From NCBI RefSeq assembly GCF_018688375.1, contig NZ_CP061318.1, positions 1,116,001-1,180,000 of the forward strand: a stretch of DNA of 64,000 bases, written 5' to 3'. The DNA is from Polynucleobacter sp. AP-Ainpum-60-G11 (GTDB lineage: Bacteria; Pseudomonadota; Gammaproteobacteria; Burkholderiales; Burkholderiaceae). The notes under the pieces are model-generated. The model worked only from the letters and a program-made list of their open reading frames with translations. It made no database searches and had not been told where the DNA came from. Made by a program: the position numbers and the translations under genes. Positions 1 through 64,000 of the stretch are shown piece by piece (position 1 is the first letter of the stretch; each line of letters starts with the position of its first letter).

Positions 1-1404
1 CACACCTGCTGGTGAATCTTCCCAATCTTGCAACTCGGTCTGAAACGCTAACTGCTGCACTAAACCTTTGACCGGTAACTGACGCATTAAGGCATGCCAG
101 TCTGGGCGATTAGCTGCAGATGCGGTAGCAGTTGGTGCAGAAACTGCTGGAGCCATGGCAGCAGGTTTAGCTGCGGCTGGAGCAGATGCTGCAGGCGCAG
201 ACCTGACTGGCGCAGCAGTTTGATTTGCTGGTGCAGACGGTCTTGGCGCTGATGCTACCGAGGCTACTGGTGGCGCTGAGCCCCCTGCTCTGCCGGGAGT
301 TTCATTCCCAGGACGAAAGGCCAACATGCGCAAGAGCGTCATGGCAAAGCCCGTTTGCTCATCAGGTGCCAGTGATAAATCGGGACGGCTAGTAATACTA
401 ATTTGGTAGAAGAGCTGCGCTTCTTCTTTTGTCAGCGCACTAGCTAAGCGACGAATCTCTGCTGCCTCTGGCCAGTCTTCTAATACGGACTCAGGAACAA
501 TTTGTGCGGCTGCGATTTTCTGAATGAGGCTAGATAAATCGGCAAGCGCTAAAGAGAAAGACATACTGCGCTCGCCCATCTCATTGGAGATATCTAACAA
601 TGTTGCGCCATCTTTAGCAATCAATGAATCCAAAATTCTGATGAGATAAGCATCATCTAATGTGCCGAGCATGCCACGCACTGCTTCTTCGGATACTTTG
701 CCTGCGGCATAGGCAATGGCTTGATCCGTCAGTGATAAAGCATCGCGCATAGAGCCTTGCGCTGCTTTTGCCAAAACACGCAGTGCATTGGTTTCACATT
801 CAACTTTTTCTGCGGCGAGTACTTTTTCCAAATGCTCAACGATAAGCGGTACTGGCATTTGCTTGAGATTGAACTGCAAGCAACGGGACAGAATGGTTAC
901 CGGGATCTTTTGGGGATCAGTAGTCGCAAGTATGAACTTCACATGTTCAGGCGGCTCTTCGAGCGTCTTGAGCATGGCATTAAAGGCATGATTGGTGAGC
1001 ATGTGCACCTCGTCAATCATGTAGACCTTGTAACGCGCATTACTTGGTGCGTAGGCTGCTTTTTCTAATAAAGCGGCAATATCGTCTACCCCGCGATTAC
1101 TCGCAGCATCCATCTCGATATAGTCAACAAAACGACCTGCATCGATTTCTAGGCAAGCCGGGCATTTTCCGCAAGGCTCTGAGGTCATGCGACCTTGACC
1201 ATCCTCCCCAGTGCAATTGAGGGCTTTGGCCATAATTCGGGCAATCGTGGTCTTTCCGACCCCGCGAGTGCCTGTAAAGAGCCAAGCATGGTGTAGTCGA
1301 CCTTGGTCTAAGGCATGGGTTAATGCCTTAACCACATGGTCTTGTCCTACCAATTGGGAGAAAGTTTTAGGGCGCCACGAACGGGCTAAAGCCAATGCAG
1401 TCAT
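1..1404 (-). CDS. dnaX: DNA polymerase III subunit tau/gamma (3' end outside window)
   Basis: Clamp-loader ATPase subunit that opens and loads the sliding clamp in the replisome. The first 468 codons are present and the frame is still open at position 1. Visible from the N terminus: an opening 'ALARSWRPKTFSQLVGQDHV', Walker A GTRGVGKTT, a four-cysteine zinc module (CGKCPAC part), Walker B-like MIDEVHML, the SRC sensor motif, then an Ala/Pro-rich linker of about 60 residues and the start of the C-terminal tau domain. I used the ATG at 1402-1404; an in-frame ATG lies 9 bases upstream (1411-1413) and neither has a strong Shine-Dalgarno. It is divergent from ffs, 31 bases apart. Confidence 0.96.
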   Translation of the reverse strand, partial: MTALALARSWRPKTFSQLVGQDHVVKALTHALDQGRLHHAWLFTGTRGVGKTTIARIMAKALNCTGEDGQGRMTSEPCGKCPACLEIDAGRFVDYIEMDAASNRGVDDIAALLEKAAYAPSNARYKVYMIDEVHMLTNHAFNAMLKTLEEPPEHVKFILATTDPQKIPVTILSRCLQFNLKQMPVPLIVEHLEKVLAAEKVECETNALRVLAKAAQGSMRDALSLTDQAIAYAAGKVSEEAVRGMLGTLDDAYLIRILDSLIAKDGATLLDISNEMGERSMSFSLALADLSSLIQKIAAAQIVPESVLEDWPEAAEIRRLASALTKEEAQLFYQISITSRPDLSLAPDEQTGFAMTLLRMLAFRPGNETPGRAGGSAPPVASVASAPRPSAPANQTAAPVRSAPAASAPAAAKPAAMAPAVSAPTATASAANRPDWHALMRQLPVKGLVQQLAFQTELQDWEDSPAGV

Positions 1405-1435
1405 GTACTCCATTCTAACAAGCTAAAATGGAATT

Positions 1436-1535
1436 GGACGGGCCTCCCCGCATGGCGGTTTGGATAACCTGGTCAGGTCGGGAACGAAGCAGCCAAACCC
1501 AATTCTGTCAGTGCCGGGGGTCGGGCTCGTCCACC
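1436..1535 (+). ncRNA. ffs: 4.5S signal recognition particle RNA
   Basis: RNA scaffold of the bacterial signal recognition particle, binding Ffh for co-translational membrane targeting. The conserved core GGTCAGGTCGGGAACGAAGC with the following AGCC and the GTGCCGGG segment matches the small bacterial SRP RNA. The ends GGACGGGCC and GGGCTCGTCC pair to close the long hairpin, so this copy is complete. A TAAAAT at 1424-1429 is a plausible -10 box. The gene is the integration target of the element that follows: its last 92 bases recur at 9293-9384. Confidence 0.95.
1444..1535 (+). repeat. Left attachment repeat (attL), within ffs
   Basis: 92 bases identical to 9293-9384 at a constant offset of 7849. 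The flanking bases differ (C versus T on the left, C versus T on the right), so the repeat ends are sharp. It lies inside the functional SRP RNA gene. Confidence 0.9.
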
Positions 1536-1596
1536 CTATTTATACAAGTGGTTGATCTAAATGGCTTTAGTTTTTCATATGCCATCAAATTGATGA

Positions 1597-1621
1597 TTTG
1601 TAGCACCTAGCTGTAACACCT
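1597..1621. repeat. Inner direct repeat near attL, candidate integrase arm site
   Basis: Contains TGTAGCACC and, after four bases, TGTAACACC. The 25-base block matches 9169-9192 near the other end with three mismatches. A repeated 9-mer with fixed spacing just inside each attachment repeat is what arm-type binding sites of tyrosine integrases look like. The sequence identity is seen; the role is inferred. Confidence 0.6.
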
Positions 1622-1655
1622 TGGGTATCTATTGACTAACTAATCAAGGATATTC

Positions 1656-2852
1656 ATGGCAAATCTAACGGGCTTATTCCAACGAGGATCAATCTACTAC
1701 GTGCGCATTGTTTTGCCACGCGAACATCAATTAAGAAGTAGCTATAAGAATGGGTGCTACGTCGCAACTTTAGGTACATGCACATACCGGGAGGCACTTC
1801 TCAAGGGGACAATAAAGAGAGCTGAGATCCTTGGCTACTCAACCATTGGAGCTACCAATACACCTCTACAGGAAAGCCTCAGAAGCCTCACATTAAGTCA
1901 GATATTCATTCGGTGGCAAAGAGCTTCACCACGCTCTAGAGACTCTCTAAATGCCTGTAAAAGATCTCTAAGGTTCTATGAAGAGTTTACAAAGAATCCC
2001 CCTATTAATGAACTCAGTAGAGAACAGGGGGATGGCTTTAGGGCATGGCTTCAAGCTCCGGATAGAAACACAACATCCAAGACTGCAAGGGATCGACTTG
2101 TATGGATCAAGTCCTTAATAAAGTACGCACAAGTAGATCTTGGGTTGCTCCAAAGACATCCATGGGAAGGGATTGATATCAAAACTACCACCACCCATAA
2201 GCGCAGACCTTGGGATACATCCGAATTACAAACTCTTTTTGGGCAAGCCCTTCATACAAGCTATTCATTTCCAAGAGATTGGAGGGCTGGTGCTGATGCA
2301 AGCTACTGGATACCTCTTCTAGGGCTATTTATGGGAGCAAGACTGGGTGAACTATCCCAGCTCAGAGTAATAGATATTTGTACCGAGGCACACATCCCCG
2401 TGATCTCAATTACTGATGAATGCGACTTCCAAAAGGTCAAGACCCCATCAAGCATAAGAAAGATTCCAATCCATAGTGAGTTAATTCGATTGGGATTTTT
2501 AGACTATGTTTCCGACTTAAAGACGGACAAAAAAGAGTTGCTTTGGTCGGATCTATCCATACGGAAAGATAAGCCAGGGGGTTACTTCTCAAATTGGTTT
2601 GGGGAATACAGAAAATCTATTGGACTTAGCAAATACCCAGACTTCCATTGCTTTAGGCACACGGTAAGGAGTCAATTAGCTGAAGCAGATGTATCCGAGG
2701 CGATGATAGATTCAATCCTAGGGCATCAAATTAAAGGAAGTGCTGGCGCAAAGATTTATTCCCATAAGACAGTTGCAATGCTAAGTAAAGCCATCGAGAC
2801 ACTGAGCTATTCCGGACTGCCACTCCAGAGGATTTACAGGGGAAGAATATAG
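1656..2852 (+). CDS. Tyrosine recombinase / integrase of the ffs element
   Basis: Site-specific recombinase (398 residues) expected to integrate and excise this element at ffs. The N-terminal part (GLFQRGSIYYVRIVLPRE) resembles the arm-binding/DUF6538-type region of many island integrases; a SAM-like core-binding segment lies around residues 70-160. The catalytic C-terminal domain shows the first arginine in GARLGELSQ, HCFRHTVR (His-x-x-Arg), GHQ and the nucleophile tyrosine in AKIYSHK. The ATG at 1656 follows an AAGGA stretch. Its place 120 bases from attL, reading into the element, is the usual arrangement. Confidence 0.93.
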   Translation: MANLTGLFQRGSIYYVRIVLPREHQLRSSYKNGCYVATLGTCTYREALLKGTIKRAEILGYSTIGATNTPLQESLRSLTLSQIFIRWQRASPRSRDSLNACKRSLRFYEEFTKNPPINELSREQGDGFRAWLQAPDRNTTSKTARDRLVWIKSLIKYAQVDLGLLQRHPWEGIDIKTTTTHKRRPWDTSELQTLFGQALHTSYSFPRDWRAGADASYWIPLLGLFMGARLGELSQLRVIDICTEAHIPVISITDECDFQKVKTPSSIRKIPIHSELIRLGFLDYVSDLKTDKKELLWSDLSIRKDKPGGYFSNWFGEYRKSIGLSKYPDFHCFRHTVRSQLAEADVSEAMIDSILGHQIKGSAGAKIYSHKTVAMLSKAIETLSYSGLPLQRIYRGRI

Positions 2853-3019
2853 GCTAATAATTGCCCCACTCGGGTAACTCAACACCAACCTGAAGTCATG
2901 CCATAGGTTTTCCAACCGGGAAACCCAAGGTAGAAACTTTGGGTTGAATTGCTGACCGTTAAGGACCCAAAGCAGACTTTAGCGAACATAACCTACGCCG
3001 AGAAATGCTTGAAACTAAC

Positions 3020-3240
3020 CTAGCGAGGATTTATAAAAAACTTATTTTTTGATACAGGCAAATGAGTCAAAATTTTATCCAAGCCCTTGCACTCCATCAA
3101 GCTGCCATCCTCGAAATTGAAATCATTTTTAATAACCTCATGGGTAGCTAGTGAAACTTGGACTCTACCTGGCTTTGATGTCGACTCCACTCTGATTGCA
3201 GTATTTACATTGTTACGACATAGGCAATATGATAATTTTG
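3020..3240 (-). pseudogene. Remnant of a class III adenylate/guanylate cyclase (C-terminal end of catalytic domain)
   Basis: The minus-strand frame ending at TAG 3020-3022 reads NNVNTAIRVESTSKPGRVQV, then LATHEVIKNDFNFEDGSLME and CKGLDKILTHLPVSKNKFF. This is the end of a class III cyclase: the VNTAxRxES motif with the catalytic Asn and Arg, the SKPGxxQVS turn, the FxFEDxGxxxxKG strand. Upstream of it the frame is broken and no start exists; the rest of the domain is missing. It lies just beyond the 3' end of the intact cyclase and differs from it (NTAIRVES versus NLASRLEG), so it is a second cyclase gene largely deleted, not a tandem copy. Bases 2853-3019 show nothing else. Confidence 0.8.
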
Positions 3241-3282
3241 CATATCCTGTAGTAACTGAGGAAATATCCCTTAATTGTTACT

Positions 3283-5253
3283 TTACTTGTGCAGAAATAC
3301 ATACTCGCCACCCCAATCATGCCCCGGAGGATTATCTTTATATTCTCGACAACGCTCTATAAAAATTTTGCAAGCTTGATCATCTGGGCGTAAACCAAGA
3401 AGTTTTTCAAATCTAAAAGTAGCTTTATCCCAGTCTTTTTCTAAATATGAATTTACAGCCTTACTAAACATCTCAAAAAACTCTGCATCCGAGCCAGTAA
3501 CATCACCTTTACGAGAGACCAATTCATAAATAGGGACTGGCTCTGACTTGCCCTTAACAACAACTATATCTAGCAACCTATAAACAAAATCATCGGGCAA
3601 TTCATTTAGTACGGATTGGCTAATAATGATAGAGGTTGAATATTCCTTATTGAGTCCTTCAAGCCGACTCGCAAGATTAACTGGATCTCCCATTGCTGTA
3701 TAACTTAAGCGCTGATCTGAACCAATATTTCCCACAACAACATCGCCTGTATTTAGTCCAATTCGTGTTCTAAATGCGGGACGTCCTTGGTTAGACCATT
3801 CTTGAGCCAATATTTTAAGGCGAGCATTGCATTCAATTGCCGCCAGACAAGCTTGAGTTGCATGATCAAGAGTCTTATTTGGGGCGCCCCAAAACGCCAT
3901 GATTGAATCACCAATATATTTATCAACGGTCCCACCATGTTTTAAGATGATTGAAGTCATCTCAGTTAGGTATTCTGAAATTTGACTAGATAATTCGTTC
4001 GGCGTGAGTTTTTCTGAAATTGATGAAAAATCTGCAATATCAGAGAAAAAAATCGTTAGGCGCTGTCTTTCCCCAGAGGCATCAATCTCCTCTCCTTTTC
4101 GAATGAGTTGTTGAACAAGTTCGGCTGGAATGTATTTTTTGAAGGAGCGCAATCCTATTTTCATTGCGTTCATAGCTTCAACAAGCCCCTTTAGCTCTTC
4201 TAGCTTCGCTGGAATTTTGATTGCGTCATCAAGCTCAAAATTTTTGATTCTTTCCGTCTCAATCACTAAACCCTTAATTGGCAAAGTAATCATCCGGTAG
4301 AGCAGGAGTATGATTCCCGAAGACAGTAAAAAGCCTAGTAGGCAAATTAATATTGCATTATTTTTAATTTTTGAAAGAGCGCTAAAGTAATCTGTTGAGC
4401 CAACAAATTTCAATAAAATACTATAATCACCTTGAAAATTTTTAACCGGTATGTAGAGAATTTTTACATTTGAGGATTCATCTAGCTCAGCCAAAGGTAC
4501 ACCCGCTTTGGCACTTTTTATTACATACTCCTCGGGCATCAAATTCTTAAAAAACTTTTCTTTAGAATCACCGATCGATTGAATCAATGCGCGATCATCA
4601 ATAGAGCCTGAACCACGAGCTAGGTTATAGATTGCCCAATTACCTCCATAGCTTTTAACAAATCTGCTTAATAATTCATGACCCAACTCATAACCAGACT
4701 CCAGGGTGCCTATATGCTTAGAATCCAAAAATAATGGGAGGGCGGAACGAAACCCGTAGCCGGTTGATCCTTGAGACAAGCCAGACACAATGGATTTAGT
4801 TGAATTTACTTTATTTATATTCGGGCGATTTTCAACAGAATCATTGAATTTCTCAGGCGATTGGGCTCTATAAAAGATTTTCCAATCGGGTGACTTTTCA
4901 GGTTTGTAAATGAATTGAAGCTGACTAAAGCCCAATGGCTTTATATCCTTCCAAATATTGTCCGCTATAGGACGAATAAGATCGCGATCAGATTTGGAAA
5001 TTGCATTTATTAGCGAAGTATTTTTTGAAGTAGCAATCGCCACGGCATCAGAAAGCTTTTGAACTTCATCTACCTTGTCGTATACGCCTTCAATTATTAC
5101 TGCATTAGCCAGTTCTTCTGAATTTTGAAGCAATAAAACAGTTTGCTTATAAAAAATTACCGTTAAAAGAATCAACAAAATTTGAATCCACAAAAATACC
5201 AGTACAAATGAATTTTTGAGCTTAAATATTTGAGTCCATTTGGTTAAGTGCAT
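3283..5253 (-). CDS. Membrane-bound class III adenylate/guanylate cyclase with dCache_3-like sensor
   Basis: Makes cAMP or another cyclic nucleotide in response to an external signal. Numbering from the upstream TTG at 5283: TM1 about 26-46; periplasmic domain about 55-300 with GFSQLQF, PEKF, NxxKSIVSGLSQGSTGYGFR and HIGTLESGYEL, the signature of the double-Cache dCache_3 sensor; TM2 about 309-331; HAMP-like linker; catalytic domain about 405-590. Metal aspartates are D415 (FFSDIADF) and D459 (YIGDSIMAFWG); the transition-state pair is N536 and R540 (VNLASR). A roughly 70-residue tail follows. I prefer the ATG at 5251-5253 (AAGG ahead of it). Divergent from the phosphodiesterase/binding-protein pair, about 150 bases apart. 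Substrate base cannot be told from sequence alone. Confidence 0.9.
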   Translation of the reverse strand: MHLTKWTQIFKLKNSFVLVFLWIQILLILLTVIFYKQTVLLLQNSEELANAVIIEGVYDKVDEVQKLSDAVAIATSKNTSLINAISKSDRDLIRPIADNIWKDIKPLGFSQLQFIYKPEKSPDWKIFYRAQSPEKFNDSVENRPNINKVNSTKSIVSGLSQGSTGYGFRSALPLFLDSKHIGTLESGYELGHELLSRFVKSYGGNWAIYNLARGSGSIDDRALIQSIGDSKEKFFKNLMPEEYVIKSAKAGVPLAELDESSNVKILYIPVKNFQGDYSILLKFVGSTDYFSALSKIKNNAILICLLGFLLSSGIILLLYRMITLPIKGLVIETERIKNFELDDAIKIPAKLEELKGLVEAMNAMKIGLRSFKKYIPAELVQQLIRKGEEIDASGERQRLTIFFSDIADFSSISEKLTPNELSSQISEYLTEMTSIILKHGGTVDKYIGDSIMAFWGAPNKTLDHATQACLAAIECNARLKILAQEWSNQGRPAFRTRIGLNTGDVVVGNIGSDQRLSYTAMGDPVNLASRLEGLNKEYSTSIIISQSVLNELPDDFVYRLLDIVVVKGKSEPVPIYELVSRKGDVTGSDAEFFEMFSKAVNSYLEKDWDKATFRFEKLLGLRPDDQACKIFIERCREYKDNPPGHDWGGEYVFLHK

Positions 5254-5403
5254 GCTCGCCTTTTTCTTTGCATCATTTTGCAAAAGAATTAATTAAACTC
5301 ATGGTGTGTAGTCCAGTGGATTTTATTTCTAGTCTAGCCGAGCTAATTTGGTTTAAGCTTGGGCTAATCGCCCGTAGATACTATCAAATTTTTATAGCGT
5401 CAT

Positions 5404-6297
5404 ATGCCTAAATCCATCCTTAATAAGGCATTAGCCGAACTCAAGACCGCCGGGAAAAAAGATTCTTCGGGGAAACCCTTAGACGCACTAGAGAGTCTGT
5501 TTGAGTGCTCGCAAAATTATCAAGGAAATTTTAGAGGCTTTATTAAGGAGTTAATCCATACTACCTTCTGGGAATCCCAAAACTACTCCGCCAACCCTTA
5601 TCCCAAGATTTGCATTGAGCTAGCAGCACTTATTGATTCTCATAATAGCTCTCTGGGGTACGTAGAACCTGCCTACCACTCACGCAAGCATTTTCAAGAC
5701 GTCTGTCTCGCGCTTACTGCCTTACTAGATCAACCTATTAAACCTGTACAAAAAAAATATGATTCTCATGATTCATGGGAAATTTCCAGAGAAGATGCCT
5801 GGCTCTTGCTATTTTGCGCTATCGCTCATGATTTTGGTCATAACGGATCCACCAATAAAACACCGTCAGAATTAGAAAAGTTCAGCATTGAGAACACTCG
5901 AATGTTTTTATCCCAATCCACCCCTGACCCAGCTGAAATAAAAGAGCTGCTAGCGAAGCAAATTGAACCCATCATTTTGGCAACAGATCTCTCCACTTTA
6001 AGTCTCTTGTTTGCCAAATTTACTGAACCAACAGCAAACCCTACAAGGGTCGACTGTATGTCTATGCTGATAGTAGAGGCCGATCTGCTAGCAAGTGCAT
6101 TGCCCATGCGAGGTAAATTATTAGGAATACTACTTGGGCAGGAGTGGGCGTCTAGCAACCCAAAGGCAGCCGTATTAGTATCAAGCGATCAGGGTCGCCT
6201 ACAGTTCCTGGAATATATTCGGTTTATAAGCCCTCATGCGATCATGTTAAAAATGGAAGATATTCGTAACCAGTCTATAGAGCAATTAAAGGATTAG
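5404..6297 (+). CDS. Class I-like cyclic-nucleotide phosphodiesterase (HD-type)
   Basis: Predicted to hydrolyse the product of the divergent cyclase. The 297-residue protein carries the metal-site pattern of the PDEase_I family rather than a generic HD domain: YHSRKHFQDV (residues 91-100, matching YHNxxHaxDV), AHDFGHNG (141-148, the His-Asp pair plus second His), ILATDLS (191-197, matching the ILATDxS helix) and VEADLLA (224-230, the late metal Asp). There is no signal peptide or membrane segment, so it is cytoplasmic. Three bases separate its stop from the start of the binding protein, so the two are co-translated. Bacterial PDEase_I-type enzymes are much rarer than CpdA-type ones. Confidence 0.82.
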   Translation: MPKSILNKALAELKTAGKKDSSGKPLDALESLFECSQNYQGNFRGFIKELIHTTFWESQNYSANPYPKICIELAALIDSHNSSLGYVEPAYHSRKHFQDVCLALTALLDQPIKPVQKKYDSHDSWEISREDAWLLLFCAIAHDFGHNGSTNKTPSELEKFSIENTRMFLSQSTPDPAEIKELLAKQIEPIILATDLSTLSLLFAKFTEPTANPTRVDCMSMLIVEADLLASALPMRGKLLGILLGQEWASSNPKAAVLVSSDQGRLQFLEYIRFISPHAIMLKMEDIRNQSIEQLKD

Positions 6298-6300
6298 TGC

Positions 6301-6858
6301 ATGACAGACAACCCCAAAGAAGCCTCGATTGCCACCATCCCCTTTTTCAAAGGCCTTCCAGCACCAGATTTAATGGCCATCCTGGGAATTACTTCAACAA
6401 AAAAAATAGAGACTGGTGAAAATCTCTTTACTCAAGACGATCCTTCAGATGGTCTTTATGTATTGCTATCAGGAAAACTTCAAATCTACATCTTTAGCGG
6501 ATTTTCCGGCGGTGCGCCCAAAGTTCTCGCCGAAATCAATCCAGGGCAATATGTCGGAGAGATGGGTCTATTGGATGGTCAAAATCGCTCTGCTTCAGTC
6601 AAGGTATTACAAGGGGGGGAGGTTATGTTTATACCTACGGTCGGATTTGCAGTTCTATTAGAAAGTCATCCGCATATCGCTAAAGAGGTGGTTAACTGTC
6701 TTTGCGACATGATTAACAATCAGCCGAAACTTGTCATACGCTCTGAAAAAGCAATCTTAGTTAAAGAAAAACGATTGGCATCAAGTTTGTCGAATATGAA
6801 AGCCCTCTGCGCAATTCTACGAGAGCATAATAAATACTTAGCCATTGGGTCCAAGTAG
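6301..6858 (+). CDS. Stand-alone cyclic-nucleotide-binding (CNB) domain protein
   Basis: 185 residues with one cNMP-binding beta roll, about residues 12-135. The phosphate-binding cassette GEMGLLDGQNRSA (86-98) has the Glu, the conserved glycines and the Arg that contacts the cyclic phosphate, so binding should be intact. The C-terminal part (about 140-185) is a Lys-rich helix with no helix-turn-helix, no kinase, no channel and no membrane segment, so it is not a CRP-type activator. It must act by binding a partner. It follows the phosphodiesterase by three bases. The role as effector or buffer of the cassette is inferred. Confidence 0.88.
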   Translation: MTDNPKEASIATIPFFKGLPAPDLMAILGITSTKKIETGENLFTQDDPSDGLYVLLSGKLQIYIFSGFSGGAPKVLAEINPGQYVGEMGLLDGQNRSASVKVLQGGEVMFIPTVGFAVLLESHPHIAKEVVNCLCDMINNQPKLVIRSEKAILVKEKRLASSLSNMKALCAILREHNKYLAIGSK

Positions 6859-7123
6859 CAATTGTTACTAAAAAAATATAAGTATTAAATTTACTAATAT
6901 CGTAGTGCAGAGGACCTGAGGTCTTATGCCGCGGGAATTTCTGAAGGGCTCACGATGGCCGTTTTGAGACATTCACCGTAGATATTTTGAAATAAAAATT
7001 TGTCCGGGGGCTCGATCAAAGCAAAGGAGAAAGACCCCCGTATGGACCTCCTACTTTTTCCATGAGCAGTAATGATAAATAACGCACACAACGATGATTG
7101 CGTAATGTTAATATTTAGCGCCA

Positions 7124-7450
7124 ATGAAACCCCATTTTACGCAAAAAGAACTTAAGGAGTGATTGGCTCCCGTTGCTTCGCAAAGAATAGTAAAACAACT
7201 TTCTGGTGAAATTGGCGCATCATCAGGACTCAACATCAAAAAATACTGGCGGTAAGCCGGTCAATACTTCTGCAAGGGATGCAGTAAGCAAGCCAAACGG
7301 AGAAAAGTAAAGTCAATAACGGCTAAAAGTAATGTAAAGGCTACGCCAGCAAAATGTAAAACCTGTGAAATTAGTTTTCAAACCTCCATTCATGATCAGA
7401 TAAATACACTGGAACACAAAGCCAAAAGACTTCTCTCAGTGGGCGCCTAA
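7124..7450 (+). pseudogene. Decayed small Cys/Lys-rich gene with two in-frame stops
   Basis: One frame runs 109 codons from ATG 7124 to TAA 7448-7450 but is interrupted by TGA after MKPHFTQKELKE and by TAA after GLNIKKYWR. The rest contains FCKGCSKQAKRRK and CKTCEISF, two CxxC pairs around a basic stretch, then a helical tail ending EHKAKRLLSVGA. A frame this long that stays plausible through two stops suggests a recently inactivated zinc-ribbon DNA-binding type gene. Family not recognised. Bases 6859-7123 upstream hold nothing I can support. Confidence 0.55.
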
Positions 7451-7458
7451 TTCATATG

Positions 7459-7719
7459 TTATTTAAGGACTTTAGAAAGATCCTTTAGCCTTACTAGGTT
7501 CAGCTCCTTCATCCCAACCATAGTAATAATCCCAGCCATCATTAAGGCATCCAGTGCATCAGACATTTCCCTGAGTAAATTATCTGGCTCACCATCAAAC
7601 GATTGAGCTGCCTCAGATATAAGTACGGATCTTTCCCACCCCAATTCACTTCCTTTAGTTTTTAGCAAGCCATACAAAATCATTGATGGGGTATTGGTTG
7701 GTTTCTTAGCCATTCTCAT
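7459..7719 (-). CDS. Hypothetical protein, 86 residues
   Basis: Start supported by AAGGAGAT seven bases ahead of the ATG. A basic N terminus (MRMAKKPTN) is followed by a mostly helical protein with SDALDALMMAGIITMVGMKE near the end, which could be a small helical dimer or winged segment. No family recognised. It lies convergent with the decayed gene at 7124-7450 inside the ffs element, where such small genes are often regulatory or accessory; that is only context. Confidence 0.6.
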   Translation of the reverse strand: MRMAKKPTNTPSMILYGLLKTKGSELGWERSVLISEAAQSFDGEPDNLLREMSDALDALMMAGIITMVGMKELNLVRLKDLSKVLK

Positions 7720-7975
7720 TCAGATATCTCCTTTTGCTCTATACAAGATAAGGATCGGAACCTTTAAAAGGGACTATTAATAAGTCATCACTTTTTCCAT
7801 AAGCATCACTGAAAAAAATTAAGCTTTGGGTGACTGTTACAGGGTGGAAGTAGTTTCTCAAATGAGAGCAAATAACTATTAAAAATTCCCATATTAATCA
7901 ATTACTTAAGATTACCTACGACTACAGGACTGAATTAACCCGATCCCAGGGCAATCCAAACAAAATAATCAGACA

Positions 7976-8284
7976 TTGCAGTCTGTATCAATAGTTTTTG
8001 AAATATCCAACATAGAAAGCGCCATCCATATGCATGAGCCAATAAGGAAAATCACATCGTTAAATTGCCCTAACGGCACAGTTGTTAATTTAAGGCTGAA
8101 TCATAGACAGGCATCTGACCTTCAAGGACTTTCTGAGTTGCTTGAAGAAACTCTTGAGACCCCAATCAGCAAAACCTTAGTCATCCGGAGGGCGCTAGCC
8201 AGATACCTGAGGGATGCTAACGCTATGACTAAAGAGTTACTGTTTGACGAAGGGCGACTCATCACCACTAATTACCGCAAATAA
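7976..8284 (+). CDS. Small hypothetical, possibly a ribbon-helix-helix-type regulator
   Basis: 102 residues if started at the TTG at 7976; the first ATG in frame is at 8030 and would give 84 residues beginning MHEPIRKITS. Neither has a clear Shine-Dalgarno. The middle (LNCPNGTVVNLRLNHRQASD) then SKTLVIRRALARYLRDAN looks like a strand followed by a helix typical of ribbon-helix-helix proteins. It sits 33 bases upstream of the DUF1376-like gene and probably shares its transcript. Confidence 0.5.
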   Translation: MQSVSIVFEISNIESAIHMHEPIRKITSLNCPNGTVVNLRLNHRQASDLQGLSELLEETLETPISKTLVIRRALARYLRDANAMTKELLFDEGRLITTNYRK

Positions 8285-8317
8285 CCAAAGTAAATAACGC
8301 CAAGAAAGAGGATGTGA

Positions 8318-8707
8318 ATGGAAAAGAAGAAAAAGAATGATCGTATGTCATGGTTTAAACACGATCCAGCTAAGTTCAATCAAGATACCTATGGACTATC
8401 GAGTCAAGCAGTTGGCATCTATATCAAGCTTATGAATCTGTACTGGATCAATCAGCAAAAACTTCCTGAGCAAAAGTCCGTGTGGCTGAGACAGCTTGGA
8501 GTCAACAGTGAATCTGAAATGGATGATTTGAATATGCTAATAAATGAGTTAGGTCTTGCGAATGATGGGGATGGCTTCTTAATTCCGGATCTAGATCAAC
8601 AACTTGAAGATATTCGAGGTTATAGCATTCAACAGAGTTCAAGAGCTAGCAGTAGATACAAGGAGACAAAACAGGTTGAAGTCAGCAATAGTGCAAAGGA
8701 TTTCTGA
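8318..8707 (+). CDS. DUF1376-like protein (phage/island replication-type)
   Basis: 129 residues with the DUF1376 pattern: WFKHDPAKFNQDTYGLSSQA then VGIYIKLMNLYWINQQKLPE and LRQLGVNSESEMDDL. In phages and islands these proteins lie in replication modules and often head a longer helicase-loader-like protein; here only the N-terminal domain is present before a Ser-rich tail. AGGATG lies close upstream of the ATG. Downstream, a 22-base segment near its 3' end (about 8652) recurs imperfectly at about 8772, hinting at local duplication or decay. Confidence 0.7.
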   Translation: MEKKKKNDRMSWFKHDPAKFNQDTYGLSSQAVGIYIKLMNLYWINQQKLPEQKSVWLRQLGVNSESEMDDLNMLINELGLANDGDGFLIPDLDQQLEDIRGYSIQQSSRASSRYKETKQVEVSNSAKDF

Positions 8708-8982
8708 CCCAATACGAGCGCAGTGCGAGTGCAGTGCCTATAGATAGAGATATAGACGGAGGAGAAATACTAGATACAGGGAGACAAACAGAATAGAAGA
8801 TATAAATAGTTTTTCTTATTTTTTTCATGGTGGCTCCCTATCTTTGCCTACTTTGTAATTCTCGAATTGGAATTTATCTATAGATTTATCTGTGTACGTC
8901 TGGTTTTGGGAGGATGTCGGGAGAATGGATCCTCCAATTAACCTAACTTATATTATTTATCGATTAACTAGTAGGAACTTTA

Positions 8983-9129
8983 ATGAATAAGAAAATTAAA
9001 ATAATCCACAGAAGCCACAAGAGCCAATACAAGACACCCGAAGGGTTGGTTGCTAAGTGGATAAGAAGGACCATCAAAAGAAGCCTGAGAGACCCTTTAC
9101 TGGTCTCAAAAGTCAATCTGATTTACTAA
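8983..9129 (+). CDS. Small basic ORF, 48 residues
   Basis: ATG 8983 with AGGA seven bases upstream, stop TAA 9127-9129. The product is strongly basic (MNKKIKIIHRSHKSQYKT start; AKWIRRTIKRSLRDP centre). It is the only frame I can support in the 8708-9292 interval near the right end of the element. Small basic proteins at this position can be excisionase-like, but no family resemblance is visible. Bases 8708-8982 otherwise hold only purine-rich sequence. Confidence 0.4.
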   Translation: MNKKIKIIHRSHKSQYKTPEGLVAKWIRRTIKRSLRDPLLVSKVNLIY

Positions 9130-9168
9130 GCTCGACAAGTCAGATTATTTGACAATAAATTAATGTTT

Positions 9169-9192
9169 TTTGTAGCACCCAGTTGTAGCACC
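9169..9192. repeat. Inner direct repeat near attR, candidate integrase arm site
   Basis: Two copies of TGTAGCACC with a four-base spacer (CAGT), matching 1597-1621 with three mismatches in 25. It lies 100 bases inside the right attachment repeat. Confidence 0.6.
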
Positions 9193-9292
9193 TGAGCCAT
9201 TCTTAGTCACATAGATTTATCGGGATATAAAAATATTTATTGCCCACTAAATCAATACCGGATACGATAGGAGTCAGATACCCAAGGGGTTT

Positions 9293-9384
9293 CTCCCCGC
9301 ATGGCGGTTTGGATAACCTGGTCAGGTCGGGAACGAAGCAGCCAAACCCAATTCTGTCAGTGCCGGGGGTCGGGCTCGTCCACC
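9293..9384 (+). repeat. Right attachment repeat (attR): truncated ffs copy
   Basis: Identical to 1444-1535. The bases before it (AAGGGGTTT) do not pair with the 3' end CGGGCTCGTCC, so the closing stem of the SRP RNA is lost and this copy is not expected to function as 4.5S RNA. It marks the right end of the element and may be mis-called as a second ffs gene. Confidence 0.88.
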
Positions 9385-9408
9385 TTCCCCAAGCTAGATT
9401 TAGCCCAA

Positions 9409-9540
9409 TTACAGGATCTTTAAGACCCTGAAGATTCCCCAAATCATCCAAATAATCAGTAAAACCAGCATGACCCTTGAATCCAAAGAGATTCGGAATA
9501 GCTTTAAATGCTTATGAGAACACTCAATAGAAAGTCGCAT
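9409..9540 (-). CDS. Tiny membrane protein, paralogue of the ORF at 25444
   Basis: From the ATG at 9538-9540: 43 residues, MRLSIECSHKHLKLFRISLD, then SRVMLVLLIIWMIWGIFRVL and KIL. One membrane segment with positive residues at both ends. The minus-strand ORF at 25444-25575 shares the pattern MxxSxECxHKxLxLFRxxxD and LLIIxMIWxIxRxLxI. Similarity continues in frame upstream of the ATG (TSTLN, SYI) where this copy is open but has only TTG as a start (9591, giving 60 residues), so the true N terminus is uncertain. Lies directly outside attR. Confidence 0.6.
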   Translation of the reverse strand: MRLSIECSHKHLKLFRISLDSRVMLVLLIIWMIWGIFRVLKIL

Positions 9541-9713
9541 CCAAATCCCCGCGTAGTCTGAAAGATTCAGCGTAGAGGTTGGCAAGACCAAATGACAGGC
9601 ATTAGGGATGATTTGGATGTAGGAAATGGATGGGTTAAAGGTCAGAATATGAGCCAGTCTTGTTATGTAATAGTATGAAATAACATAAATACCAATATCA
9701 ATAGATCTATTTC

Positions 9714-10094
9714 ATGAGTAAGCCATGCCCCTTCTGCACTCTGCCAGCCGAGCGAATCATTGACTCGAATGAATTTGGCGTGACGATTCGGGATGGCTAT
9801 CCTGTTTCACAAGGACATACTTTGGTGATACCGAAGCGACATATTGGCTCTTGGTTTGAAATCAAAAGCGATGAACAGCTTGCGCTTCTAGATCTTCTAG
9901 CAAGAGCTAAAACAGTCCTGCAAGATGAATTCAATCCAGATGGATACAACATAGGAATTAATGATGGGGCCTCAGCTGGACAAACCGTTCCGCATCTTCA
10001 TATGCATCTTATTCCGCGCTATATCGGCGATCTTCAAGACCCCAGGGGTGGCGTACGGTGGATTATTCCCGAGAAAGCGAAGTATTGGGAATGA
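9714..10094 (+). CDS. HIT-family nucleotide hydrolase/transferase
   Basis: 126 residues. The histidine triad is VPHLHMHLIPRY (H94, H96, H98), preceded by NIGINDGASAGQT, the usual lead-in. An N-terminal CPFC zinc pair and the VIPKRHIGSW segment are those of the HinT/FHIT-like branch that cleaves nucleoside phosphoramidates or dinucleotides. Its TGA overlaps the ATG of the following HNH gene (ATGA), so the two are translated together. HIT-HNH pairing in accessory DNA suggests a joint function rather than housekeeping. Confidence 0.9.
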   Translation: MSKPCPFCTLPAERIIDSNEFGVTIRDGYPVSQGHTLVIPKRHIGSWFEIKSDEQLALLDLLARAKTVLQDEFNPDGYNIGINDGASAGQTVPHLHMHLIPRYIGDLQDPRGGVRWIIPEKAKYWE

Positions 10095-11149
10095 TAGCTA
10101 CGCCATCAGCAGAAGATCAACTCGACTTCCTTACAAAGATTCAACGACTGTTCAATGAGAGCGACTTCAGCTCTACCTATAAGTACGCCTTGCTTATTTC
10201 CTTGGCTGATTTAGCAATTGAACATGGAAAAGACGATAGCTCACGGCTGGAGATTAGCAACAAAACAATTGCAGAAAGATTTATAGAGCTTTACTGGCAA
10301 CAATCGAGCCCCTATAAAACATCTAAGGCAAATGAAAGCGGCGTTCTCTTCCAAAATAATGGGGTTCAAGCTTCGATTGTGAAGTCTATTGATGCATTTA
10401 GACAGGGCAACCGCTTCAACTCCCCCTCATCGGCCAAGGGCTCAAAGGAATATGAGAGGCTAGTTGCTACAGTTGCCGCAACAGTTGCAAAGCAACCGAT
10501 CAATTATCTACAGAATGTTGGCGGAGAAACCCTCCCATTCCTATATGAGCGCAATTCAAGCTCGATCACACTTAAAAATGGAGTGTCTTACTGCTTAAGG
10601 CGGTTTCAACCCTTAATTCAGCAATTGGCTAGAAGCCGATGGGCTGACTTCATCAAGAGAAATACTAATAACACCCCCATTCTTGGGGAAAAAGATGACC
10701 TTAATAGCTTCTTGTTTGAAACCTCAAGACAGACACTTGCGCTTGTATGCAGGGGACTGAAAGAAGCATATGGAAACAAATGTTTTTATTGCAACAAAGC
10801 ATCTCCAAAGCTGGATGTTGACCATTTCATTCCATTCTCCCTCTACCCAAGGGATTTGATGCACAACTTTGTTTTAGCCTGCCCTAATTGCAACAGAAGC
10901 AAATCAGATGCCTTGGCCGCAAAAATTTATTTAGATCGGTGGGTTAATTTATTGTCAAAGCATTCAAACGAGATTTTAAATATTGGCGAGAAAGCTGGGA
11001 TTCAAGCCAATCAAGAAACTAGTCTAGCGATTGCCAAATGGGCCTACGGGGCTTGCTCTAGAGGTGAAATATCGACTTGGATAAAGCCAAATCAATACGA
11101 AAAATTAAAAGGGGAAACTTGTGTGCATACCTTTACATTTCCTCGCTGA
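10091..11149 (+). CDS. HNH endonuclease
   Basis: 352 residues from the ATG overlapping the HIT stop; a longer in-frame start at 10058 lies inside the HIT gene and is less likely. Zinc-linked HNH core near the middle-to-end: CFYC (C231, C234), the catalytic DVDHFIPFS (D244, H245), then LACPNCNRSKSD (C264, C267, N268, K271). The first 220 residues are helical and may read a target or partner. Resembles HNH enzymes of defence and mobile-element loci. Substrate unknown. Confidence 0.88.
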   Translation: MIATPSAEDQLDFLTKIQRLFNESDFSSTYKYALLISLADLAIEHGKDDSSRLEISNKTIAERFIELYWQQSSPYKTSKANESGVLFQNNGVQASIVKSIDAFRQGNRFNSPSSAKGSKEYERLVATVAATVAKQPINYLQNVGGETLPFLYERNSSSITLKNGVSYCLRRFQPLIQQLARSRWADFIKRNTNNTPILGEKDDLNSFLFETSRQTLALVCRGLKEAYGNKCFYCNKASPKLDVDHFIPFSLYPRDLMHNFVLACPNCNRSKSDALAAKIYLDRWVNLLSKHSNEILNIGEKAGIQANQETSLAIAKWAYGACSRGEISTWIKPNQYEKLKGETCVHTFTFPR

Positions 11150-11165
11150 TTATTAAATTTAGGTC

Positions 11166-12410
11166 ATGAAGGCTATTAGCTATCTCCATCTCTCAAAAAA
11201 GAATAATAAGCACCCCACCCAACTTGTTGAGGTTGCAAATGGCACTCAATTTAAAGCCCTAAAGTTATTGAAAGAAGAAATTAGCAAAGCAATGAATGTT
11301 CTCTACATTCATGTAAACCGTCAAAATAAGCAATGTTATGTAGGCATTACAGAACAAGAGGCATGGAAGCGATGGTTCGCAGGAATGGCCTACAAAAATA
11401 ATCGGCGATTTGGGGCTGCTATAAAAAAGTATGAATGGGATAAATTTGACTCATACATACTTGCTTTCGGAGACTCTAGGGAATCATTAAATCAGGCAGA
11501 GAAAGACGCAATAGCAGCAGCTGGTGGGCACAAATCTAAACATACCTACAACCTATCTCCAGGAGGAGATATGGTTGCCGAAAATGACATCCCTATTGTT
11601 GGTGTTAATTTAGAAACAGGTTATCACCAAAAATTTAAATCTGGCGCAGATGCGGCTAGAAAAATTGGGTTAAAAAGTGCAGATATGCCCATGGCAGTTG
11701 CACGAGGTGAGCGAACTTCAGTTGCAAACTGGTGGTTTCGACATGAAACCGATGAAGACAAGCTTCCACCAACTATATGGGGGAATAAGCTTCGCATTCT
11801 TGAGGTTCAGAAAAAACAATCCAAGAACTTAATTGCTATCTCATTTGAGACAAAAGAGCGGAGACACTACAAAACACTTGAAGAGGCGGCTAAAGATCTA
11901 GGCGTTACTAAAGGGCTTATCTCAGGAGTAGCTAGAGGCTCAAGTACATCTGCAAATGGTTGGTGGATCCAATTTGAAGAGAGCAAGAAAGAAATGCCCA
12001 AGACTTTTGGCTCTGTATTGCGTAGGGAGAAAAGAGATAAAAAGGTTTATGCAATAAATCTATCTAGTGGCGAGAAAAGGGAATTCAGGAATTGCACAGT
12101 TGCGGATTTGGAGCTTAATCTATATAAAGGAGCAGCTGCATCGGTTGCCTCGGGTCAAAGAGTTTCTGCGGTAGGTTGGTGGTTTAGCTTGAAAAAGTCA
12201 GAAAAGCCCCCAAATCAATTTAAAGGGGCTCTTGTTGCTCAAGCGCGCTCTAAGCCAATTTATGCAATTGAGCAAGCAACAGGTAAAGAAACTTATTTTG
12301 ATAGCGCTAAGCAAGCAGAAGAAACTCTCAGCATTCATCGCTCATCAATTAGTAACATCATCAAAGGAAAATCAAAGTCTTCAAAAGGATATAGCTTTAG
12401 GTTTGCATGA
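11166..12410 (+). CDS. GIY-YIG endonuclease with four NUMOD1-like repeats
   Basis: 414 residues. A GIY-YIG-type domain begins near residue 43: LYIHVNRQNKQCYVGITEQE (LYIH...CYVG replacing GIY...YIG), then an Arg-containing helix, a Glu (QAEKDAI) and the closing YNLSPGGDM. Four repeats of about 55 residues follow, each with a short strand (VGVNLETG, IAISFETK, YAINLSSG, YAIEQATG), a helix with AA or S, and a Gly/Trp-rich end (NWWF, GWWI, GWWF, GYSF). This is the NUMOD1/IENR1 DNA-binding repeat of homing endonucleases. Weak Shine-Dalgarno at 11166; an alternative start is Met43. Sixteen bases after the HNH gene, probably one transcript. Confidence 0.85.
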   Translation: MKAISYLHLSKKNNKHPTQLVEVANGTQFKALKLLKEEISKAMNVLYIHVNRQNKQCYVGITEQEAWKRWFAGMAYKNNRRFGAAIKKYEWDKFDSYILAFGDSRESLNQAEKDAIAAAGGHKSKHTYNLSPGGDMVAENDIPIVGVNLETGYHQKFKSGADAARKIGLKSADMPMAVARGERTSVANWWFRHETDEDKLPPTIWGNKLRILEVQKKQSKNLIAISFETKERRHYKTLEEAAKDLGVTKGLISGVARGSSTSANGWWIQFEESKKEMPKTFGSVLRREKRDKKVYAINLSSGEKREFRNCTVADLELNLYKGAAASVASGQRVSAVGWWFSLKKSEKPPNQFKGALVAQARSKPIYAIEQATGKETYFDSAKQAEETLSIHRSSISNIIKGKSKSSKGYSFRFA

Positions 12411-12502
12411 GACTGCATTGTCAAACTTATCGCTAAGAAAGAGTTTTTCAGGTAAATCGACAAAACCACTTAAGCCATGGTTTTTGCATATGACTACAAA
12501 CC

Positions 12503-12853
12503 TCAATTAACCAACCCCTTTCTTTTAGCTGCGGCAGCTTGGAATTTGGCATCCTGGTTCTGGTTAGCCTTCTTGCGGCGGACAGCCTTGGGGTCTACCA
12601 AGAGGGGTGAATACAACTCCAGACGATCACCCTCATAAATTGGGCTATCCCAGTCCTTGCGCTTGCCAAAGACGCCAAAACAGCCTTTTCTGGCAAGGCT
12701 GGGATCTTCCGGGCTTTGGGCTATTCCAGCCTTAATGAGAGCTAGACCCACGGTGGGAGCCTCGGATGGCAAAAAATGGACTGTGAAGGGGCTCAGTTTG
12801 GGCTCACCTAAGCGAGCATCGCAAATCAAAATCTCCATAGACTGACTAGCCAT
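12503..12853 (-). CDS. rnfH: RnfH-family (UPF0125) ubiquitin-like protein
   Basis: 116 residues from the ATG at 12851-12853, which overlaps the ratA stop (TAG 12846-12848). A longer frame to 12922 lies inside ratA and is not needed. Motifs: MEILICDARLG, TVGLALIKAGI, GVFGKRKDWDSPIYEGDRLE and YSPLLVDPKAVRRKKA, typical of the RnfH beta-grasp family found beside ratA in proteobacteria. The molecular role is not settled. Confidence 0.9.
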   Translation of the reverse strand: MASQSMEILICDARLGEPKLSPFTVHFLPSEAPTVGLALIKAGIAQSPEDPSLARKGCFGVFGKRKDWDSPIYEGDRLELYSPLLVDPKAVRRKKANQNQDAKFQAAAAKRKGLVN

Positions 12854-13277
12854 AGAGGTCTTCTGCTCGCTTGACGAAACAATCCACAAAGGTACCTGCA
12901 ATATGGCCGAATACTGGGCCAATGATCTTATCTAGGATGACATTCTTAAACTCCCAGTGGAGCTTGAATTCCACCTTACAAGCATCTTCTTTAAGCGGGA
13001 TGAAGTTCCACTGCCCAGAAAAATGCTTGAATGGGCCATCCACAAAGACCATATCAATGGTTTCAGGGCGGTGATTGATGTTTCGAGTATGAAAGTATTG
13101 ATTAATACCCTTGAAGTGGATATTGATTTTGGCATCCAAAACCGTCTCGGTTTGTTCAAAAATTTCCACCCCGCCACACCACGGCAGGAACTCAGGGTAT
13201 CGCGCAACGTCGGTGACTAAGCCATACATGCGGTCGGCTGATTGGCCAATTAAAACGGTCTTGTAGACGTCTGCCAT
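12846..13277 (-). CDS. ratA: START/SRPBCC-family ribosome-association toxin RatA-like protein
   Basis: 143 residues, full length. Family marks: N-terminal DVYKTVLIGQSADRMYGLVT, DVARYPEFLPWC, the GQWNFIPL strand and the C-terminal helix AGTFVDCFVKRAEDLYG. In E. coli RatA was reported to block 70S assembly; related proteins are also linked to coenzyme Q binding (COQ10-like), so function is open. Upstream partner of rnfH with an 8-base overlap. In related genomes smpB usually lies divergently upstream; here an endonuclease-VII-like gene is there instead. Confidence 0.9.
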   Translation of the reverse strand: MADVYKTVLIGQSADRMYGLVTDVARYPEFLPWCGGVEIFEQTETVLDAKINIHFKGINQYFHTRNINHRPETIDMVFVDGPFKHFSGQWNFIPLKEDACKVEFKLHWEFKNVILDKIIGPVFGHIAGTFVDCFVKRAEDLYG

Positions 13278-13399
13278 GATTATTTCGAAAGATAAACACC
13301 GATTCTAAGGTAATTCACCGCAACTCCCATAAGCCGGCTTTTGTATGGTAAATATCAATAAAAGTCATAATTGATTTATTAAATTTACCGGGGATACCT

Positions 13400-13966
13400 A
13401 TGAATGAATTTGTTTATGTATTAAAACCTCCTACAAACTCCCCTTTAGCTTTGAACGATGTTGGGCATTATGTAAAAAAAGGTGCGACATCGTCTTCAGT
13501 ATTTTTCTTGAGGGTAAATACAGAAATATTGATTGAGAATGATTTAATCGCTAGCTTTGATATTAATAAAACTGGAGATGATACAAAATTTAAGGTTTGT
13601 GACCGTTGTTTTAAGCATTTATTAACTTCAGAGAACTTTGATAACAACAGAATAAAAAAACATAGCATTACAAAACGACCATCATGCAAAGAATGTCGAA
13701 AATTAAAAGATGGGATAAGCGTATCACCATCAGATAGAAGAAATTGGGAATTAAAAAAACCACAAAATAGCACCCTTTTTAAATGCCCAATTTGCACAAA
13801 AACTACAATTGCTGGAATCAGTAAAATTGTTTTAGATCATTGCCACCATACTGGCAAAGTACGGGGCTATCTCTGCGAGAGCTGCAATACGGGAATTGGA
13901 AGATTTGATGATGATCCAAAACTCATAGCCCGAGCAAAAAAATGGATAGAAGATGGAATCCAATAA
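13400..13966 (+). CDS. Endonuclease VII-like (beta-beta-alpha-Me) nuclease
   Basis: 188 residues in three parts: an N-terminal region (1-60) without recognised fold; a zinc pair module with C67, C70, C96, C99 (VCDRC, SCKEC); and a recombination endonuclease VII-type domain with CPIC (C129, C132), VLDHCHHTGKVRGYLCESCN (D146, H147, H149, H150, C159, C162, N163). A GGGGA stretch precedes the ATG. It converges on the C5 methyltransferase with only 24 bases between the stops. The Hpy99I family of restriction enzymes shares this fold, so it may be the nuclease of a restriction-modification pair; that is inferred. Confidence 0.82.
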   Translation: MNEFVYVLKPPTNSPLALNDVGHYVKKGATSSSVFFLRVNTEILIENDLIASFDINKTGDDTKFKVCDRCFKHLLTSENFDNNRIKKHSITKRPSCKECRKLKDGISVSPSDRRNWELKKPQNSTLFKCPICTKTTIAGISKIVLDHCHHTGKVRGYLCESCNTGIGRFDDDPKLIARAKKWIEDGIQ

Positions 13967-13990
13967 AACCTTTTAAAAGGAATTGTAAGA

Positions 13991-15070
13991 TTACTTCTTA
14001 AGAAATATTTGCTGTTTAATGGCTAGGGCTATATGAAAAGCCAGCATGACAGGCACGGCATTCCCAATCATCTTGTACTTGCTAGGTACCGACTGACCTA
14101 TGAATTTAAAGTTGTCGGGAAATGATTGAAAACGAGCAATTTCCCTTACTGAATAACGTCTCAACTCCAGCGGATGAATAATTCCAGAGTTTTCTGGGGT
14201 TCCTGCAGCTGTAACAGTTCCCATAATTTCGTCCAAATCAAATCTTCTGTAAAAATTTGGGGATCTATATAACTTAATATTGTCACGAATTTTCTTCAAC
14301 CTCTCTGGAAGTGCTTCATAAGGGACCTGCTTCCATGATCCACCAGGCGGAATGTGTTTTGCAATATCCAATGACTGCGGTGAAAGACCCCAAACTTCTA
14401 GCTTTTCACCTCTTGGAGGTTTTTTAGAAATCACGGCGCCAACGGTCTGCTTCTTAGTTTTTGGGATTGGCTCAGGGAATTCAAATTCGCAATCAATGGA
14501 ATTTTTAATTCCAACAATAACTACACGGTATCTGTTTTGTGGTACACCGTAATCAGCGGCATTAAGCAGTCGGTAGTAAGTCTTATAACCCCTCTTCTTT
14601 AGCTCTGACTTAATTCTATCGGGCATTAACACACCATTCTCATCTTTGGAAGAAAGGAAACCCCTCACATTCTCAAAAATAACAACTGATGGCGCCTTTA
14701 TTTTTAGAACCTGCATAACTTCACCAAATAAATTTCCCCGGTGATCATCTGTAGACTGCCTATTGCCCGCGCTTGAAAATGGCTGGCAAGGAATGCCTGC
14801 CAACAAGATATCAAAATCAGGCAATCCTTTTTTATCAACCTCACAAATGTCTTTTATTTCTATGGGGCCAAGATTGTGTTCGTATGTGTCTTTAACATTT
14901 GGCTCAATGTCATTTGCGTAAACTAAGTTAAATCCAGCTTTCTCAAAACCAAGATCTAACCCTCCGCAACCAGAGAATAGACCGGCCACCCTGGGTTTAA
15001 TTTTCGAGTTAACTATCTTTTCAACTGAAATATCATCCTCGAATGAAAGTGTTTTTTGATACGCATTCAT
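13991..15070 (-). CDS. C5-cytosine-specific DNA methyltransferase
   Basis: 359 residues, complete. Motif I AGLFSGCGGLDLGFEKAGF (about 29-47), motif IV GIPCQPFS with nucleophile C95, motif VI FENVRG, motif VIII QNRYRVVIVG, and the C-terminal IARFQSFPDNF plus YKMIGNAVPV (motifs IX/X). The variable target-recognition region between VIII and IX is short, so a simple palindromic site is likely but not readable. About 100 bases separate its start from the upstream gene, room for its own promoter. Its AT-rich base use resembles the facing nuclease gene. Confidence 0.95.
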   Translation of the reverse strand: MNAYQKTLSFEDDISVEKIVNSKIKPRVAGLFSGCGGLDLGFEKAGFNLVYANDIEPNVKDTYEHNLGPIEIKDICEVDKKGLPDFDILLAGIPCQPFSSAGNRQSTDDHRGNLFGEVMQVLKIKAPSVVIFENVRGFLSSKDENGVLMPDRIKSELKKRGYKTYYRLLNAADYGVPQNRYRVVIVGIKNSIDCEFEFPEPIPKTKKQTVGAVISKKPPRGEKLEVWGLSPQSLDIAKHIPPGGSWKQVPYEALPERLKKIRDNIKLYRSPNFYRRFDLDEIMGTVTAAGTPENSGIIHPLELRRYSVREIARFQSFPDNFKFIGQSVPSKYKMIGNAVPVMLAFHIALAIKQQIFLKK

Positions 15071-15170
15071 TTATTTTTTCTTATCTGCTACTTCGTGTTA
15101 AGTACGGTTTATTGTATACGTAACGCCAATAATTTTTATGAGGTATTTAGAAAAATTATGCTAGCTCATT

Positions 15171-15371
15171 TTATGAGCATTTGGTCAGGATAATTAAAGA
15201 ACGAATCAAATTATGCACAAGATCATTAATCCAAAATCTTAATTGGTGTACGGCAGCCGTCTCCATGGAGGTATCCAAGTTGTATGCATAGTTCTCAACT
15301 GAAATTTCCTCCTCATGGGTTATCGGCCCACCAAATAGAAGCTCAATCTTTGCCATATTCTTTATGCTCAC
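15171..15371 (-). CDS. Small hypothetical protein
   Basis: 66 residues from a GTG whose last bases overlap the TGA of the upstream transglutaminase-like gene (GTGA at 15368-15371), a coupling that supports the start. An internal ATG at 15356 would give MAKIELLFGGPITHEEE. Sequence: acidic N-terminal half, then VHQLRFWINDLVHNLIRSLI, an amphipathic to hydrophobic helix. No family recognised. Confidence 0.5.
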   Translation of the reverse strand: MSIKNMAKIELLFGGPITHEEEISVENYAYNLDTSMETAAVHQLRFWINDLVHNLIRSLIILTKCS

Positions 15372-17263
15372 TCATAAAAAATCTGTGCTCTCATATCTTT
15401 AATGAACACCTGATAGAAGTCTTTCCATCTCTGTAGTTCTTCCGGCTTGCAGACTGCTCCTGGTCTTTGCACTTCAAGGTTTCTAGTGATGGTGACCTGA
15501 TTATCTTTCTCTAGGTAGCTTGCGGTGTACTCAATATTGTTTTTCTTGTACGTGATGTTTTGTGGGATTCTGCTGACCTTCACATTTTTTGGGAATTGGA
15601 TTTGATATTCCTCGGTTACTGATCTGGTGGCACAAGAGTACGGTACGGTGAACTTCTCTGGAGGCCTGCTGCTTGCAATGGATGCCAACTCTCCAGGTGC
15701 AAGACCCACCGGAATGGTCATGGCCCCTGGTCCCGGTACATTAGCGACTGCGTCCAAGGTGAAGGTGGTGTCGGTTGTAAATGGTTTGTTTAAGTCGTAT
15801 ACCTCACTAGTATCGATATTCCCTTCGCCTGTTTGTCTAAATTTTGCTAGCTGCCTACTGACCATCCGCTCGGATAAGGTGGTATCTGCTCCTTCGTATC
15901 GATAGCGAGCATTGATCTCTGCACTACCAAAGTATTGGGTATGAGCTTTTCCTTTAATCTCGCCATCCTTAGCAATTTGCATGGTGAGTTTTGTGATGGA
16001 GCGATTATTTTCTTTGGTTGGCTTGGGGGTGCGCCCCACTTTGCCCAACGCAGTTAGTAATGTAGGTTTATCCAACTCATCATCGGGCAGACTGCCAAAT
16101 GAAGCCATCTCTGCCGTTGAATCAAGATAGAGATTCCATGCAGGTATATAGGTAATGACGTGATTAAAGGGTCCGAGCACGGGGTATTTGGGTAAGGCGT
16201 AAGCATTGCCAGAGTTGATTAAGGCGCTACTGGCTTTTATTCCCTTGGTAGCAAGCAAGGCAATGAGTAATGCATTGTGATCTTTGCAGTCACCATAGCG
16301 GTTTTTAATGATGCTATTGGCATCATGCGGAATGATGCCCCCATCGCCCAAATAGATTCCGACATAGCGAATGTTTCTGCTAACCCAGTTGTATAGTGCT
16401 CTCGCCTGTGCTTTTTGTTCTTGTTCCTGATTGTCACCCTTGATGCCTTTAGTAATCTCATCAGCAAGCTTTTGCACTTCCGGGGTGACCTTCATCTTTC
16501 CCTGTACGCGGTCTTGATAGGCTTTAGCAAAAGCCTCTTGGCTATCAAAGCTGGAGATGTAGATGTGGGGGGCGAAGTCTCCACTAGATACTTGTAACTC
16601 CTCTTTTTTCTTCATCTTGAGGTTTTGATAGAAGTAGCTCAGATGGTGCACCCCATCAATTACTTCATCTCTAGTCTGCTTTACTTCCTTGATATCCGTA
16701 TATAGCTTGAGGCTTTCTGGGTAGCTTAGGGTGTACTCATAGGATTTGACTTCCGCATTAGGAGAAAAGATCAATCGTGTATAGAAGTAGCCTGGTAATA
16801 AAGGGGTGTGGGTAGTCAGCCTGGTTTTGTAATATGTTTTTGATCCTGGCGTTACTTTTGGAAAAATAATGATCTTGTGCTTTTGATCTGAAAAGATTGC
16901 AGCGCCCTTGCTGTTGTCATCCTCTACCGTACGGATGGCATTACTAGCTACAGGAATCTTTTCTCCGGTGGGGGTAATGGTGTATGCCTCTAGAACCTCC
17001 AGCTTAGATAGAGTTGAGTTGTAGGGCAAATCAGCCTGAGACTCTGATTCAATAGCCAATTGCGACTTCACCAGAGTTGTTAGCTCGTTGAGCTCAACCA
17101 CCGTACCATCAGCTTGAATGGCTTCTGTAATTACCGCTTTCTCAATTAGCGATAGCGATTCCAACTCTCCCCTGCCGGCACTAGTAATGCCTGCATTAGC
17201 TAATAGCAAGAATCCCAAAAGAATGGCGCCAAGACTACTAATGGATTTAAGGAAGAATTTCAT
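15368..17263 (-). CDS. Exported DUF3857 / transglutaminase-like protein
   Basis: 631 residues. Signal peptide about 1-26 (FLKSISSLGAILLGFLLLAN). A DUF3857 beta-rich region about 60-230 precedes a transglutaminase-like cysteine-protease core: RYGDCKDHNALL (Cys), GPFNHVITYIP (His), LYLDSTAEM (Asp), in the right order. A beta-rich C-terminal third follows. Such proteins act in the periplasm, but substrates are unknown. It follows the 96-residue exported ORF by 6 bases and overlaps the next small ORF, forming a three-gene unit. Confidence 0.85.
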   Translation of the reverse strand: MKFFLKSISSLGAILLGFLLLANAGITSAGRGELESLSLIEKAVITEAIQADGTVVELNELTTLVKSQLAIESESQADLPYNSTLSKLEVLEAYTITPTGEKIPVASNAIRTVEDDNSKGAAIFSDQKHKIIIFPKVTPGSKTYYKTRLTTHTPLLPGYFYTRLIFSPNAEVKSYEYTLSYPESLKLYTDIKEVKQTRDEVIDGVHHLSYFYQNLKMKKKEELQVSSGDFAPHIYISSFDSQEAFAKAYQDRVQGKMKVTPEVQKLADEITKGIKGDNQEQEQKAQARALYNWVSRNIRYVGIYLGDGGIIPHDANSIIKNRYGDCKDHNALLIALLATKGIKASSALINSGNAYALPKYPVLGPFNHVITYIPAWNLYLDSTAEMASFGSLPDDELDKPTLLTALGKVGRTPKPTKENNRSITKLTMQIAKDGEIKGKAHTQYFGSAEINARYRYEGADTTLSERMVSRQLAKFRQTGEGNIDTSEVYDLNKPFTTDTTFTLDAVANVPGPGAMTIPVGLAPGELASIASSRPPEKFTVPYSCATRSVTEEYQIQFPKNVKVSRIPQNITYKKNNIEYTASYLEKDNQVTITRNLEVQRPGAVCKPEELQRWKDFYQVFIKDMRAQIFYE

Positions 17264-17269
17264 AAGGGC

Positions 17270-17560
17270 TTAGCGTTTGACATAGGATTGAATATAAGCT
17301 TTTCTGAGACCTGTTTGGTTAAAAGCCATTTGATCTGACGATGTTTGCAAGATGGCTAAGGGTTCTTGCATGATGATTTTTTCTGCTTGATAGCGGTTGC
17401 CATTACTATCCCTGAGTTTTAGCTTGGGCAAACCCAGTATGCGAGCGCAATCGACTACCGCAGCCACTATGAGGGGCCTATCGAGCACAAGGGCTGGTTT
17501 GCTACTTGGGCTTATCTGTAGCGGCAAGATTGTCATGAATACGAAGGTACTGGTCAGCAT
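17270..17560 (-). CDS. Small exported hypothetical protein
   Basis: 96 residues with a hydrophobic N terminus (TSTFVFMTILPLQI) that could be a signal peptide. The remainder has RILGLPKLKLRDSNGNRYQA. Its stop lies six bases before the start of the DUF3857 gene, so they are one operon; no family recognised. Confidence 0.5.
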   Translation of the reverse strand: MLTSTFVFMTILPLQISPSSKPALVLDRPLIVAAVVDCARILGLPKLKLRDSNGNRYQAEKIIMQEPLAILQTSSDQMAFNQTGLRKAYIQSYVKR

Positions 17561-17671
17561 GTGGCTCTTTTGTTGATTTATTTAGAGATTTCATTTTCTT
17601 GAGCTACTAGCTCATTAGGTGAGCCTTGATCTAGCTATTCTGAAATTTCTGTATAGCTAGGAGCCAATTTC

Positions 17672-18469
17672 ATGACCAAGCCGTTTGTGTATGACGAGAA
17701 AACCTCATCCCTGTATTCGCCTGATGGGGGGTTTATTAAGAACGTCTTTTGCCCTAAGGCTTTGAACTGGAATCAGTTAATTGCAAACGATCCATTAGAG
17801 CGCTCTAGAGGCTGCCAGCAATGTGGCGATGACGTAATCAATCTTGACGTCATGAGTGTCGCTGAGTCCATGCAACGCTTCGAATCGGGTTACAACACCT
17901 GTGCTTATGCATCTAGCAATAGCCCAAATGTGATCTTTATCAAAGATCTCAATAGTCCGGAATTACGCAAAAGCAAAATAGATACGATTAGCTGGGCTAA
18001 TACCCACCCCATTCCCGATTTACCCAGAATCTCTACCGCGAGAAATATTCAAGATATTCAAAGGGCCTCATCTATTGGATTTTGGCCTGATGTTCGCGCT
18101 TTGAAATACAAAGATCGTGAAATTCAAGAAAAGCTTGGTATATATCAAAACAAGCAAACTGGTGAAGTGATGATCGTTGGGGACTATCGCTCGCTCATGG
18201 ATATCAAAGAAGATGGCCTTTGGGATGAAGTCATCCCCGTCACCTTCTATTACAGCAACTATCAGAAGAGTCCATTTGCAGCCTATCTCATACCAAATGA
18301 CTTACCTGATGGAAGCGCAGTTTTTATACCGGATCCAATTGAGGACATTCTGGGTTCAACATGGAACCAAGGTGACCGATATCGCGCAATGAATGTCACC
18401 GGAACTGTGATCGATAAAAAAGTAGTCATAGACCCTGCCAACGTCGAACAATCTAACTTCATGGGATAA
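17672..18469 (+). CDS. Hypothetical protein with cysteine-rich N-terminal part
   Basis: 265 residues starting MTKPFVYDEKTSSLYSPDGG. The first 80 residues carry four cysteines (VFCPKALNW, RGCQQCGDD, YNTCAYAS), spaced like a structural zinc site. A middle region has IGFWPDVRALKYKDREIQEK and a GEVMIVGDYRS strand; the last part is rich in Pro/Asp. No signal peptide, so cytoplasmic. First gene of a plus-strand run that leads to two small secreted proteins. I do not recognise the family. Confidence 0.6.
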   Translation: MTKPFVYDEKTSSLYSPDGGFIKNVFCPKALNWNQLIANDPLERSRGCQQCGDDVINLDVMSVAESMQRFESGYNTCAYASSNSPNVIFIKDLNSPELRKSKIDTISWANTHPIPDLPRISTARNIQDIQRASSIGFWPDVRALKYKDREIQEKLGIYQNKQTGEVMIVGDYRSLMDIKEDGLWDEVIPVTFYYSNYQKSPFAAYLIPNDLPDGSAVFIPDPIEDILGSTWNQGDRYRAMNVTGTVIDKKVVIDPANVEQSNFMG

Positions 18470-18471
18470 AT

Positions 18472-18786
18472 ATGAAATACCTAATCACCCTTCTTCTCGT
18501 AGCCTAGTGCATCATATTGGCTCGTAGCGCTTCTGCCCAAGCCATTTATGGTCTCAACGGAAACTATCTTGGTTACAGCCAAACTTCTCCTAGCGGTGTG
18601 ACCAATATCTATAACGCCACGGGGCAGAATATGCAGTCGTTTCAGACGGATAACGGGCAAACCAATTTCTATAGCCCGCAAGGCAACTATCAAGGCAGCT
18701 CAACAACTCCCGTTTATGCAGCGCCTAACTCAAGCATCAATGCCCCACGTCAAGCTCCTCAAACACCCTCAGTGAAAGGTTGGTAA
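18472..18786 (+). pseudogene. Small secreted protein gene with an amber codon in its signal peptide
   Basis: ATG 18472 opens a signal peptide MKYLITLLLVA, then TAG at 18505-18507, then CIILARSASAQA in the same frame, a convincing cleavage region. The mature part (about 85 residues) has repeats of the type GxTNIYNATGQNM and GQTNFYSPQGNYQ, related to the next gene (SGVTNVFDNNGNRIGY). Restart at TTG 18517 would give a protein without a hydrophobic core, so it would not be exported. Either a nonsense mutation, a suppressed stop or a sequencing error. Confidence 0.7.
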
Positions 18787-18791
18787 TTCAA

Positions 18792-19103
18792 ATGAATCTC
18801 TTAAATAAGTGTCTAGTTGTTTTTAGTGCTTGCATTAGCGGCTCAGTATGTGCACAGGTCACCAGCTGGGAAAACAGTCCCATGAATTACCAGAACAGTC
18901 CGATGAACTATGAGAATAGCTCGATGAATTACAACAACAGCCCGATGAATTACCACAACAGTCCTATGAACTACAACTCCAATAACGGGGTCTATGACAA
19001 CAGTGGAAAACGTATTGGCTATGAAGTAACTGCCCCATCAGGCGTTACCAACGTGTTTGATAACAATGGTAATCGGATTGGTTACTCACCCAGCAAAAGA
19101 TAA
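18792..19103 (+). CDS. Small secreted protein with NSPMNY repeats
   Basis: 103 residues from ATG 18792 (a TTG 12 bases earlier is in frame but weaker). Signal peptide about 1-22 ending SGSVCAQ. Then six back-to-back hexapeptides of the form NSPMNY with single changes (N-S-P/S-M-N-Y with Q, E, N or H between), followed by a Gly-Asn-rich tail SGVTNVFDNNGNRIGY that resembles the preceding gene. Likely periplasmic or surface; function unknown. Its TAA overlaps the next ATG by one base (TAATG). Confidence 0.7.
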   Translation: MNLLNKCLVVFSACISGSVCAQVTSWENSPMNYQNSPMNYENSSMNYNNSPMNYHNSPMNYNSNNGVYDNSGKRIGYEVTAPSGVTNVFDNNGNRIGYSPSKR

Positions 19104-19627
19104 TGATTGCTGAAATGACCATCGATACCGAGGAGTTTTTAGCGGTATTGAAAAGATTAAAACCTAGAAAAACTACGAAGGCCTCCTTAGCTGAAGAGCT
19201 TTATATTGCACACTTTAATGGTGAGGCCATCTTCTGCATAAGAGGAGTCCAAACTAGATGCTTGGTTGAAAAAGTAATCAATTGGAGGGGCTATATTGAA
19301 GTCAATTCCGGGGTTGTGCTTTCATTCTTAGCAGCAAGACCTGCGGGGCCGAATATTAAGCTGAGCGTTCGTGGCGATGTATTTCAGATAGAGGGCATTA
19401 AAGTGCCCTGCAAGACTATGCAGTCTCCAGAATGGATAACGGCAATGAGTTTTGAGGCCCACCTACATGATGACCCCAAGGCTAAACCTCACACCATCAA
19501 TCTGTATTGCCCAAAATGCGGCAAGAAGCGCGGGGAATTCTTTAAGCAAATGATTGTGAAGCAAAGAGAGTTGGGTGATCCACCCCCCCCCGAAATACCC
19601 AAGCTCAAGAAGATGTGCAGCTTGTAG
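19103..19627 (+). CDS. Hypothetical protein with a C-terminal CPKC zinc motif
   Basis: 174 residues, translationally coupled to the secreted repeat protein (TAATG). Residues about 5-115 alternate strands in a way that faintly resembles half of a sliding-clamp fold (FLAVLKRL, EELYIAHFNGEAIFCIRG, EVNSGVVLSFLAARPAGPNI, KLSVRGDVFQIEG); that is only an impression. A CPKCGKKRG motif lies near residue 137. A run of nine C at 19583-19591 encodes PPP and could slip, which would change only the last dozen residues. Confidence 0.6.
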   Translation: MIAEMTIDTEEFLAVLKRLKPRKTTKASLAEELYIAHFNGEAIFCIRGVQTRCLVEKVINWRGYIEVNSGVVLSFLAARPAGPNIKLSVRGDVFQIEGIKVPCKTMQSPEWITAMSFEAHLHDDPKAKPHTINLYCPKCGKKRGEFFKQMIVKQRELGDPPPPEIPKLKKMCSL

Positions 19628-19657
19628 ACATGAGTGGCTAGAATTTAACGACCTATT

Positions 19658-20074
19658 ATGAATAAATTACTCTTCTTGGATTTTGATGGGGTACTTCACC
19701 CAACTCACTTCGCTGGGCAAGACCCTTTTAATAGGGTTCATCTGCTTGAGGAAACTTTTGACGGATCAAATATCGGAATTGTGATTTCTTCAAGTTGGCG
19801 CTTTACACATAACTTTGAAAAACTACAGAAACTATTGCCAAACTCAATCTCCAGTCTGGTTATTGGCGTTACTGGATCACCAGTAATTGGCAAACATCCG
19901 CGCTATCAGGAGATTCTAAATTTTTTACAATCTCATGGTGTTAGCAATTGGAAGGCCTTGGATGACTCATATTGGGAATTTCCAAGCCCTTGCCCAGAGC
20001 TCATTCGCTGCAACCCAAATACCGGAATCTCAGAAAAGCAAATGCAGGAATTGAGTCAATGGTTACTTAACTGA
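19658..20074 (+). CDS. HAD-like domain protein (HAD_SAK type)
   Basis: 138 residues. Motif I LLFLDFDGVLHP (D8, D10), motif II VISSSWR, and an acidic third motif around ALDDSYWEF. The short length without a cap domain and the HPTHF/SSSWR pattern fit the small HAD group often called Swiss-army-knife RNA-repair-like HADs. Predicted phosphatase; substrate unknown. The ATG lies in a standard position 30 bases after the previous stop. Confidence 0.8.
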   Translation: MNKLLFLDFDGVLHPTHFAGQDPFNRVHLLEETFDGSNIGIVISSSWRFTHNFEKLQKLLPNSISSLVIGVTGSPVIGKHPRYQEILNFLQSHGVSNWKALDDSYWEFPSPCPELIRCNPNTGISEKQMQELSQWLLN

Positions 20075-20081
20075 CAGATAG

Positions 20082-20513
20082 TTATTGACCGTAAGTATTC
20101 CACCCACCAGCACCATTTGGTAGCGTCTGAATCAATTGCCCATTAGGAGTGTAAGTGTTGTAACCACCAGCGCCATTAGGTAATGTTTGAGTTACGCCGC
20201 CGCTCAGGCTATAGGTGTTGTAACCGCCAGCGCCATTAGGCAGAGTCTGAGTCACACCGCCACCAGGTCCATACGTGTTGTACCCTCCAGCACCATTGGG
20301 TAGGGTTTGCGTTACACCCCCACCAGATCCGTAAGTGTTGTAACCACCGGTACCGTTAGGAAGAGTTTGCGTCACTCCTCCGCGAGGGCCATAGGTATTG
20401 TATCCACCAGCGCCATTAGGCAAAGTTTGGATAGGTTGCGCCTGAACGCAGGCAGCACTCATGACAAGCATTGAAATCACGATGGCAGCAGTTTTATTGT
20501 TAGTTTGGTTCAT
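20082..20513 (-). CDS. Secreted protein of 20-residue repeats
   Basis: 143 residues. Signal peptide about 1-26 (AAIVISMLVMSAACVQAQ). From residue 29 to the end the protein is six units of exactly 20 residues, each QTLPNGAGGYNTY followed by seven variable residues such as GPGGGVT; the last unit ends GWNTYGQ. Gly/Asn/Thr/Tyr-rich units with strict spacing suggest a beta-solenoid or an adhesive, surface-associated protein. Convergent with the HAD gene. Confidence 0.75.
   Translation of the reverse strand: MNQTNNKTAAIVISMLVMSAACVQAQPIQTLPNGAGGYNTYGPRGGVTQTLPNGTGGYNTYGSGGGVTQTLPNGAGGYNTYGPGGGVTQTLPNGAGGYNTYSLSGGVTQTLPNGAGGYNTYTPNGQLIQTLPNGAGGWNTYGQ
20085..20429. repeat. 60-bp coding tandem repeat, six units
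   Basis: DNA period 60 bases inside the repeat-protein gene; units differ mainly at third codon positions and in the variable seven-residue part. Copy number could vary between strains by slippage or recombination. Confidence 0.8.
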
Positions 20514-20521
20514 GTGGATCT

Positions 20522-20875
20522 TTATATGTGAGATGTAAGATCAAACTCTGGAAACACCAATTGCATAGGGTGGCTGGTTTCTAGCTCACCTGTAAGGCAG
20601 TCCTCTGGTGGAGTTAGCCTCCTAAGATATTTATCTGGTACCGGTCCAACTTTTGATGTTTCTAAATAACCATCAAAGTCATAAGCTAGCCAGCCATGTT
20701 CAGTTGCGATCTCACATTCCCAGGTAAAGAGTGGCTCTGTGGCGCCGACCCACTCATCCATTCCAATTGCCGCTTTCACGCGCACGATATTCCCTTGATT
20801 CTCTGGCAAATTACAAAAGACGGTAATAGCCAAATCTCCAACGCTGCAGTTGAGTTTTGTTAAGCCATTACTCAT
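20522..20875 (-). CDS. Small hypothetical protein, SH3-like pattern
   Basis: 117 residues. The start GDLAITVFCNLPENQGNIVR resembles GTLCVIVGGCPENLGLIVEV of the 98-residue ORF at 23087-23383, and both end with a Leu-Arg-Arg/Pro-Leu segment (YLRRLTP, KLRPL); they look like one small beta-rich family. Start overlaps the stop of the membrane ORF upstream (ATGA at 20872-20875). Function unknown. Confidence 0.6.
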   Translation of the reverse strand: MSNGLTKLNCSVGDLAITVFCNLPENQGNIVRVKAAIGMDEWVGATEPLFTWECEIATEHGWLAYDFDGYLETSKVGPVPDKYLRRLTPPEDCLTGELETSHPMQLVFPEFDLTSHI

Positions 20876-21057
20876 CTTCTTCTCCGATATTGGGTGCGCA
20901 CTTTTTCCCTTTGGACAAACATGAAATGGCTAAATATTCCCTGGCTAAAAATGAGGAATAGTCCAAATAAAAACCAGAGCGCCAAAGAAAGCTGAAAGCC
21001 GCGCTCTAGAGATAGTGCGCTAATAAACATTAAGAAGATACCAATAAATTTGATCAT
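20872..21057 (-). CDS. Small two-helix membrane protein
   Basis: 61 residues with two hydrophobic segments (FIGIFLMFISAL and LSLALWFLFGLFLIFSQGIF) and a strongly basic C terminus (REKVRTQYRRRR), likely cytoplasmic. Overlaps the next gene by four bases. No family recognised. Confidence 0.55.
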   Translation of the reverse strand: MIKFIGIFLMFISALSLERGFQLSLALWFLFGLFLIFSQGIFSHFMFVQREKVRTQYRRRR

Positions 21058-21185
21058 TTTTTACCCCTTGGTTCGATATTCATCAGATTAATGACCCACT
21101 AGCTCAATAAATGAGCTATAAAGAATCTAAAGTTATAAAAACAATAAGCATGTGAATGTTTGATCTTTAGGGAATTGGGGTTGAT

Positions 21186-22157
21186 ATGAGCGATATGGAG
21201 CGTTTGCACCGTATTAAGTACATGATTCAGCAGCGTAAATGCGTGCCTCGCGAGGATTTCTTATCCGAGCTAGAGATCTCCCCCGCTACCTTTAAGCGAG
21301 ATCTGGAGTATCTGCGTAGCCGTATGCAGGCATCTATTGTTTATGACCGCTTTATGGGTGGATATAAGTTTGAGAATTCCTCCTCGATCGAGAGAATTGA
21401 GATGCCAGGACTCTGGTTCTCCGAGAAAGAAGCTACGGCATTAGTACTGATGCAACACTTACTCTCCTCCCTCGATCAAGGCGGCTTGATTGGCCCCCAT
21501 ATCGAGCCACTTACAGCCATCATTGATGGCATCTTGGGTCAAAGTGAGGCTACAGCCAAAGAACTACGCAAACGCATCAAAGTAATTGGCATGGGTTCAC
21601 GCAAAAACTCCATTGAAAACTTTTCAGAAATTGGTGCAGCTCTTCTGAAACGTAATCGTCTGGAGATCACCTACCACTCTAGAGGCAAAGACGAGAACAC
21701 TGCCCGTGAAATCTCCCCGCAACGATTAATCTATTACCGCGAGAACTGGTACCTCGATGCGTATTGCCACCTACGCAATGGTTTGCGGAGCTTTTCTGTA
21801 GATGGCATTCAGAGTGCGGTACTTACCAATAAGAAAGCTCAGGAGGTTTCTGAAAAAGAATGTCAGGAACACTTTGCCGAAAGCTACGGCATCTTCTCAG
21901 GCAAGGCAACACAAAGAGCTAAGCTACGCTTTACTCCGGAACATGCAAGGTGGGTATCAGGCGAGCATTGGCATGGCCAACAAGTTGGTAGCTTTGATAA
22001 AGAGGGGTATTACAACCTGGAGTTTGATTACAACCTAGATCCCGAGTTAGTCATGGATATCCTGAAGCATGGATCTGGCGTTGAGGTCATTGGTCCAGCT
22101 AGCCTCAAGGCAAGGGTGAAGACAGAACTTGGGAAGGCGCTGGGAAATTACCAATAG
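21186..22157 (+). CDS. WYL-domain transcriptional regulator
   Basis: 323 residues. N-terminal winged helix: RLHRIKYMIQQRKCVPREDF, then LEISPATFKRDLEYLRSRM (recognition helix, DeoR/YafY style). The WYL domain follows at about 150-225: RLEITYHSRGKDE, SPQRLIYYRENWYLDAYCHL, and RSFSVDGIQS; a WCX-type C-terminal extension completes it (KLRFTPEHARWV). WYL regulators sense ligands, often nucleic acid, and frequently control defence or DNA-damage genes. Divergent from the small genes to its left and convergent with the HD gene. Confidence 0.92.
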   Translation: MSDMERLHRIKYMIQQRKCVPREDFLSELEISPATFKRDLEYLRSRMQASIVYDRFMGGYKFENSSSIERIEMPGLWFSEKEATALVLMQHLLSSLDQGGLIGPHIEPLTAIIDGILGQSEATAKELRKRIKVIGMGSRKNSIENFSEIGAALLKRNRLEITYHSRGKDENTAREISPQRLIYYRENWYLDAYCHLRNGLRSFSVDGIQSAVLTNKKAQEVSEKECQEHFAESYGIFSGKATQRAKLRFTPEHARWVSGEHWHGQQVGSFDKEGYYNLEFDYNLDPELVMDILKHGSGVEVIGPASLKARVKTELGKALGNYQ

Positions 22158-22165
22158 ACGTAAAT

Positions 22166-22651
22166 CTACCGAATACTCCAGTCATAGGCCAGATCAATAA
22201 ATAGACTGGCCTCCTGGGATAGGTATTGTGGGGATGGGAAGATCCCCACCCTGCCCAGATCCAATCGGTCTGAATCCCAGCAAGTCTGGATGGTGGCATC
22301 TGTAGATGTTTCTCCTCCTGAGTGATGCTTCATGGCGTAGCAAAGTTGATCTAACTGCTTTGGCTGCAGAGTATAGAAATCTCCATGAATGCCATGAGCA
22401 AATTCTGCAGCTCGTTCACCATGCTGTGGATCACGTCCATCATTGAGTCTGCAGCTGTCATGCAAAAAGCCAAATAGCTCCACAACCATGAGATCGGCCT
22501 TACGGATTTGTCCAATGTTTTTGCCGTGATGTAGTACCCTTGCCCAATGATTGGCTCCGTGAATCCCTTGCCAGTCGATCTTGAACTCCGATTTAATTAA
22601 GGCAATTAATCCAGAGCGGTCGTATTCAGTTTTCAACGATTGAGCCTCCAA
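22166..22651 (-). CDS. HD-domain phosphohydrolase
   Basis: 161 residues. HD-type metal site: HGANHWARV (first His), GFLHDSCRLNDGRDPQHGER (His-Asp plus a further His), KHHSGG and CWDSDRLDLGR (final Asp). Predicted metal-dependent phosphohydrolase acting on a nucleotide or similar. The start overlaps the upstream DUF3293 gene by 26 bases; no internal Met offers a better start. Fourth gene of a minus-strand unit (23670 to 22166). Confidence 0.8.
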   Translation of the reverse strand: MEAQSLKTEYDRSGLIALIKSEFKIDWQGIHGANHWARVLHHGKNIGQIRKADLMVVELFGFLHDSCRLNDGRDPQHGERAAEFAHGIHGDFYTLQPKQLDQLCYAMKHHSGGETSTDATIQTCWDSDRLDLGRVGIFPSPQYLSQEASLFIDLAYDWSIR

Positions 22652-23090
22652 CAGGATGCCGTAAATTTAGACTCACGAAGCCATCATTGCTTGGGATCCA
22701 TAAGAATGCATTTTGCTTATATTTATCTGCCATATGCTCTGCATCATCTAAAGGTATTCCCAAGACTAGAACGCTGGGCTCACTAGACCAAACATGAGAT
22801 GGATCACTACCCTCTGCAGCAATATTTTTTAACCCAAGAGCATGGATGTCGGCAATCAATGCATTGTGATTGCGGACATTCTCTTCCGCAGTCGAAAGAA
22901 TGCTATGGGGATTAAATGCCGTGATCAATGCGGCACTGGTTATCCCATGCTTCTTCATCAAAGCAGTTAAGTCCGGATTAGCCTCATCAACCTTGAGAAC
23001 AATATCCCCTCCATCGCCATAAACTACATAGATGGCCGCACGATAGGCTCTAATTAATTCAGGGGAAATCGTGCGGCTCAGATCACTCAT
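22626..23090 (-). CDS. DUF3293-domain protein
   Basis: 154 residues. Family pattern: AYRAAIYVV, a beta strand with DIVLKVDEANPDL, ALITAFNPHS, NVRNHNALIADIHALGLKNI, SHVWSSEPSVLVLGIPLDDA and KQNAFLWI. The DUF3293 fold has no known activity. Its ATG overlaps the stop of the gene upstream (ATGA at 23087-23090), and its 3' end overlaps the HD gene. Confidence 0.8.
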   Translation of the reverse strand: MSDLSRTISPELIRAYRAAIYVVYGDGGDIVLKVDEANPDLTALMKKHGITSAALITAFNPHSILSTAEENVRNHNALIADIHALGLKNIAAEGSDPSHVWSSEPSVLVLGIPLDDAEHMADKYKQNAFLWIPSNDGFVSLNLRHPVGGSIVEN

Positions 23091-23383
23091 ATTAAGAGCT
23101 CATTTAGCTTTTCTTGGACCTCCGCCATCGGCGGCTCATCCCCTAAATTTAACAGTGGTCTTAATTTATGCCTATCGGTAATCGCCTCAGTTGAATATCC
23201 TTTGACCAACTTACTTCCACGCCACATTTGGTTAAATTTACGGCTTGTCACTGTTTTAATCTCATAAGCATCCTCACGTCCGTCATGCCTACCTAGATGG
23301 CAAACCACCTCAACTATCAACCCAAGGTTTTCTGGGCAACCACCAACGATGACACATAAGGTTCCGGGTTTTAAATGTGACAT
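23087..23383 (-). CDS. Small hypothetical protein, sibling of the ORF at 20522
   Basis: 98 residues, starting SHLKPGTLCVIVGGCPENLG. The early PENxGxIV motif and a late Leu-Arg-Pro-Leu strand are shared with the 117-residue protein at 20522-20875, which suggests an SH3-like beta barrel. Three-base gap to the gene upstream and four-base overlap downstream put it firmly in an operon. Confidence 0.65.
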   Translation of the reverse strand: MSHLKPGTLCVIVGGCPENLGLIVEVVCHLGRHDGREDAYEIKTVTSRKFNQMWRGSKLVKGYSTEAITDRHKLRPLLNLGDEPPMAEVQEKLNELLI

Positions 23384-23385
23384 CC

Positions 23386-23670
23386 TTATCTCCTAACTAG
23401 TTCTGTAGATGTGGCGGCCTCCAATGTCCTGCTAATACGATGGTGGAGTTTTAAAGCTGTCGAGAAGTAATATAGCTTTGGGTTCAGTTTGATGTTGGCA
23501 TACTCACAGTCATTAATTTCCAGACTTACGCCCTTTGCCCAGTAGTAATACTTGCCACCATCCTCTATAGCTATACCGGTATATCGATACTCGGAGTGTC
23601 CTTGCTCAGCCGGATCAAACTTCTTGAGTTCATCAGAATGCAGCTCGACATTAATTAACTGAAAATTCAT
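23386..23670 (-). CDS. Small hypothetical protein
   Basis: 94 residues. AGGAGAA lies just upstream of the ATG. Beta-rich N-terminal half with EYRYTGIAIEDGGKYYYWAK, then a helix ALKLHHRISRTLEAATSTEL. First gene of the 23670-22166 unit. Family not recognised. Confidence 0.6.
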   Translation of the reverse strand: MNFQLINVELHSDELKKFDPAEQGHSEYRYTGIAIEDGGKYYYWAKGVSLEINDCEYANIKLNPKLYYFSTALKLHHRISRTLEAATSTELVRR

Positions 23671-23750
23671 TTTCTTCTCCTATTTAGCCAATTTGACAAA
23701 TGTCTGGGCTTGGCAATTTGGTTTAACTCCGCCCCTACTACTTTATGAAT

Positions 23751-24113
23751 CTAGTGGATTACCGCCTCCGCTACCTTAGACTTTCCCTCTGGATCTTTTT
23801 TTTGGCTTGTCACCAAAAACTCCTTGGTCTCTAAGGCAACCTTGAGATACTGATCGGTAACCGCCCTAAAGTTATCAGCACCATCTTCTTTACTAAAAAT
23901 ATAGGTGAGGCTATAGATCAAGTTGTCCCCGTCCTCTCCATCGACTGTGACCGTATTGATCTCATCGTTATCCACGATCCGCAATCCTCTGCAGAACTCT
24001 GGCTTCTCCCCATCCACCCAACTCATATCCAGGCGATCAATATCAAACCGTAGGCTACGAAATAAGTTGATTACAGTAAAACGAGCTCCGCCAAGATATG
24101 TGTAATTACGCAT
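23751..24113 (-). CDS. Hypothetical protein, 120 residues
   Basis: The ATG at 24111-24113 has GGAGG four bases upstream and is preferred over an in-frame start at 24173. Sequence MRNYTYLGGARFTVINLFRS, then an acidic beta-rich middle (GEKPEFCRGLRIVDNDEINT) and a Lys-rich helix at the end. Family not recognised. Confidence 0.6.
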   Translation of the reverse strand: MRNYTYLGGARFTVINLFRSLRFDIDRLDMSWVDGEKPEFCRGLRIVDNDEINTVTVDGEDGDNLIYSLTYIFSKEDGADNFRAVTDQYLKVALETKEFLVTSQKKDPEGKSKVAEAVIH

Positions 24114-24303
24114 AAGACCTCCGAATGAATTGATTAATCTCAATAATTGAATTATCAAGACCGGGAGGCTCAAATAATGAGCTAGAGCTTTTTTATCAAA
24201 AAATATCCATAAATAGGATGGGTTTGCCGAGTTTTTCCTCTCCTTTGCCGGACACCATCTTTTAGAAATTGCTAGGTTTAGTCGGCAGGATTAGCTTTTA
24301 AGA

Positions 24304-24450
24304 TTATTTCCAAAAGCAAGATAAACGGCGATCAATCCCGGCAGCAAAGTCGTGATAGATCCATTTATTACAAAGGAATTGATCTACCGTAATCAGCACC
24401 AAGATGACTACGACCAAAAATATCAACAACCATTTAAGAGAAGCATTCAT
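24304..24450 (-). CDS. Small single-pass membrane protein
   Basis: 48 residues: MNASLKWLLIFLVVVILVLI then TVDQFLCNKWIYHDFAAGID and RRLSCFWK. A clear membrane segment at about 6-22 with a short polar tail containing two cysteines. An opposing frame (24352-24546 on plus) is its shadow. The product looks real; Shine-Dalgarno is weak. Confidence 0.5.
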   Translation of the reverse strand: MNASLKWLLIFLVVVILVLITVDQFLCNKWIYHDFAAGIDRRLSCFWK

Positions 24451-24492
24451 ACGGCAAGATCCATTGAGGTGATTGCAATTGGATTTAAGATA

Positions 24493-24858
24493 TTAAGGCT
24501 CAATCTGGATTTTCTTGAACTTACCAAGCAGCGCCAAGCTCGCTAAGATTTGATTAGCCATATCAGCACTCAAATCTCCTTTGGCCAAGGCATACAGAAT
24601 TTGATCCGCACGCTCAGATTCTGGGGCAGCTAATAAGGCTTTAAAGATTTGCGCCTCAGTCATCGCACTATGAATTTGCAGTGGTGTCAGATTAATCTGA
24701 ACCTTAGTGCCCTTAATGCCATAGCGTACCTGGGCCATTTCAATGAGTTCACTGCGTTGCTTTTCTTGCAAAGTTGCCAGTGTGGGCAATTGAGAATCAA
24801 CCCTAGGTGCTAGAGCTGGACCTTTGCGAGGCTTTTTATATACAAGATCATCATCCAC
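24493..24858 (-). CDS. Hypothetical protein, 121 residues
   Basis: I start it at GTG 24856-24858 because GGAGG stands five bases ahead; a TTG four codons upstream is the only longer option and would place the ribosome site inside the gene. Basic/Pro-rich N terminus (YKKPRKGPALAPR), then a helical domain with QKQRSELIEMAQVRYGIKGT and ADQILYALAKGDLSADMANQ. Cytoplasmic. No family recognised. Confidence 0.6.
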   Translation of the reverse strand: MDDDLVYKKPRKGPALAPRVDSQLPTLATLQEKQRSELIEMAQVRYGIKGTKVQINLTPLQIHSAMTEAQIFKALLAAPESERADQILYALAKGDLSADMANQILASLALLGKFKKIQIEP

Positions 24859-24927
24859 AAAAGCCTCCAATCCCTTGATGAATGCAATTCATTTTAGGGA
24901 ATGGTAGTGCCATAGCTAAGCGATTAC

Positions 24928-25287
24928 TTATTTTGGTAGGAGCAAAATTCGCATTAAGGCAGTGCGAGCTTCTGGCACTTTTAATTGGTCAGCTAAATTG
25001 AGTAACTCCGTAGCCTTAGGAATGTTTTTTAAATATTCCATCACAAGACCATAGTTATAAATAGCTACGCCGTTCTTGCGCTTGACTTCAGTATCGAGTT
25101 CGTAAAAGAGTCGGTCAATTTGACGCTCTTGTAATTGATTGCTCCACGCCATCTCGCAGCACTTACGGAAGGTGCGCTCATAGCCTGCGCTTTCAATGGT
25201 GATGAAAGCATCAAATGCTTGGGGGTATAGACCCAGGTTCTGGAAACGTAAACCTTCAGCAAAATCAGCGTTATTTAACTCGGACAT
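24928..25287 (-). CDS. Hypothetical TPR/Sel1-like helical protein
   Basis: 119 residues of helical repeats: FAEGLRFQNLGLYPQAFDAF resembles a TPR helix pair, and GLVMEYLKNIPKATELLNLA another. Such proteins act as adaptors. It lies 57 bases upstream of the 121-residue gene on the same strand. Confidence 0.6.
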   Translation of the reverse strand: MSELNNADFAEGLRFQNLGLYPQAFDAFITIESAGYERTFRKCCEMAWSNQLQERQIDRLFYELDTEVKRKNGVAIYNYGLVMEYLKNIPKATELLNLADQLKVPEARTALMRILLLPK

Positions 25288-25443
25288 AGTGGGGACTCAA
25301 TGCAATATAAAGACGTGAAGTCCATATATTACCTTGGATTTCTATAAATAAGCCGGTAATTGCGGCCTTCTTTCAGGTCCATAGGATTTGAGGATCCTGT
25401 ATTGATAAGCCCCCTTTTCCAGCAAATATCCGAATACTTTGGC

Positions 25444-25575
25444 TTAAATAATGCGAAGCATTCTGAGGATTTGCCAAATCATAAAAATAATCAATAAGAC
25501 TGCAACAGTACGCGCGTCCATGACCAATCTAAATAAACGCAATTGCTTATGAGTGCACTCGAATGAAACCTGCAT
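25444..25575 (-). CDS. Tiny membrane protein, paralogue of the ORF at 9409
   Basis: 43 residues from ATG 25573-25575: MQVSFECTHKQLRLFRLVMD, then ARTVAVLLIIFMIWQILRML and RII. Aligns with the 9409-9540 ORF without gaps over all 43 residues. Similarity continues upstream in frame (QTSTLNFS) to a TAA at which the other copy has CAA, so either this copy is 5'-truncated or the region upstream is non-coding but conserved. Too short for routine gene callers. Confidence 0.55.
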   Translation of the reverse strand: MQVSFECTHKQLRLFRLVMDARTVAVLLIIFMIWQILRMLRII

Positions 25576-25792
25576 TTCAAACCCCTGTTGGCTAGAAAAG
25601 TTCAGCGTAGAGGTTTGGTCTAGGAAAACACAGGGACTGGAGCTGATTTAGATGTAGGAAAGCATTGAGCCTTCCTACACCCAGTTAATAATGATTACTT
25701 TTGTGAATCTGAATTTCTGCCTTGAGTAACCTTCTTACGAAGAAACGCAGGTTTGATTACCTCAGAATCAATATCTAGCCCGCATCAAAACT

Positions 25793-27730
25793 TTAAATTT
25801 CTACCTTCGCACCAAGCTCTACCACTCTATTGGTTGGAATCGAAAAGAAATCTGACGGCTTGGCAGCATTTTGATACATCCATGCGAACAGCTTTTCTCT
25901 CCATAGTGCCATTCCTGGTATTGCTGAAGGCACCACGGTATCACGAGCCAAGAAGAAAGAAGTTTCCATTGGCTCACATTTGATGTCGTATTGAGTCTTT
26001 AGTAAATCCATAATTTGATTAATGTCTGGAGTCTCTTTAAAGCCATACATTGCCCTAACCAGGTAAACCCCTCCACCCATCTCTTTGAGATTGATACGAT
26101 CCTTATCTTCAACATAAGGAACATCCCAAATACTCATTTTGAGAAAAATGACTCTCTTATGGAGAACTTGATTGTGTTTAAGGTTGTGAAGCATTGCTAC
26201 GGGAACATAGTCAACATGAGCCGTTAGAAAAACTGCTGTGCCGTTAACTCGAATGGGTTCACTTACAAGCAAAGATTTAATAAATGCTTCAAGCGGAATG
26301 CCGCCTTCGATTGCCTTTTGACGCAATAGCATTCTGCCCCTGTACCAAGTAATCAATAAGAGGAAGCACAGAGCACCAAGCAATAATGGGAACCAACCAC
26401 CCTCAGCTATTTTGAGCGCATTAGCGGCAAAGAAGGCAATGTCCACTAATAGAAAGGCGCCAATAACTGTCGCAACTAATATGGAATTCCACTTCCATAC
26501 AGCCTTCATCACAACGGCTGCTAGTAATGTAGTGATTACCATCGTGGTTGTTACGGCAATTCCATAGGCGGCAGCTAGGTTACTAGATTGCTTAAAGGCC
26601 AACACTACAGCAATGACCAAAGCCAATAACATCCAGTTAATTGTTGGCATATAAATTTGCCCAACTTCTTTATCTGAGGTGTAGGCAATTTTCATGCGCG
26701 GAACAAATCCTAACAATATGGCTTGGCTAGTCATTGAATAAGCGCCAGATATCACTGCCTGAGAAGCAATAACAGTAGCCATTGTTGCAAGGATCACGAG
26801 GCCAAGCGTATAAGACTCAGGAACCATTAAGAAGAATGGATTGGATATTGCCTCTGGATTGGATAAGAGCATGGCTCCTTGTCCAAAATAATTAATTAGC
26901 AAGCAAGGCATTGTTAATAAAAACCATGCATATTGAATCGGCCTAATGCCAAAGTGACCCATATCAGCGTAAAGAGCTTCTGCACCTGTTAAAACCAAAA
27001 ATACGGCGCCTAAAACGATAAATGCTTGCAGTGAATGCTCCACCAAAAAATTAATAGCAAACATTGGGTTGGCCGCAAGCAAAATATTTGGGTTATCAAT
27101 GATGTTGTAAGCACCCATTAATCCCAGAGCTAAGAACCATGCCACCATAATTGGCCCAAATAAAAAGCCAACTAGAGCAGTTCCTTTTTTTTGAATCAAA
27201 AAGAGAGCGACAAGGATAGTGAGCGTAATAGGAATGACATACCTTGTAAATTGAGGGGAAACAATTTCAAGACCTTCAACCGCCGACAGCACTGAAATTG
27301 CGGGGGTAATTACGGCATCCCCATAAAACATGCAGGCACCAAATACGCCTAGCATCATGATCATTAACGCCCTCTTGGAATTTGCTGGCGCAGTTCTGAG
27401 AGCTAAAGCCATCAAGGCCAGTATTCCCCCCTCACCATGGTTATTGGCTCTCATCACAAATAGAACATACTTTAGCGATACAACAATTAAAAAAGCCCAA
27501 AAGACCATGGATATAACGCCAAACACGGCATCCGTAGAAAAAGGAATGCCATGTTCTGGGCTAAAACATTCTTTAAGTGCATACAGAGGGCTAGTGCCGA
27601 TATCACCGAACACAACGCCAATAGCCGCAAGAGTTAGAGCAGGAACGCTCCCCTTGCTGTGGTGGCCACTCTTAATTTCTATTGGACGGAGAATATTTGA
27701 CTGTGAATACTCAGGATTGCTAATAGACAT
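25793..27730 (-). CDS. kup: Kup low-affinity potassium uptake transporter
   Basis: 645 residues, full length. Proton-coupled K+ importer of the inner membrane. Family signatures: [19 protein letters not shown] near the N terminus, [48 protein letters not shown], and a cytoplasmic C-terminal domain ([23 protein letters not shown]). About 12 membrane segments. It lies 63 bases downstream of kdpE on the same strand; no kdpFABC is present, so Kup is the likely target of this KdpDE pair. Confidence 0.97.
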
Positions 27731-27793
27731 GGGCTTACTCAGTGATTTGAATAAGCCATCAGATCATGTGCGATGTATCAATCGCATAAACAA

Positions 27794-28480
27794 CTATGAA
27801 ATAGCCAGGCGATAGCCTATACCAAGCTCAGTTAATAGGTACTCTGGCTCAGCTGACACTTTTTCTATCTTGACCCTTAATCTCCCCATATGAATTCTGA
27901 GGTAATGGGTGTCATCCACATATTCAGGACCCCAAATCTCTGAAAGTAATTGGCGCTGAGCAAAGATTTTTCCTGGCTTTGAGGCTAGTAACATCAGCAA
28001 CTTATGCTCTATAGGGCTTAAATGGATTTCATTGCCTTCGAGCTTTACGAGTCCAGTAGAGACATCAATAAGCAAGTCTTTGTATTCATAGCACTGATCT
28101 CGCATCGACATCTTTTGAGTACGCCTGAGGCAAACATTAATTCTTGCCAACAGCTCTTGAACATTAAAAGGTTTGGACAAATAATCATCTGCGCCTTCAT
28201 TTAGGGCGACAATCTTTTCCTGCTCCTCTTGTCTTGCTGACAAAACAATAATTGGAAAATCATATTGCCTTCTTACCTGGCGAATTAAGTCCTTTCCATC
28301 ACCGTCAGGTAAACCTAAATCAAGAATCATGAGCTTTGGCGTGTTTTCCACTAGGCATTTATTTGCCTCTTCCAAAGATTTGGCTAATTTAGGAACATGC
28401 TTTGCAGCGCTCAGGCTTGCCACTAAAAAATGAGCAATTTGCTCATCATCCTCAACAACTAATATGAAATCTGAGATCAT
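27794..28480 (-). CDS. kdpE: KdpE-type response regulator
   Basis: 228 residues. Receiver domain with acidic pair E10/D11, phosphorylation site D54 (MILDLGLPDGDG) and LSKPFN; OmpR-type winged helix with HLSPIEHKLLMLLAS and YVDDTHYLRIHMGRLRVKIE, the KdpE form. Start overlaps the kdpD stop by one base (TAATG on the minus strand). Confidence 0.93.
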   Translation of the reverse strand: MISDFILVVEDDEQIAHFLVASLSAAKHVPKLAKSLEEANKCLVENTPKLMILDLGLPDGDGKDLIRQVRRQYDFPIIVLSARQEEQEKIVALNEGADDYLSKPFNVQELLARINVCLRRTQKMSMRDQCYEYKDLLIDVSTGLVKLEGNEIHLSPIEHKLLMLLASKPGKIFAQRQLLSEIWGPEYVDDTHYLRIHMGRLRVKIEKVSAEPEYLLTELGIGYRLAIS

Positions 28481-29997
28481 TAGTTTGCTCTATAAGGAAA
28501 GGCCATACCGACATAAGTCTTCTTATCGTCGTCAAATGGAGATTCGATGATGAGCCATCCCTGATGCTTATCCATCACCGCCCTAACTATAGATAAACCC
28601 AATCCAAATCCTTTCTTATTGCGCTGATATGACTGTTGCTGCCCTGCCGATTCCTTATCAAAATCTTTAGGAAATCCAGCACCCTCATCAATTACACCAA
28701 TCCGAATTTCATCATCTACCCTATCAACCAATATCTGTATTGGGTTACTGCCTAGGTGCGCTTTGTTTGCGTTCTCAATCAAATTGGTTAATGCCAAGAC
28801 GATTAAGGCCTGATCACCATAGATAAGCTCATCTTTTGCGCTCATTACCAATTCTAATGTGGGCTTTACTTCCCTATTGTTATATCTCGACATGACCGCC
28901 CCAATCATTTCTTCAGGCGACTGCCAATCCATTCGAATCTGGTTGCCATCAGACATACCCAGCTTAACCAAAGACAGTATGTTTTCAGTTGAGTCATTGA
29001 GATATACGGATTCAGAATGAATGAGCTCCAATAGCTTGATGGATTGCGCCTCCCCCAACTGCTGACCCAGCTTCAATAGCGATGAGCTTGCTCCAATGAT
29101 GGTGGTTAAAGGAGTTCTCATGTCGTGTGAGATGGACGACAAGAAAGCCTTTTGAATAGACTCACGATGTGCCAATTCACCCGCATCTTTTGCTTTAATT
29201 TCCGCCATTCTCTTTTGATAATGAACAGACAGCTGATCAGCTATCGCCCTAATCAGACTCACTTCTATATTCTCTTCGTGCGCCCTCTCAATCACTAAGG
29301 CTGGAAGCTCATGGCTTTTGTAAAATCTTCCAAATGGAACACACCAATAATCAATTGCCTCTAGGGTTCCAGTATGTGGGCCTAGCATTGCTCCATACTC
29401 AATTGCATGTGATAGATACCAGGAGTCAAACTTAACTTCGCCTGGCCTGGAGCTTGCTAATTCAATGCTGTCTTTAGTAGTGGAATCCAGCTTTAAAATT
29501 GCGACCTCACAACCAAGCTCGCTTTTTAGCAATCGGCAGAATTTCTGCAAAGCAACTATTGAGTCCGTCTCGACTGAAAATATTTCAATAATCGCCCTTA
29601 AGAGATTTGCCTTAAAGGTTTCTTTTTCGGCAATTTCTTTTTGCCTTCTTAGCTGGTGCACTAAAGAGGTAATCGCAATCGATACCAGTAAAAATCCAAG
29701 TAGCGCGCTCCACGACTCAATACTCCCAATGACAAATGTATATCTCGGCTCTACATAAAAGAAATTAATGAGAAGGAAGGATCCTATTGCTACAAAAATG
29801 GAGGTTGCTAATTGGCTTTTGTAGGAAACCCAGATGACAAGAATCAAATATAGAAATGACACTCCCGCTAAACCAAGGTACTCATCAACTATATGAGATA
29901 GAGTGGTTATAGCAATCATGCCTAAAAAAATACTCATTGCCTCAAATAGGAGCGGGCTTTTTGATGATTTTCTATTTCTCATATGATCAATATACAT
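28480..29997 (-). CDS. kdpD: KdpD-like sensor histidine kinase lacking the N-terminal KdpD domain
   Basis: 505 residues, against about 900 for full KdpD. Present: four membrane segments of the DUF4118 module (about 18-115), a GAF-like region (about 140-260), dimerisation and phosphoacceptor helix SSISHDMRTPLTTI with H291, and the ATPase with NLIENANKA, DEGAGF and GFGLGLSIV. Missing: the N-terminal KdpD and USP domains that bind ATP and c-di-AMP. Likely senses potassium or turgor through the membrane part only. First gene of kdpD-kdpE-kup. Confidence 0.88.
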   Translation of the reverse strand: MYIDHMRNRKSSKSPLLFEAMSIFLGMIAITTLSHIVDEYLGLAGVSFLYLILVIWVSYKSQLATSIFVAIGSFLLINFFYVEPRYTFVIGSIESWSALLGFLLVSIAITSLVHQLRRQKEIAEKETFKANLLRAIIEIFSVETDSIVALQKFCRLLKSELGCEVAILKLDSTTKDSIELASSRPGEVKFDSWYLSHAIEYGAMLGPHTGTLEAIDYWCVPFGRFYKSHELPALVIERAHEENIEVSLIRAIADQLSVHYQKRMAEIKAKDAGELAHRESIQKAFLSSISHDMRTPLTTIIGASSSLLKLGQQLGEAQSIKLLELIHSESVYLNDSTENILSLVKLGMSDGNQIRMDWQSPEEMIGAVMSRYNNREVKPTLELVMSAKDELIYGDQALIVLALTNLIENANKAHLGSNPIQILVDRVDDEIRIGVIDEGAGFPKDFDKESAGQQQSYQRNKKGFGLGLSIVRAVMDKHQGWLIIESPFDDDKKTYVGMAFPYRAN

Positions 29998-30029
29998 TCA
30001 CTGACATATCAATCGTGTATACAAATGAA

Positions 30030-30051
30030 AAAACCACCCGAAGGTGGTTTT
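30030..30051 (-). terminator. UUCG-loop terminator after the phasin gene
   Basis: On the minus strand: AACCACC-TTCG-GGTGGTT followed by a T run. One of four near-identical hairpins in the window. Confidence 0.85.
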
Positions 30052-30081
30052 CCGCATTTCCTAGGATTCAAGAAATACTAA

Positions 30082-30654
30082 TTAAGCGGCGATTACCTTT
30101 TGCTTCTTTGGAGCAGCCTTTTTGCTCGGTACATATTGATCTTGAAACAAGTTCAATGAGCTTTCAATTGTTTTCTTAAAACTTGTATAAGCATCTTTTG
30201 ATACAGCATAGGCCTGATCAAAGCCCTGTAAGGTTGCATCAAATACATAGTCAAATGCACTGATAGCTGGCGCTGCACTTGTAGGAACACCGTTAGAAAT
30301 CTCTTTAACCATCTTTTTTAATTCAAGCTTAGACTCATCCATTGTGGACTCAATCATGTCCACAACTTCTTTGTTGCTCTTGCTAATCACTTCAGATACC
30401 TTACCCTGAATAGCTGATACCTCACAGAAGATTGCCTGAGCTTCTTCGGCCGTGAATATCTCCAAAGCTTCTTTGGCATCTTTCATGGTGAGGATTTGAG
30501 CAGCCTTGAGTTGAGTGGCGACTACCGCATCTTTAGTTGCATCATAGTGAATATCGGCCATGGCTTTTGCGTTCTCAATAGCCAGTTGGGCCAAAACTTG
30601 AGCAGACTCAATTGCTTTGGCTTGGACTGCAATTAATTTCTCAGTTTGAAACAT
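30082..30654 (-). CDS. phaP: Phasin family protein
   Basis: 190 residues. Amphipathic helical protein that coats polyhydroxyalkanoate granules. Phasin_2-type features: EKLIAVQAKAIESAQVLAQL at the N terminus, heptad-rich coiled region, FDYVFDATLQGFDQAYAVSK, and a Lys/Ala tail (PSKKAAPKKQK). Single gene closed by its own terminator; AGATTCACC precedes the ATG, a weak ribosome site. No PHA synthase in the window. Confidence 0.88.
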   Translation of the reverse strand: MFQTEKLIAVQAKAIESAQVLAQLAIENAKAMADIHYDATKDAVVATQLKAAQILTMKDAKEALEIFTAEEAQAIFCEVSAIQGKVSEVISKSNKEVVDMIESTMDESKLELKKMVKEISNGVPTSAAPAISAFDYVFDATLQGFDQAYAVSKDAYTSFKKTIESSLNLFQDQYVPSKKAAPKKQKVIAA

Positions 30655-30797
30655 GGTGAATCTCCATAAAAATAGGCTGATAGAAATAACAACAAATGGT
30701 GCATTGCAAAAGGTTAAATAAGATATGTGAAGTTTTTATGACAAAACCTCACCCAGCCTGAGATTCTCTAGATTAAGGCTTTAGTTGATTGTCAGCG

Positions 30798-30965
30798 TTA
30801 AGGAGTTTTAGTAATTTTGGGCCGAAAGCCCAGACAGGCAGTGCCCGTATTTGCTAAAACTTGAGCGTCTGGAGTTGTCTTGGATTTAATTTCATAAAGC
30901 TTACAGCCATAGGGAAACTTCTTGTCCCAGGTAATGTAGAAAAATTGGCATTCTTTACAGTTCAT
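30798..30965 (-). CDS. Small cysteine protein, 55 residues
   Basis: ATG 30963-30965 to TAA 30798-30800. MNCKECQFFYITWDKKFPYG, then CKLYEIKSKT and GTACLGFRPKITKTP. Four cysteines (C3, C6, C21, C44) in a pattern that could hold one metal ion; the aromatic-rich FFYITWDKKFPYG stretch looks selected rather than random. No signal peptide. Not in standard size range for gene callers. Confidence 0.65.
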   Translation of the reverse strand: MNCKECQFFYITWDKKFPYGCKLYEIKSKTTPDAQVLANTGTACLGFRPKITKTP

Positions 30966-31018
30966 CCGACAACCATAACATCAAGGTTTAGAAGGCTAAA
31001 ATACTACCAGTCAAAATG

Positions 31019-31040
31019 AAAACCACCCGAAGGTGGTTTT
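31019..31040 (-). terminator. UUCG-loop terminator beside a tRNA-Phe remnant
   Basis: Same hairpin as at 30030-30051 (CCACC-TTCG-GGTGG on the minus strand) with a T run; it sits 9 bases downstream of the tRNA 3' end at 31050. Confidence 0.75.
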
Positions 31041-31049
31041 GGTGTTTCT

Positions 31050-31074
31050 TGGTGGCCCGGGGCGGAATCGAACC
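31050..31074 (-). pseudogene. 3' end of a tRNA-Phe-type gene (fragment)
   Basis: Minus strand reads GGTTCGATTCCGCCCCGGGC then CACCA: T loop, 3' acceptor strand and encoded CCA of tRNA-Phe. Upstream the sequence no longer folds as a tRNA: the acceptor partner pairs over only about four bases and the arm spacing is wrong. An inverted repeat (31078-31100) and a palindrome (31103-31119) lie there instead. Such a 3' fragment is typical of an integration scar. Confidence 0.65.
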
Positions 31075-31199
31075 AAGAGCTAGGATGTCTCATCCAAGCT
31101 GCGATGCTTTAAAAGCATCTCTCATATACGCTAGCAAATCTATTGATAACGGCCAGGAGTCTAACTGGAAAAACATATCCCATACTCAGTCGCATAAAG

Positions 31200-32249
31200 T
31201 TAATGTTTGTGATGACTATGAGCAAAATGATTATGAATTGCGTCATGGCTTTCAGCAGCAAGCTGCCGATAAAGTCCCAAGTCATCGGCTTGGAAAAGCG
31301 CCGCCTTCATCGCAACACCTTCAATAACTCCATTTGGCTCGAGCTTTATTACTGCACCGAGGCCAGCGTACACATAATGATCCCCGAACGTTTTGCGTAA
31401 GGCATTAAACGTAGGCTCCCCAGTGCAATGACCTGGGGCAATGTAATTAACTTTCCATTTATCACGCAAAGCATTTGCTACATTAGCTATTGTTTCATCG
31501 GGAGCCGTTACCAAGTGAAATCCTCCGGCTACCAAATGAATTTTAGGATTAATTTTTGCAGCTGCCTGAACAATATTCTCAATGCCAGGATGTGAGCAAC
31601 CCACAAGAATCACTAGTCCATTGGGTGTATCAATTGCTAAGGAGAGCTCTTTCATTTCTTTAGTGCCCGGAGCATCTGATACCTGTGCAATAGCCCATAT
31701 TCCTGGGGCAATTTCAGTAGTCTGATCAATTACCTGAAAATTAGCCTTCTCCCAAGCCGAACCAAATTTCATAGTTTCGGGTGGTGATCCATCGTAATAA
31801 CGATACTCATTAGCTAGCTCAGCATCTTTACGATAGAAGGAGCTGGGCAAGGAAGAGCCGTAGATACCAAACCCTTCTCTCGGAGCATAAATTTTAACTT
31901 TCGGATTTGCCTCAAGAACTTTATTCAATCCTGCCATATGGTCACTATGGCGATGTGACAGCACTACAAAGTCTATTTTTGAGAGATCAGCATTGGCAAC
32001 TTTAGCATTATGTTTGAAAGTTTCGCCGTCATTGCCAGTATCAAAAAGAATGCGTTTTCCACCTATTTCAACAATAGCGGCATAACCCCAATCCTTTTTG
32101 TAAGCACTTTGCTTTCCAAAAGCATCATAAATTATTTTAATTTCAGACTTTGATGAGCTTGCTTCCTTAGCAGCGGGTGCCGCAGATACAACAGATGCAG
32201 TTAAGAAACCAATATATAAAAGTGCAATTACTTTAATAAGTTTAATCAT
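31200..32249 (-). CDS. Exported metallo-beta-lactamase-fold hydrolase
   Basis: 349 residues. Signal peptide about 1-23 (VIALLYIGFLTASVVSAAPA). Metal motif SHRHSDHMAGL, upstream Asp in ILFDTGNDGE, then GCSHPGIENI, AGGFHLV and APGHCTGEP: the layout of the MBL branch that includes the dihydropterin-phosphate synthase-like enzymes, here directed to the periplasm. His-rich C terminus. Substrate unknown. Lies upstream of nothing but the tRNA remnant; follows the FAH gene by about 120 bases on the same strand. Confidence 0.85.
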   Translation of the reverse strand: MIKLIKVIALLYIGFLTASVVSAAPAAKEASSSKSEIKIIYDAFGKQSAYKKDWGYAAIVEIGGKRILFDTGNDGETFKHNAKVANADLSKIDFVVLSHRHSDHMAGLNKVLEANPKVKIYAPREGFGIYGSSLPSSFYRKDAELANEYRYYDGSPPETMKFGSAWEKANFQVIDQTTEIAPGIWAIAQVSDAPGTKEMKELSLAIDTPNGLVILVGCSHPGIENIVQAAAKINPKIHLVAGGFHLVTAPDETIANVANALRDKWKVNYIAPGHCTGEPTFNALRKTFGDHYVYAGLGAVIKLEPNGVIEGVAMKAALFQADDLGLYRQLAAESHDAIHNHFAHSHHKH

Positions 32250-32370
32250 CTATTTCTCCATTATTTTCATGTACTACAAGTCTTAATTGCTTACACTAAA
32301 TTAGTACTTGTATGAGGCGCCACTATTAATAAGTAATGTGTATATGTTGAATCCTTTTATGCGACCAATC

Positions 32371-33396
32371 TCAAGCCACGATAAATTTAAGATTGCCAAG
32401 CTTCTCAATGCGCGTTTCAAGCTTATCGCCTGGCTTTAGCCATACCTGTTTTTCTTTAGGGTAGCCTGTAATGACACCCTCTGGGGTGCCGGTAAAAATA
32501 ATATCGCCTGGCTCAAGGGTAAAAATTTTAGAGGCGTAGCTCACAATCTGAGCACAATTAAAAACCATATCGTTAGTATTGGATGATTGACGAACCTCAC
32601 CATTAACGTATTGCTCTATCTTTAGTTGATTTGGGTTTCCAACTAAATCTGATGTCAAAATATATGGGCCTATAGGCGCAAAACCATCATTGGTTTTGCC
32701 AATCATCCACTGACTACTGCGTTGCTGTAAATCACGTGCCGTAAAGTCTTGCCCTGTAGCATAGCCAAATACATATGACAACGCATCGGCCTCACTAACG
32801 TTATATGCGCGCTTACCCATCACAATAACTAACTCTGCTTCATAATCAAACTTTTCAGCGTTGACTAGTGATGCCTTTACAACACCATTATGGCTATTAA
32901 GTGTGTTATTGAATTTATTGAATAAAATTGGCAATGTTGGAATGGGATTATTAGTTTCTTTGGCATGTTTTGCATAATTCAATCCCACGCAGATAATTTT
33001 CTCGGGGTTGGTAATAGCGGGTGCATATTCGATTTTAGATTCGTCCAAAAACAAATTTGGGCCACCCTTACTCAATGCTAGGCTCACCAGCTTGCCTAGG
33101 CCTTGATCGCCATTCTGAATCAAATCATCAGTATTAATTGGCGCCTTAACCTTAAACTGTTTTGCTGCTTTAGCAACATCTAAAATCCCTTTGTCTGTCT
33201 TTACGCCTAAAACATATTTATCGCCCTCTTTATAATTTAGAACAGTCATGTTCTTTGCCATTTCAGGATTAGCAATCCTGATAGCGCCTGCGCCAGGTCC
33301 AGCTGCCTCAGCCTGATTTGCAATAAAAGGGGTGGTTAGCGCAGCACCGCCTGCTAAGACAGATACTTTTAGGAATTCACGTCTTTGGTTGCTCAT
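32371..33396 (-). CDS. Tat-exported fumarylacetoacetate hydrolase-family protein
   Basis: 341 residues. Begins MSNQRREFLKVSVLAGGAAL, a textbook twin-arginine signal (RREFLK, then a hydrophobic stretch ending NQAEAAG). C-terminal FAH domain: CVGLNYAKHAKE, ILFNKFNNTL, FDYEAELVIVMGKRA (metal Glu residues), DFTARDLQQRSSQW, EPGDIIFTGTPEGV. FAH enzymes cleave C-C bonds of acylpyruvates in the cytoplasm; a Tat-dependent form is unusual and suggests periplasmic work on a metal-loaded fold. A cytoplasmic paralogue is at 58916-59608. Confidence 0.9.
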   Translation of the reverse strand: MSNQRREFLKVSVLAGGAALTTPFIANQAEAAGPGAGAIRIANPEMAKNMTVLNYKEGDKYVLGVKTDKGILDVAKAAKQFKVKAPINTDDLIQNGDQGLGKLVSLALSKGGPNLFLDESKIEYAPAITNPEKIICVGLNYAKHAKETNNPIPTLPILFNKFNNTLNSHNGVVKASLVNAEKFDYEAELVIVMGKRAYNVSEADALSYVFGYATGQDFTARDLQQRSSQWMIGKTNDGFAPIGPYILTSDLVGNPNQLKIEQYVNGEVRQSSNTNDMVFNCAQIVSYASKIFTLEPGDIIFTGTPEGVITGYPKEKQVWLKPGDKLETRIEKLGNLKFIVA

Positions 33397-33503
33397 AGTC
33401 TCTCCACATTTGTCTCTTGTAATTAAAGTTTTTTACTCCGACTAGTAATCTAACATGGGGTTAACATCTCCATCCTAGGGATTACCCGTCTCAGACCAAA
33501 TAA

Positions 33504-33525
33504 AAAACCACCCGAGGGTGGTTTT
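33504..33525 (-). terminator. Terminator beside the tRNA-Phe pseudogene
   Basis: CCACC-CTCG-GGTGG on the minus strand, then a T run. Variant of the UUCG hairpin (one loop base changed). Confidence 0.75.
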
Positions 33526-33534
33526 AGTGTTTCT

Positions 33535-33608
33535 TGGTCGCCAGGGGCAAAATTGAACTACCGATATAAAGATTTTCAACTCTCTCGGCCAACCGCTTCC
33601 CAATGGCC
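33535..33608 (-). pseudogene. Degenerate tRNA-Phe
   Basis: 74 bases on the minus strand, from GGCCATTGGG to CCCCTGGCGACCA. The anticodon loop TTGAAAA (GAA) is that of phenylalanine, T arm GGTAG-TTCAATT-TTGCC still pairs with wobbles, and CCA is encoded. The anticodon stem, D arm and acceptor stem have mismatches a working tRNA would not tolerate, so it is decayed. Paired with the fragment at 31050. Confidence 0.65.
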
Positions 33609-33618
33609 AATAGAGCGC

Positions 33619-35274
33619 CTAGCCTTTATTCTTGTCCTTTTCTCCATCATGGTGCAATAAGAACTGAAGCATGCTGCTCTGGAGTGCAGTGACATTGTCG
33701 GGATTGTCGATGTACTTACGCAATTCTTGACGATCCGATACGCTCAAAATTTGCTGCAATTTAGAGATGGTGATCTTGAGTTGTTCGGCGGCAAGCTCAG
33801 GATGCTTAGATAAAAACTCCAGGCTCATCTCACCTGTATTAGCCTTACCAGGGTTACCACTTTTGGCATCTTTCTCGTGTGCATGCTCTACACCCATTTC
33901 TACCTTGGCTTTTTCCAATAGGCGTGCAAGCTCCCCTTGGGACAGATGCAAGCGTTTAGCCTCCGCCTCAATGAGTTCTTGTTCATCCGCTGAGATCACT
34001 CCATCTTCTAGCATGGTGTAGAGCTCAGTCATCATGCTCTCACGCTCAATACGCAATTGATCACTAAGCGCTGAAGACAAAATCGCCGCTGGAATCGCAA
34101 AAATACCAATGCCTAGAAGCGCCAACACAATCGTGATCGCCCTACCAGCTGGCGTAACCGGGGAGATATCGCCATAGCCCACACTGGCTAAGGTAATTAC
34201 AGACCAGTAAATTGCTTGTGGAATATTTTCAAATTTATCGGGCTGGGCTTCATGCTCAAACAAGTAACCCAAGCATGCTGCCAGCATCACCAGCAAAAGC
34301 ATGATGAAAACCGCCGCCTTCATGACTGGCCACTCTCGCTTAATCACCACGAAGAGCGATTGTGTCGCGCCGGAGTAACGAGCTAATTTGAGCAAACGCA
34401 TCAATCTGAAGACTCGCAAGAAACGCAAGTCAAATAAGTGATGGAGCAGACTCTCTAGATAGAAAGGCAAGATCGCCAAGAGATCGATGATCCCCGTCGG
34501 CCTGGTTGCGCAGCGTAAGCGTCCCTTGAGCCAACCCTGGAACTTAGGATCTTCTGGACTACTGTAGATTCGCATCAAATATTCAGTAGAGAAGATTGCT
34601 ACCGCAATCGTATCGAGAATCGCAAATTCAGAATGTAGGTGGTAATGAATACTGTGGACTGATTCAAGGATGACGGCTAACACGGACAAAATCACCCAGC
34701 TCACAATGAACATATCAAAGATGTGATGCAAATTGCCACTGGTCGGCGTTTCATTTACTAACGCATAAATCTTATATCGGTATGATTTATCTTTATTAAG
34801 CTCAAAAAATTCATTTACTGCGGGCGCCAAGGAACGGAAGAGTTTAAATAAACGCAATAAACGCAAGGCCCTGAGAACGCGTAAGTCCGCATCGAAGAAG
34901 GCGCCTAAGTAGAACGGCAAAATGGATGCCAAGTCAATCAGCGCAAATGGGCTCTTGCAATAGGCAAGGCGAGGATATTTGGCGGAGCTAAAAGCAGGAT
35001 CTTCTGGCGCAACATAAAGTCGTAGTACGTATTCAATAGAAAAGACTACTAGTGAAAAAACATCAAAAATATGGAACAGATGCTCCCTAGTCTCATAGAT
35101 AACCGGAATGTGCTCAAGCACTAGGCCAGCCATGTTGAGCACAATCATGTAAGTAATGAAGTGCTCAAATTGATCGCAGTAATTTTTCTTAATGCGATGA
35201 TTAAAGAATAAGTTAAAAATACGCTTACGCACGCGCAAGCTCATACTAGAAAGTGAAATAGATTGGAGGCTCAT
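33619..35274 (-). CDS. Voltage-gated potassium channel with two voltage-sensor domains
   Basis: 551 residues. First S1-S4 sensor about 36-150: S4 has six positive charges at every third position, R132 to R147 (LRVLRALRLLRLFKLF). Second S1-S4 about 183-305: S4 likewise from R284 to R299 (LRFLRVFRLMRLLKLAR). One pore: S5, selectivity filter TLASVGYGD (361-369) and S6 (ITIVLALLGIGIFAIPA). A cytoplasmic tail of about 140 residues follows. Normal bacterial Kv channels have one sensor per pore and about 250-300 residues. Overlaps the stop of the upstream gene by four bases. Confidence 0.88.
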   Translation of the reverse strand: MSLQSISLSSMSLRVRKRIFNLFFNHRIKKNYCDQFEHFITYMIVLNMAGLVLEHIPVIYETREHLFHIFDVFSLVVFSIEYVLRLYVAPEDPAFSSAKYPRLAYCKSPFALIDLASILPFYLGAFFDADLRVLRALRLLRLFKLFRSLAPAVNEFFELNKDKSYRYKIYALVNETPTSGNLHHIFDMFIVSWVILSVLAVILESVHSIHYHLHSEFAILDTIAVAIFSTEYLMRIYSSPEDPKFQGWLKGRLRCATRPTGIIDLLAILPFYLESLLHHLFDLRFLRVFRLMRLLKLARYSGATQSLFVVIKREWPVMKAAVFIMLLLVMLAACLGYLFEHEAQPDKFENIPQAIYWSVITLASVGYGDISPVTPAGRAITIVLALLGIGIFAIPAAILSSALSDQLRIERESMMTELYTMLEDGVISADEQELIEAEAKRLHLSQGELARLLEKAKVEMGVEHAHEKDAKSGNPGKANTGEMSLEFLSKHPELAAEQLKITISKLQQILSVSDRQELRKYIDNPDNVTALQSSMLQFLLHHDGEKDKNKG

Positions 35275-35834
35275 AACTTAAACTCCCCAATTTTGATCAG
35301 GTAATAGCCGGTGTCACAAAGACTTAGGCGAACCTGTAAGCCACTCACGAGTTTTTCGCCGGGCTCCATGGGTGACAAGCCGGGAGGTCCTGCAGGATTT
35401 GGAGTGAGCTTCTCAAAGATAAAAGATCCGCTCGTCAAAAGATCATGCTTATTGCACTTGCTTGAATATGCTGGCCCATCTGGATTTAAGAGATTGGTGT
35501 AGCCCTCAAAGGGGCCCTTAGCACCAAAGAGTGCCTCAACACAATTCTTCCAATGATTTACTTTCGCACCCTTAGCGAATTTATTCTCTTCATCCATAGG
35601 TGTACACGCTACCGGCTGAATTGGCTCATTGGCCTCAAGCTTGCTAGCGAGATCACCAAACCATGCCACGATCTCTTCACCATTATCTTGTGAAGTCGCA
35701 ACTTTTGCGCCGTTCTGATAATTCCCAATTCCCAGGTAGGCTACTAAAAGCAAGTTAGCAAACATCACCCAAAGAAACAAAAAATCCGAAACGCGCATGC
35801 CATGAAATAGACTTTGGATATTCTTGCCCAACAC
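35271..35834 (-). CDS. Membrane-anchored hypothetical protein, coupled to the channel
   Basis: 187 residues: short cytoplasmic N terminus, one membrane segment about 17-37 (FLFLWVMFANLLLVAYLGIG), then a periplasmic domain with four cysteines (PVACTP, WKNCVEA, SSKCNKHD, LSLCDTGY), plausibly two disulfides. ATGA overlap with the channel gene and the topology make it a candidate accessory subunit; no family recognised. Confidence 0.65.
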   Translation of the reverse strand: MLGKNIQSLFHGMRVSDFLFLWVMFANLLLVAYLGIGNYQNGAKVATSQDNGEEIVAWFGDLASKLEANEPIQPVACTPMDEENKFAKGAKVNHWKNCVEALFGAKGPFEGYTNLLNPDGPAYSSKCNKHDLLTSGSFIFEKLTPNPAGPPGLSPMEPGEKLVSGLQVRLSLCDTGYYLIKIGEFKL

Positions 35835-35934
35835 GCTCTCCCTGATCTTTCTTAATCCAAGCGACTATCTTGCCGCCTTCAATTACTGTATATTCAAATT
35901 TTGAGTCACTACGACTGTCTTTCGGGGATCTTTC

Positions 35935-36123
35935 ATGCTATTTCAAACACTTCTGCAAAGCTTGTTAATGAGAAAGAAGGCAAAGAAGAAACCTGAACCC
36001 ACTCAAGATTTATCCCCAATGGCTCAAAGCATAATGCAAAAGCTAGCTGAGCACGATAAAACCAAGGGTTTAGCCCAAGAAGCGCCTACCAATTCAGATG
36101 ACTCATCACCTAAAAATAGCTGA
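35935..36123 (+). CDS. Small hypothetical, 62 residues
   Basis: Starts MLFQTLLQSLLMRKKAKKKP with a short amphipathic helix then a Lys cluster, Ser/Asp-rich tail. It lies 71 bases upstream of the exonuclease on the same strand. Frame and position are reasonable; function unknown. Confidence 0.45.
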   Translation: MLFQTLLQSLLMRKKAKKKPEPTQDLSPMAQSIMQKLAEHDKTKGLAQEAPTNSDDSSPKNS

Positions 36124-36194
36124 GTAGGCACCACTATGTGTGCGCATTATTGAGCGCATTCGCTTTCCCCTAGCCTCCCCTTTTAAAGACTTTT

Positions 36195-36854
36195 ATGCCC
36201 CAAGCGATTATTTTTGATGTTGAAGCAACCGATAAAAAAGATGCCGTCATTATTGAAGCTGCTTCTTTAGATATCACCTCCATTAATCCGCTTACGGTTG
36301 GTAATCCCTGGGTACAACGTTATAACCCTGGCAAACCCATTAGCTTAGGCGCCTTAGCGACTCACCACATCATAGATGAGGAATTAGTGAACTGCCCATC
36401 TAGTAGCTCATTCAAATTACCCGCTGGCACCAAATACATCATTGGTCATAGCGTGGATTTTGACTGGGAAGCCATTGGTAGCCCTGAAGTCAAACGCATT
36501 TGCACCCTTGCGCTTGCTCGTAGCCTTTGGCCTGATTTAGATAGCCATACTCAAAGCGCCCTGCTCTATCACTTTGAACGCGCTACTGCTAGAGAGCAAC
36601 TGCGTGAAGCTCATAGTGCTTTAGCGGATGTCTGGATTTGCTCCAAGATTTTGGGGCAGATTATTGAGAAGCTCAAACCGACCTCTCTTGATGCTTTATG
36701 GGAAATGTCTGAGAAGGCACGTATTCCGACAATCATGCCTTTTGGTAAACATAAAGGCGAATTGATTAGCGATGTGCCGTCAGACTATAAGCAGTGGATG
36801 CTGCGTCAAGACAACGTCTCTGAATACTTACGTAAAGCGCTGAATACCAAATAA
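36195..36854 (+). CDS. ExoX-like DnaQ-family 3'-5' exonuclease
   Basis: 219 residues. DEDD core: IIFDVEATDKKDAVIIEAAS (motif I, D and E), IGHSVDFDWEAI (motif II) and REAHSALADVWICSKIL (motif III, His and Asp). After residue 170 comes a DUF3820-type module, IMPFGKHKGELISDVPSDYK, which occurs fused to exonucleases of this group. Expected to trim DNA 3' ends in repair. Closed by the inverted repeat at 36867-36898. Confidence 0.87.
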   Translation: MPQAIIFDVEATDKKDAVIIEAASLDITSINPLTVGNPWVQRYNPGKPISLGALATHHIIDEELVNCPSSSSFKLPAGTKYIIGHSVDFDWEAIGSPEVKRICTLALARSLWPDLDSHTQSALLYHFERATAREQLREAHSALADVWICSKILGQIIEKLKPTSLDALWEMSEKARIPTIMPFGKHKGELISDVPSDYKQWMLRQDNVSEYLRKALNTK

Positions 36855-36866
36855 GCGCCTTTACTA

Positions 36867-36898
36867 GGGAATAAGGAATCCGTGATTTCCTTATTCCC
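36867..36898. terminator. Perfect 12-bp inverted repeat
   Basis: GGGAATAAGGAA and TTCCTTATTCCC with an eight-base loop between convergent ends (exonuclease on plus, small ORF and umuC on minus). Long perfect stem, no strong T run; probably a bidirectional terminator. Confidence 0.65.
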
Positions 36899-36942
36899 CT
36901 TCCAGGCAGCTGCTGCTTGTTCTGCTGTTTACTTCTAATTAC

Positions 36943-37074
36943 TTACTGATACTTGCGGCCAAATACTTGGGTATTGCTACGCTCATTACGCTTAGTGCTT
37001 TTCAATACTGCGCAGTAAGACAAAATCATGATGATTGCAAGTGAAGCGCCGTTAAAGTTATTTAATAGTTCCAT
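36943..37074 (-). CDS. Small membrane protein, 43 residues
   Basis: AAGGAGAAATCAA immediately before the ATG at 37072-37074 is one of the best ribosome sites in the window. Product MELLNNFNGASLAIIMILSY, then CAVLKSTKRNERSNTQVFGR and KYQ: a short membrane segment then a basic tail. It follows umuC by 57 bases on the same strand, so it may be co-expressed in the SOS response. Confidence 0.65.
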   Translation of the reverse strand: MELLNNFNGASLAIIMILSYCAVLKSTKRNERSNTQVFGRKYQ

Positions 37075-37131
37075 TTGATTTCTCCTTGTTTACTTTTTCT
37101 TTATTACTTAGTTAGTTGGTTAGTTATTTTT

Positions 37132-38433
37132 TTATCGTGCCACCGGTAACTCATCCCACTGCGTGGTGTAGTTGGGTGACCTGTTACCAGATCTCATTTG
37201 CCAATCTTGTTTAGTTCCCGATGCGGCAGTTTTGATGGCAGCATTACCAAAGCGACTATTAATTGAATCCATGGCCTTCATGAGTCCAGCAGACTTGCCT
37301 TTTACTTCCATGTCATCAAATAGCGACTGCTGCATCGTGGGTTTATCAGCTAAGAGATTGAGAATCACTCCCGCTTTCTTATACTTAAAGCCAGCTTTGT
37401 AGATTTGCTTTAGCCCTTTTAATGCAGCGCTAGTCAGCGTTAAGGTGTTATCACTAGGATCACTCAGAACGACGGTGATACTTTGGTGGTGTTGTGGCTC
37501 GAACGGCTTATGTGGATTGGTTTGCACAAAGATCGTGAGCGCGCCCGTTACTGATTTTTGGCTTCTGAGTTTCTCAGCACCTCGTGCAGCATGCGTAGCA
37601 ACAGACTCAGCCAACCCTTCCATTGAAGTGACTGGCTTGCCAAAACTTCTTGAAGAAATAATTTGTTGTTTAGCTGGGGCTACTTCTTCTAGCTGTAAGC
37701 AAGATACGCCGCGCAACTCATAACAAATGCGCTCGATCACAACACCAAACTGCTGGCGCATGGCTTGTGGTGATATTTGTACTAAATCAAATATGCTGTT
37801 GATCTTGAGTTCTTTGAGTTTCTTGGCAGTCTTACCGCCAATACCCCACACCTCACCTACTGCTGTCTCGGCCATCCATTGATAGAGCACTTCTTTAGGC
37901 ATAGAGCTGATGTCACATACACCAGCAAACTGGGGATTCTTTTTAGCCAAATGATTTGCTAACTTGGCAAGCGTCTTGCTCGCGCCAATGCCAACACATA
38001 CTGGCAGACCGGTAGTATCTTTGACATCTTGCTTGATGATTTGACCTAAGCTAGTCGGGTCAGCATATTGCTTGAGCACTGTCTCGATTTGCAGAAAGCT
38101 CTCGTCAATACTGTAGACCTCTAAATTGGGTGTGAACTTTCTTAAGACTTCTACTACCCTACCGCTCATATCGCCATACAAAGTGTAGTTAGATGAATAC
38201 GCTTGGATACCATGTTGCTTGGCTAAGTCTTTCATCTGAAACCAGGGTGTACCCATCTTTACGCCGAGCGCCTTAACTTCAGCGCTACGTGCTACGGCAC
38301 AACCATCGTTATTCGATAGAACGACCATCGGCACATCTTCTAGCTTGGGTGCAAATACGCGCTCGCAAGATACGTAGAAGTTGTTCACATCGACCAACGC
38401 AAAGAGTTGATTGGCTTTGCCGGATTGGTTCAT
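37132..38433 (-). CDS. umuC: Y-family DNA polymerase V catalytic subunit UmuC
   Basis: 433 residues, full length. Error-prone translesion polymerase. Motifs: [19 protein letters not shown] (first metal Asp), [33 protein letters not shown] (second metal pair), [17 protein letters not shown], helix-hairpin-helix at [15 protein letters not shown] and a little-finger domain with [12 protein letters not shown]. The ATG overlaps the umuD stop (ATGA at 38430-38433), so UmuD' and UmuC are made together. Confidence 0.97.
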
Positions 38434-38927
38434 GCGGACCTCCCGTTTCTGCTACTAGCATGGCTGTACTTGCGCACTACCCCAACGACTACACCCCAGA
38501 TTTGGAGTTCGCTGTTCTCGTTAAAGGTAATCGGCTCGTAATTGGGGTTCTCTGGCTGGAGCTCGGTCTTGCCACGTAATTGATAGAGACGCTTGATGGT
38601 GTACTCGTCATCCACCACGGCAACCACGATATCTTTATGTTTTGGCTTGAGGGATTTATCGACTACCACCTTATCGCCGTCACAAATGCCCGCACCCATC
38701 ATCGAATCGCCCTTCACGGTGAACATGAAGGTGGCTGGTTTGTTTTGGACTAAATAGTGGTTTAAATCGAGACCTTCCTCGGCATAATCGGCTGCCGGAC
38801 TTGGAAATCCCGCTGAAATGCGGTGACTCAGGAGCTTGAACTCATAGGCGCCATTTTCCGCTAAGGCTTGTGGAGCCTGGGTCAGAGTGCTTTCTGAGGA
38901 GCTTTTTGGAAGTACGATTAGTGCCAT
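38430..38927 (-). CDS. umuD: UmuD-type S24 peptidase (SOS mutagenesis)
   Basis: 165 residues. Self-cleaving partner of UmuC. Cleavage site [12 protein letters not shown] (A39-G40, where E. coli has Cys-Gly), catalytic Ser75 in [10 protein letters not shown] and Lys112 in YTIKRLY. The N-terminal arm is longer than in E. coli UmuD by about 15 residues. Preceded by a near-perfect LexA box. Confidence 0.95.
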
Positions 38928-38938
38928 GGGTTCTAATA

Positions 38939-38958
38939 TACTGTATATCCATACAGTA
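38939..38958. promoter_or_regulatory. LexA (SOS) operator upstream of umuD
   Basis: TACTGTATATCCATACAGTA, a 20-base near-palindrome with CTGT-N8-ACAG, matching the E. coli-type consensus. It lies 11 bases upstream of the umuD start, so bound LexA would cover the promoter region. Confidence 0.9.
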
Positions 38959-39064
38959 TTTCAATACCCGAGCATTATTTTTCCGAAAACGTGGTTTTTA
39001 CCCCCTTTAAGGGGTGTCAGAAGTGCAAAAGGCACCCATAACCCAAAGAAAGCTTATCCAATAA

Positions 39065-39086
39065 AAAACCACCCGAAGGTGGTTTT
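39065..39086 (-). terminator. UUCG-loop terminator after the lipoprotein gene
   Basis: Minus strand AACCACC-TTCG-GGTGGTT then six T; fourth copy of the hairpin, including the flanking AACACC seen beside the tRNA remnants. Confidence 0.85.
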
Positions 39087-39108
39087 GGTGTTTTTGCTAA
39101 CTCAAAAT

Positions 39109-39426
39109 CTATTTGCAGTTTTTCTTATCCATGAGATCAGCCAGCCTTGACATTCTTGCATCGGCCGCCGCTATAGCTTCGTTGGCATTGCTATAAGTGG
39201 CAATAATGCCAATGGGGAAGAAAATTGCGGCTGCGGTATTCGTGCCCGTCACACCCTTTACATCCTCAGCTTCTTTTTTAGCTTCCTCAGCTCGCTTAAA
39301 TTCATCCTTTAAAGATTCACAAGACAAGTCCCTGTCAGAAAGCTTGGTTGTCTCAATTACCCTTGGTGTAGAGCAAGCCCCAAGCAAACCCAAAAGAAAT
39401 ACAGCAAGAATTAAACGATTTGTCAT
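39109..39426 (-). CDS. Small lipoprotein
   Basis: 105 residues. Lipobox LGLLGAC (Cys about 18) after a short hydrophobic stretch. The mature part has a helical segment with EEAKKEAED and a glycine/alanine-rich turn TGTNTAAAIFFPIGIIATYS, and ends with a Cys. Periplasmic lipid-anchored; function unknown. Confidence 0.75.
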   Translation of the reverse strand: MTNRLILAVFLLGLLGACSTPRVIETTKLSDRDLSCESLKDEFKRAEEAKKEAEDVKGVTGTNTAAAIFFPIGIIATYSNANEAIAAADARMSRLADLMDKKNCK

Positions 39427-39569
39427 TTTTTGAATCTTTTATATAGAAGTTGAATTGAGCTTAGCTCAGAAGAATATCAAAATTAATAGGGGTCTACCCT
39501 TCGAACAAAAGCGATGATCTCTTTTGAATCTACTTTTGTGGAGTTTGCAATTGATATCTTGCAAATAGA

Positions 39570-40106
39570 CTACGCATGCTCAGTCTTTTCCATAAAGCGC
39601 TGCATATCCTCTTTAGAGGCTGGCAAATTGATAAGCTCAGAGTAATAGGCTGCCGAACCCGAAATACTCTCAACGCTTTTTGGAGTGATTCGACCTACCG
39701 GTACCAGATAGCCTCTCCATAAAACGCGCATATGCATACCAAAAACACTGGCCGGAACCTTCATCTCTACTGCACGCTCGACTAGGTGCTGACACAAAGT
39801 GCCAGGCTCTTCAATACGAAGATGGTACAGATGGGGGATTTCTGACTCAGCGCGCTTTTCATATTGCTCGACATGGTAATCATGGTAAGTGCGCTGCCCA
39901 AAATCAAAAATAAAGTCTGCGATGGCGCGCGAGAACCAATACGCACCCGTATTGTCGCCCCTATGCTCTAGAGCGTCATGTAGCTTGGATTGATAGCGCT
40001 CTTTGTGTTTTTGGGTTTTATAGCGATAAAAGGGGTGCTTTTGCATATAGCGTACCACTAGGCCGCCCAACACCAACAGTGATCCTATTACCAAGCCTTC
40101 TGTCAT
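39570..40106 (-). CDS. Membrane-anchored hypothetical protein
   Basis: 178 residues with one N-terminal membrane segment (VIGSLLVLGGLVVRYM) followed by a soluble domain rich in His/Tyr (RYKTQKHKERYQSKLH, YHDYHVEQYEK). No family recognised. Single gene between two intergenic gaps. Confidence 0.65.
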   Translation of the reverse strand: MTEGLVIGSLLVLGGLVVRYMQKHPFYRYKTQKHKERYQSKLHDALEHRGDNTGAYWFSRAIADFIFDFGQRTYHDYHVEQYEKRAESEIPHLYHLRIEEPGTLCQHLVERAVEMKVPASVFGMHMRVLWRGYLVPVGRITPKSVESISGSAAYYSELINLPASKEDMQRFMEKTEHA

Positions 40107-40191
40107 TGCGCCAAACTCTTCTAAGTAATGCTATTAATTTTAGTAAATATTCTATCGAAGAAGTAAGTCTATACGAAGATGGCATAGCGTA

Positions 40192-40320
40192 TTAGCGCAG
40201 CGGTTCATGATTGCGCCAATATTGTGCACAGGCAAAGCTAACAAAAAGCAAAGGCCAAAATGGCCGGGTCATCAAAGAAAGCATTAGAGGCATAAATGCT
40301 TGCCCGATAGATCCAGGCAT
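40192..40320 (-). CDS. Possible small membrane protein, 42 residues
   Basis: MPGSIGQAFMPLMLSLMTRP, then FWPLLFVSFACAQYWRNHEP and LR. A single hydrophobic segment with charges after it, immediately downstream of the DUF1993 gene on the same strand. No clear ribosome site, so only a candidate. Confidence 0.3.
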   Translation of the reverse strand: MPGSIGQAFMPLMLSLMTRPFWPLLFVSFACAQYWRNHEPLR

Positions 40321-40353
40321 GCCCCACTTCGATGAGCTCAGCCCAACGATCCA

Positions 40354-40854
40354 TTAGCCGAGATAATCCGTCTTGCCCAACTCAACGCCGTTATGACGCA
40401 AGATGTTGTAAGCGGTTGTGATGTGGAAGTAAAAGTTTGGAATAACCCAAGTCAGGACATATTGCTCACCCACAAACTCAAAGCTCCACTCTTTAATGGA
40501 GAACTTAATCTCTTTAGTTTCCGTGCCATCAATCTGCTCAGGCTTGATGCTATCCATAAAGGCAATTGTTTTAGCGATCCGCTCTTTTAATTGCGCCAGG
40601 GTACTTTCGGTATCGTCAAATTTAGGCGCTTCAACACTGGCCAAGCGCGCCAAACCAAACTTCACTTGATCACAAGCAATTTGCACCTGCTTAGCCAGAG
40701 GAAACATATCAGGAAATAAGCGCGCCTCTACCAAGACCTTGCCATCGATTCCTTTTGCGGCTGCGTACTCTTCAGCCTTAGTGAGAATGTTGGTCAAGTT
40801 GACCAACATCTTCTTTAGCTGAGGAACCGATGCTTGGTACATGGAAATTGCCAT
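40354..40854 (-). CDS. DUF1993-family protein
   Basis: 166 residues. Family pattern: N-terminal MYQASVPQLKKMLVNLTNIL, LFPDMFPLAKQVQIACDQVK, TLAQLKERIAKTIAFM, and LTWVIPNFYFHITTAYNILR with the conserved His near the end (DinB-like four-helix fold). Activity not established. Confidence 0.87.
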   Translation of the reverse strand: MAISMYQASVPQLKKMLVNLTNILTKAEEYAAAKGIDGKVLVEARLFPDMFPLAKQVQIACDQVKFGLARLASVEAPKFDDTESTLAQLKERIAKTIAFMDSIKPEQIDGTETKEIKFSIKEWSFEFVGEQYVLTWVIPNFYFHITTAYNILRHNGVELGKTDYLG

Positions 40855-40891
40855 AAAACCTTCTTATCTGAATTACTAAACTGGAAGTGAA

Positions 40892-41722
40892 TTAAACATC
40901 ACTCATGAAATCGCCACCACCACTGTCATCCCATGAGCTGGCGCCACCATCATCCCAAGAGCTGGCATCACGTACGCCAAAGTTAGGATCTAAAGATGCT
41001 GGACCGCCCACTTGATTTAAGTTGGGGTTGGAGCCGGCATTGGAGTGGCCGTTATCGTGACCGCCCATAAGGCTGCTTGCCAATGCTTGACCAGCATACA
41101 TACCAGCACCTAATGCTGCGCCCGTTGCAAGACTACCCATCAATCCGCTACCCATACCGCCTGCTGCTGGCGCTCCTGGGTATCCAGGGCCGCCAGGACC
41201 ACCGGGATAGCCAGCTGGACCACCCGGAGTTCCAGGGTAACCAGCGCTTGGTGCGTTATAGACTTGTACCGCCTCAGCCTTACGACGCTTCATCACGATG
41301 ATGACGCCAATAACTAAGATCGCAATCAAACCCCAGAACAGCGAGTTACTAAAAATAGAGGTCTGACTAGCTGCAGGGATGCCTGCACCACTTGCCAGCT
41401 GCACTTGAAGTTTTTGCACAGACTCAGGTTGGGCAAATGGCAAACCAGGCGCTAAGTTTTGCGCTTTGATGAAATGATTACGCGCCGCCTCTAACTTACC
41501 TTCTTTGAGGTAAAGCTCAGAAGCCACATAGTGGGCTTTTGCGCTGTTAGGGTGATTTTGCAAAACTTCTTTCATCATGGCATCGGCTTTGGCCATCTGC
41601 CCAGATTGCACAGCTTGATATACCTCAGGCAAGGTTGCCTCGGCAAACGCTGCATTGCTAGTTAACAGTACCGCTGCTGCGAGTACGCCAACAAATAAAT
41701 TGATTACTTTACGAATGTTCAT
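40892..41722 (-). CDS. Exported TPR protein with membrane anchor and Gly/Pro-rich tail
   Basis: 276 residues from ATG 41720-41722, chosen because AAGGAG stands seven bases ahead; a longer frame adds 12 residues. Signal peptide about 1-27 (NLFVGVLAAAVLLTSNAAFA), two TPR units (about 40-110), a membrane segment (NSLFWGLIAILVIGVIIVMKRRK), then a low-complexity Gly/Pro/Tyr region, a glycine-zipper-like stretch and a tail with SSWDD repeats ending DFMSDV. The architecture suggests a scaffold at the inner membrane. Confidence 0.8.
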   Translation of the reverse strand: MNIRKVINLFVGVLAAAVLLTSNAAFAEATLPEVYQAVQSGQMAKADAMMKEVLQNHPNSAKAHYVASELYLKEGKLEAARNHFIKAQNLAPGLPFAQPESVQKLQVQLASGAGIPAASQTSIFSNSLFWGLIAILVIGVIIVMKRRKAEAVQVYNAPSAGYPGTPGGPAGYPGGPGGPGYPGAPAAGGMGSGLMGSLATGAALGAGMYAGQALASSLMGGHDNGHSNAGSNPNLNQVGGPASLDPNFGVRDASSWDDGGASSWDDSGGGDFMSDV

Positions 41723-41831
41723 CAAGACTCCTTGTAGGATGTTTCGTGCGAATTTCATTATCCCTAGTTTGGGGATTTTTGCTATTCCCTACTTATATAG
41801 GGTCTTTAAGGAGGATTTCAAGGGCTGGGAA

Positions 41832-44800
41832 TTAAGCTATCTCAGCGATCTCACCCTTAGAGGAGATTAAATAGGCCTTAGCTGGCTTATCTGGACGAAT
41901 TCTGCCCAGCTCTTGTTTGTAGTTATTTAGCTGTGCGCGGTACTTGTCTTGGGCCTCACTACCCACCTCCGGAATGGTGAGCTTGTAATCCAAAATGGCT
42001 AAGTGGTCCTCAAACTCTACTAGGCGATCTAGGCGAAAGCTTCTGGCATCCAAACTAACAACATCAATCTCATTCCAAGCCTGCACCCACTGATTATCTG
42101 TAAGGTATGACCGGAGCTCTTTAGAAGTGAGAACGGTGTTCGCTTGATCTAGCGCTTTGCTTGCCAGCTCTTCATCAATACCAAGCCAGCGAGCAATTTG
42201 ATCCGCACTCATCCGTTCTGGGCTCGTTCCCCCAGTTTGAAGAGTGAGATGCTCTAGCAGACGATGGAAGTGCACGCCCTCTTCCAATATTTTTGAGTTA
42301 TCTGGTGCGCCAGACTCATCCTGGAATACTTCCAGGGTTACGCCACTTTCGATATCTTTTAGCTGCTGCTCATGACTGGCTTTAGCCGCATCCCAGGAAA
42401 CCTCAAAGTCATCCATCAAGAAATCCGTTGGATTATTTGTCTTCTGACTGCTTGGCGCCTGTGCTTTACTATTTTTGCTAATTGACGCTACAGGTTGATC
42501 TTCCAAAATAGCTAACTGACCCACCGTCGCCCTGCCATACCAAGACTTCTCATCTAAACCTATAGGATTTTTTGCAGTAGGTGCCTTTGCCACACCGCTA
42601 ATCCAAAGGCCCTGCTTTGCTCTGGTCATTGCAACGTAGAGCAGATTCCAGTTCTCATTCTTACCAATGAGTAACTCGCGTTCACGCACTTCACTACGAG
42701 GATTAGTTAAGGTGGCTGAGGTATACATCGACAAATGACTTGGACTCTCGCTCTCAGGCGGCCAGTCTAATAAGACACCGCGATGATCTGCCTTACCTTC
42801 AGTGTGGTTGGCATCGAGCATGATCACGAATGGAGACTCCAAACCCTTTGCCCCATGAATCGTCATCATGCGCACGCGCTTGTTTTTATCTTCCTCAGAT
42901 AGCTCGCTCTCTTCATCGAGCTCTACGAGATCAGCATCTGCTTCAACATCACCCTCATCTGGGGTTTCATCATCATCGCCACGACGAATGGTATTGATCT
43001 CTTCAATAAAGCGGCCTAGGCTTGGGTAACGGCCGCCATCCTGATTGAGCGCTAATTCGAGGAAGGCATCAAGATTTGCCAAGACCTGCGCCCGCGCAAT
43101 CTCTTGAGCGGCGCCTGCATACTTGATACGTAAATCACTTTCTTGATAGATGCGGTCGAGCAAGTCATGAACTGGCAGGCGCTCACCTAGCAGACGCCAG
43201 TGCTCTAGATAACGCGCCGCCTGCATCAAGCCTGCATCTGGGCTATCTTGTAAAGCATCCCACCAAGAACGATATTGATTTAAGGCCATTACCTTCGCGA
43301 GAGACTGCATTTGGCTTTCGGTAAATGCAAAAATAGGGCTTCTCAATACTTGGGCAAGCGGCAAATCATGACGCGGCGTTACCAAGACCGTTAGGAGCGC
43401 AATTAAGTCATCAATCTCTAGAGTGTTGAGCAACCCACCGAGCCTTGAGCTCTCGAACGCTAAACCTGCCTCACGTAGTGCACGCTCAAATTGCGGAAGA
43501 TATTTGCGACGTTTAACTAGTAATAGGAAATCACTCTCTCTAGCCTTGCGCCAGACCTCTTTGCCATTGACGTGATCCACTACAGGACGTGTCTGAATAA
43601 GGTGCTGTATCAATGCGCTGACCTGCTGCCCTTCAACGTAGCGCTGCGTAACGTCGGCAGTTTGTCGCGCATCTACAATCGCCTCCTCAAACGCATTGCC
43701 TGCCCTTTGCTCTAACTCTTCAGCCTCGTATTTCACAAGAGGCAATAAATAGGCTTCGCCCTCGTTTGAATATGGCGTATCTGTAGTAACTCCTGCTGGC
43801 GCTTTCCATAACGTCTTTTGTTGAGTAAACGGATAGGACTCGGGTAATTGCTCAATGCGAAAGATTTGATTGACTGCTTCATTAATTTTCGGCGCGTTAC
43901 GGCGGGTCGTATTTTGATTTAATGAGGCTGCGTTCATTTCCTTTACCAAGAAAGCCTGCGCATCATTAAATAATCTCGGATCGGCGCGACGGAATCGATA
44001 AATTGATTGCTTAGGATCGCCTACGATAAAGACAGTCGGCCTTGATTCATCCTGACCGTAGCCTTCTAGCCATGCGCGCAGAATCTGCCATTGCAAGGGA
44101 TTGGTATCTTGGAACTCATCCACCAAAATATGCCTGTACTTGGCATCTAATCGAGACTGCAAATAGGCTGCATTAGCTGAGTCCGCCATTAATTGACTGA
44201 CACCAATCTCCAGATCGTCAAAGTCACGGACACGCATAGACTCTTTGGTGATTTGAACGTGGTCCATCATTGCAGAGCTCATTGCAAACCAAGCTTCATT
44301 TAGCGCAAAGGCTTCTAGCTCTTTGTTCCAGGCAACAAATTCTAAGAAGGCCGTTGCCCAAGCTTGCTTATAAGTTACATGCTCCTGCTCACGATCTAGC
44401 TCGCCCTCTTTTTTGAGGTATTTTTTGAGATCGCCGGCGGCCTTATCATTCGAGGTGCGATTGGTATCGTCTTGAGTCAAAAATACTGACTGCAATACAG
44501 GTGCGATCTCCATCACATCACCGCCGCTAGATTTGAGATTGATGGCAGCTTGAATCATGGGCGCATAGGTCATTTCAGTAGCACTACTATTACTAAAGCA
44601 GCGATGCAAAAACTCTAAATCTGCTTTGGCATGAATGGCATTCCAAATTCCATTAAGCGGGTTGTCAATTTTCAGCCTAGGTAGATCTGCTTTGAGTTTC
44701 TCAATAGGAGTACTGCCATGAGCTTTACAGGCTTGTGAGAAGAATGTCCAAGCACCTCTTTGTTTAAAGAGACTGTAATTACTCATTAAGAATTTTTGCG

Positions 44801-45347
44801 TCTCACTTGCACCCAGCGTCTTTAGTAAGGTGTCGTAATGCGCTTGAATCCCTTCGGGCAAATTTCCCCACCAATCATCCAAGCACTCTTCCTGCAAACG
44901 CTTTGCATCTTCTCGTAAGCTAAAGCCAGGCTGTATGCCTGTTGAAATTGGCGCTGCACCTAAGAGCCTTCCAAACCATCCATGGAATGTGTCAATCACA
45001 ATGCCTTGTGGACTTGCCAGAACTTTCGCATAAAGAGACTTGGCTGTTGGTAGCAATGACTTTGCCTCTTCTGCGCTCAGCCCACGATCAGTTAAATGTT
45101 GAATGAGTTGCTCATCGCTCGATTGTGAAAATTCCTCTAGCAGGCGATAGAGGCGATCACGCATCTCTTGCGCTGCTTTTCTGGTGAAAGTAAGGGCAAG
45201 GATTTCTTGAGGTTTTGCGCCTGCTAACAGGAGACGTGCCATACGGGTAACTAGCAACCAAGTCTTACCGCTACCCGCGCATGCAGAGACAATGACCGAG
45301 CGACTTGGATCGCAAGCAATATTGACTGGGAAAGTAGTGTTGCTCAC
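41832..45347 (-). CDS. addA: AddA-type helicase-nuclease (ATP-dependent exonuclease V beta-like)
   Basis: 1171 residues from the GTG at 45345-45347, which overlaps the addB stop (GTGA) and has AAGGGG five bases ahead; the longer frame to 45392 runs inside addB. UvrD-type helicase: Walker A ACAGSGKTWLL, LTFTRKAAQEM, HILVDEFQDTNPLQW, GDPKQSIYRFRRAD, MTIHGAKGLESPFV, LYVAMTRAKQGLW. C-terminal PD-(D/E)XK nuclease: RLDRLVEFEDHLAILDYKL then the QLNNYKQEL helix. Processes double-strand ends for RecA with AddB. Confidence 0.93.
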   Translation of the reverse strand: MSNTTFPVNIACDPSRSVIVSACAGSGKTWLLVTRMARLLLAGAKPQEILALTFTRKAAQEMRDRLYRLLEEFSQSSDEQLIQHLTDRGLSAEEAKSLLPTAKSLYAKVLASPQGIVIDTFHGWFGRLLGAAPISTGIQPGFSLREDAKRLQEECLDDWWGNLPEGIQAHYDTLLKTLGASETQKFLMSNYSLFKQRGAWTFFSQACKAHGSTPIEKLKADLPRLKIDNPLNGIWNAIHAKADLEFLHRCFSNSSATEMTYAPMIQAAINLKSSGGDVMEIAPVLQSVFLTQDDTNRTSNDKAAGDLKKYLKKEGELDREQEHVTYKQAWATAFLEFVAWNKELEAFALNEAWFAMSSAMMDHVQITKESMRVRDFDDLEIGVSQLMADSANAAYLQSRLDAKYRHILVDEFQDTNPLQWQILRAWLEGYGQDESRPTVFIVGDPKQSIYRFRRADPRLFNDAQAFLVKEMNAASLNQNTTRRNAPKINEAVNQIFRIEQLPESYPFTQQKTLWKAPAGVTTDTPYSNEGEAYLLPLVKYEAEELEQRAGNAFEEAIVDARQTADVTQRYVEGQQVSALIQHLIQTRPVVDHVNGKEVWRKARESDFLLLVKRRKYLPQFERALREAGLAFESSRLGGLLNTLEIDDLIALLTVLVTPRHDLPLAQVLRSPIFAFTESQMQSLAKVMALNQYRSWWDALQDSPDAGLMQAARYLEHWRLLGERLPVHDLLDRIYQESDLRIKYAGAAQEIARAQVLANLDAFLELALNQDGGRYPSLGRFIEEINTIRRGDDDETPDEGDVEADADLVELDEESELSEEDKNKRVRMMTIHGAKGLESPFVIMLDANHTEGKADHRGVLLDWPPESESPSHLSMYTSATLTNPRSEVRERELLIGKNENWNLLYVAMTRAKQGLWISGVAKAPTAKNPIGLDEKSWYGRATVGQLAILEDQPVASISKNSKAQAPSSQKTNNPTDFLMDDFEVSWDAAKASHEQQLKDIESGVTLEVFQDESGAPDNSKILEEGVHFHRLLEHLTLQTGGTSPERMSADQIARWLGIDEELASKALDQANTVLTSKELRSYLTDNQWVQAWNEIDVVSLDARSFRLDRLVEFEDHLAILDYKLTIPEVGSEAQDKYRAQLNNYKQELGRIRPDKPAKAYLISSKGEIAEIA

Positions 45348-48328
45348 CACATCCCCTTTCTGCAAATGCCTCTGGCTTCGCAATACTGGCAAACGCTATC
45401 GGGCGCAAATGCCTTAAGAGGTTTGCCAGACCAGAGTGATTGCACATCCTCAGTCATTTGCTCAGAAAATTCTTGCATGAGTTCTGGCATTGCTTCAATG
45501 GCAACGGTGCGCGCAGCTTCATCACCCTCTTTCTTCACATCGGCTTTTAAAGCCACCCACTCGGCCGCATTGACTTCGCGCCCAGAGATCTTCTTGCTCT
45601 CATTCGAAGCTCTGGCATAGATTAGTAATTGTGGATCGTCCAATACAGCCTCAGAGCGCCACTCGACCTTAGTGAGATTTTGGTTTTTATAGTCAATAAC
45701 AGATGCGGCTTTGGAATCATGAATACTGACATCAAAACGGTCTGCATAACCCTCAATCCGAATATGGCGCTCATTGCCATCGACATCGGTAAATGGAAGA
45801 TCAAAGCCCACTTTAACTTCAGCGTCATGAAACTGCCAACCTTGGGCCTCACGCTCTAACTGCCAATGAATAAAACTCGGAATTTGTTTTTGCCAGTCTC
45901 TTAAGACGCCCAAGACCCTAGCATCACCCTCAATCAAACGTTTAAAGACTTGTTCAGAAATCAGTGTGAGTTGATCTTGCATCCAGGCGCGACGCAGCTC
46001 TAAATCAGCAGTCATTGGTGAGGAGGATTTTTGCGCCTCACTTTTCATTGCGTGATAAAAATTACGCAAGATCTTATGCAGCGTTTGACCAGCAAGAGAA
46101 GCATCAAAACCTTCTTCAAAGCCTTTGAGCTTACGTAAGCCTAATAGGCTACGTACGTAATATTTATATGGACAGTCACGCAATGCTTTATAAGCACTTG
46201 GGCTCATCGAAACTGGCATGGGCAAATCTGAATCTATTTTTGCAATTGCCATTTGTGATGGGATTGCCGCACCACTACGAGGTGCAAATAAGGCGCTGGC
46301 ATTTTGTGCCTGCCAATTGGGCAAATCCATTTGGAGTCTCTGAATCCAAGCAGATGCTCTTAAGGGCTCCCCACTCTTGCTCTTACTTTGCCAAAGAAGA
46401 TCGACACTCGAAAATGAGGTGAGTAATTGAGATAAATCTCGTGCCTGTTGAACAAATTGCGCCTCAATGCTAGATCCACCTAAGAGTCGATTTAAAGCAT
46501 CAGAGAAAAATAATGGCGGCTCTGAGAATGCAGGTAGCTGCTGTTCGTCACAGCCTACCATCACAATAGCTTCAAATTCTCTAAAACGAGTAGAGCTCAG
46601 AGGCAAGATGCTGAGGGTAGCTGCTGCACTGACACCCATCTCTTCATAAGAGGACTCTTCAATCACCGTCTTTAATAAGCTCAGCCATTCATTTAAGCGC
46701 ATCGCAATTTGCTGATGCTCTACATCAAAATCAAATGTTTCCAAAAGCTCAAGCAATTGCTTGCCAGCAGAATCTTTTTCTAAACCCTGCGTCATTCCTA
46801 TTTGGATCAGATCATCTATCAGATACTGATGCGCAAGAGCGCAATTAATCTTGACTCCGCGCCAGCGATTGAGTCGACCACGAATAGATTGCAGGAGTTC
46901 TAGTAGAAGTGGATTGGGCGCAACTGAACCATGGGAGACTGATCCCTCAATCGCCATATGAAAAGTTTCCCAACCGGATTTAGCTTGGCTAGCAATCAAA
47001 ATATCCTCGAGCTGGGCCACCAATCCATTTAAGGACTCCGCATCACGCGTACTGTTCGCGTTAAGACACTTACCAAGATCTAAGAATGGATTTTGTAAAA
47101 ACTCCAATAGGTCCGCTGCACTCGGACCTTCAGGTGGTGCACGCAATAACTCAAGCCAACTATTGAGCGCTGCTGCCGCTCTAGTGGTGGATAACTTCCA
47201 ACCAGTTTCATCTTGAATTTTGAGAGATGGTCCAAGGCGCGCCAATAATGCCCGCGCCCTTCTGGCAACCAGACGATCTTGCGCCACCAGAGCGATATTC
47301 GTTTTGCCGTCTATTAACTGTTGTTCAATTGTTTTCGCTGTTGCCCATGCCAACTCCTCAAACCGCTTAGCAGCAATCAGATGCCAATCTGCTGAGTGCG
47401 CATTATGAAGATTGGTTTGGATAGCTTGCAGCTTTTGCGCTTCAGGCATCTGGGGACCTAATGCTTCCGCCCAGAGTGCGACAGACTCCCAGTTCATTGT
47501 CACTTCAACTGCGGGAGCGAACTGCGCATAGTCCGTTAAATACCCTTGAATCAGCTGCTTATCAATTGGAGTTGGGTCTGCTGTTTCTACCCAAATTAAT
47601 GGCCTGACATTTGCTTGTGCAATTTTCTTGGCAGCCTCAAGATGGGCAGCCATGGCAAATTGTTTTCTGAAGGCCGGATCACTTGGGCTAGTGATATATC
47701 GCCAGAAAGTCAGCAGCACTTGCGCTTCTTGATCCACTACTTTTCTAGCGAGGGCTGGATATGCCTGACCAATAGTGCGATCCAAGAATGGTTCAAGAGT
47801 CTCGATCCAAGATTCCGTATTTTGGGTGATGGGCTCTTCTTGATTTGTGATCAGCTTGCGTAGTTCTTGCTGAAGACTGGGAGCTATTGAATTAGACAGG
47901 GTATCGCAGGCGGCAATAATGGCTTGTGCCAATCCCCAAGATCCTGCCTCAGTTTCCGCTTTAAACCAGGCTTGCAACTGCTTATGTTTACGGAGTGTTG
48001 CGTATACAGATAACCAACGCTCGAGATCGGATTGTTTCTTGGGGAACTTCCATGCACCTGGTGCTGCTTCTAGCCAATCGTTAAAACTCATCACCTGGGG
48101 TAAGAATGCAATGTGGCTTGGCAGATCTTTAGGTCGATACTTTTCTAATGCAGCTCTCACCCCCATTAGTGGGCCTGCAGTACTGAGCACGACTAATGGG
48201 CGTTGATTGGTTTGCACCGCACAATTCCAAATACCCTCAGCGAGCAAGTTCAGGGCACCCGCATTGGGCGCAATTGCCCAAGCATGTGGCTGCTTTTGCT
48301 CGTTTAGGAGTGGAAATGGGTGCGGCAT
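45344..48328 (-). CDS. addB: AddB-type nuclease/inactivated-helicase subunit
   Basis: 994 residues. Helicase-like body without an intact Walker A, and a C-terminal RecB-family nuclease (GQTLHKILRNFYH, IEGYADRFDVSIHDSKAASV, IDYKNQNLTKVEW). Four cysteines that would hold an Fe-S cluster: one in LRDCPYKYYVR and three in CQYCEARGICR at the very end, as in AddB. Overlaps addA by four bases. Confidence 0.88.
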   Translation of the reverse strand: MPHPFPLLNEQKQPHAWAIAPNAGALNLLAEGIWNCAVQTNQRPLVVLSTAGPLMGVRAALEKYRPKDLPSHIAFLPQVMSFNDWLEAAPGAWKFPKKQSDLERWLSVYATLRKHKQLQAWFKAETEAGSWGLAQAIIAACDTLSNSIAPSLQQELRKLITNQEEPITQNTESWIETLEPFLDRTIGQAYPALARKVVDQEAQVLLTFWRYITSPSDPAFRKQFAMAAHLEAAKKIAQANVRPLIWVETADPTPIDKQLIQGYLTDYAQFAPAVEVTMNWESVALWAEALGPQMPEAQKLQAIQTNLHNAHSADWHLIAAKRFEELAWATAKTIEQQLIDGKTNIALVAQDRLVARRARALLARLGPSLKIQDETGWKLSTTRAAAALNSWLELLRAPPEGPSAADLLEFLQNPFLDLGKCLNANSTRDAESLNGLVAQLEDILIASQAKSGWETFHMAIEGSVSHGSVAPNPLLLELLQSIRGRLNRWRGVKINCALAHQYLIDDLIQIGMTQGLEKDSAGKQLLELLETFDFDVEHQQIAMRLNEWLSLLKTVIEESSYEEMGVSAAATLSILPLSSTRFREFEAIVMVGCDEQQLPAFSEPPLFFSDALNRLLGGSSIEAQFVQQARDLSQLLTSFSSVDLLWQSKSKSGEPLRASAWIQRLQMDLPNWQAQNASALFAPRSGAAIPSQMAIAKIDSDLPMPVSMSPSAYKALRDCPYKYYVRSLLGLRKLKGFEEGFDASLAGQTLHKILRNFYHAMKSEAQKSSSPMTADLELRRAWMQDQLTLISEQVFKRLIEGDARVLGVLRDWQKQIPSFIHWQLEREAQGWQFHDAEVKVGFDLPFTDVDGNERHIRIEGYADRFDVSIHDSKAASVIDYKNQNLTKVEWRSEAVLDDPQLLIYARASNESKKISGREVNAAEWVALKADVKKEGDEAARTVAIEAMPELMQEFSEQMTEDVQSLWSGKPLKAFAPDSVCQYCEARGICRKGMW

Positions 48329-48469
48329 GGATAGTAGTTCTGGAGCTGGCTTTAGGGCTAGTTTGTGAGCATTTTTTAGAATTTGGGCAGAAAGTGTGGC
48401 TTATTGCTAATATAAGCGTTGTAGTGCAATAACTAAATAAAACTAAATAAGACTAATTAAGGAATTTTC

Positions 48470-48796
48470 ATGAGTGCCGGCATCAAATATGTAACTGACG
48501 CTTCTTTCGAGCAAGACGTTCTCAAGTCCGATAAACCTGTTCTTTTGGACTTCTGGGCTGAGTGGTGTGGTCCTTGCAAGATGATCGGCCCTATCCTTGA
48601 AGAGCTGGCTGGTGAGTATGGCGACAAGATCCAAATCGCGAAGATGAACGTGGATGAGAACCAAGGCGTTCCTGCCCAGTTCAATATTCGTGGCATCCCT
48701 ACTTTGATTCTCTTTAAGAACGGCACTGTTGCTGCTCAAAAAGTAGGCGCTTTGGCCAAATCTCAGTTGACTGCATTTATTGATAGTCATCTGTAA
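48470..48796 (+). CDS. trxA: Thioredoxin
   Basis: 108 residues, standard length. Active site [13 protein letters not shown], cis-proline [18 protein letters not shown] before the ATG. Cytoplasmic dithiol reductant. Followed by a terminator and rho, the common trxA-rho order. Confidence 0.98.
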
Positions 48797-48808
48797 ATAG
48801 TCCCAGGT

Positions 48809-48839
48809 CACAGGTTCACTGGGTGAGCCTGTGGTTTTT
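48809..48839 (+). terminator. Terminator after trxA
   Basis: CACAGGTTCAC and GTGAGCCTGTG pair with a three-base loop, one G-T pair, then TTTTT. Bases 48843-49018 are the rho leader; no gene seen there. Confidence 0.85.
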
Positions 48840-49018
48840 AGCTGTTTTTAGTGTAGTATCTAATTCATCGCACTTTCAGTGCCCCGTTTTCTAGCAATTT
48901 TCCCTCCCCTTCTTTTTAGCAAACTCCCCAAAATTCTGTTTTTCCAATCTGTCTGATGTCCATCTAGACAGCGATACCCCAAAACACATTTACATCCTTA
49001 TCTACACCCGAGAACCAC

Positions 49019-50281
49019 ATGCAATTATCTGAACTCAAAGTACTCCACGTATCCGCCCTGCTTGAAATGGCAGCTAGCCTGGAGATTGAAAATACGCAAC
49101 GTATGCGCAAACAAGAGTTGATGTTTGCCATCCTCAAGAAGCGCGCTAAAGAAGGTGAATCTGTTTTCGGTGACGGTACTTTGGAAGTATTGCCTGATGG
49201 CTTTGGTTTCTTACGCTCCCCAGATGCCTCTTATATGGCTTCACCGGACGATATCTATATCTCTCCTGCTCAGATCCGCCGCTTTAACCTGCATACGGGT
49301 GACAGCGTTGAAGGCGAGGTTCGCACCCCTAAGGATGGTGAGCGTTACTTTGCTTTAGTCAAAGTAGACAAGATCAACGGTTTGCCTCCAGAGGCCTTGA
49401 AGAACCGCATCATGTTCGAGAACTTAACGCCTTTGCACCCAAATCGCGTTGTTCAATTAGAGCGTGATATCAAGGCTGAAGAGAATTTAACTGGCCGCAT
49501 CATCGACATGATCTCCCCGATTGGCTATGGCCAGCGTGGCTTGATCGTGTCTTCACCTAAGTCTGGTAAGACGGTGATGATGCAGCACATCGCCCATGCG
49601 ATTTCTGCGAACAATCCAGATGCCATCTTGATCGTATTGTTAGTAGATGAGCGCCCTGAAGAAGTTACTGAAATGCAGCGCTCTGTTCGTGGTGAAGTGG
49701 TTGCCTCAACCTTTGATGAGCCAGCAGTGCGTCACGTACAAGTTGCTGAGATGGTGATTGAGAAAGCCAAACGCTTGGTGGAGATGAAAAAAGACGTCAT
49801 CATCCTGCTTGATTCGATTACCCGCCTTGCTCGTGCCTACAACACTGTGATTCCTTCATCTGGAAAAGTGCTTTCTGGTGGTGTGGATGCCAATGCATTG
49901 CAACGTCCAAAGCGTTTCTTCGGAGCAGCGCGTAACGTTGAAGAAGGCGGTTCACTCACCATCATCGCAACTGCCTTGATTGAAACCGGTAGCCGTATGG
50001 ATGACCTGATCTACGAAGAGTTCAAAGGTACCGGCAATATGGAAGTGCACCTTGAGCGTCGTTTGGCTGAGCGCCGTGTTTACCCATCAATCAACCTTAA
50101 CAAGTCCGGTACGCGCCGTGAAGAGTTGCTGGTTAAGGCTGAAAACCTCCAGAAAATCTGGGTATTGCGTAAATTATTGGCCGATATGGACGATATCGAG
50201 GCGATGAACTTTATCGTTGATAAGCTCAAATCCACCAAAAATAATGGTGAATTCTTCGATTTAATGCGTAAGGGTGGCTAA
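49019..50281 (+). CDS. rho: Transcription termination factor Rho
   Basis: 420 residues, full length. N-terminal helical and cold-shock-like RNA-binding part ([20 protein letters not shown]), then RecA-like ATPase: [16 protein letters not shown] (Walker A), [24 protein letters not shown] (Walker B) and the R-loop/Q-loop region [20 protein letters not shown]. No long insertion. Confidence 0.98.
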
Positions 50282-50426
50282 TTTAGCCTCTCAGAGGCGG
50301 TAAAAGTGCGCTTTGTTGTTGATTTCATGGCATAATTTCGCCTTTACCGCTTTAATAATTTGCATTTAACTGGGTAAGTATTTAGGTCTTTGGACTTAAA
50401 CGGCTGCCTGCTAATAGGACTTAATA

Positions 50427-50771
50427 ATGAAACCTGGCATTCACCCCGAATATCGTGAAATCGTCTTTGTAGACGTTTCTAATAACTTCAGCTTCAAGAC
50501 TCGCTCCACTATGTCTACTAAAGAGACAATCAAGTGGGAAGATGGCAATGAATATCCCTTGGCCAAGATCGAGACTTCATCTGAGTCACACCCTTTCTAC
50601 ACTGGTACCCAGAAGATTATGGATACTGCCGGTCGTGTTGAGAAATTCCGTCAGAAATTCGGTACTAAAGCTGTTGCTAAAGCTACCGGTGATGGCGCTG
50701 CAAAAACAGCTGAGAAAAAAGCTGCTGCTGCTGAAGCTAAAGCTGCTGAAAAGCCAGCTAAGAAGAAGTAA
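50427..50771 (+). CDS. rpmE2: 50S ribosomal protein L31 type B with long Lys/Ala tail
   Basis: 114 residues; the L31 fold covers 1-85 ([50 protein letters not shown]). No CxxC, so it is the zinc-independent form used when zinc is scarce. The last 30 residues are an Ala/Lys/Glu helix, longer than in most L31. Ends in a short terminator at 50840. Confidence 0.95.
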
Positions 50772-50839
50772 TAGGCTTACTCAACAAAGGGGCTGGGGTT
50801 TGGATATTCAGTATTCACCCTCCCCTGCGAGATAATCAA

Positions 50840-50862
50840 GGCAGCGTTTGCTGCCTTTTTTA
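50840..50862 (+). terminator. Terminator after rpmE2
   Basis: GGCAGC-GTTT-GCTGCC followed by TTTTTTATT. Confidence 0.9.
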
Positions 50863-50875
50863 TTGCTAGTTTTCT

Positions 50876-52603
50876 ATGGTCAAACTCACCGCCGCTGCCA
50901 CCACCTCCATTCCACGCATCATTATTTTTGCGTTGACCTTGGTCTATGGTTTTGCCGGTCTTTTTGCGCGCGATCCTTGGAAGAATGAGGACGCCATTGG
51001 ATTTGGTGGCATGTGGGCCTTGCAGAATAGCAATGCACTCGACTGGATTGTTCCGCATCTTGCAGGACGCGATATTTCTCTTGGCGCACCCTTTCCTTAC
51101 TGGCTAGGCGCCACCCTCATGGATCTCTTTGGTCCTGTGATTGGCATGGCCAATGCCGCACGTCTATATGCAGCTGTTTGCTTCTTTGCTTCTGCGTTAG
51201 CGATTTGGTACGCAACTTATCTATTAGGACGTCGCCAAGAAGTACAGCCCATGGTCTTGGCTGTTGGTGGTCAGCCTGGCCGCAAAAACTATGGCATGAC
51301 TTTGGCTGATGGCGCACTATTGATTTTCTTGGCATGCGTTGGTCTTGCACAGCGTGCGCATGAGACTACGCCAATGATGGCGCAACTGATGGGTATCAGT
51401 ATTGTCTTGTATGGCACAGTGCGCGGTTTAGACAAACCTTGGCAAGGTGGCCTGTGGACTGGCCTAGGCATTGCACTCGTTGCGCTCTCGAGCAATCTCA
51501 CGCTAAGCCTCATCATCGTGATCTCCACCATCATTGCCGTCATTGCAAGCAATGCAAAACTGCGTTTTCGCTGGACTTTAAGCAGCACGGCCTTAGGTCT
51601 AATTGGTTTTGCAATTTGGCCTGCGCTTTGGTATCTGGGTAACATCACTCCAGAGTGGCGTCACATCGCCGAAGAAGGCTGGCGCAATATGCCGGAGATG
51701 CGTGCAACGCCCTCTATTGAATCCCTCGGATTTTTGAGTGTGAACTTTTGGGCCTATGCCTGGCCAGTGTGGCCCTTAGCTATCATCTCTCTTGCCCACT
51801 GGGGTCGAGTCAAAGAAGCGGGTCAATGGCGCGCACCACATCTTTGCATTCCGCTCAGTTTATTTATTGGTTGCTTGACTTATGTTCTGTTCAGACTAGA
51901 AGCCAATGAGCATGACCTCATCATTTTGATTCCCAGTTTGTCGATCATTGCCGCATTTAGCCTACCGATCCTTAAACGTAGCCTTATTAGCTTCATCGAT
52001 TGGTTTGCTATGTTTAGCTTCACCATGATCGCCTTGGCTATTTGGATTATCTGGTTAGCTAAAGTAACTGGCTATCCAGAATCGACTGCTGCGAATTTAG
52101 CGCGACTCTTACCAGGCTTTCAGGCTCAGTTTGACTACATTGGTTTTGTGGTTGCCCTTCTCATTACTGGCGTGTGGTTGGCGATTGTGCGTTGGAGAAC
52201 TTCTCGTGCTCCAAAAGAAATCTGGCGTTGCCTGATTATCTCGGCTTCTGGCACTACATTGATGTGGGTCTTGTTAATGACCCTTTGGTTACCAACGATT
52301 AATTACGCAAAAACCTATCGCTATGTGTCCGATCGTCTGGTGCAAATTATTGCCAACACGCCAGGATGTATTGATACTAGCAATCTAGGTCCTGCACAGT
52401 TAGCTTCGTTTAGTTACTTCACCAAACTTCCTTTGCGTGATGATCCCAGTTGCAATCTCATGCTGACTCACAGCTCCTTAGAGGCTAAGGCATACGCTAG
52501 CCTCAATAAAAAGAAAATTGAATTACTTTGGGAAGACCGCCGCGCATCTGACCGAGATGAGCGTCTACGCCTCTATCAAATTACCCCTGCCGGTAAAGAA
52601 TAA
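50876..52603 (+). CDS. ArnT/GT39-like membrane glycosyltransferase
   Basis: 575 residues, about 11 membrane segments. The first periplasmic loop has ARDPWKNEDAIGFGG (catalytic-type Asp/Glu pair), as in lipid-linked-sugar mannosyl/arabinosyl transferases of the GT39/GT83 group. The last 100 residues form a soluble domain (YRYVSDRLVQIIANTPGCID). Probably modifies an envelope lipid or protein. Followed by the MATE gene after three bases. Confidence 0.8.
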   Translation: MVKLTAAATTSIPRIIIFALTLVYGFAGLFARDPWKNEDAIGFGGMWALQNSNALDWIVPHLAGRDISLGAPFPYWLGATLMDLFGPVIGMANAARLYAAVCFFASALAIWYATYLLGRRQEVQPMVLAVGGQPGRKNYGMTLADGALLIFLACVGLAQRAHETTPMMAQLMGISIVLYGTVRGLDKPWQGGLWTGLGIALVALSSNLTLSLIIVISTIIAVIASNAKLRFRWTLSSTALGLIGFAIWPALWYLGNITPEWRHIAEEGWRNMPEMRATPSIESLGFLSVNFWAYAWPVWPLAIISLAHWGRVKEAGQWRAPHLCIPLSLFIGCLTYVLFRLEANEHDLIILIPSLSIIAAFSLPILKRSLISFIDWFAMFSFTMIALAIWIIWLAKVTGYPESTAANLARLLPGFQAQFDYIGFVVALLITGVWLAIVRWRTSRAPKEIWRCLIISASGTTLMWVLLMTLWLPTINYAKTYRYVSDRLVQIIANTPGCIDTSNLGPAQLASFSYFTKLPLRDDPSCNLMLTHSSLEAKAYASLNKKKIELLWEDRRASDRDERLRLYQITPAGKE

Positions 52604-52606
52604 AAC

Positions 52607-53998
52607 GTGTTGCACTTTAAATTATCGCGTTTGCGCGAGGATGTTCCTTCCCTATTAAAACTCGCTGGACCCCTACTCATTGGTCAGCTTGCAGTCATTA
52701 CCTTTGGCGTTTTAGATACCGCCATGACAGCGCGCTACTCCGCAGATGATTTAGCTGCCCTTGCGATGGCGTCTGCCATCTTTATTAGCATCTATGTTGG
52801 CCTCACCGGTGTAATCTCTGCTCTTGCGCCAATAGCGGGACAACTCTTTGGCGCAAAACGTTTTGGCGAGATTGGTGAAGAGGTGCGTCAAGCTACTTGG
52901 TTAGCAGTGGGACTTACCGTATTAGGCGGCGCCATTTTGCTCAATGCGGATCATCTCCTGCAAATCTCTCAAGTCACACCGGATATTGAGGGCAAGGCTA
53001 AGCTTTATCTCAATATCCTTGCCATTGGTTTACCTGCCAGCATGGCAATGCGTGTACTGATGGCATTGCATAACGCCGTCTCTAGACCGGCAGTGATTAC
53101 TGTGGTGCAGCTCATTGGTTTGGGCTTGAAACTACCACTCAATCTTTTATTTATTTATGGCGGTCTTGGTATTGAAGGCATGGGTGGGCCAGGTTGCGCA
53201 GTAGCTACGGTCATCATCAATTGGTTTTGGCTCATCATCACTCTGGGCTTTGTGCTCTTTGATGGCTTTTACAGACCTTTTAAGATTTTTGCCCACTTTA
53301 GCTGGCCAGATTGGCATCGGATCTGGACGCTCTTGAAATTGGGTGCGCCTATTGGCTTTAGCTATTTGATTGAAGTAACGTCCTTCACCTTTATGTCGCT
53401 ATTTATTGCGCGCTTAGGCACTACCGCTTTAGCTGGTCATCAAATTGTGGCCAATATGGGAACCGTGATTTATATGGTGCCCTTGTCTCTATCGATTGCG
53501 ACGATGACTTTGGTGTCTCAATCTATTGGCGCCGATAAACAAGAGCGTGCAGAAGAAATTGGTTGGTCATCGGTTTTCTTCACCACTAGCCTATGCGTTG
53601 CCATTGGTGTGGCGGTATGGATTTTTAGAACAGTGCTTCTAGATCTATACGATCCACCAGAAGAGGTAAAAGCATTTTCTATCCCGCTCTTTTTATTTAT
53701 TGCCTTTTACCAAGTCTTCGATGCCCTGCAGATTACTGCCGCATTTATTTTGCGAGCCTATCGCATCGCTTTTTGGCCGATGGTCATTTACGCGGGTTCC
53801 TTATGGGGCGTTGGCTTAGGTGGTGGCTACTTGATGGGCTTTAATGTCTTTGGTAATACACCAGAATTTTTACAAGGAGCCAATGGGTTTTGGGCTGGCA
53901 ACAGTATGAGTTTGGCTTTAGCGGCAATGCTATTGCTCTACCTCTTCAGAAGAACGGCGGCGCGCTTTGAGAAAACGCATCCGCCGGTCGAGGTGTAA
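52607..53998 (+). CDS. MATE-family efflux transporter
   Basis: 463 residues from GTG 52607, three bases after the previous stop. Twelve membrane segments in two halves; MATE signs GPLLIGQLAVITFGVLDTAM, ISALAPIAGQLFGAKR and the second-half GAPIGFSYLIEVTSFTFMSL, QSIGADKQERA. Sodium- or proton-driven export, NorM/DinF branch. Substrate not inferable. Confidence 0.93.
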   Translation: MLHFKLSRLREDVPSLLKLAGPLLIGQLAVITFGVLDTAMTARYSADDLAALAMASAIFISIYVGLTGVISALAPIAGQLFGAKRFGEIGEEVRQATWLAVGLTVLGGAILLNADHLLQISQVTPDIEGKAKLYLNILAIGLPASMAMRVLMALHNAVSRPAVITVVQLIGLGLKLPLNLLFIYGGLGIEGMGGPGCAVATVIINWFWLIITLGFVLFDGFYRPFKIFAHFSWPDWHRIWTLLKLGAPIGFSYLIEVTSFTFMSLFIARLGTTALAGHQIVANMGTVIYMVPLSLSIATMTLVSQSIGADKQERAEEIGWSSVFFTTSLCVAIGVAVWIFRTVLLDLYDPPEEVKAFSIPLFLFIAFYQVFDALQITAAFILRAYRIAFWPMVIYAGSLWGVGLGGGYLMGFNVFGNTPEFLQGANGFWAGNSMSLALAAMLLLYLFRRTAARFEKTHPPVEV

Positions 53999-54023
53999 GC
54001 GAGACTAAATTTAGTAATGTGAT

Positions 54024-54545
54024 TTACTGAATGGGCTTGAAACCACTTGGCGGCATCGAGGGTTTGCCTTGCGGAATGTTGTATCCGTTTCCGCTACTTG
54101 GTGCACTACCATTGAAGCTTTGGGTTGGTAAGCTAGGCACCTGATTGCCTTTGGAATACATGCACTGCTGATAAGCGATGTTGTATTGAACTTGCGCCTG
54201 ATTTTGTTTGCCAGAGGAATTCATGGCGCCCATGGCGGCACCACCGAGCAGGCCAATACCTGCGCCAGTACCGATATTCTGACTACTTCCACCCTGAATG
54301 ACTGCTCCAGCAGCTGCACCTAAAGCAGCGCCGATAGCTGCACTAGTAGCGCCTTCTTTAAGAGCTGCATTACTAGTATCTTTAATCGCGTTTGCAGCAA
54401 ACTCACGACACTGTTGATCGTCCTGCTGAAACACTTCAAAAGGCTTGCCTTCACGCGGCATGATCGCGATTGTTGGACCTGTTGGCGCAGAGACGCAAGC
54501 AGCTAAAGAGCTGATGATAGCTAAAGTGAGTACAGCACGTTTCAT
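54024..54545 (-). CDS. Glycine-zipper lipoprotein
   Basis: 173 residues. Lipobox SSLAACV, a helical region with QQDDQQCREFAANAIKD, a glycine zipper (SAAIGAALGAAAGAVIQGG, then GTGAGIGLLGGAAMGAM), QYNIAYQQCMYSKGNQVP and a Pro/Ser-rich tail. Similar outer-membrane lipoproteins of the YMGG/SlyB kind stabilise the envelope. Confidence 0.8.
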   Translation of the reverse strand: MKRAVLTLAIISSLAACVSAPTGPTIAIMPREGKPFEVFQQDDQQCREFAANAIKDTSNAALKEGATSAAIGAALGAAAGAVIQGGSSQNIGTGAGIGLLGGAAMGAMNSSGKQNQAQVQYNIAYQQCMYSKGNQVPSLPTQSFNGSAPSSGNGYNIPQGKPSMPPSGFKPIQ

Positions 54546-54572
54546 ATTGATTCCTTAAATCAGGTGATGTTC

Positions 54573-55079
54573 TTAATTTTGAATGCGCTGTTTTGTAGAC
54601 GCATTGCCGGATGGTGGCATTGCTGCCCGAGTCTGCCAACCAGATGTGCAACTTTGCACGTAAGGAAAGTATTGTCCACTCGCTTCACAGTAATACCAAA
54701 CCGGAGCTTGGGGTTGAGAGGCCAAAACTAAAGGTTGCTGTGGTGGCGCGTAAGTAACTACCGGGGGGCTCGCGTAAACAACGGGTGGGGCATAGTAACC
54801 AGCAGCATAAGGATAGCCATAACCGGGACCGTAATATCCGCCCCGCCAGCCTGGACCCCAGCCACCGCCACCCCATCCTGGGCCATAAGCTGCTGGGCGC
54901 CAACCGCCACCATAGCCACCGCCGTAACCACCGCCAACGGAGACAGCCCAAGCAACATTACCTGCTTGCGCCCTTGCTGGAGCAAGAGCAAGGATGCCTG
55001 CTGCAGCCAGAAGACTCAGAACTACTTTGGAAAGACTAGATTTAAATTGCCGATGGCTTGTTTTCATAGTGGACCCCAT
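54573..55079 (-). CDS. Secreted Gly/Tyr/Pro-rich protein
   Basis: 168 residues. Start at ATG 55077-55079 with AGGAGG ten bases upstream; a second Met four codons later is possible. Signal peptide ending PARAQAG, then GGGYGGGYGGGW and a WGPGW/YGPGYGYPY region, and a small C-terminal domain with two cysteines (WYYCEASGQYFPYVQSCTSG), a pattern found in many small betaproteobacterial exported proteins. Confidence 0.8.
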   Translation of the reverse strand: MGSTMKTSHRQFKSSLSKVVLSLLAAAGILALAPARAQAGNVAWAVSVGGGYGGGYGGGWRPAAYGPGWGGGGWGPGWRGGYYGPGYGYPYAAGYYAPPVVYASPPVVTYAPPQQPLVLASQPQAPVWYYCEASGQYFPYVQSCTSGWQTRAAMPPSGNASTKQRIQN

Positions 55080-55178
55080 TAATTGGTCGCCTCCTAATAC
55101 CTTAACGCTTCACACAAATCCAAGCTGACAAGAATTGGCTATTTATATGAATATTTATTACTTTACAGAAATGGCTGA

Positions 55179-56177
55179 CTACTCTAATTTTGCGCCTGAT
55201 TTATAAACCACTCTACCCCATTTATTGCTCTCAGACTGGATCAACCTGGATAGCTCTTGCGGACTTCCTGGGGCGGGATCTAAGCCACTAGCTAGTAGAT
55301 TCTTCTTGACATCAGCTTGATTGAGAGTTTGGTTAGTGAGGGCATTTAAGCGCTTTTGCAGAGCTGGGGACAAATTGGCTGGTGCCATGAGCGAGAACCA
55401 CGATAGCGCCTCAAATCCAGGCAAACCTTGCTCAGCCATTGTCGGAATCTCTGGCGCTGCCGGCGACCGTTTTAAGGTGGTGACTGCTAAAGCCTGCACC
55501 TCTCCACCTTTAATCAAAGACAGTGATGAAGAGAGATTATCAAAGAGCATTGAAATCCGACCACTAATCAAATCAGGCAAAGATTGCGCTCTGCCTTTGT
55601 ATGGAATATGCCGAATCTGCACGCCAGTCATTTCTTTAAAGAGCTCACCCGACATGTGCAAGGAAGTACCGACACCCGAAGAGCCAAACGTGAGTTCATT
55701 GGGTTTGGCTTTAGCCAACTCAATGAGTTCATGTAGATTATTCACACCCAACTTCTTATTCACGACCAAGACATTGGGAGTGCTTGCCAAAAAACTAATG
55801 GGCGTGAAATCGTTGATCGGATGAAAAGACATCTTTTCATAAAGAGCGCCATTGATAGCATGGATACCTACTGTACCGATCAGAAGCGTGTAGCCATCGG
55901 GTTCACTCTTGGCTACCAGATCAGCACCAATGTTGCCACCGTAGCCAGGACGATTTTCAACAAGAACTGGCACTCCTAAACTTTGCTGCCAACTTTCAGC
56001 GAGCACGCGCGCCAAAATATCAGGCGCACCACCAGGAGTAAAAGTCACCACAATCCGAATTGCTTGCTTAGGCCAAACAGTATTCGACTTTGCTGATTGT
56101 GATTGAGCGGGAATAGTAAAGCTAAATAGAGTGAGCAGAATTGCTAAGCTCTTGAGCATTTGAGAAGTGATCTTCAT
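55179..56177 (-). CDS. Bug-family tripartite tricarboxylate receptor (TctC-like)
   Basis: 332 residues. Signal peptide about 1-26. Periplasmic binding protein with PIRIVVTFTPGGAPDILARV, ENRPGYGGNIGADLVAKSEP, DGYTLLIGTVGIHAINGALY and LPEIPTMAEQGLPGFEALSW, the Bug signature set. Captures small carboxylates; no TctAB partner adjacent, as is common for this expanded family in Burkholderiales. Confidence 0.95.
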   Translation of the reverse strand: MKITSQMLKSLAILLTLFSFTIPAQSQSAKSNTVWPKQAIRIVVTFTPGGAPDILARVLAESWQQSLGVPVLVENRPGYGGNIGADLVAKSEPDGYTLLIGTVGIHAINGALYEKMSFHPINDFTPISFLASTPNVLVVNKKLGVNNLHELIELAKAKPNELTFGSSGVGTSLHMSGELFKEMTGVQIRHIPYKGRAQSLPDLISGRISMLFDNLSSSLSLIKGGEVQALAVTTLKRSPAAPEIPTMAEQGLPGFEALSWFSLMAPANLSPALQKRLNALTNQTLNQADVKKNLLASGLDPAPGSPQELSRLIQSESNKWGRVVYKSGAKLE

Positions 56178-56195
56178 AAAATCACTGCGGATATC

Positions 56196-56759
56196 TTAAA
56201 AACCAAAACGGTTGCGTAGCCAGATCAATCCATCATATTTAACGGGATCATCAGCGCAAGGGCCAATGCCACACTCTAGTAGTGTGGAGACTAGGTTAGC
56301 AAAGACTAAAAAGATGAATACAAGCACCAAAGTATTTGCAAATAAGGAGCGTGAGCGCACATCACGATTAGGCAACATCAACAAAATAGCAAGGCCAGCA
56401 ATCAAGCCAAGATAACCAACAAAAGCCCAAGTGTAAAAGTGCAACTCTAGAAAGGTTGTACCGAATCCTGTATCACCCGGCAAGATATGAAGCAGTACTT
56501 GGCGCAGAGATACCATCATGCCCACCAATCCGCCGATGATGCCCCAACCGTAGTGGGCAGAATGCGCCCCACAACGAATGTTCAGCACCAGCGCAAAACC
56601 AATGATCACAAAACCCATGCGTTGCATTAGGCAAAGCGGGCAAGGCAGCTCACCAAAATACAATTGATCTACAAAGGCATAAGACAGCATGCCAATAATG
56701 GCAGCTAGAGCGAGTTGATGACCAAGACCTGCTAATGAAGGAAGGGAATGTTTATTCAC
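56196..56759 (-). CDS. dsbB: Disulfide bond formation protein DsbB
   Basis: 187 residues with four membrane segments. First cysteine pair C40/C43 in GELPCPLCLMQRMGF; second pair in LLECGIGPCADDP. Transfers electrons from DsbA to quinone. Follows the DUF5993 gene by six bases. Confidence 0.95.
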   Translation of the reverse strand: MNKHSLPSLAGLGHQLALAAIIGMLSYAFVDQLYFGELPCPLCLMQRMGFVIIGFALVLNIRCGAHSAHYGWGIIGGLVGMMVSLRQVLLHILPGDTGFGTTFLELHFYTWAFVGYLGLIAGLAILLMLPNRDVRSRSLFANTLVLVFIFLVFANLVSTLLECGIGPCADDPVKYDGLIWLRNRFGF

Positions 56760-56765
56760 ATTGCC

Positions 56766-56924
56766 TCACAGACTGATATTGAGGTGGTTGGTAGCGTGAA
56801 TACGGAACCAGAACATCAGGATCCCGACGGTGATAGCAAGTAGCACTAAACCTGCCATACGCTTCTCAAACCAAACAAGGACAAGGCCGATAAAGGCTGT
56901 CAGAAAAGGTAGAAACATGTACAT
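56766..56924 (-). CDS. DUF5993-family small membrane protein
   Basis: 52 residues from ATG 56922-56924 (or 50 from the next Met two codons on). MFLPFLTAFIGLVLVWFEKR, then MAGLVLLAITVGILMFWFRI and HATNHLNISL: two membrane segments and the HATxxLNxxL end typical of DUF5993. These genes commonly precede dsbB, and it does so here with a six-base gap, suggesting an accessory role in disulfide formation. Confidence 0.75.
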   Translation of the reverse strand: MYMFLPFLTAFIGLVLVWFEKRMAGLVLLAITVGILMFWFRIHATNHLNISL

Positions 56925-56999
56925 GAATGAATTCTATCGCAGGTAGGTCTTTGCCTTAAAAACAAGCGCATCAAAGGGTCTTTTGTATAGAATGCATCC

Positions 57000-57773
57000 A
57001 TGAACTCCTCCCCGCCTTGCATCGACCTCCACCTCGACGGACCCATCGCCCGAATCACCTTTAACAACCCTGCGGCACGCAATGCTCTTACCTGGCCGAT
57101 GTATGAAGAGCTCAAACGCATTTGCGATGACATAGCAAACAGACCAGAGATCAGGGTGGCTATTTTTAGAGGTGCTGGTGATAAAGCATTTGTATCTGGA
57201 AGTGACATTCAGCAATTTGTTGATCTACAAGAAGATGAGGCTTACGAAGTTGCAGTGGATGCCATTTTTCATTCTTTGCAACACCTACCCATTCCAACGA
57301 TTGCACTGATTGAGGGTTTGGCTGTTGGCAGTGGCTTACTAATTGCCACAGCATGTGATTTCAGAATAGCAACTACGGATGCACGCTTTGGTATTCCAGT
57401 CGCCAAGACTTTGGGTAATTGCTTATCCCCCAGCAATCTTTCTTGGATTGCCCATCATTTAGGGGTGCCGATGGTGAAGCGCATGTTGCTCACTGCAGAA
57501 CTGATTAAAGCACCTGAATTAATGAATGCTGGCTACCTCTATCAAACTACCAGCCCAGAAGAAATTACAGGAGCAGCTGAATTGTTGGCCAGCAAGTTGG
57601 CAGCCTTAGCGCCAATTACTCAAAAAGCCAGTAAGGTCACCTTAGCGCGTTTAATGGAAAGTAATTTACCGGATTGCACCGAACTCATGAGGGAGACTTA
57701 CAACAGCGTCGACTTCAAAGAAGGGGTTAATGCCTTCCTTGAAGGACGCTCACCAAGGTGGCTGGGTAAATAA
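57000..57773 (+). CDS. Enoyl-CoA hydratase/isomerase family protein
   Basis: 257 residues, full length. Crotonase fold: LDGPIARITFNNPAARNAL, the oxyanion-hole region FVSGSDIQQFVDL, and GLAVGSGLLIATACDFRIAT followed by RFGIPVAKTLGNC. The catalytic Glu positions are not both obvious, so the exact reaction (hydratase, isomerase or thioesterase) is open. Confidence 0.9.
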   Translation: MNSSPPCIDLHLDGPIARITFNNPAARNALTWPMYEELKRICDDIANRPEIRVAIFRGAGDKAFVSGSDIQQFVDLQEDEAYEVAVDAIFHSLQHLPIPTIALIEGLAVGSGLLIATACDFRIATTDARFGIPVAKTLGNCLSPSNLSWIAHHLGVPMVKRMLLTAELIKAPELMNAGYLYQTTSPEEITGAAELLASKLAALAPITQKASKVTLARLMESNLPDCTELMRETYNSVDFKEGVNAFLEGRSPRWLGK

Positions 57774-57804
57774 GCATCGGTGACCAGGTCGATGACCTAA
57801 TGAT

Positions 57805-58851
57805 TTAGGATTTTGAGTTTAAGAAATCCACTACCGTTTGAACAAAAATATCTGGCACTTCAATGTGAGGAATGTGGCCCACATTATCCAAAGGAACTAA
57901 CTTGGCATTTGGAATCGTCTGAGCAGCTTTACGACCTAACTCAGGGAAATTACCCAAAGACCTCACTGCCTCAGGTGGAGCAAAGCGACGACCAAACACC
58001 GTTCTATCCTTTTGACCAATCACCAACAATACTGGCATCTTCAATTGAGGCAAATCACCTACCACTAGCTTTTCAGCAATCATCTGATAAGTTAAAACAG
58101 AAGTCTTGGCATAAGCTGGATAGTCGGGTCCTTTTTGAATTCGGACATAGACCTCAACAAACTGCTCAAAGCTCGGCTGCCATACTGGGAAGTAAGACTG
58201 CAAGAAACGACGGTAACTAGTTTCTGTTTGCGCCATCTCCAACTTCAGCAAATTGTCATTGGTTTGCGGCGGAATATCCTTACTGTAGTCTTCAAGGCCT
58301 AATGGGTTTTCTAAAACAAGCTTCTGAACAGTTTGTGGATAAAGGCGCGCAAAGCGGATGCCCACCATGCCACCCATCGAGTTAGCGATCACAGAAGTCT
58401 TGCTCACACCTAGGGATTTCAGCAAAGCATGTGTATTGCGAGCGAGATCGTCAAAGTGATATGCAACATCAGGCTTAGAGGATTTTCCAAAGCCAATTTG
58501 ATCTGGGGCAATAACTCGATAGCCTGCCGCAGTTAAACCTTTAATCGTAGGCGCCCAGTAATCGCTTGAAAAGTTCTTCCCATGAAATAAAACAACAACG
58601 CCCTTCTGCTTCACTGCCGCAGGTACGTCCATATAAACCATACTGGCGGGCTGACCTTGCAGAGAAGTTTTAAATTCCTTGGTGGGGTATGGGTAAGGCC
58701 ATGTGCTCAAGCGCAGATCCAAAGGACTTGCATTGGCATAGCGACTAGGGGCTGGGGTTTCAACCTTAGTTTGTTCCACTGAGGTGCAGGCAGTTAGCAC
58801 TGCACCACCGATGCAAATAATCAAGGATGTTGCTAATCTCTTTAATCTCAT
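57805..58851 (-). CDS. Lipoprotein alpha/beta hydrolase
   Basis: 348 residues from the ATG at 58849-58851 (AGGAGT four bases ahead); a longer frame overlaps the FAH gene. Lipobox VLTACTS. Hydrolase core: VVLFHGKNFSSDYW, GYRVIAPDQIGFG, nucleophile SVIANSMGGMVGIRFA (Ser), LVIGQKDRTVF (Asp) and VGHIPHIE (His). Membrane-anchored esterase or similar on the periplasmic side. Confidence 0.88.
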   Translation of the reverse strand: MRLKRLATSLIICIGGAVLTACTSVEQTKVETPAPSRYANASPLDLRLSTWPYPYPTKEFKTSLQGQPASMVYMDVPAAVKQKGVVVLFHGKNFSSDYWAPTIKGLTAAGYRVIAPDQIGFGKSSKPDVAYHFDDLARNTHALLKSLGVSKTSVIANSMGGMVGIRFARLYPQTVQKLVLENPLGLEDYSKDIPPQTNDNLLKLEMAQTETSYRRFLQSYFPVWQPSFEQFVEVYVRIQKGPDYPAYAKTSVLTYQMIAEKLVVGDLPQLKMPVLLVIGQKDRTVFGRRFAPPEAVRSLGNFPELGRKAAQTIPNAKLVPLDNVGHIPHIEVPDIFVQTVVDFLNSKS

Positions 58852-58915
58852 ACCCACTCCTTTGTCTCTTTGAACTACTTTTTTATTTTTAATATCAAGT
58901 GATTCATTTATTGAT

Positions 58916-59608
58916 TTAAATGATCTTGATTTTGAGTGGGGTAAGGCCTTCAACACTACCCTCAAGAACGTCGCCTTTTTTAACGGGGCCAACGCCAGCA
59001 GGTGTACCAGACATAATCAAATCACCTGGTTCAAGCGTGAATAGGGTAGAAAGATAAGCGATGGTGTCAGGGACATTCCAAATCAACTGGTTTAAGTTAC
59101 CTTCTTGGCGCACTTCACCATTGACTAACAGCTTGACCACACCTTTGTTTGGATGACCAAACTGAGCAGCAGGAGTAATCGCCGCGCAAGGAGCAGATTG
59201 ATCAAAGGCTTTACCGGTATCCCAGGGGCGACCCATTTTTTTTGCCTCGCCTTGCAAGTCACGACGAGTCATATCTAGACCAACGCCATAACCATAGACA
59301 TGTTCGAGGGCTTTATCCGCCGGAATATTAGCCCCGCCCTTGCCGATCGCAACAACCATCTCGATTTCATGATGGACGTCATTTGACAGGTTTGGATATT
59401 GCATATCTTTGCCATCAGCCACAATCGAGTTAGCTGGCTTCATGAAAAAGAATGGCGGCTCACGATCAGGATCATGACCCATCTCACGCGCGTGATCAGC
59501 ATAGTTACGACCAACGCAATAAATTCGGTTGACAGCAAACCGACGGGTATCGCCCACTACAGGTAGCGATGGGACGATCGGTGGATCAATAACGTATGCG
59601 GTGCTCAT
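58916..59608 (-). CDS. FAH-family hydrolase, fumarylpyruvate hydrolase-like
   Basis: 230 residues, cytoplasmic. IYCVGRNYADHAREMGHDPD, PPFFFMKPANSIV, VHHEIEMVVAIGKGGANI (metal Glu pair), GVGLDMTRRDLQGEAKKMGR, EPGDLIMSGTPAGVGP. The length and FFFMKP/EAKKMG motifs fit the gentisate-pathway fumarylpyruvate hydrolase or 2-hydroxyhepta-diene isomerase branch. Confidence 0.9.
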   Translation of the reverse strand: MSTAYVIDPPIVPSLPVVGDTRRFAVNRIYCVGRNYADHAREMGHDPDREPPFFFMKPANSIVADGKDMQYPNLSNDVHHEIEMVVAIGKGGANIPADKALEHVYGYGVGLDMTRRDLQGEAKKMGRPWDTGKAFDQSAPCAAITPAAQFGHPNKGVVKLLVNGEVRQEGNLNQLIWNVPDTIAYLSTLFTLEPGDLIMSGTPAGVGPVKKGDVLEGSVEGLTPLKIKII

Positions 59609-59684
59609 GAGTAGCCTTTCTAATGGGTGTCTATTTTTTTATAAATTAATGTGTGAATTCATTATGACATTACTTAAAGGAAGG

Positions 59685-59960
59685 TCATTTTTGATGTTTA
59701 GTGCGCAGCTTAAGAACCAAGATGCTAAAGGCCAAGGCAAAGGTCAAGGCGTTTGCCAAAATTAAAGGCCAAGTCTCAATCATGAGTCCGTATACGAGCC
59801 ACAAACCTACCCCGGTAGTAAATAAGCTGTACATCCCTACCGATATTCCCGAGAGATCTCGGGTGCGCCAAGATTGGATGGCCTGCGGGAGAAAAGCAAT
59901 CGTCGTCAAAAAAGCAGCGCAGTAGCCAATGATTTCAATCTGATGTGGCTGCAGATTCAT
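59685..59960 (-). CDS. SemiSWEET sugar transporter
   Basis: 91 residues from ATG 59958-59960; a longer frame would run over the preceding gene's end. Three membrane segments with the PQ motif AFLPQAIQSW, GISVGMYSLFTTGVGLWLVY, and LILANALTFALAFSILVLK. SemiSWEETs work as dimers moving small sugars. Confidence 0.88.
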   Translation of the reverse strand: MNLQPHQIEIIGYCAAFLTTIAFLPQAIQSWRTRDLSGISVGMYSLFTTGVGLWLVYGLMIETWPLILANALTFALAFSILVLKLRTKHQK

Positions 59961-59964
59961 GCGA

Positions 59965-60354
59965 TTACGGCTTCTTATTGAGGCTGGCTTTACGTGATTC
60001 AATTTCCTTATTAATTGCTGCTAAGGTTTTTGCATCTGGAGTCTTCCAATTGCCGCCCGCCTTGTTGGCCATATAGGCCACAGCATCAGAGAAACCCTCA
60101 ACTGTGAGATTGGGATTGCCACCCTTAGGAGGCATGCCCCTAACGCCAACGTAAGCATGAGCTGTCAGGGTCGGCTGCCCCTCAGCAATCAAAGGAGCCC
60201 ACATAGCCTTGTCGCCAAACTTAGGCGCATTTAAGACGCCAGAGGCGTGGCAGGCTGCGCAAACCTGTTTATAGGTATTCTCGCCAGGCTCGGCAAAGGC
60301 AGAAAAGCTGAGAACGCTAGCAGCAAGGATCCAGGGGCGAAGAGATAGGGTCAT
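59965..60354 (-). CDS. Cytochrome c5-like class I cytochrome
   Basis: 129 residues from ATG 60352-60354. Signal peptide (LRPWILAASVLSFSAFA). Haem site QVCAACHASG, axial Met in VRGMPPKGG, closing helix SDAVAYMANKAG. Periplasmic electron carrier, c555/c5 type. Confidence 0.92.
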   Translation of the reverse strand: MTLSLRPWILAASVLSFSAFAEPGENTYKQVCAACHASGVLNAPKFGDKAMWAPLIAEGQPTLTAHAYVGVRGMPPKGGNPNLTVEGFSDAVAYMANKAGGNWKTPDAKTLAAINKEIESRKASLNKKP

Positions 60355-60464
60355 GTCGATACCAATACAAAATGTTGTGAATGACCACAATGTATCTCAA
60401 TTTTTAACCCAATGTACAGACCAAGCCAAAATCCCGCTCAAGTAGAAAGCTCATTATGGATACC

Positions 60465-61490
60465 CTAAAGCCAGCCAGCAATCTGCTTCCGTAATCCTAT
60501 CGACTTATAGCCTGGGCTTGCACCCGAGAGGGCTCTGATTTTTCGAATGAGTTTTGCAATGTCGCTATTGGCACTCAAGTCCTGGTTCATGGCCAGAAAA
60601 AAGATCTCATCTTTGAGCTGGATAAAATCCAAACCATTTTCTAGGGCAATACTTTTTACGCCCATACCGACATCAGCTTTTTTAGCCAAGATTGCCGTAG
60701 CAATTGCTGAGTGGGTGAACTCTTCGTTTATATAGCCCTTAATGTCATGAGAATCTATACCCTCTTTTGTCAAAATAGTATCGAGCAATAAGCGCGTTCC
60801 AGAACCCTTTTGCCGATTGATAAAACGGATCTTCGGTCCGAGCAAATCTTTTACTGAAATAATATTAAGTGGATTTCCTTTGGCCACCAATAATCCCTGC
60901 ACCCGTTTCATAACAGGAAATATTTGCATCCCCTCTTTTTGCAGGCGCTTGGCAATAGTTTGAGAGCTTTGTGGATCAGAAACATGGAAACCCGCAATAT
61001 CGACTTCATAGTTGAGCAAGCGCTCTAATGCCTCACCCGAGCCTGCAGTACTTAAGTCAAAGCCGCCAATATCAATAACTGCTTTTTGAATAATAGGATC
61101 GCTACTACTAGCAAAACGTAATTGTTTTTTCGTATTCACCCGAAATTGAGCAAAGCCCTCCTCTAGGTGCAATAAGCTAGTTTGACCCAGTCGCATTGTT
61201 TTCTGATCAAAGTCCTCGGTAAATTGAATTAAGTATCTGGCGTATTCAGACAACTGAGACCCATGCCCCCTTACTCGATTCATTAACTTAAATCCTAGGG
61301 CTAATTCAACATCATTGAGTTTTTGCCAAACATTTCTATACGATAGACCCATTTTTTTACAGGCAGACATGAGTGTTTTGCCATGATCAATATCCTTCAA
61401 TATGGCAGTCAACCATACCAAATCCACTACAGCTGGATCTTTTGTGTTCTTACTACCAAAAACGAGGGTTGGCCGAATCTGAATTCTCAT
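60465..61490 (-). CDS. ModE-like HTH regulator with periplasmic-binding-type ligand domain
   Basis: 341 residues from the ATG at 61488-61490 (a longer frame adds 13). N-terminal ModE-type winged helix: VDLVWLTAILKDIDHGKTLM, KKMGLSYRNVWQKLNDVE, LMNRVRGHGSQLS. From about 120 to the end, a PBP-like domain (PF12727 type) replaces the usual TOBE domains: GGFDLSTAGSGEALERLLNY, FINRQKGSGTRLLLDTIL, ADVGMGVKSIALEN. Divergent from the tupA-like genes with a candidate operator between, so it probably controls them in response to molybdate or tungstate, or to a cofactor signal. Confidence 0.87.
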   Translation of the reverse strand: MRIQIRPTLVFGSKNTKDPAVVDLVWLTAILKDIDHGKTLMSACKKMGLSYRNVWQKLNDVELALGFKLMNRVRGHGSQLSEYARYLIQFTEDFDQKTMRLGQTSLLHLEEGFAQFRVNTKKQLRFASSSDPIIQKAVIDIGGFDLSTAGSGEALERLLNYEVDIAGFHVSDPQSSQTIAKRLQKEGMQIFPVMKRVQGLLVAKGNPLNIISVKDLLGPKIRFINRQKGSGTRLLLDTILTKEGIDSHDIKGYINEEFTHSAIATAILAKKADVGMGVKSIALENGLDFIQLKDEIFFLAMNQDLSANSDIAKLIRKIRALSGASPGYKSIGLRKQIAGWL

Positions 61491-61499
61491 ATGTAATTT

Positions 61500-61530
61500 T
61501 TTGCATATTGATGTTTTGTAATATGACAAA
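61500..61530. promoter_or_regulatory. Candidate operator between the ModE-like gene and tupA
   Basis: TTTGCATATT and AATATGACAAA form an inverted repeat with ten bases between (one base out of register), in the 75-base divergent promoter region. Confidence 0.5.
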
Positions 61531-61565
61531 TCTTAACCGAACCTACCCAAGGGAAGTGAACTCAA

Positions 61566-62387
61566 ATGAAATCCTCATTTAACCGAATTCTCGTAACCGC
61601 CATTACTGCACTTGCGCTGCTGGGCAACTCAGCCTACGCGCAAGAAAAAAGTATTGTGCTGTCCTCAACAACTTCAACAGAGCAATCTGGACTCTTTGGC
61701 TTCATGTTGCCAATCTTCAAAATGAAAACCGGCATCGATGTGAAAGTGGTTGCTGTTGGAACTGGGCAAGCACTTGATATTGGTCGTCGTGGTGATGCTG
61801 ATGTGGTCTTTGTTCATGACAAACCCGCTGAAGAGAAGTTTGTTAACGATGGTTATGCTACTAAACGAATCGAAGTGATGTACAACGACTTCGTATTGAT
61901 TGGGCCTAAATCCGATCCAGCCAAAGTTGCTGGCGGCAAAGATATTAAAGTTGCATTTCAGAAGCTTGCTGCTGCTCAAGCACCATTTGTATCGCGCGGC
62001 GATAAGAGCGGTACACATGCTGCAGAGTTACGCTACTGGAAAGATGCTGGCATCACTGTAGCGCCTAGCGCCTGGTACAAAGAGACCGGCTCTGGCATGG
62101 GCCCTGCACTGAATACTGCATCTGCTATGAACGGCTATATTTTGGCTGACCGCGCTACCTGGCTTTCATTTAAAAACCGTGGCGACCTAACAATCTTGGT
62201 TCAAGGCGATCCCAAATTATTTAACCAGTATGGCGTGATGTTGGTTAACCCGGCTAAATTCCCACATGTTAAAAAAGCGGAAGGCCAAGCATTTATCGAC
62301 TGGATTACCTCTAAGAATGGTCAAGACGTGATTGCCAGCTATCAAATTGGTGGCGAGCAGCTTTTCTTCCCTAACGCTAAGAAATAA
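61566..62387 (+). CDS. tupA: Tungstate/molybdate-type periplasmic binding protein (TupA-like)
   Basis: 273 residues. Signal peptide about 1-25 (TAITALALLGNSAYAQE). TupA marks: VLSSTTSTEQSGLFGFMLP (the oxyanion-binding TTST), VVAVGTGQALDIGRRGDADV, FVSRGDKSGTHAAELRYWKD. Full length. No permease or ATPase gene follows. Confidence 0.92.
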   Translation: MKSSFNRILVTAITALALLGNSAYAQEKSIVLSSTTSTEQSGLFGFMLPIFKMKTGIDVKVVAVGTGQALDIGRRGDADVVFVHDKPAEEKFVNDGYATKRIEVMYNDFVLIGPKSDPAKVAGGKDIKVAFQKLAAAQAPFVSRGDKSGTHAAELRYWKDAGITVAPSAWYKETGSGMGPALNTASAMNGYILADRATWLSFKNRGDLTILVQGDPKLFNQYGVMLVNPAKFPHVKKAEGQAFIDWITSKNGQDVIASYQIGGEQLFFPNAKK

Positions 62388-62392
62388 TTCAG

Positions 62393-63268
62393 ATGAAAAA
62401 TCCACACCTCTTGATCAGCACACTAATCACCTCATTACTAATAGGAATTGGAATGCAAACATCGCTAGCGCAATCCAACCCCCCAAAAGTAGAGGCAACC
62501 TACGGTCAAGGTAGCAAGAGCTTTAAATTGGCAACTGGTAGTCCTGGGGAGTTAGGGCTACTGCAGCAACTTGGCGAAGCTTTTGACAAGAAAGAAGGCG
62601 CTCGCTTGGTGTGGATTAAAGCTGGAAGTGGTGCTTCCCTCAACCTGCTAAAAACCCAACAGGTAGACATGATCATGGTGCATGCGCCAGATGGTGTGAA
62701 CAAAGCAATTGCTGAGGGATGGGCGACTGGCAGAACTCTGATTGGTTCTAATGAGTTCTATATTGTTGGACCCAAAGCAGATGCGGCAAAAATTAAATCT
62801 GCTACCAGCGGTGCAGATGCTTATTCCAAGATCGCTAAGGCGCAAGCCAATTTCATCTCCAGAGGTGATAAATCCGGCACCCACCAAAAAGAGATGGATA
62901 TTTGGAAGAAAGCTGGGATTACGCCTGAAGGCAATTGGTATATCGTGACAAATGACTTTATGACAGCATCACTTAAGAGAGCGAATGCAGATAAGGCTTA
63001 TTTCATGACAGATAGCAGCACCTGGGTTGCGGAGAAAAATATCGCGCCTGACTTGCAAATTTTGTATCGCGGCGACCCCTACCTAGTCAATACCTATGAT
63101 GCTTTGGTGGCCCCAGTGGGTGCGACGGAGAATCGTGACATCGCCGCCAAGTTCATTCAGTTTGTAGCATCCGATGAAGGTCAGGCGATTATTCGCAATT
63201 ATGGCAAGACGCAGTACAAAGAAGCCCTCTACAATGATGCTGTCTACGCAAAACAATACGTCCACTAG
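62393..63268 (+). CDS. Second TupA-like periplasmic binding protein, divergent ligand site
   Basis: 291 residues, five bases after tupA. Signal peptide about 1-25. Same fold and phrases as its neighbour (IKAGSGASLNLLKTQQVDMI, FISRGDKSGTHQKEMDIWKK), but the N-terminal TTST anion motif is replaced by LATGSPGELGLLQQL, so the ligand may differ. Product of duplication. Confidence 0.85.
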   Translation: MKNPHLLISTLITSLLIGIGMQTSLAQSNPPKVEATYGQGSKSFKLATGSPGELGLLQQLGEAFDKKEGARLVWIKAGSGASLNLLKTQQVDMIMVHAPDGVNKAIAEGWATGRTLIGSNEFYIVGPKADAAKIKSATSGADAYSKIAKAQANFISRGDKSGTHQKEMDIWKKAGITPEGNWYIVTNDFMTASLKRANADKAYFMTDSSTWVAEKNIAPDLQILYRGDPYLVNTYDALVAPVGATENRDIAAKFIQFVASDEGQAIIRNYGKTQYKEALYNDAVYAKQYVH

Positions 63269-63276
63269 GAGAAATC

Positions 63277-63501
63277 ATGGAACTTAAAGTCAAACTCAGC
63301 GCACGCAATACTCTCAGCGGAAAAGTAGTTGAGCTCAAGATGGGTCAAACCACTTCCCACGTTAAATTAGATATTGGTGCCGGTCACATTGTTACCGCTT
63401 CCATTACTAATGAGGCTGTAGATGAACTCAATCTCAAGGTTGGTGATCAAGCCTGGGCTGTAATTAAGGCATCTGATGTCATGATTGCTAAAGACGCTTA
63501 A
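63277..63501 (+). CDS. mop: Molbindin (single TOBE/Mop domain)
   Basis: 74 residues, eight bases after the previous gene. ARNTLSGKVVELKMGQTTSH, VTASITNEAVDELNLKVGDQ, AWAVIKASDVMIA. Molbindins assemble into hexamers that store molybdate or tungstate. Confidence 0.93.
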   Translation: MELKVKLSARNTLSGKVVELKMGQTTSHVKLDIGAGHIVTASITNEAVDELNLKVGDQAWAVIKASDVMIAKDA

Positions 63502-63519
63502 TCTTTAGTTGATATGCAA

Positions 63520-63546
63520 AAGGCCCGCAATGCGGGCCTTTTTTAT
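63520..63546 (+). terminator. Terminator of the tup-mop unit
   Basis: AAGGCCCGC and GCGGGCCTT with a short loop, then TTTTTATT. Confidence 0.93.
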
Positions 63547-63588
63547 TTACTACTACAGCACTATTCATGCTGAATTAGTTTTTAATGC

Positions 63589-64000
63589 TTATTTCTTTGG
63601 TGTTACAAATCCAATTGCCGTGTCATCAACAAACTCAACCATCACGTCGTCACCAGCTTTGAATTTCTCAAGACCTAAGACGCTTTGATCTACTTTTACT
63701 TTTTGCTTCTCGCCTGATGGCAATGTGAATGTCACAACACGAGTTTTAGCATCGATTGTGCTGATCTTGACAGTTGCATAAACAGTATCAGTAGTCTCTT
63801 CAAATGGCTTTGCAGAACCTTTGCCAGCAATCACCACTGAACGAACACCAGAAACACCTGGCTTTGCATCTTTAGGAGCTGCCACCAAACCAACGGCAAT
63901 CGCTTGAGCATGCTCAACAACAAATACATCACCCTTCTTCACTTTATCCAAATCATTTACTTGCTTGGATACATTCATTTGAGCTAGGTTACCGTTTGCA
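63589..64000 (-). CDS. Hypothetical beta-rich protein, 5' end outside window
   Basis: Open to the right edge in frame (ANGNLAQ before the first Met at 63978), so the true start lies beyond. Visible part 137 residues: NDLDKVKKGDVFVVEHAQAI, VYATVKISTIDAKTRVVTFT, LPSGEKQKVKVDQSVLGLEK, KAGDDVMVEFVDDTAIGFV. Alternating strands and repeated KxGDxVxVE phrases suggest a small beta-barrel, probably exported. Family not named. Confidence 0.6.
   Translation of the reverse strand, partial: ANGNLAQMNVSKQVNDLDKVKKGDVFVVEHAQAIAVGLVAAPKDAKPGVSGVRSVVIAGKGSAKPFEETTDTVYATVKISTIDAKTRVVTFTLPSGEKQKVKVDQSVLGLEKFKAGDDVMVEFVDDTAIGFVTPKK

Follow-up and report, generated by a model that had tools for sequence, protein, structure and literature searches.

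A 7.9 kb element, inserted in the ffs gene of a Polynucleobacter genome, carries three genes, coding for a membrane sensor cyclase, a class I cyclic-nucleotide phosphodiesterase (PDE) and a lone cyclic-nucleotide-binding (CNB) protein. The element lies in the window, i.e. the whole analyzed stretch of 64,000 nucleotides, and its features are reported in Table 1. The trio may constitute a self-contained cAMP circuit, whose CNB effector acts on motility: a probability of roughly 45% is assigned to this reading. Bacterial cAMP is usually taught as a matter of CRP and gene expression. In a review (PMC11139211), CRP is described as the only route of global regulation by cAMP in most bacteria. The module reported here combines an animal-like class I PDE with a lone receiver, and its inputs and outputs are exchangeable across relatives. 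If the reading is true, a single integration would be enough to transfer a whole second-messenger circuit, and a direct, testable link would be provided among chemosensory arrays, cAMP and motility. The literature searched contained no paper joining Polynucleobacter and adenylate cyclase, and no description of the module.

Table 1. Features of the ffs element and of its ends, in window positions
Feature	Position	Strand	Evidence
Left ffs (4.5S SRP RNA)	1437-1535	+	Rfam RF00169, 71.3 bits
attL, arm of the 92-bp direct repeat	1444-1535		inside left ffs; 92/92 identity to 9293-9384
Tyrosine integrase	1656-2852	+	Phage_integrase 8.4e-08; PHROG integrase 1.1e-33
Remnant (3' end) of a REC-type class III cyclase	about 3059-3256	-	Guanylate_cyc positions 116-179
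Membrane sensor cyclase	3283-5283	-	Pfam Guanylate_cyc 3.2e-22, dCache_3 3e-10
42-bp block upstream of the PDE	5350-5391	+	conserved in the window, L028, L029 and L093
Class I (PDEase_I) cyclic-nucleotide phosphodiesterase	5404-6297	+	Pfam PDEase_I 2.5e-07
Lone CNB protein, 185 aa	6301-6858	+	Pfam cNMP_binding 2.9e-18
Small element ORF	7459-7719	-	no Pfam or PHROG match
Small element ORF	7976-8284	+	Pfam, nothing above cut-off; PHROG, none
DUF1376 ORF	8318-8707	+	Pfam 8.2e-10; PHROG primosomal protein 1.2e-08
Right ffs	9286-9384	+	Rfam RF00169, 61.8 bits
attR, other arm of the repeat	9293-9384		inside right ffs; blastn: continuous beyond with ffs in L084

An integrative element in ffs

The existence of an integrative element, asserted without proof in the earlier note, is now demonstrated: a perfect direct repeat of the SRP-RNA gene bounds the interval 1444-9384, each of the dnaX regions fetched from six relatives contains one ffs, and in one of the six, L084, the sequence runs unbroken past ffs when compared by blastn. 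Relatives of the integrase are found, at E <= 1e-20, in five of the 186 genomes of the genus, the window's own counted. In the window the integrase adjoins one end of the element. Its relatives in G100 and G140 sit beside dnaX/ffs; for the copies of G045 and G151, the latter at a contig end, no ffs is present within the fetched stretch. The two sister ffs elements of known content carry other cargo, such as the defence-type nuclease of G100, or none that was detected: the trio is therefore to be regarded as cargo. Whether the module travels with integrases had been proposed as a check, and in general it does not: in a crude scan an integrase was found at none of 50 other loci, and neither of the two sister elements contains the trio among its detected cargo.

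Among the remaining ORFs of the element, the one with a DUF1376 match looks like the N-terminal portion of a gene for a primosomal protein. The locus had also been considered as an ancestral chemosensory one, devoid of any mobile element, an idea prompted by G050, where a chemosensory operon adjoins dnaX too; it was dropped because of the ffs repeat and of the single ffs of the relatives.

The three products and their relatives

The cyclase is laid out as a transmembrane segment, a dCache_3 domain, a second transmembrane segment, a class III cyclase domain and a C-terminal tail, with hydropathy peaks at residues 22-53 and 308-332. Its start is annotated at a TTG, but the ATG that follows ten codons later is equally likely. 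Class IIIb adenylate cyclases are marked by two metal-binding Asp, a Lys plus an Asp/Thr contacting adenine, and an Asn and an Arg for the transition state. All these residues are there (D415, D459, K455, T529, N536, R540) and align with those of P. aeruginosa CyaB (3r5g), which is the nearest solved chain (1.4e-38); by its residues, the protein is predicted to be a class III adenylate cyclase of type IIIb. The presence of K455 and T529, as in CyaB, favours cAMP over products with other bases, a Lys at that place being not diagnostic of the adenylate type by itself. For UTP and CTP cyclases other residue sets, one of them with Lys, are given in PMC11224242.

Class I phosphodiesterases are recognized by the motifs YHxxxH and HDxxH and by a downstream Asp, which form the metal site. 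The PDE of the element satisfies these motifs, its residues H92, H96, H142, D143, H146 and D227 being invariant in 52 aligned sequences, and its predicted fold is all-helical; it is classified, from motifs and predicted fold, as an animal-type class I enzyme. The 42-bp block upstream of its gene, probably a promoter or operator, was found, in a pattern search allowing mismatches, at only four distinct loci. A flagellar-type promoter for the PDE-CNB pair was rejected, as the flagellin motif CTAAAC-N16-CCGTA/T is absent from the block, a point against a role in motility.

Three bases separate the PDE and CNB genes. In the CNB protein the phosphate-binding cassette (GE...R.A) is kept, with G86, E87 and R96 invariant in 60 aligned sequences; the adenine-reading residues of CRP are not, according to a hand alignment. 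Nothing but cNMP_binding is found by Pfam at E <= 1, and the C-terminal helix-turn-helix of CRP/FNR-type regulators is lacking. A conserved C-terminal tail is present instead at about residues 140-185, where R174 is invariant and L163, N165, M166, L169 and N177 are invariant or nearly so; in the predicted model (pLDDT 89.8) the tail consists of one short and one long helix, the latter at 163-183. Pairwise dN/dS is 0.10 for the CNB gene and 0.17 for the PDE gene, both against L093, and 0.08 for the cyclase against G063. The earlier note had described a dCache_3 membrane cyclase with intact metal and transition-state residues, a phosphodiesterase with PDEase_I motifs and, three bases past it, a CNB protein with an intact cassette and no recognized output domain: all of this is confirmed.

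In the host genome, PF00211 matches only the window cyclase and the neighbouring remnant, and the host shows no other class III cyclase. A PF00027 search returns four CNB proteins, the lone one included; the other three look, by reading, like regulators of the CRP/FNR type and lack the Arg of the cassette, so that, by reading, the host has no other CNB protein with an intact cassette. The earlier note's claim of an apparently complete cyclic-nucleotide module carried by an integrative element is supported. Ends, integrase and intact catalytic and ligand-binding residues may all be read from the sequence, and the folds are predicted from it.

PDE and CNB genes form a recurrent pair elsewhere in Polynucleobacter. 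Of the 40 fetched PDE loci, 21 have a CNB gene no more than 1 kb away, and 22 have che genes or, at up to 9 kb, a cyclase. The partner of the PDE may also, in other genomes, be a CNB channel: a channel-size CNB protein lies within 1 kb in 13 of the 40 loci, those tested by Pfam being MscS- or Ion_trans-type and the others assigned by similarity. The partner cyclase varies by locus, where a chemosensory operon or histidine kinase with a REC-cyclase, CHASE2 or dCache may be found; a connection to chemosensory operons is seen for several of the chromosomal relatives. The co-conservation of the three genes, on which the earlier note had staked its claim, holds for PDE plus CNB (seven other loci of the genus and L093) and, in most loci, for some cyclase nearby. 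It does not hold for this cyclase, a whole copy of which was found, besides the host, only in G063 among the 186 genomes of the genus, with a partial one in L093.

Between G000 and G063, the cyclase has a pS of 0.38, compared with 0.61 for dnaX, 0.77 for the PDE and 0.79 for the CNB gene; the disparity between cyclase and PDE/CNB indicates that the cyclase input has been exchanged. The remnant beside the window cyclase, which is 53% identical to the REC-cyclase of G050 over residues 308-373 of the latter and scores 73 bits against that of G131, is a trace of such an exchange. A REC-type cyclase of its kind is the last gene of the relatives' chemosensory operon. PDE and CNB together make up an old unit of the Polynucleobacter chromosome, and its cyclase is what has been exchanged. 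The remnant falls within the span, from 3020, covered by the earlier note, where it was left unnamed.

A profile of close relatives (A3), used at 1e-25, detects 6 of 398 genomes of the family, all Polynucleobacter (one of 25 genera). More distant relatives exist, as a broader protein search at 1e-20 returned 1920 proteins. Carriage by phages, plasmids or viruses was rejected: the PDE has no match in phages and plasmids, a pattern scan of viral contigs found no relatives of PDE or CNB, and plasmids yield one weak, partial CNB match (32%).

Motility as the proposed output, and alternatives

In the proposed circuit, a periplasmic signal would bind the dCache_3 domain and set the cyclase; cAMP would then bind the lone CNB protein, and its removal by the PDE would make the response graded and reversible. 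The liganded CNB protein, via its conserved tail, would bind a flagellar-system partner encoded on the chromosome, with a change in motility. In relatives a chemosensory array would feed the same PDE-CNB output through the REC-cyclase; in the element one sensor cyclase would replace both.

Motility is suggested as the target because CNB relatives occur mostly in flagellated species: flagellin is found in 10 of the 12 CNB genomes (all but the drafts G172 and G156); the corresponding figures are 56 of 174 for the other genomes (Fisher p 0.0007) and 6 of 33 for those with the PDE but without this CNB (p 0.0001). Flagellar genes are no more than about 17 kb away from three of the chromosomal CNB copies: in G131 the CNB-PDE pair and FlaG are 0.2 kb apart, with FlhA nearby, and the distance from the CNB gene is 4.5 kb to FlhB in G180 and 17.0 kb to a gene of the flagellin family in G063. 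A broken CNB gene is 0.4 kb from flagellin in G094. Against the reading, the copies of the window, G050 and G091 are at least 90 kb from flagellin. In a dnaX tree of 67 genomes, quickly built and with a few questionable long branches (G050 with G057), the seven CNB tips each sit on a branch of their own, and all are flagellated. The tree covers seven of the 12 CNB genomes, G143, G156, G172, G177 and G180 having no dnaX place listed. Independent pairs on it give 3-4 informative contrasts, none opposite (sign test p 0.125-0.25): the direction is right, the power too low. The partner through which, in the earlier note, the CNB protein must act may be narrowed down by the flagellin association and by the flagellar neighbours of some copies.

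In a more specific version, less probable than not, cAMP would bear straight on the flagellar machine through a small CNB protein, non-transcriptional and with a conserved tail of its own, as a counterpart of the c-di-GMP-YcgR brake. At the home loci of this protein the array would signal to it by way of the REC-cyclase and cAMP in place of CheY, the animal-type PDE would erase the cAMP, and the element, packing eraser and receiver with a one-protein sensor, would make the circuit transferable to flagellated hosts, which appear to have no other cAMP-binding cassette protein.

The same circuit might act, through the CNB protein, on type IV pili, secretin-type secretion or gene expression rather than on the flagellum. 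In G050 a pilin-like ORF follows the PDE-CNB pair, with secretin and T2SSE genes within 9 kb, and in G177 another CNB gene adjoins GspE/GspF-like ORFs (names partly by reading in both cases); in P. aeruginosa the Chp-CyaB system uses cAMP for pili, as stated in PMC12632253. The flagellin association and the flagellar neighbours in four genomes (G131, G063, G180, G094) count against such outputs, which are considered unlikely. Channels are another possible destination, the CNB protein being an accessory that modulates ion flux in place of the CNB-gated MscS-like or K+ channels near the PDE elsewhere. The channel-size CNB proteins at the PDE loci fit this role, but the lone CNB protein is without a membrane domain and, of the host's four CNB proteins, not one looks like a channel by reading; this role is regarded as highly improbable.

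Defence, Pycsar-like or other, in which the cyclase would sense infection and the CNB protein would trigger arrest through a partner, is hardly more probable: the cyclase does match PADLOC PycC models (best 7e-36), the CNB protein matches PycTIR (5.7e-13) and a sister element carries a defence-type nuclease, but neither TIR nor TM nor any other toxic domain is found in the CNB protein, and a dedicated PDE would presumably blunt the alarm. The adenylate-type K455/T529 pair, with the caveat given for Lys, the chemosensory wiring of relatives and the results on phages, plasmids and viral contigs also argue against it. The least probable alternative, and a very improbable one, is that the trio is decaying passenger DNA, no longer of use to the cell: the remnant and the short primosomal-like ORF would fit decay, but the three genes are open and, by pairwise dN/dS, under purifying selection, and the upstream block is conserved.

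Comparison with known systems

The module is similar to Pycsar in that a class III cyclase is found beside a CNB gene, and PADLOC models match both. Membership is not supported: the matches were judged to reflect shared domains, and no toxic output domain (TIR, TM) is present; the cyclase matches PycC, yet its base residues are adenylate-type. Unlike Pycsar, the module has a dedicated PDE and a sensor domain, which, as already argued in the earlier note, speak against a plain Pycsar system.

The Pil-Chp/CyaB/Vfr/CpdA system of P. aeruginosa also features a chemosensory array feeding a class III cyclase, CyaB being the closest solved relative of the window one. It differs in its output, here a lone CNB protein and not a CRP-type regulator, and in its phosphodiesterase, as CpdA belongs to another class than class I; moreover, the cyclase of the relatives itself carries REC, and the set in the window is mobile and without an array. 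In the Pil-Chp/CyaB system cAMP serves motility, according to PMC12632253 and PMC3019171.

PDE and cyclase partners like those of the module are found at sister loci with CNB-gated channels of the MscS-like (bCNG) and K+ kinds, but in these the channel is fused to the CNB domain, which is free in the window. With YcgR, through which c-di-GMP acts on the flagellum, the proposed receiver shares, by analogy only, the role of a second-messenger receptor acting on that organelle; cAMP and a CNB fold are involved here, vs c-di-GMP and PilZ. The lone CNB protein may also be likened to CbpA, as a non-transcriptional cAMP receptor; CbpA is not known to belong to a cyclase-PDE cassette. PMC7247823 describes CbpA as a receptor of P. 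aeruginosa additional to Vfr, located at the cell pole, for which a role at the polar flagellum has been suggested.

A putative cAMP module as cargo of an integrative element at ffs

The host genome consists of one contig of 1,906,556 bases. The trio of cyclase, phosphodiesterase (PDE) and CNB genes is as described in the earlier note: domains were confirmed by Pfam, and no further recognised domain accompanies the binding domain of the CNB protein. The integrative element claimed around it is also real, as indicated by a perfect 92-bp repeat within both copies of ffs, the 4.5S SRP RNA gene, and by the presence of a single ffs in the fetched dnaX stretch of all six relatives (G083, G096, G107, G085, G084, G087). 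In G096 the sequence is unbroken past ffs; in G083, G107 and G084 ffs and the next match have other DNA between them.

Coordinates of the features in the window.
Feature	Position	Strand	Description
ffs copy, left	1437-1534		Rfam
ffs repeat, left	1444-1535		92 bp
Cyclase remnant	3059-3256	-	3' piece of a second class III cyclase
Cyclase	3283-5283	-	dCache_3 + Guanylate_cyc (Pfam)
PDE	5404-6297	+	PDEase_I (Pfam)
CNB protein	6301-6858	+	cNMP_binding, sole domain (Pfam)
ffs copy, right	9286-9382		Rfam
ffs repeat, right (attR)	9293-9384		92 bp
Genes just past attR	10058-15070		HNH, GIY-YIG/NUMOD and endonuclease VII-like genes, cytosine methyltransferase

The repeats enclose an integrase, the trio and the remnant, together with three small ORFs, of which one is primosomal-like. 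Integrase relatives (E <= 1e-20) are found in 5 of the 186 genomes of the genus, the window's own counted. In G100 and G140, too, they lie at ffs, and a partial second copy of the ffs repeat follows downstream: ffs is therefore where small elements of one family integrate, one of them with the cAMP trio as cargo. The G100 element (locus L115) contains a primase-helicase-like gene and an Aga-type (pPIWI-associated-type) nuclease, and is close in size to that of the window; the G140 element features no other ORF of at least 60 aa. Co-travelling of the module with integrases, the check proposed earlier, was not borne out: none was found by phmmer or a crude motif scan in 50 other loci (40 PDE and 10 others, mostly CNB).

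By profile search, the class III cyclase family is represented in the host genome by the trio cyclase and the adjoining remnant, and nothing else. CNB proteins are four: the other three, by reading, appear to be CRP/FNR-like regulators (205-252 aa) lacking the cassette arginine. No CheA of the relatives' type was found in the host at 1e-60, two weaker candidates scoring under the cut-off. The CNB family profile (alignment A4) matches the solved protein PCR12 (TGME49_219070) at 5e-61, and ranks eukaryotic kinase CNBs over bacterial regulators.

Relatives of the module and exchange of its input

PDE relatives are present in 44 of the 186 genomes; 40 loci were fetched for comparison, the window's not counted. 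In 21 of them the PDE has a CNB gene at most 1 kb away (13 channel-size, 7 lone proteins, 1 piece cut by a contig end); none was found within this distance in the other 19, contig ends accounting for part. Channel-size proteins, where tested, are MscS-type or Ion_trans. A cyclase is located within 9 kb in 19 of the 40 loci; if che genes are counted too, the number rises to 22.

The type of input varies. In G131, G091 and G050 the PDE-CNB pair is divergent from an MCP-CheA-CheW-CheB-CheR-REC-cyclase operon, where the G131 cyclase was tested by Pfam and the remaining names come from reading and similarity. In G177 the CNB gene is followed by a sensor kinase (Pfam-tested) and a REC-cyclase, and G156 is similar in appearance. 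A CHASE2-type cyclase is the partner in G143 (Pfam) and on contig L093 (by reading), where PDE-CNB is flanked by two cyclases, one CHASE2-like, one dCache; the piece at the contig end shares 92.5% identity with the dCache cyclase of the window. L093 is labelled Cytophagaceae, probably a binning error, its sequence being Polynucleobacter-like. In six loci (L035, L044, L045, L050-L052) the PDE and a CNB-MscS-type channel are found together with a chemosensory operon, which in many cases includes a REC-cyclase; a chemosensory route to an ion channel via cAMP is possible there.

The remnant matches the REC-cyclase of the relatives' chemosensory operons, so an ancestor of the element is likely to have had this type of input. 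Between the window and G063, pS is 0.38 for the cyclase, 0.61 for dnaX, 0.77 for the PDE and 0.79 for the CNB gene, the last two being near saturation. Values below and above that of dnaX indicate that the shared cyclase is younger than the species split, the PDE and CNB genes older, and that the input gene moved independently of PDE-CNB. Within the cyclase, the N-terminal sensor half evolves fastest: pN against L029 (6992-8992) is 0.066 there, 0.019 in the catalytic part and 0.005 in the tail. The CNB gene occurs on seven separate branches of a dnaX tree of 67 genomes: it has therefore often been gained or lost, whatever the route.

Association of the lone CNB protein with flagella

CNB relatives were counted in 12 genomes at 120 bits or above, a threshold set after the list had been viewed. 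Flagellin (PF00669), found in 66 of the 186 genomes, is present in 10 of these 12. The figure is 56 of 174 for all other genomes (Fisher p 0.0007) and 6 of 33 for those with PDE but without lone CNB (p 0.0001), kinship being ignored in both tests; both CNB genomes without detected flagellin are drafts. PDE without lone CNB does not track flagellin upwards (6/33 vs 50/141, p 0.06, kinship ignored), and flagellin is rare (3/30) in REC-cyclase genomes without lone CNB. Some copies are close to flagellar genes: in G131 FlaG is 0.2 kb from CNB-PDE and FlhA is nearby, in G180 the distance from CNB to FlhB is 4.5 kb, in G063 that from CNB to a flagellin-family gene is 17.0 kb, and a broken CNB is 0.4 kb from flagellin in G094. 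Against the link, the copies of the window, G050 and G091 are at least 90 kb from flagellin, CNB and flagellin are on separate contigs in several drafts, and secretion or pilus genes are near the G050 and G177 copies. The tree-corrected pairs test yields only 3-4 informative pairs and 0 opposite (p 0.125-0.25).

The motif CTAAAC-N16-CCGTA/T recurs upstream of flagellin and other ORFs (L028, L075, L128, L129, L131), and is probably the flagellar promoter type of the genus; for the loose pattern, shuffling gives an expectation of about 4 matches.

Proposed mechanism and known systems

A periplasmic cue would set the sensor cyclase, presumably making cAMP. The CNB protein, whose sequence contains the cassette, would bind it, and the PDE, judging from its intact site, would reset its level; the association with flagellin suggests that the CNB tail may contact a motility component.

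The components of the trio are of known kinds. In the literature searched, no description was found of their combination, of swappable inputs or outputs around one class I PDE, or of a family of lone CNB proteins with a tail and its carriage by an ffs element. Membership of the trio in Pycsar is not supported, a toxic effector domain being absent. In its proposed output the trio resembles YcgR, and in its likely mode of action the Chp-CyaB cAMP pathway of P. aeruginosa, without being a member of either.
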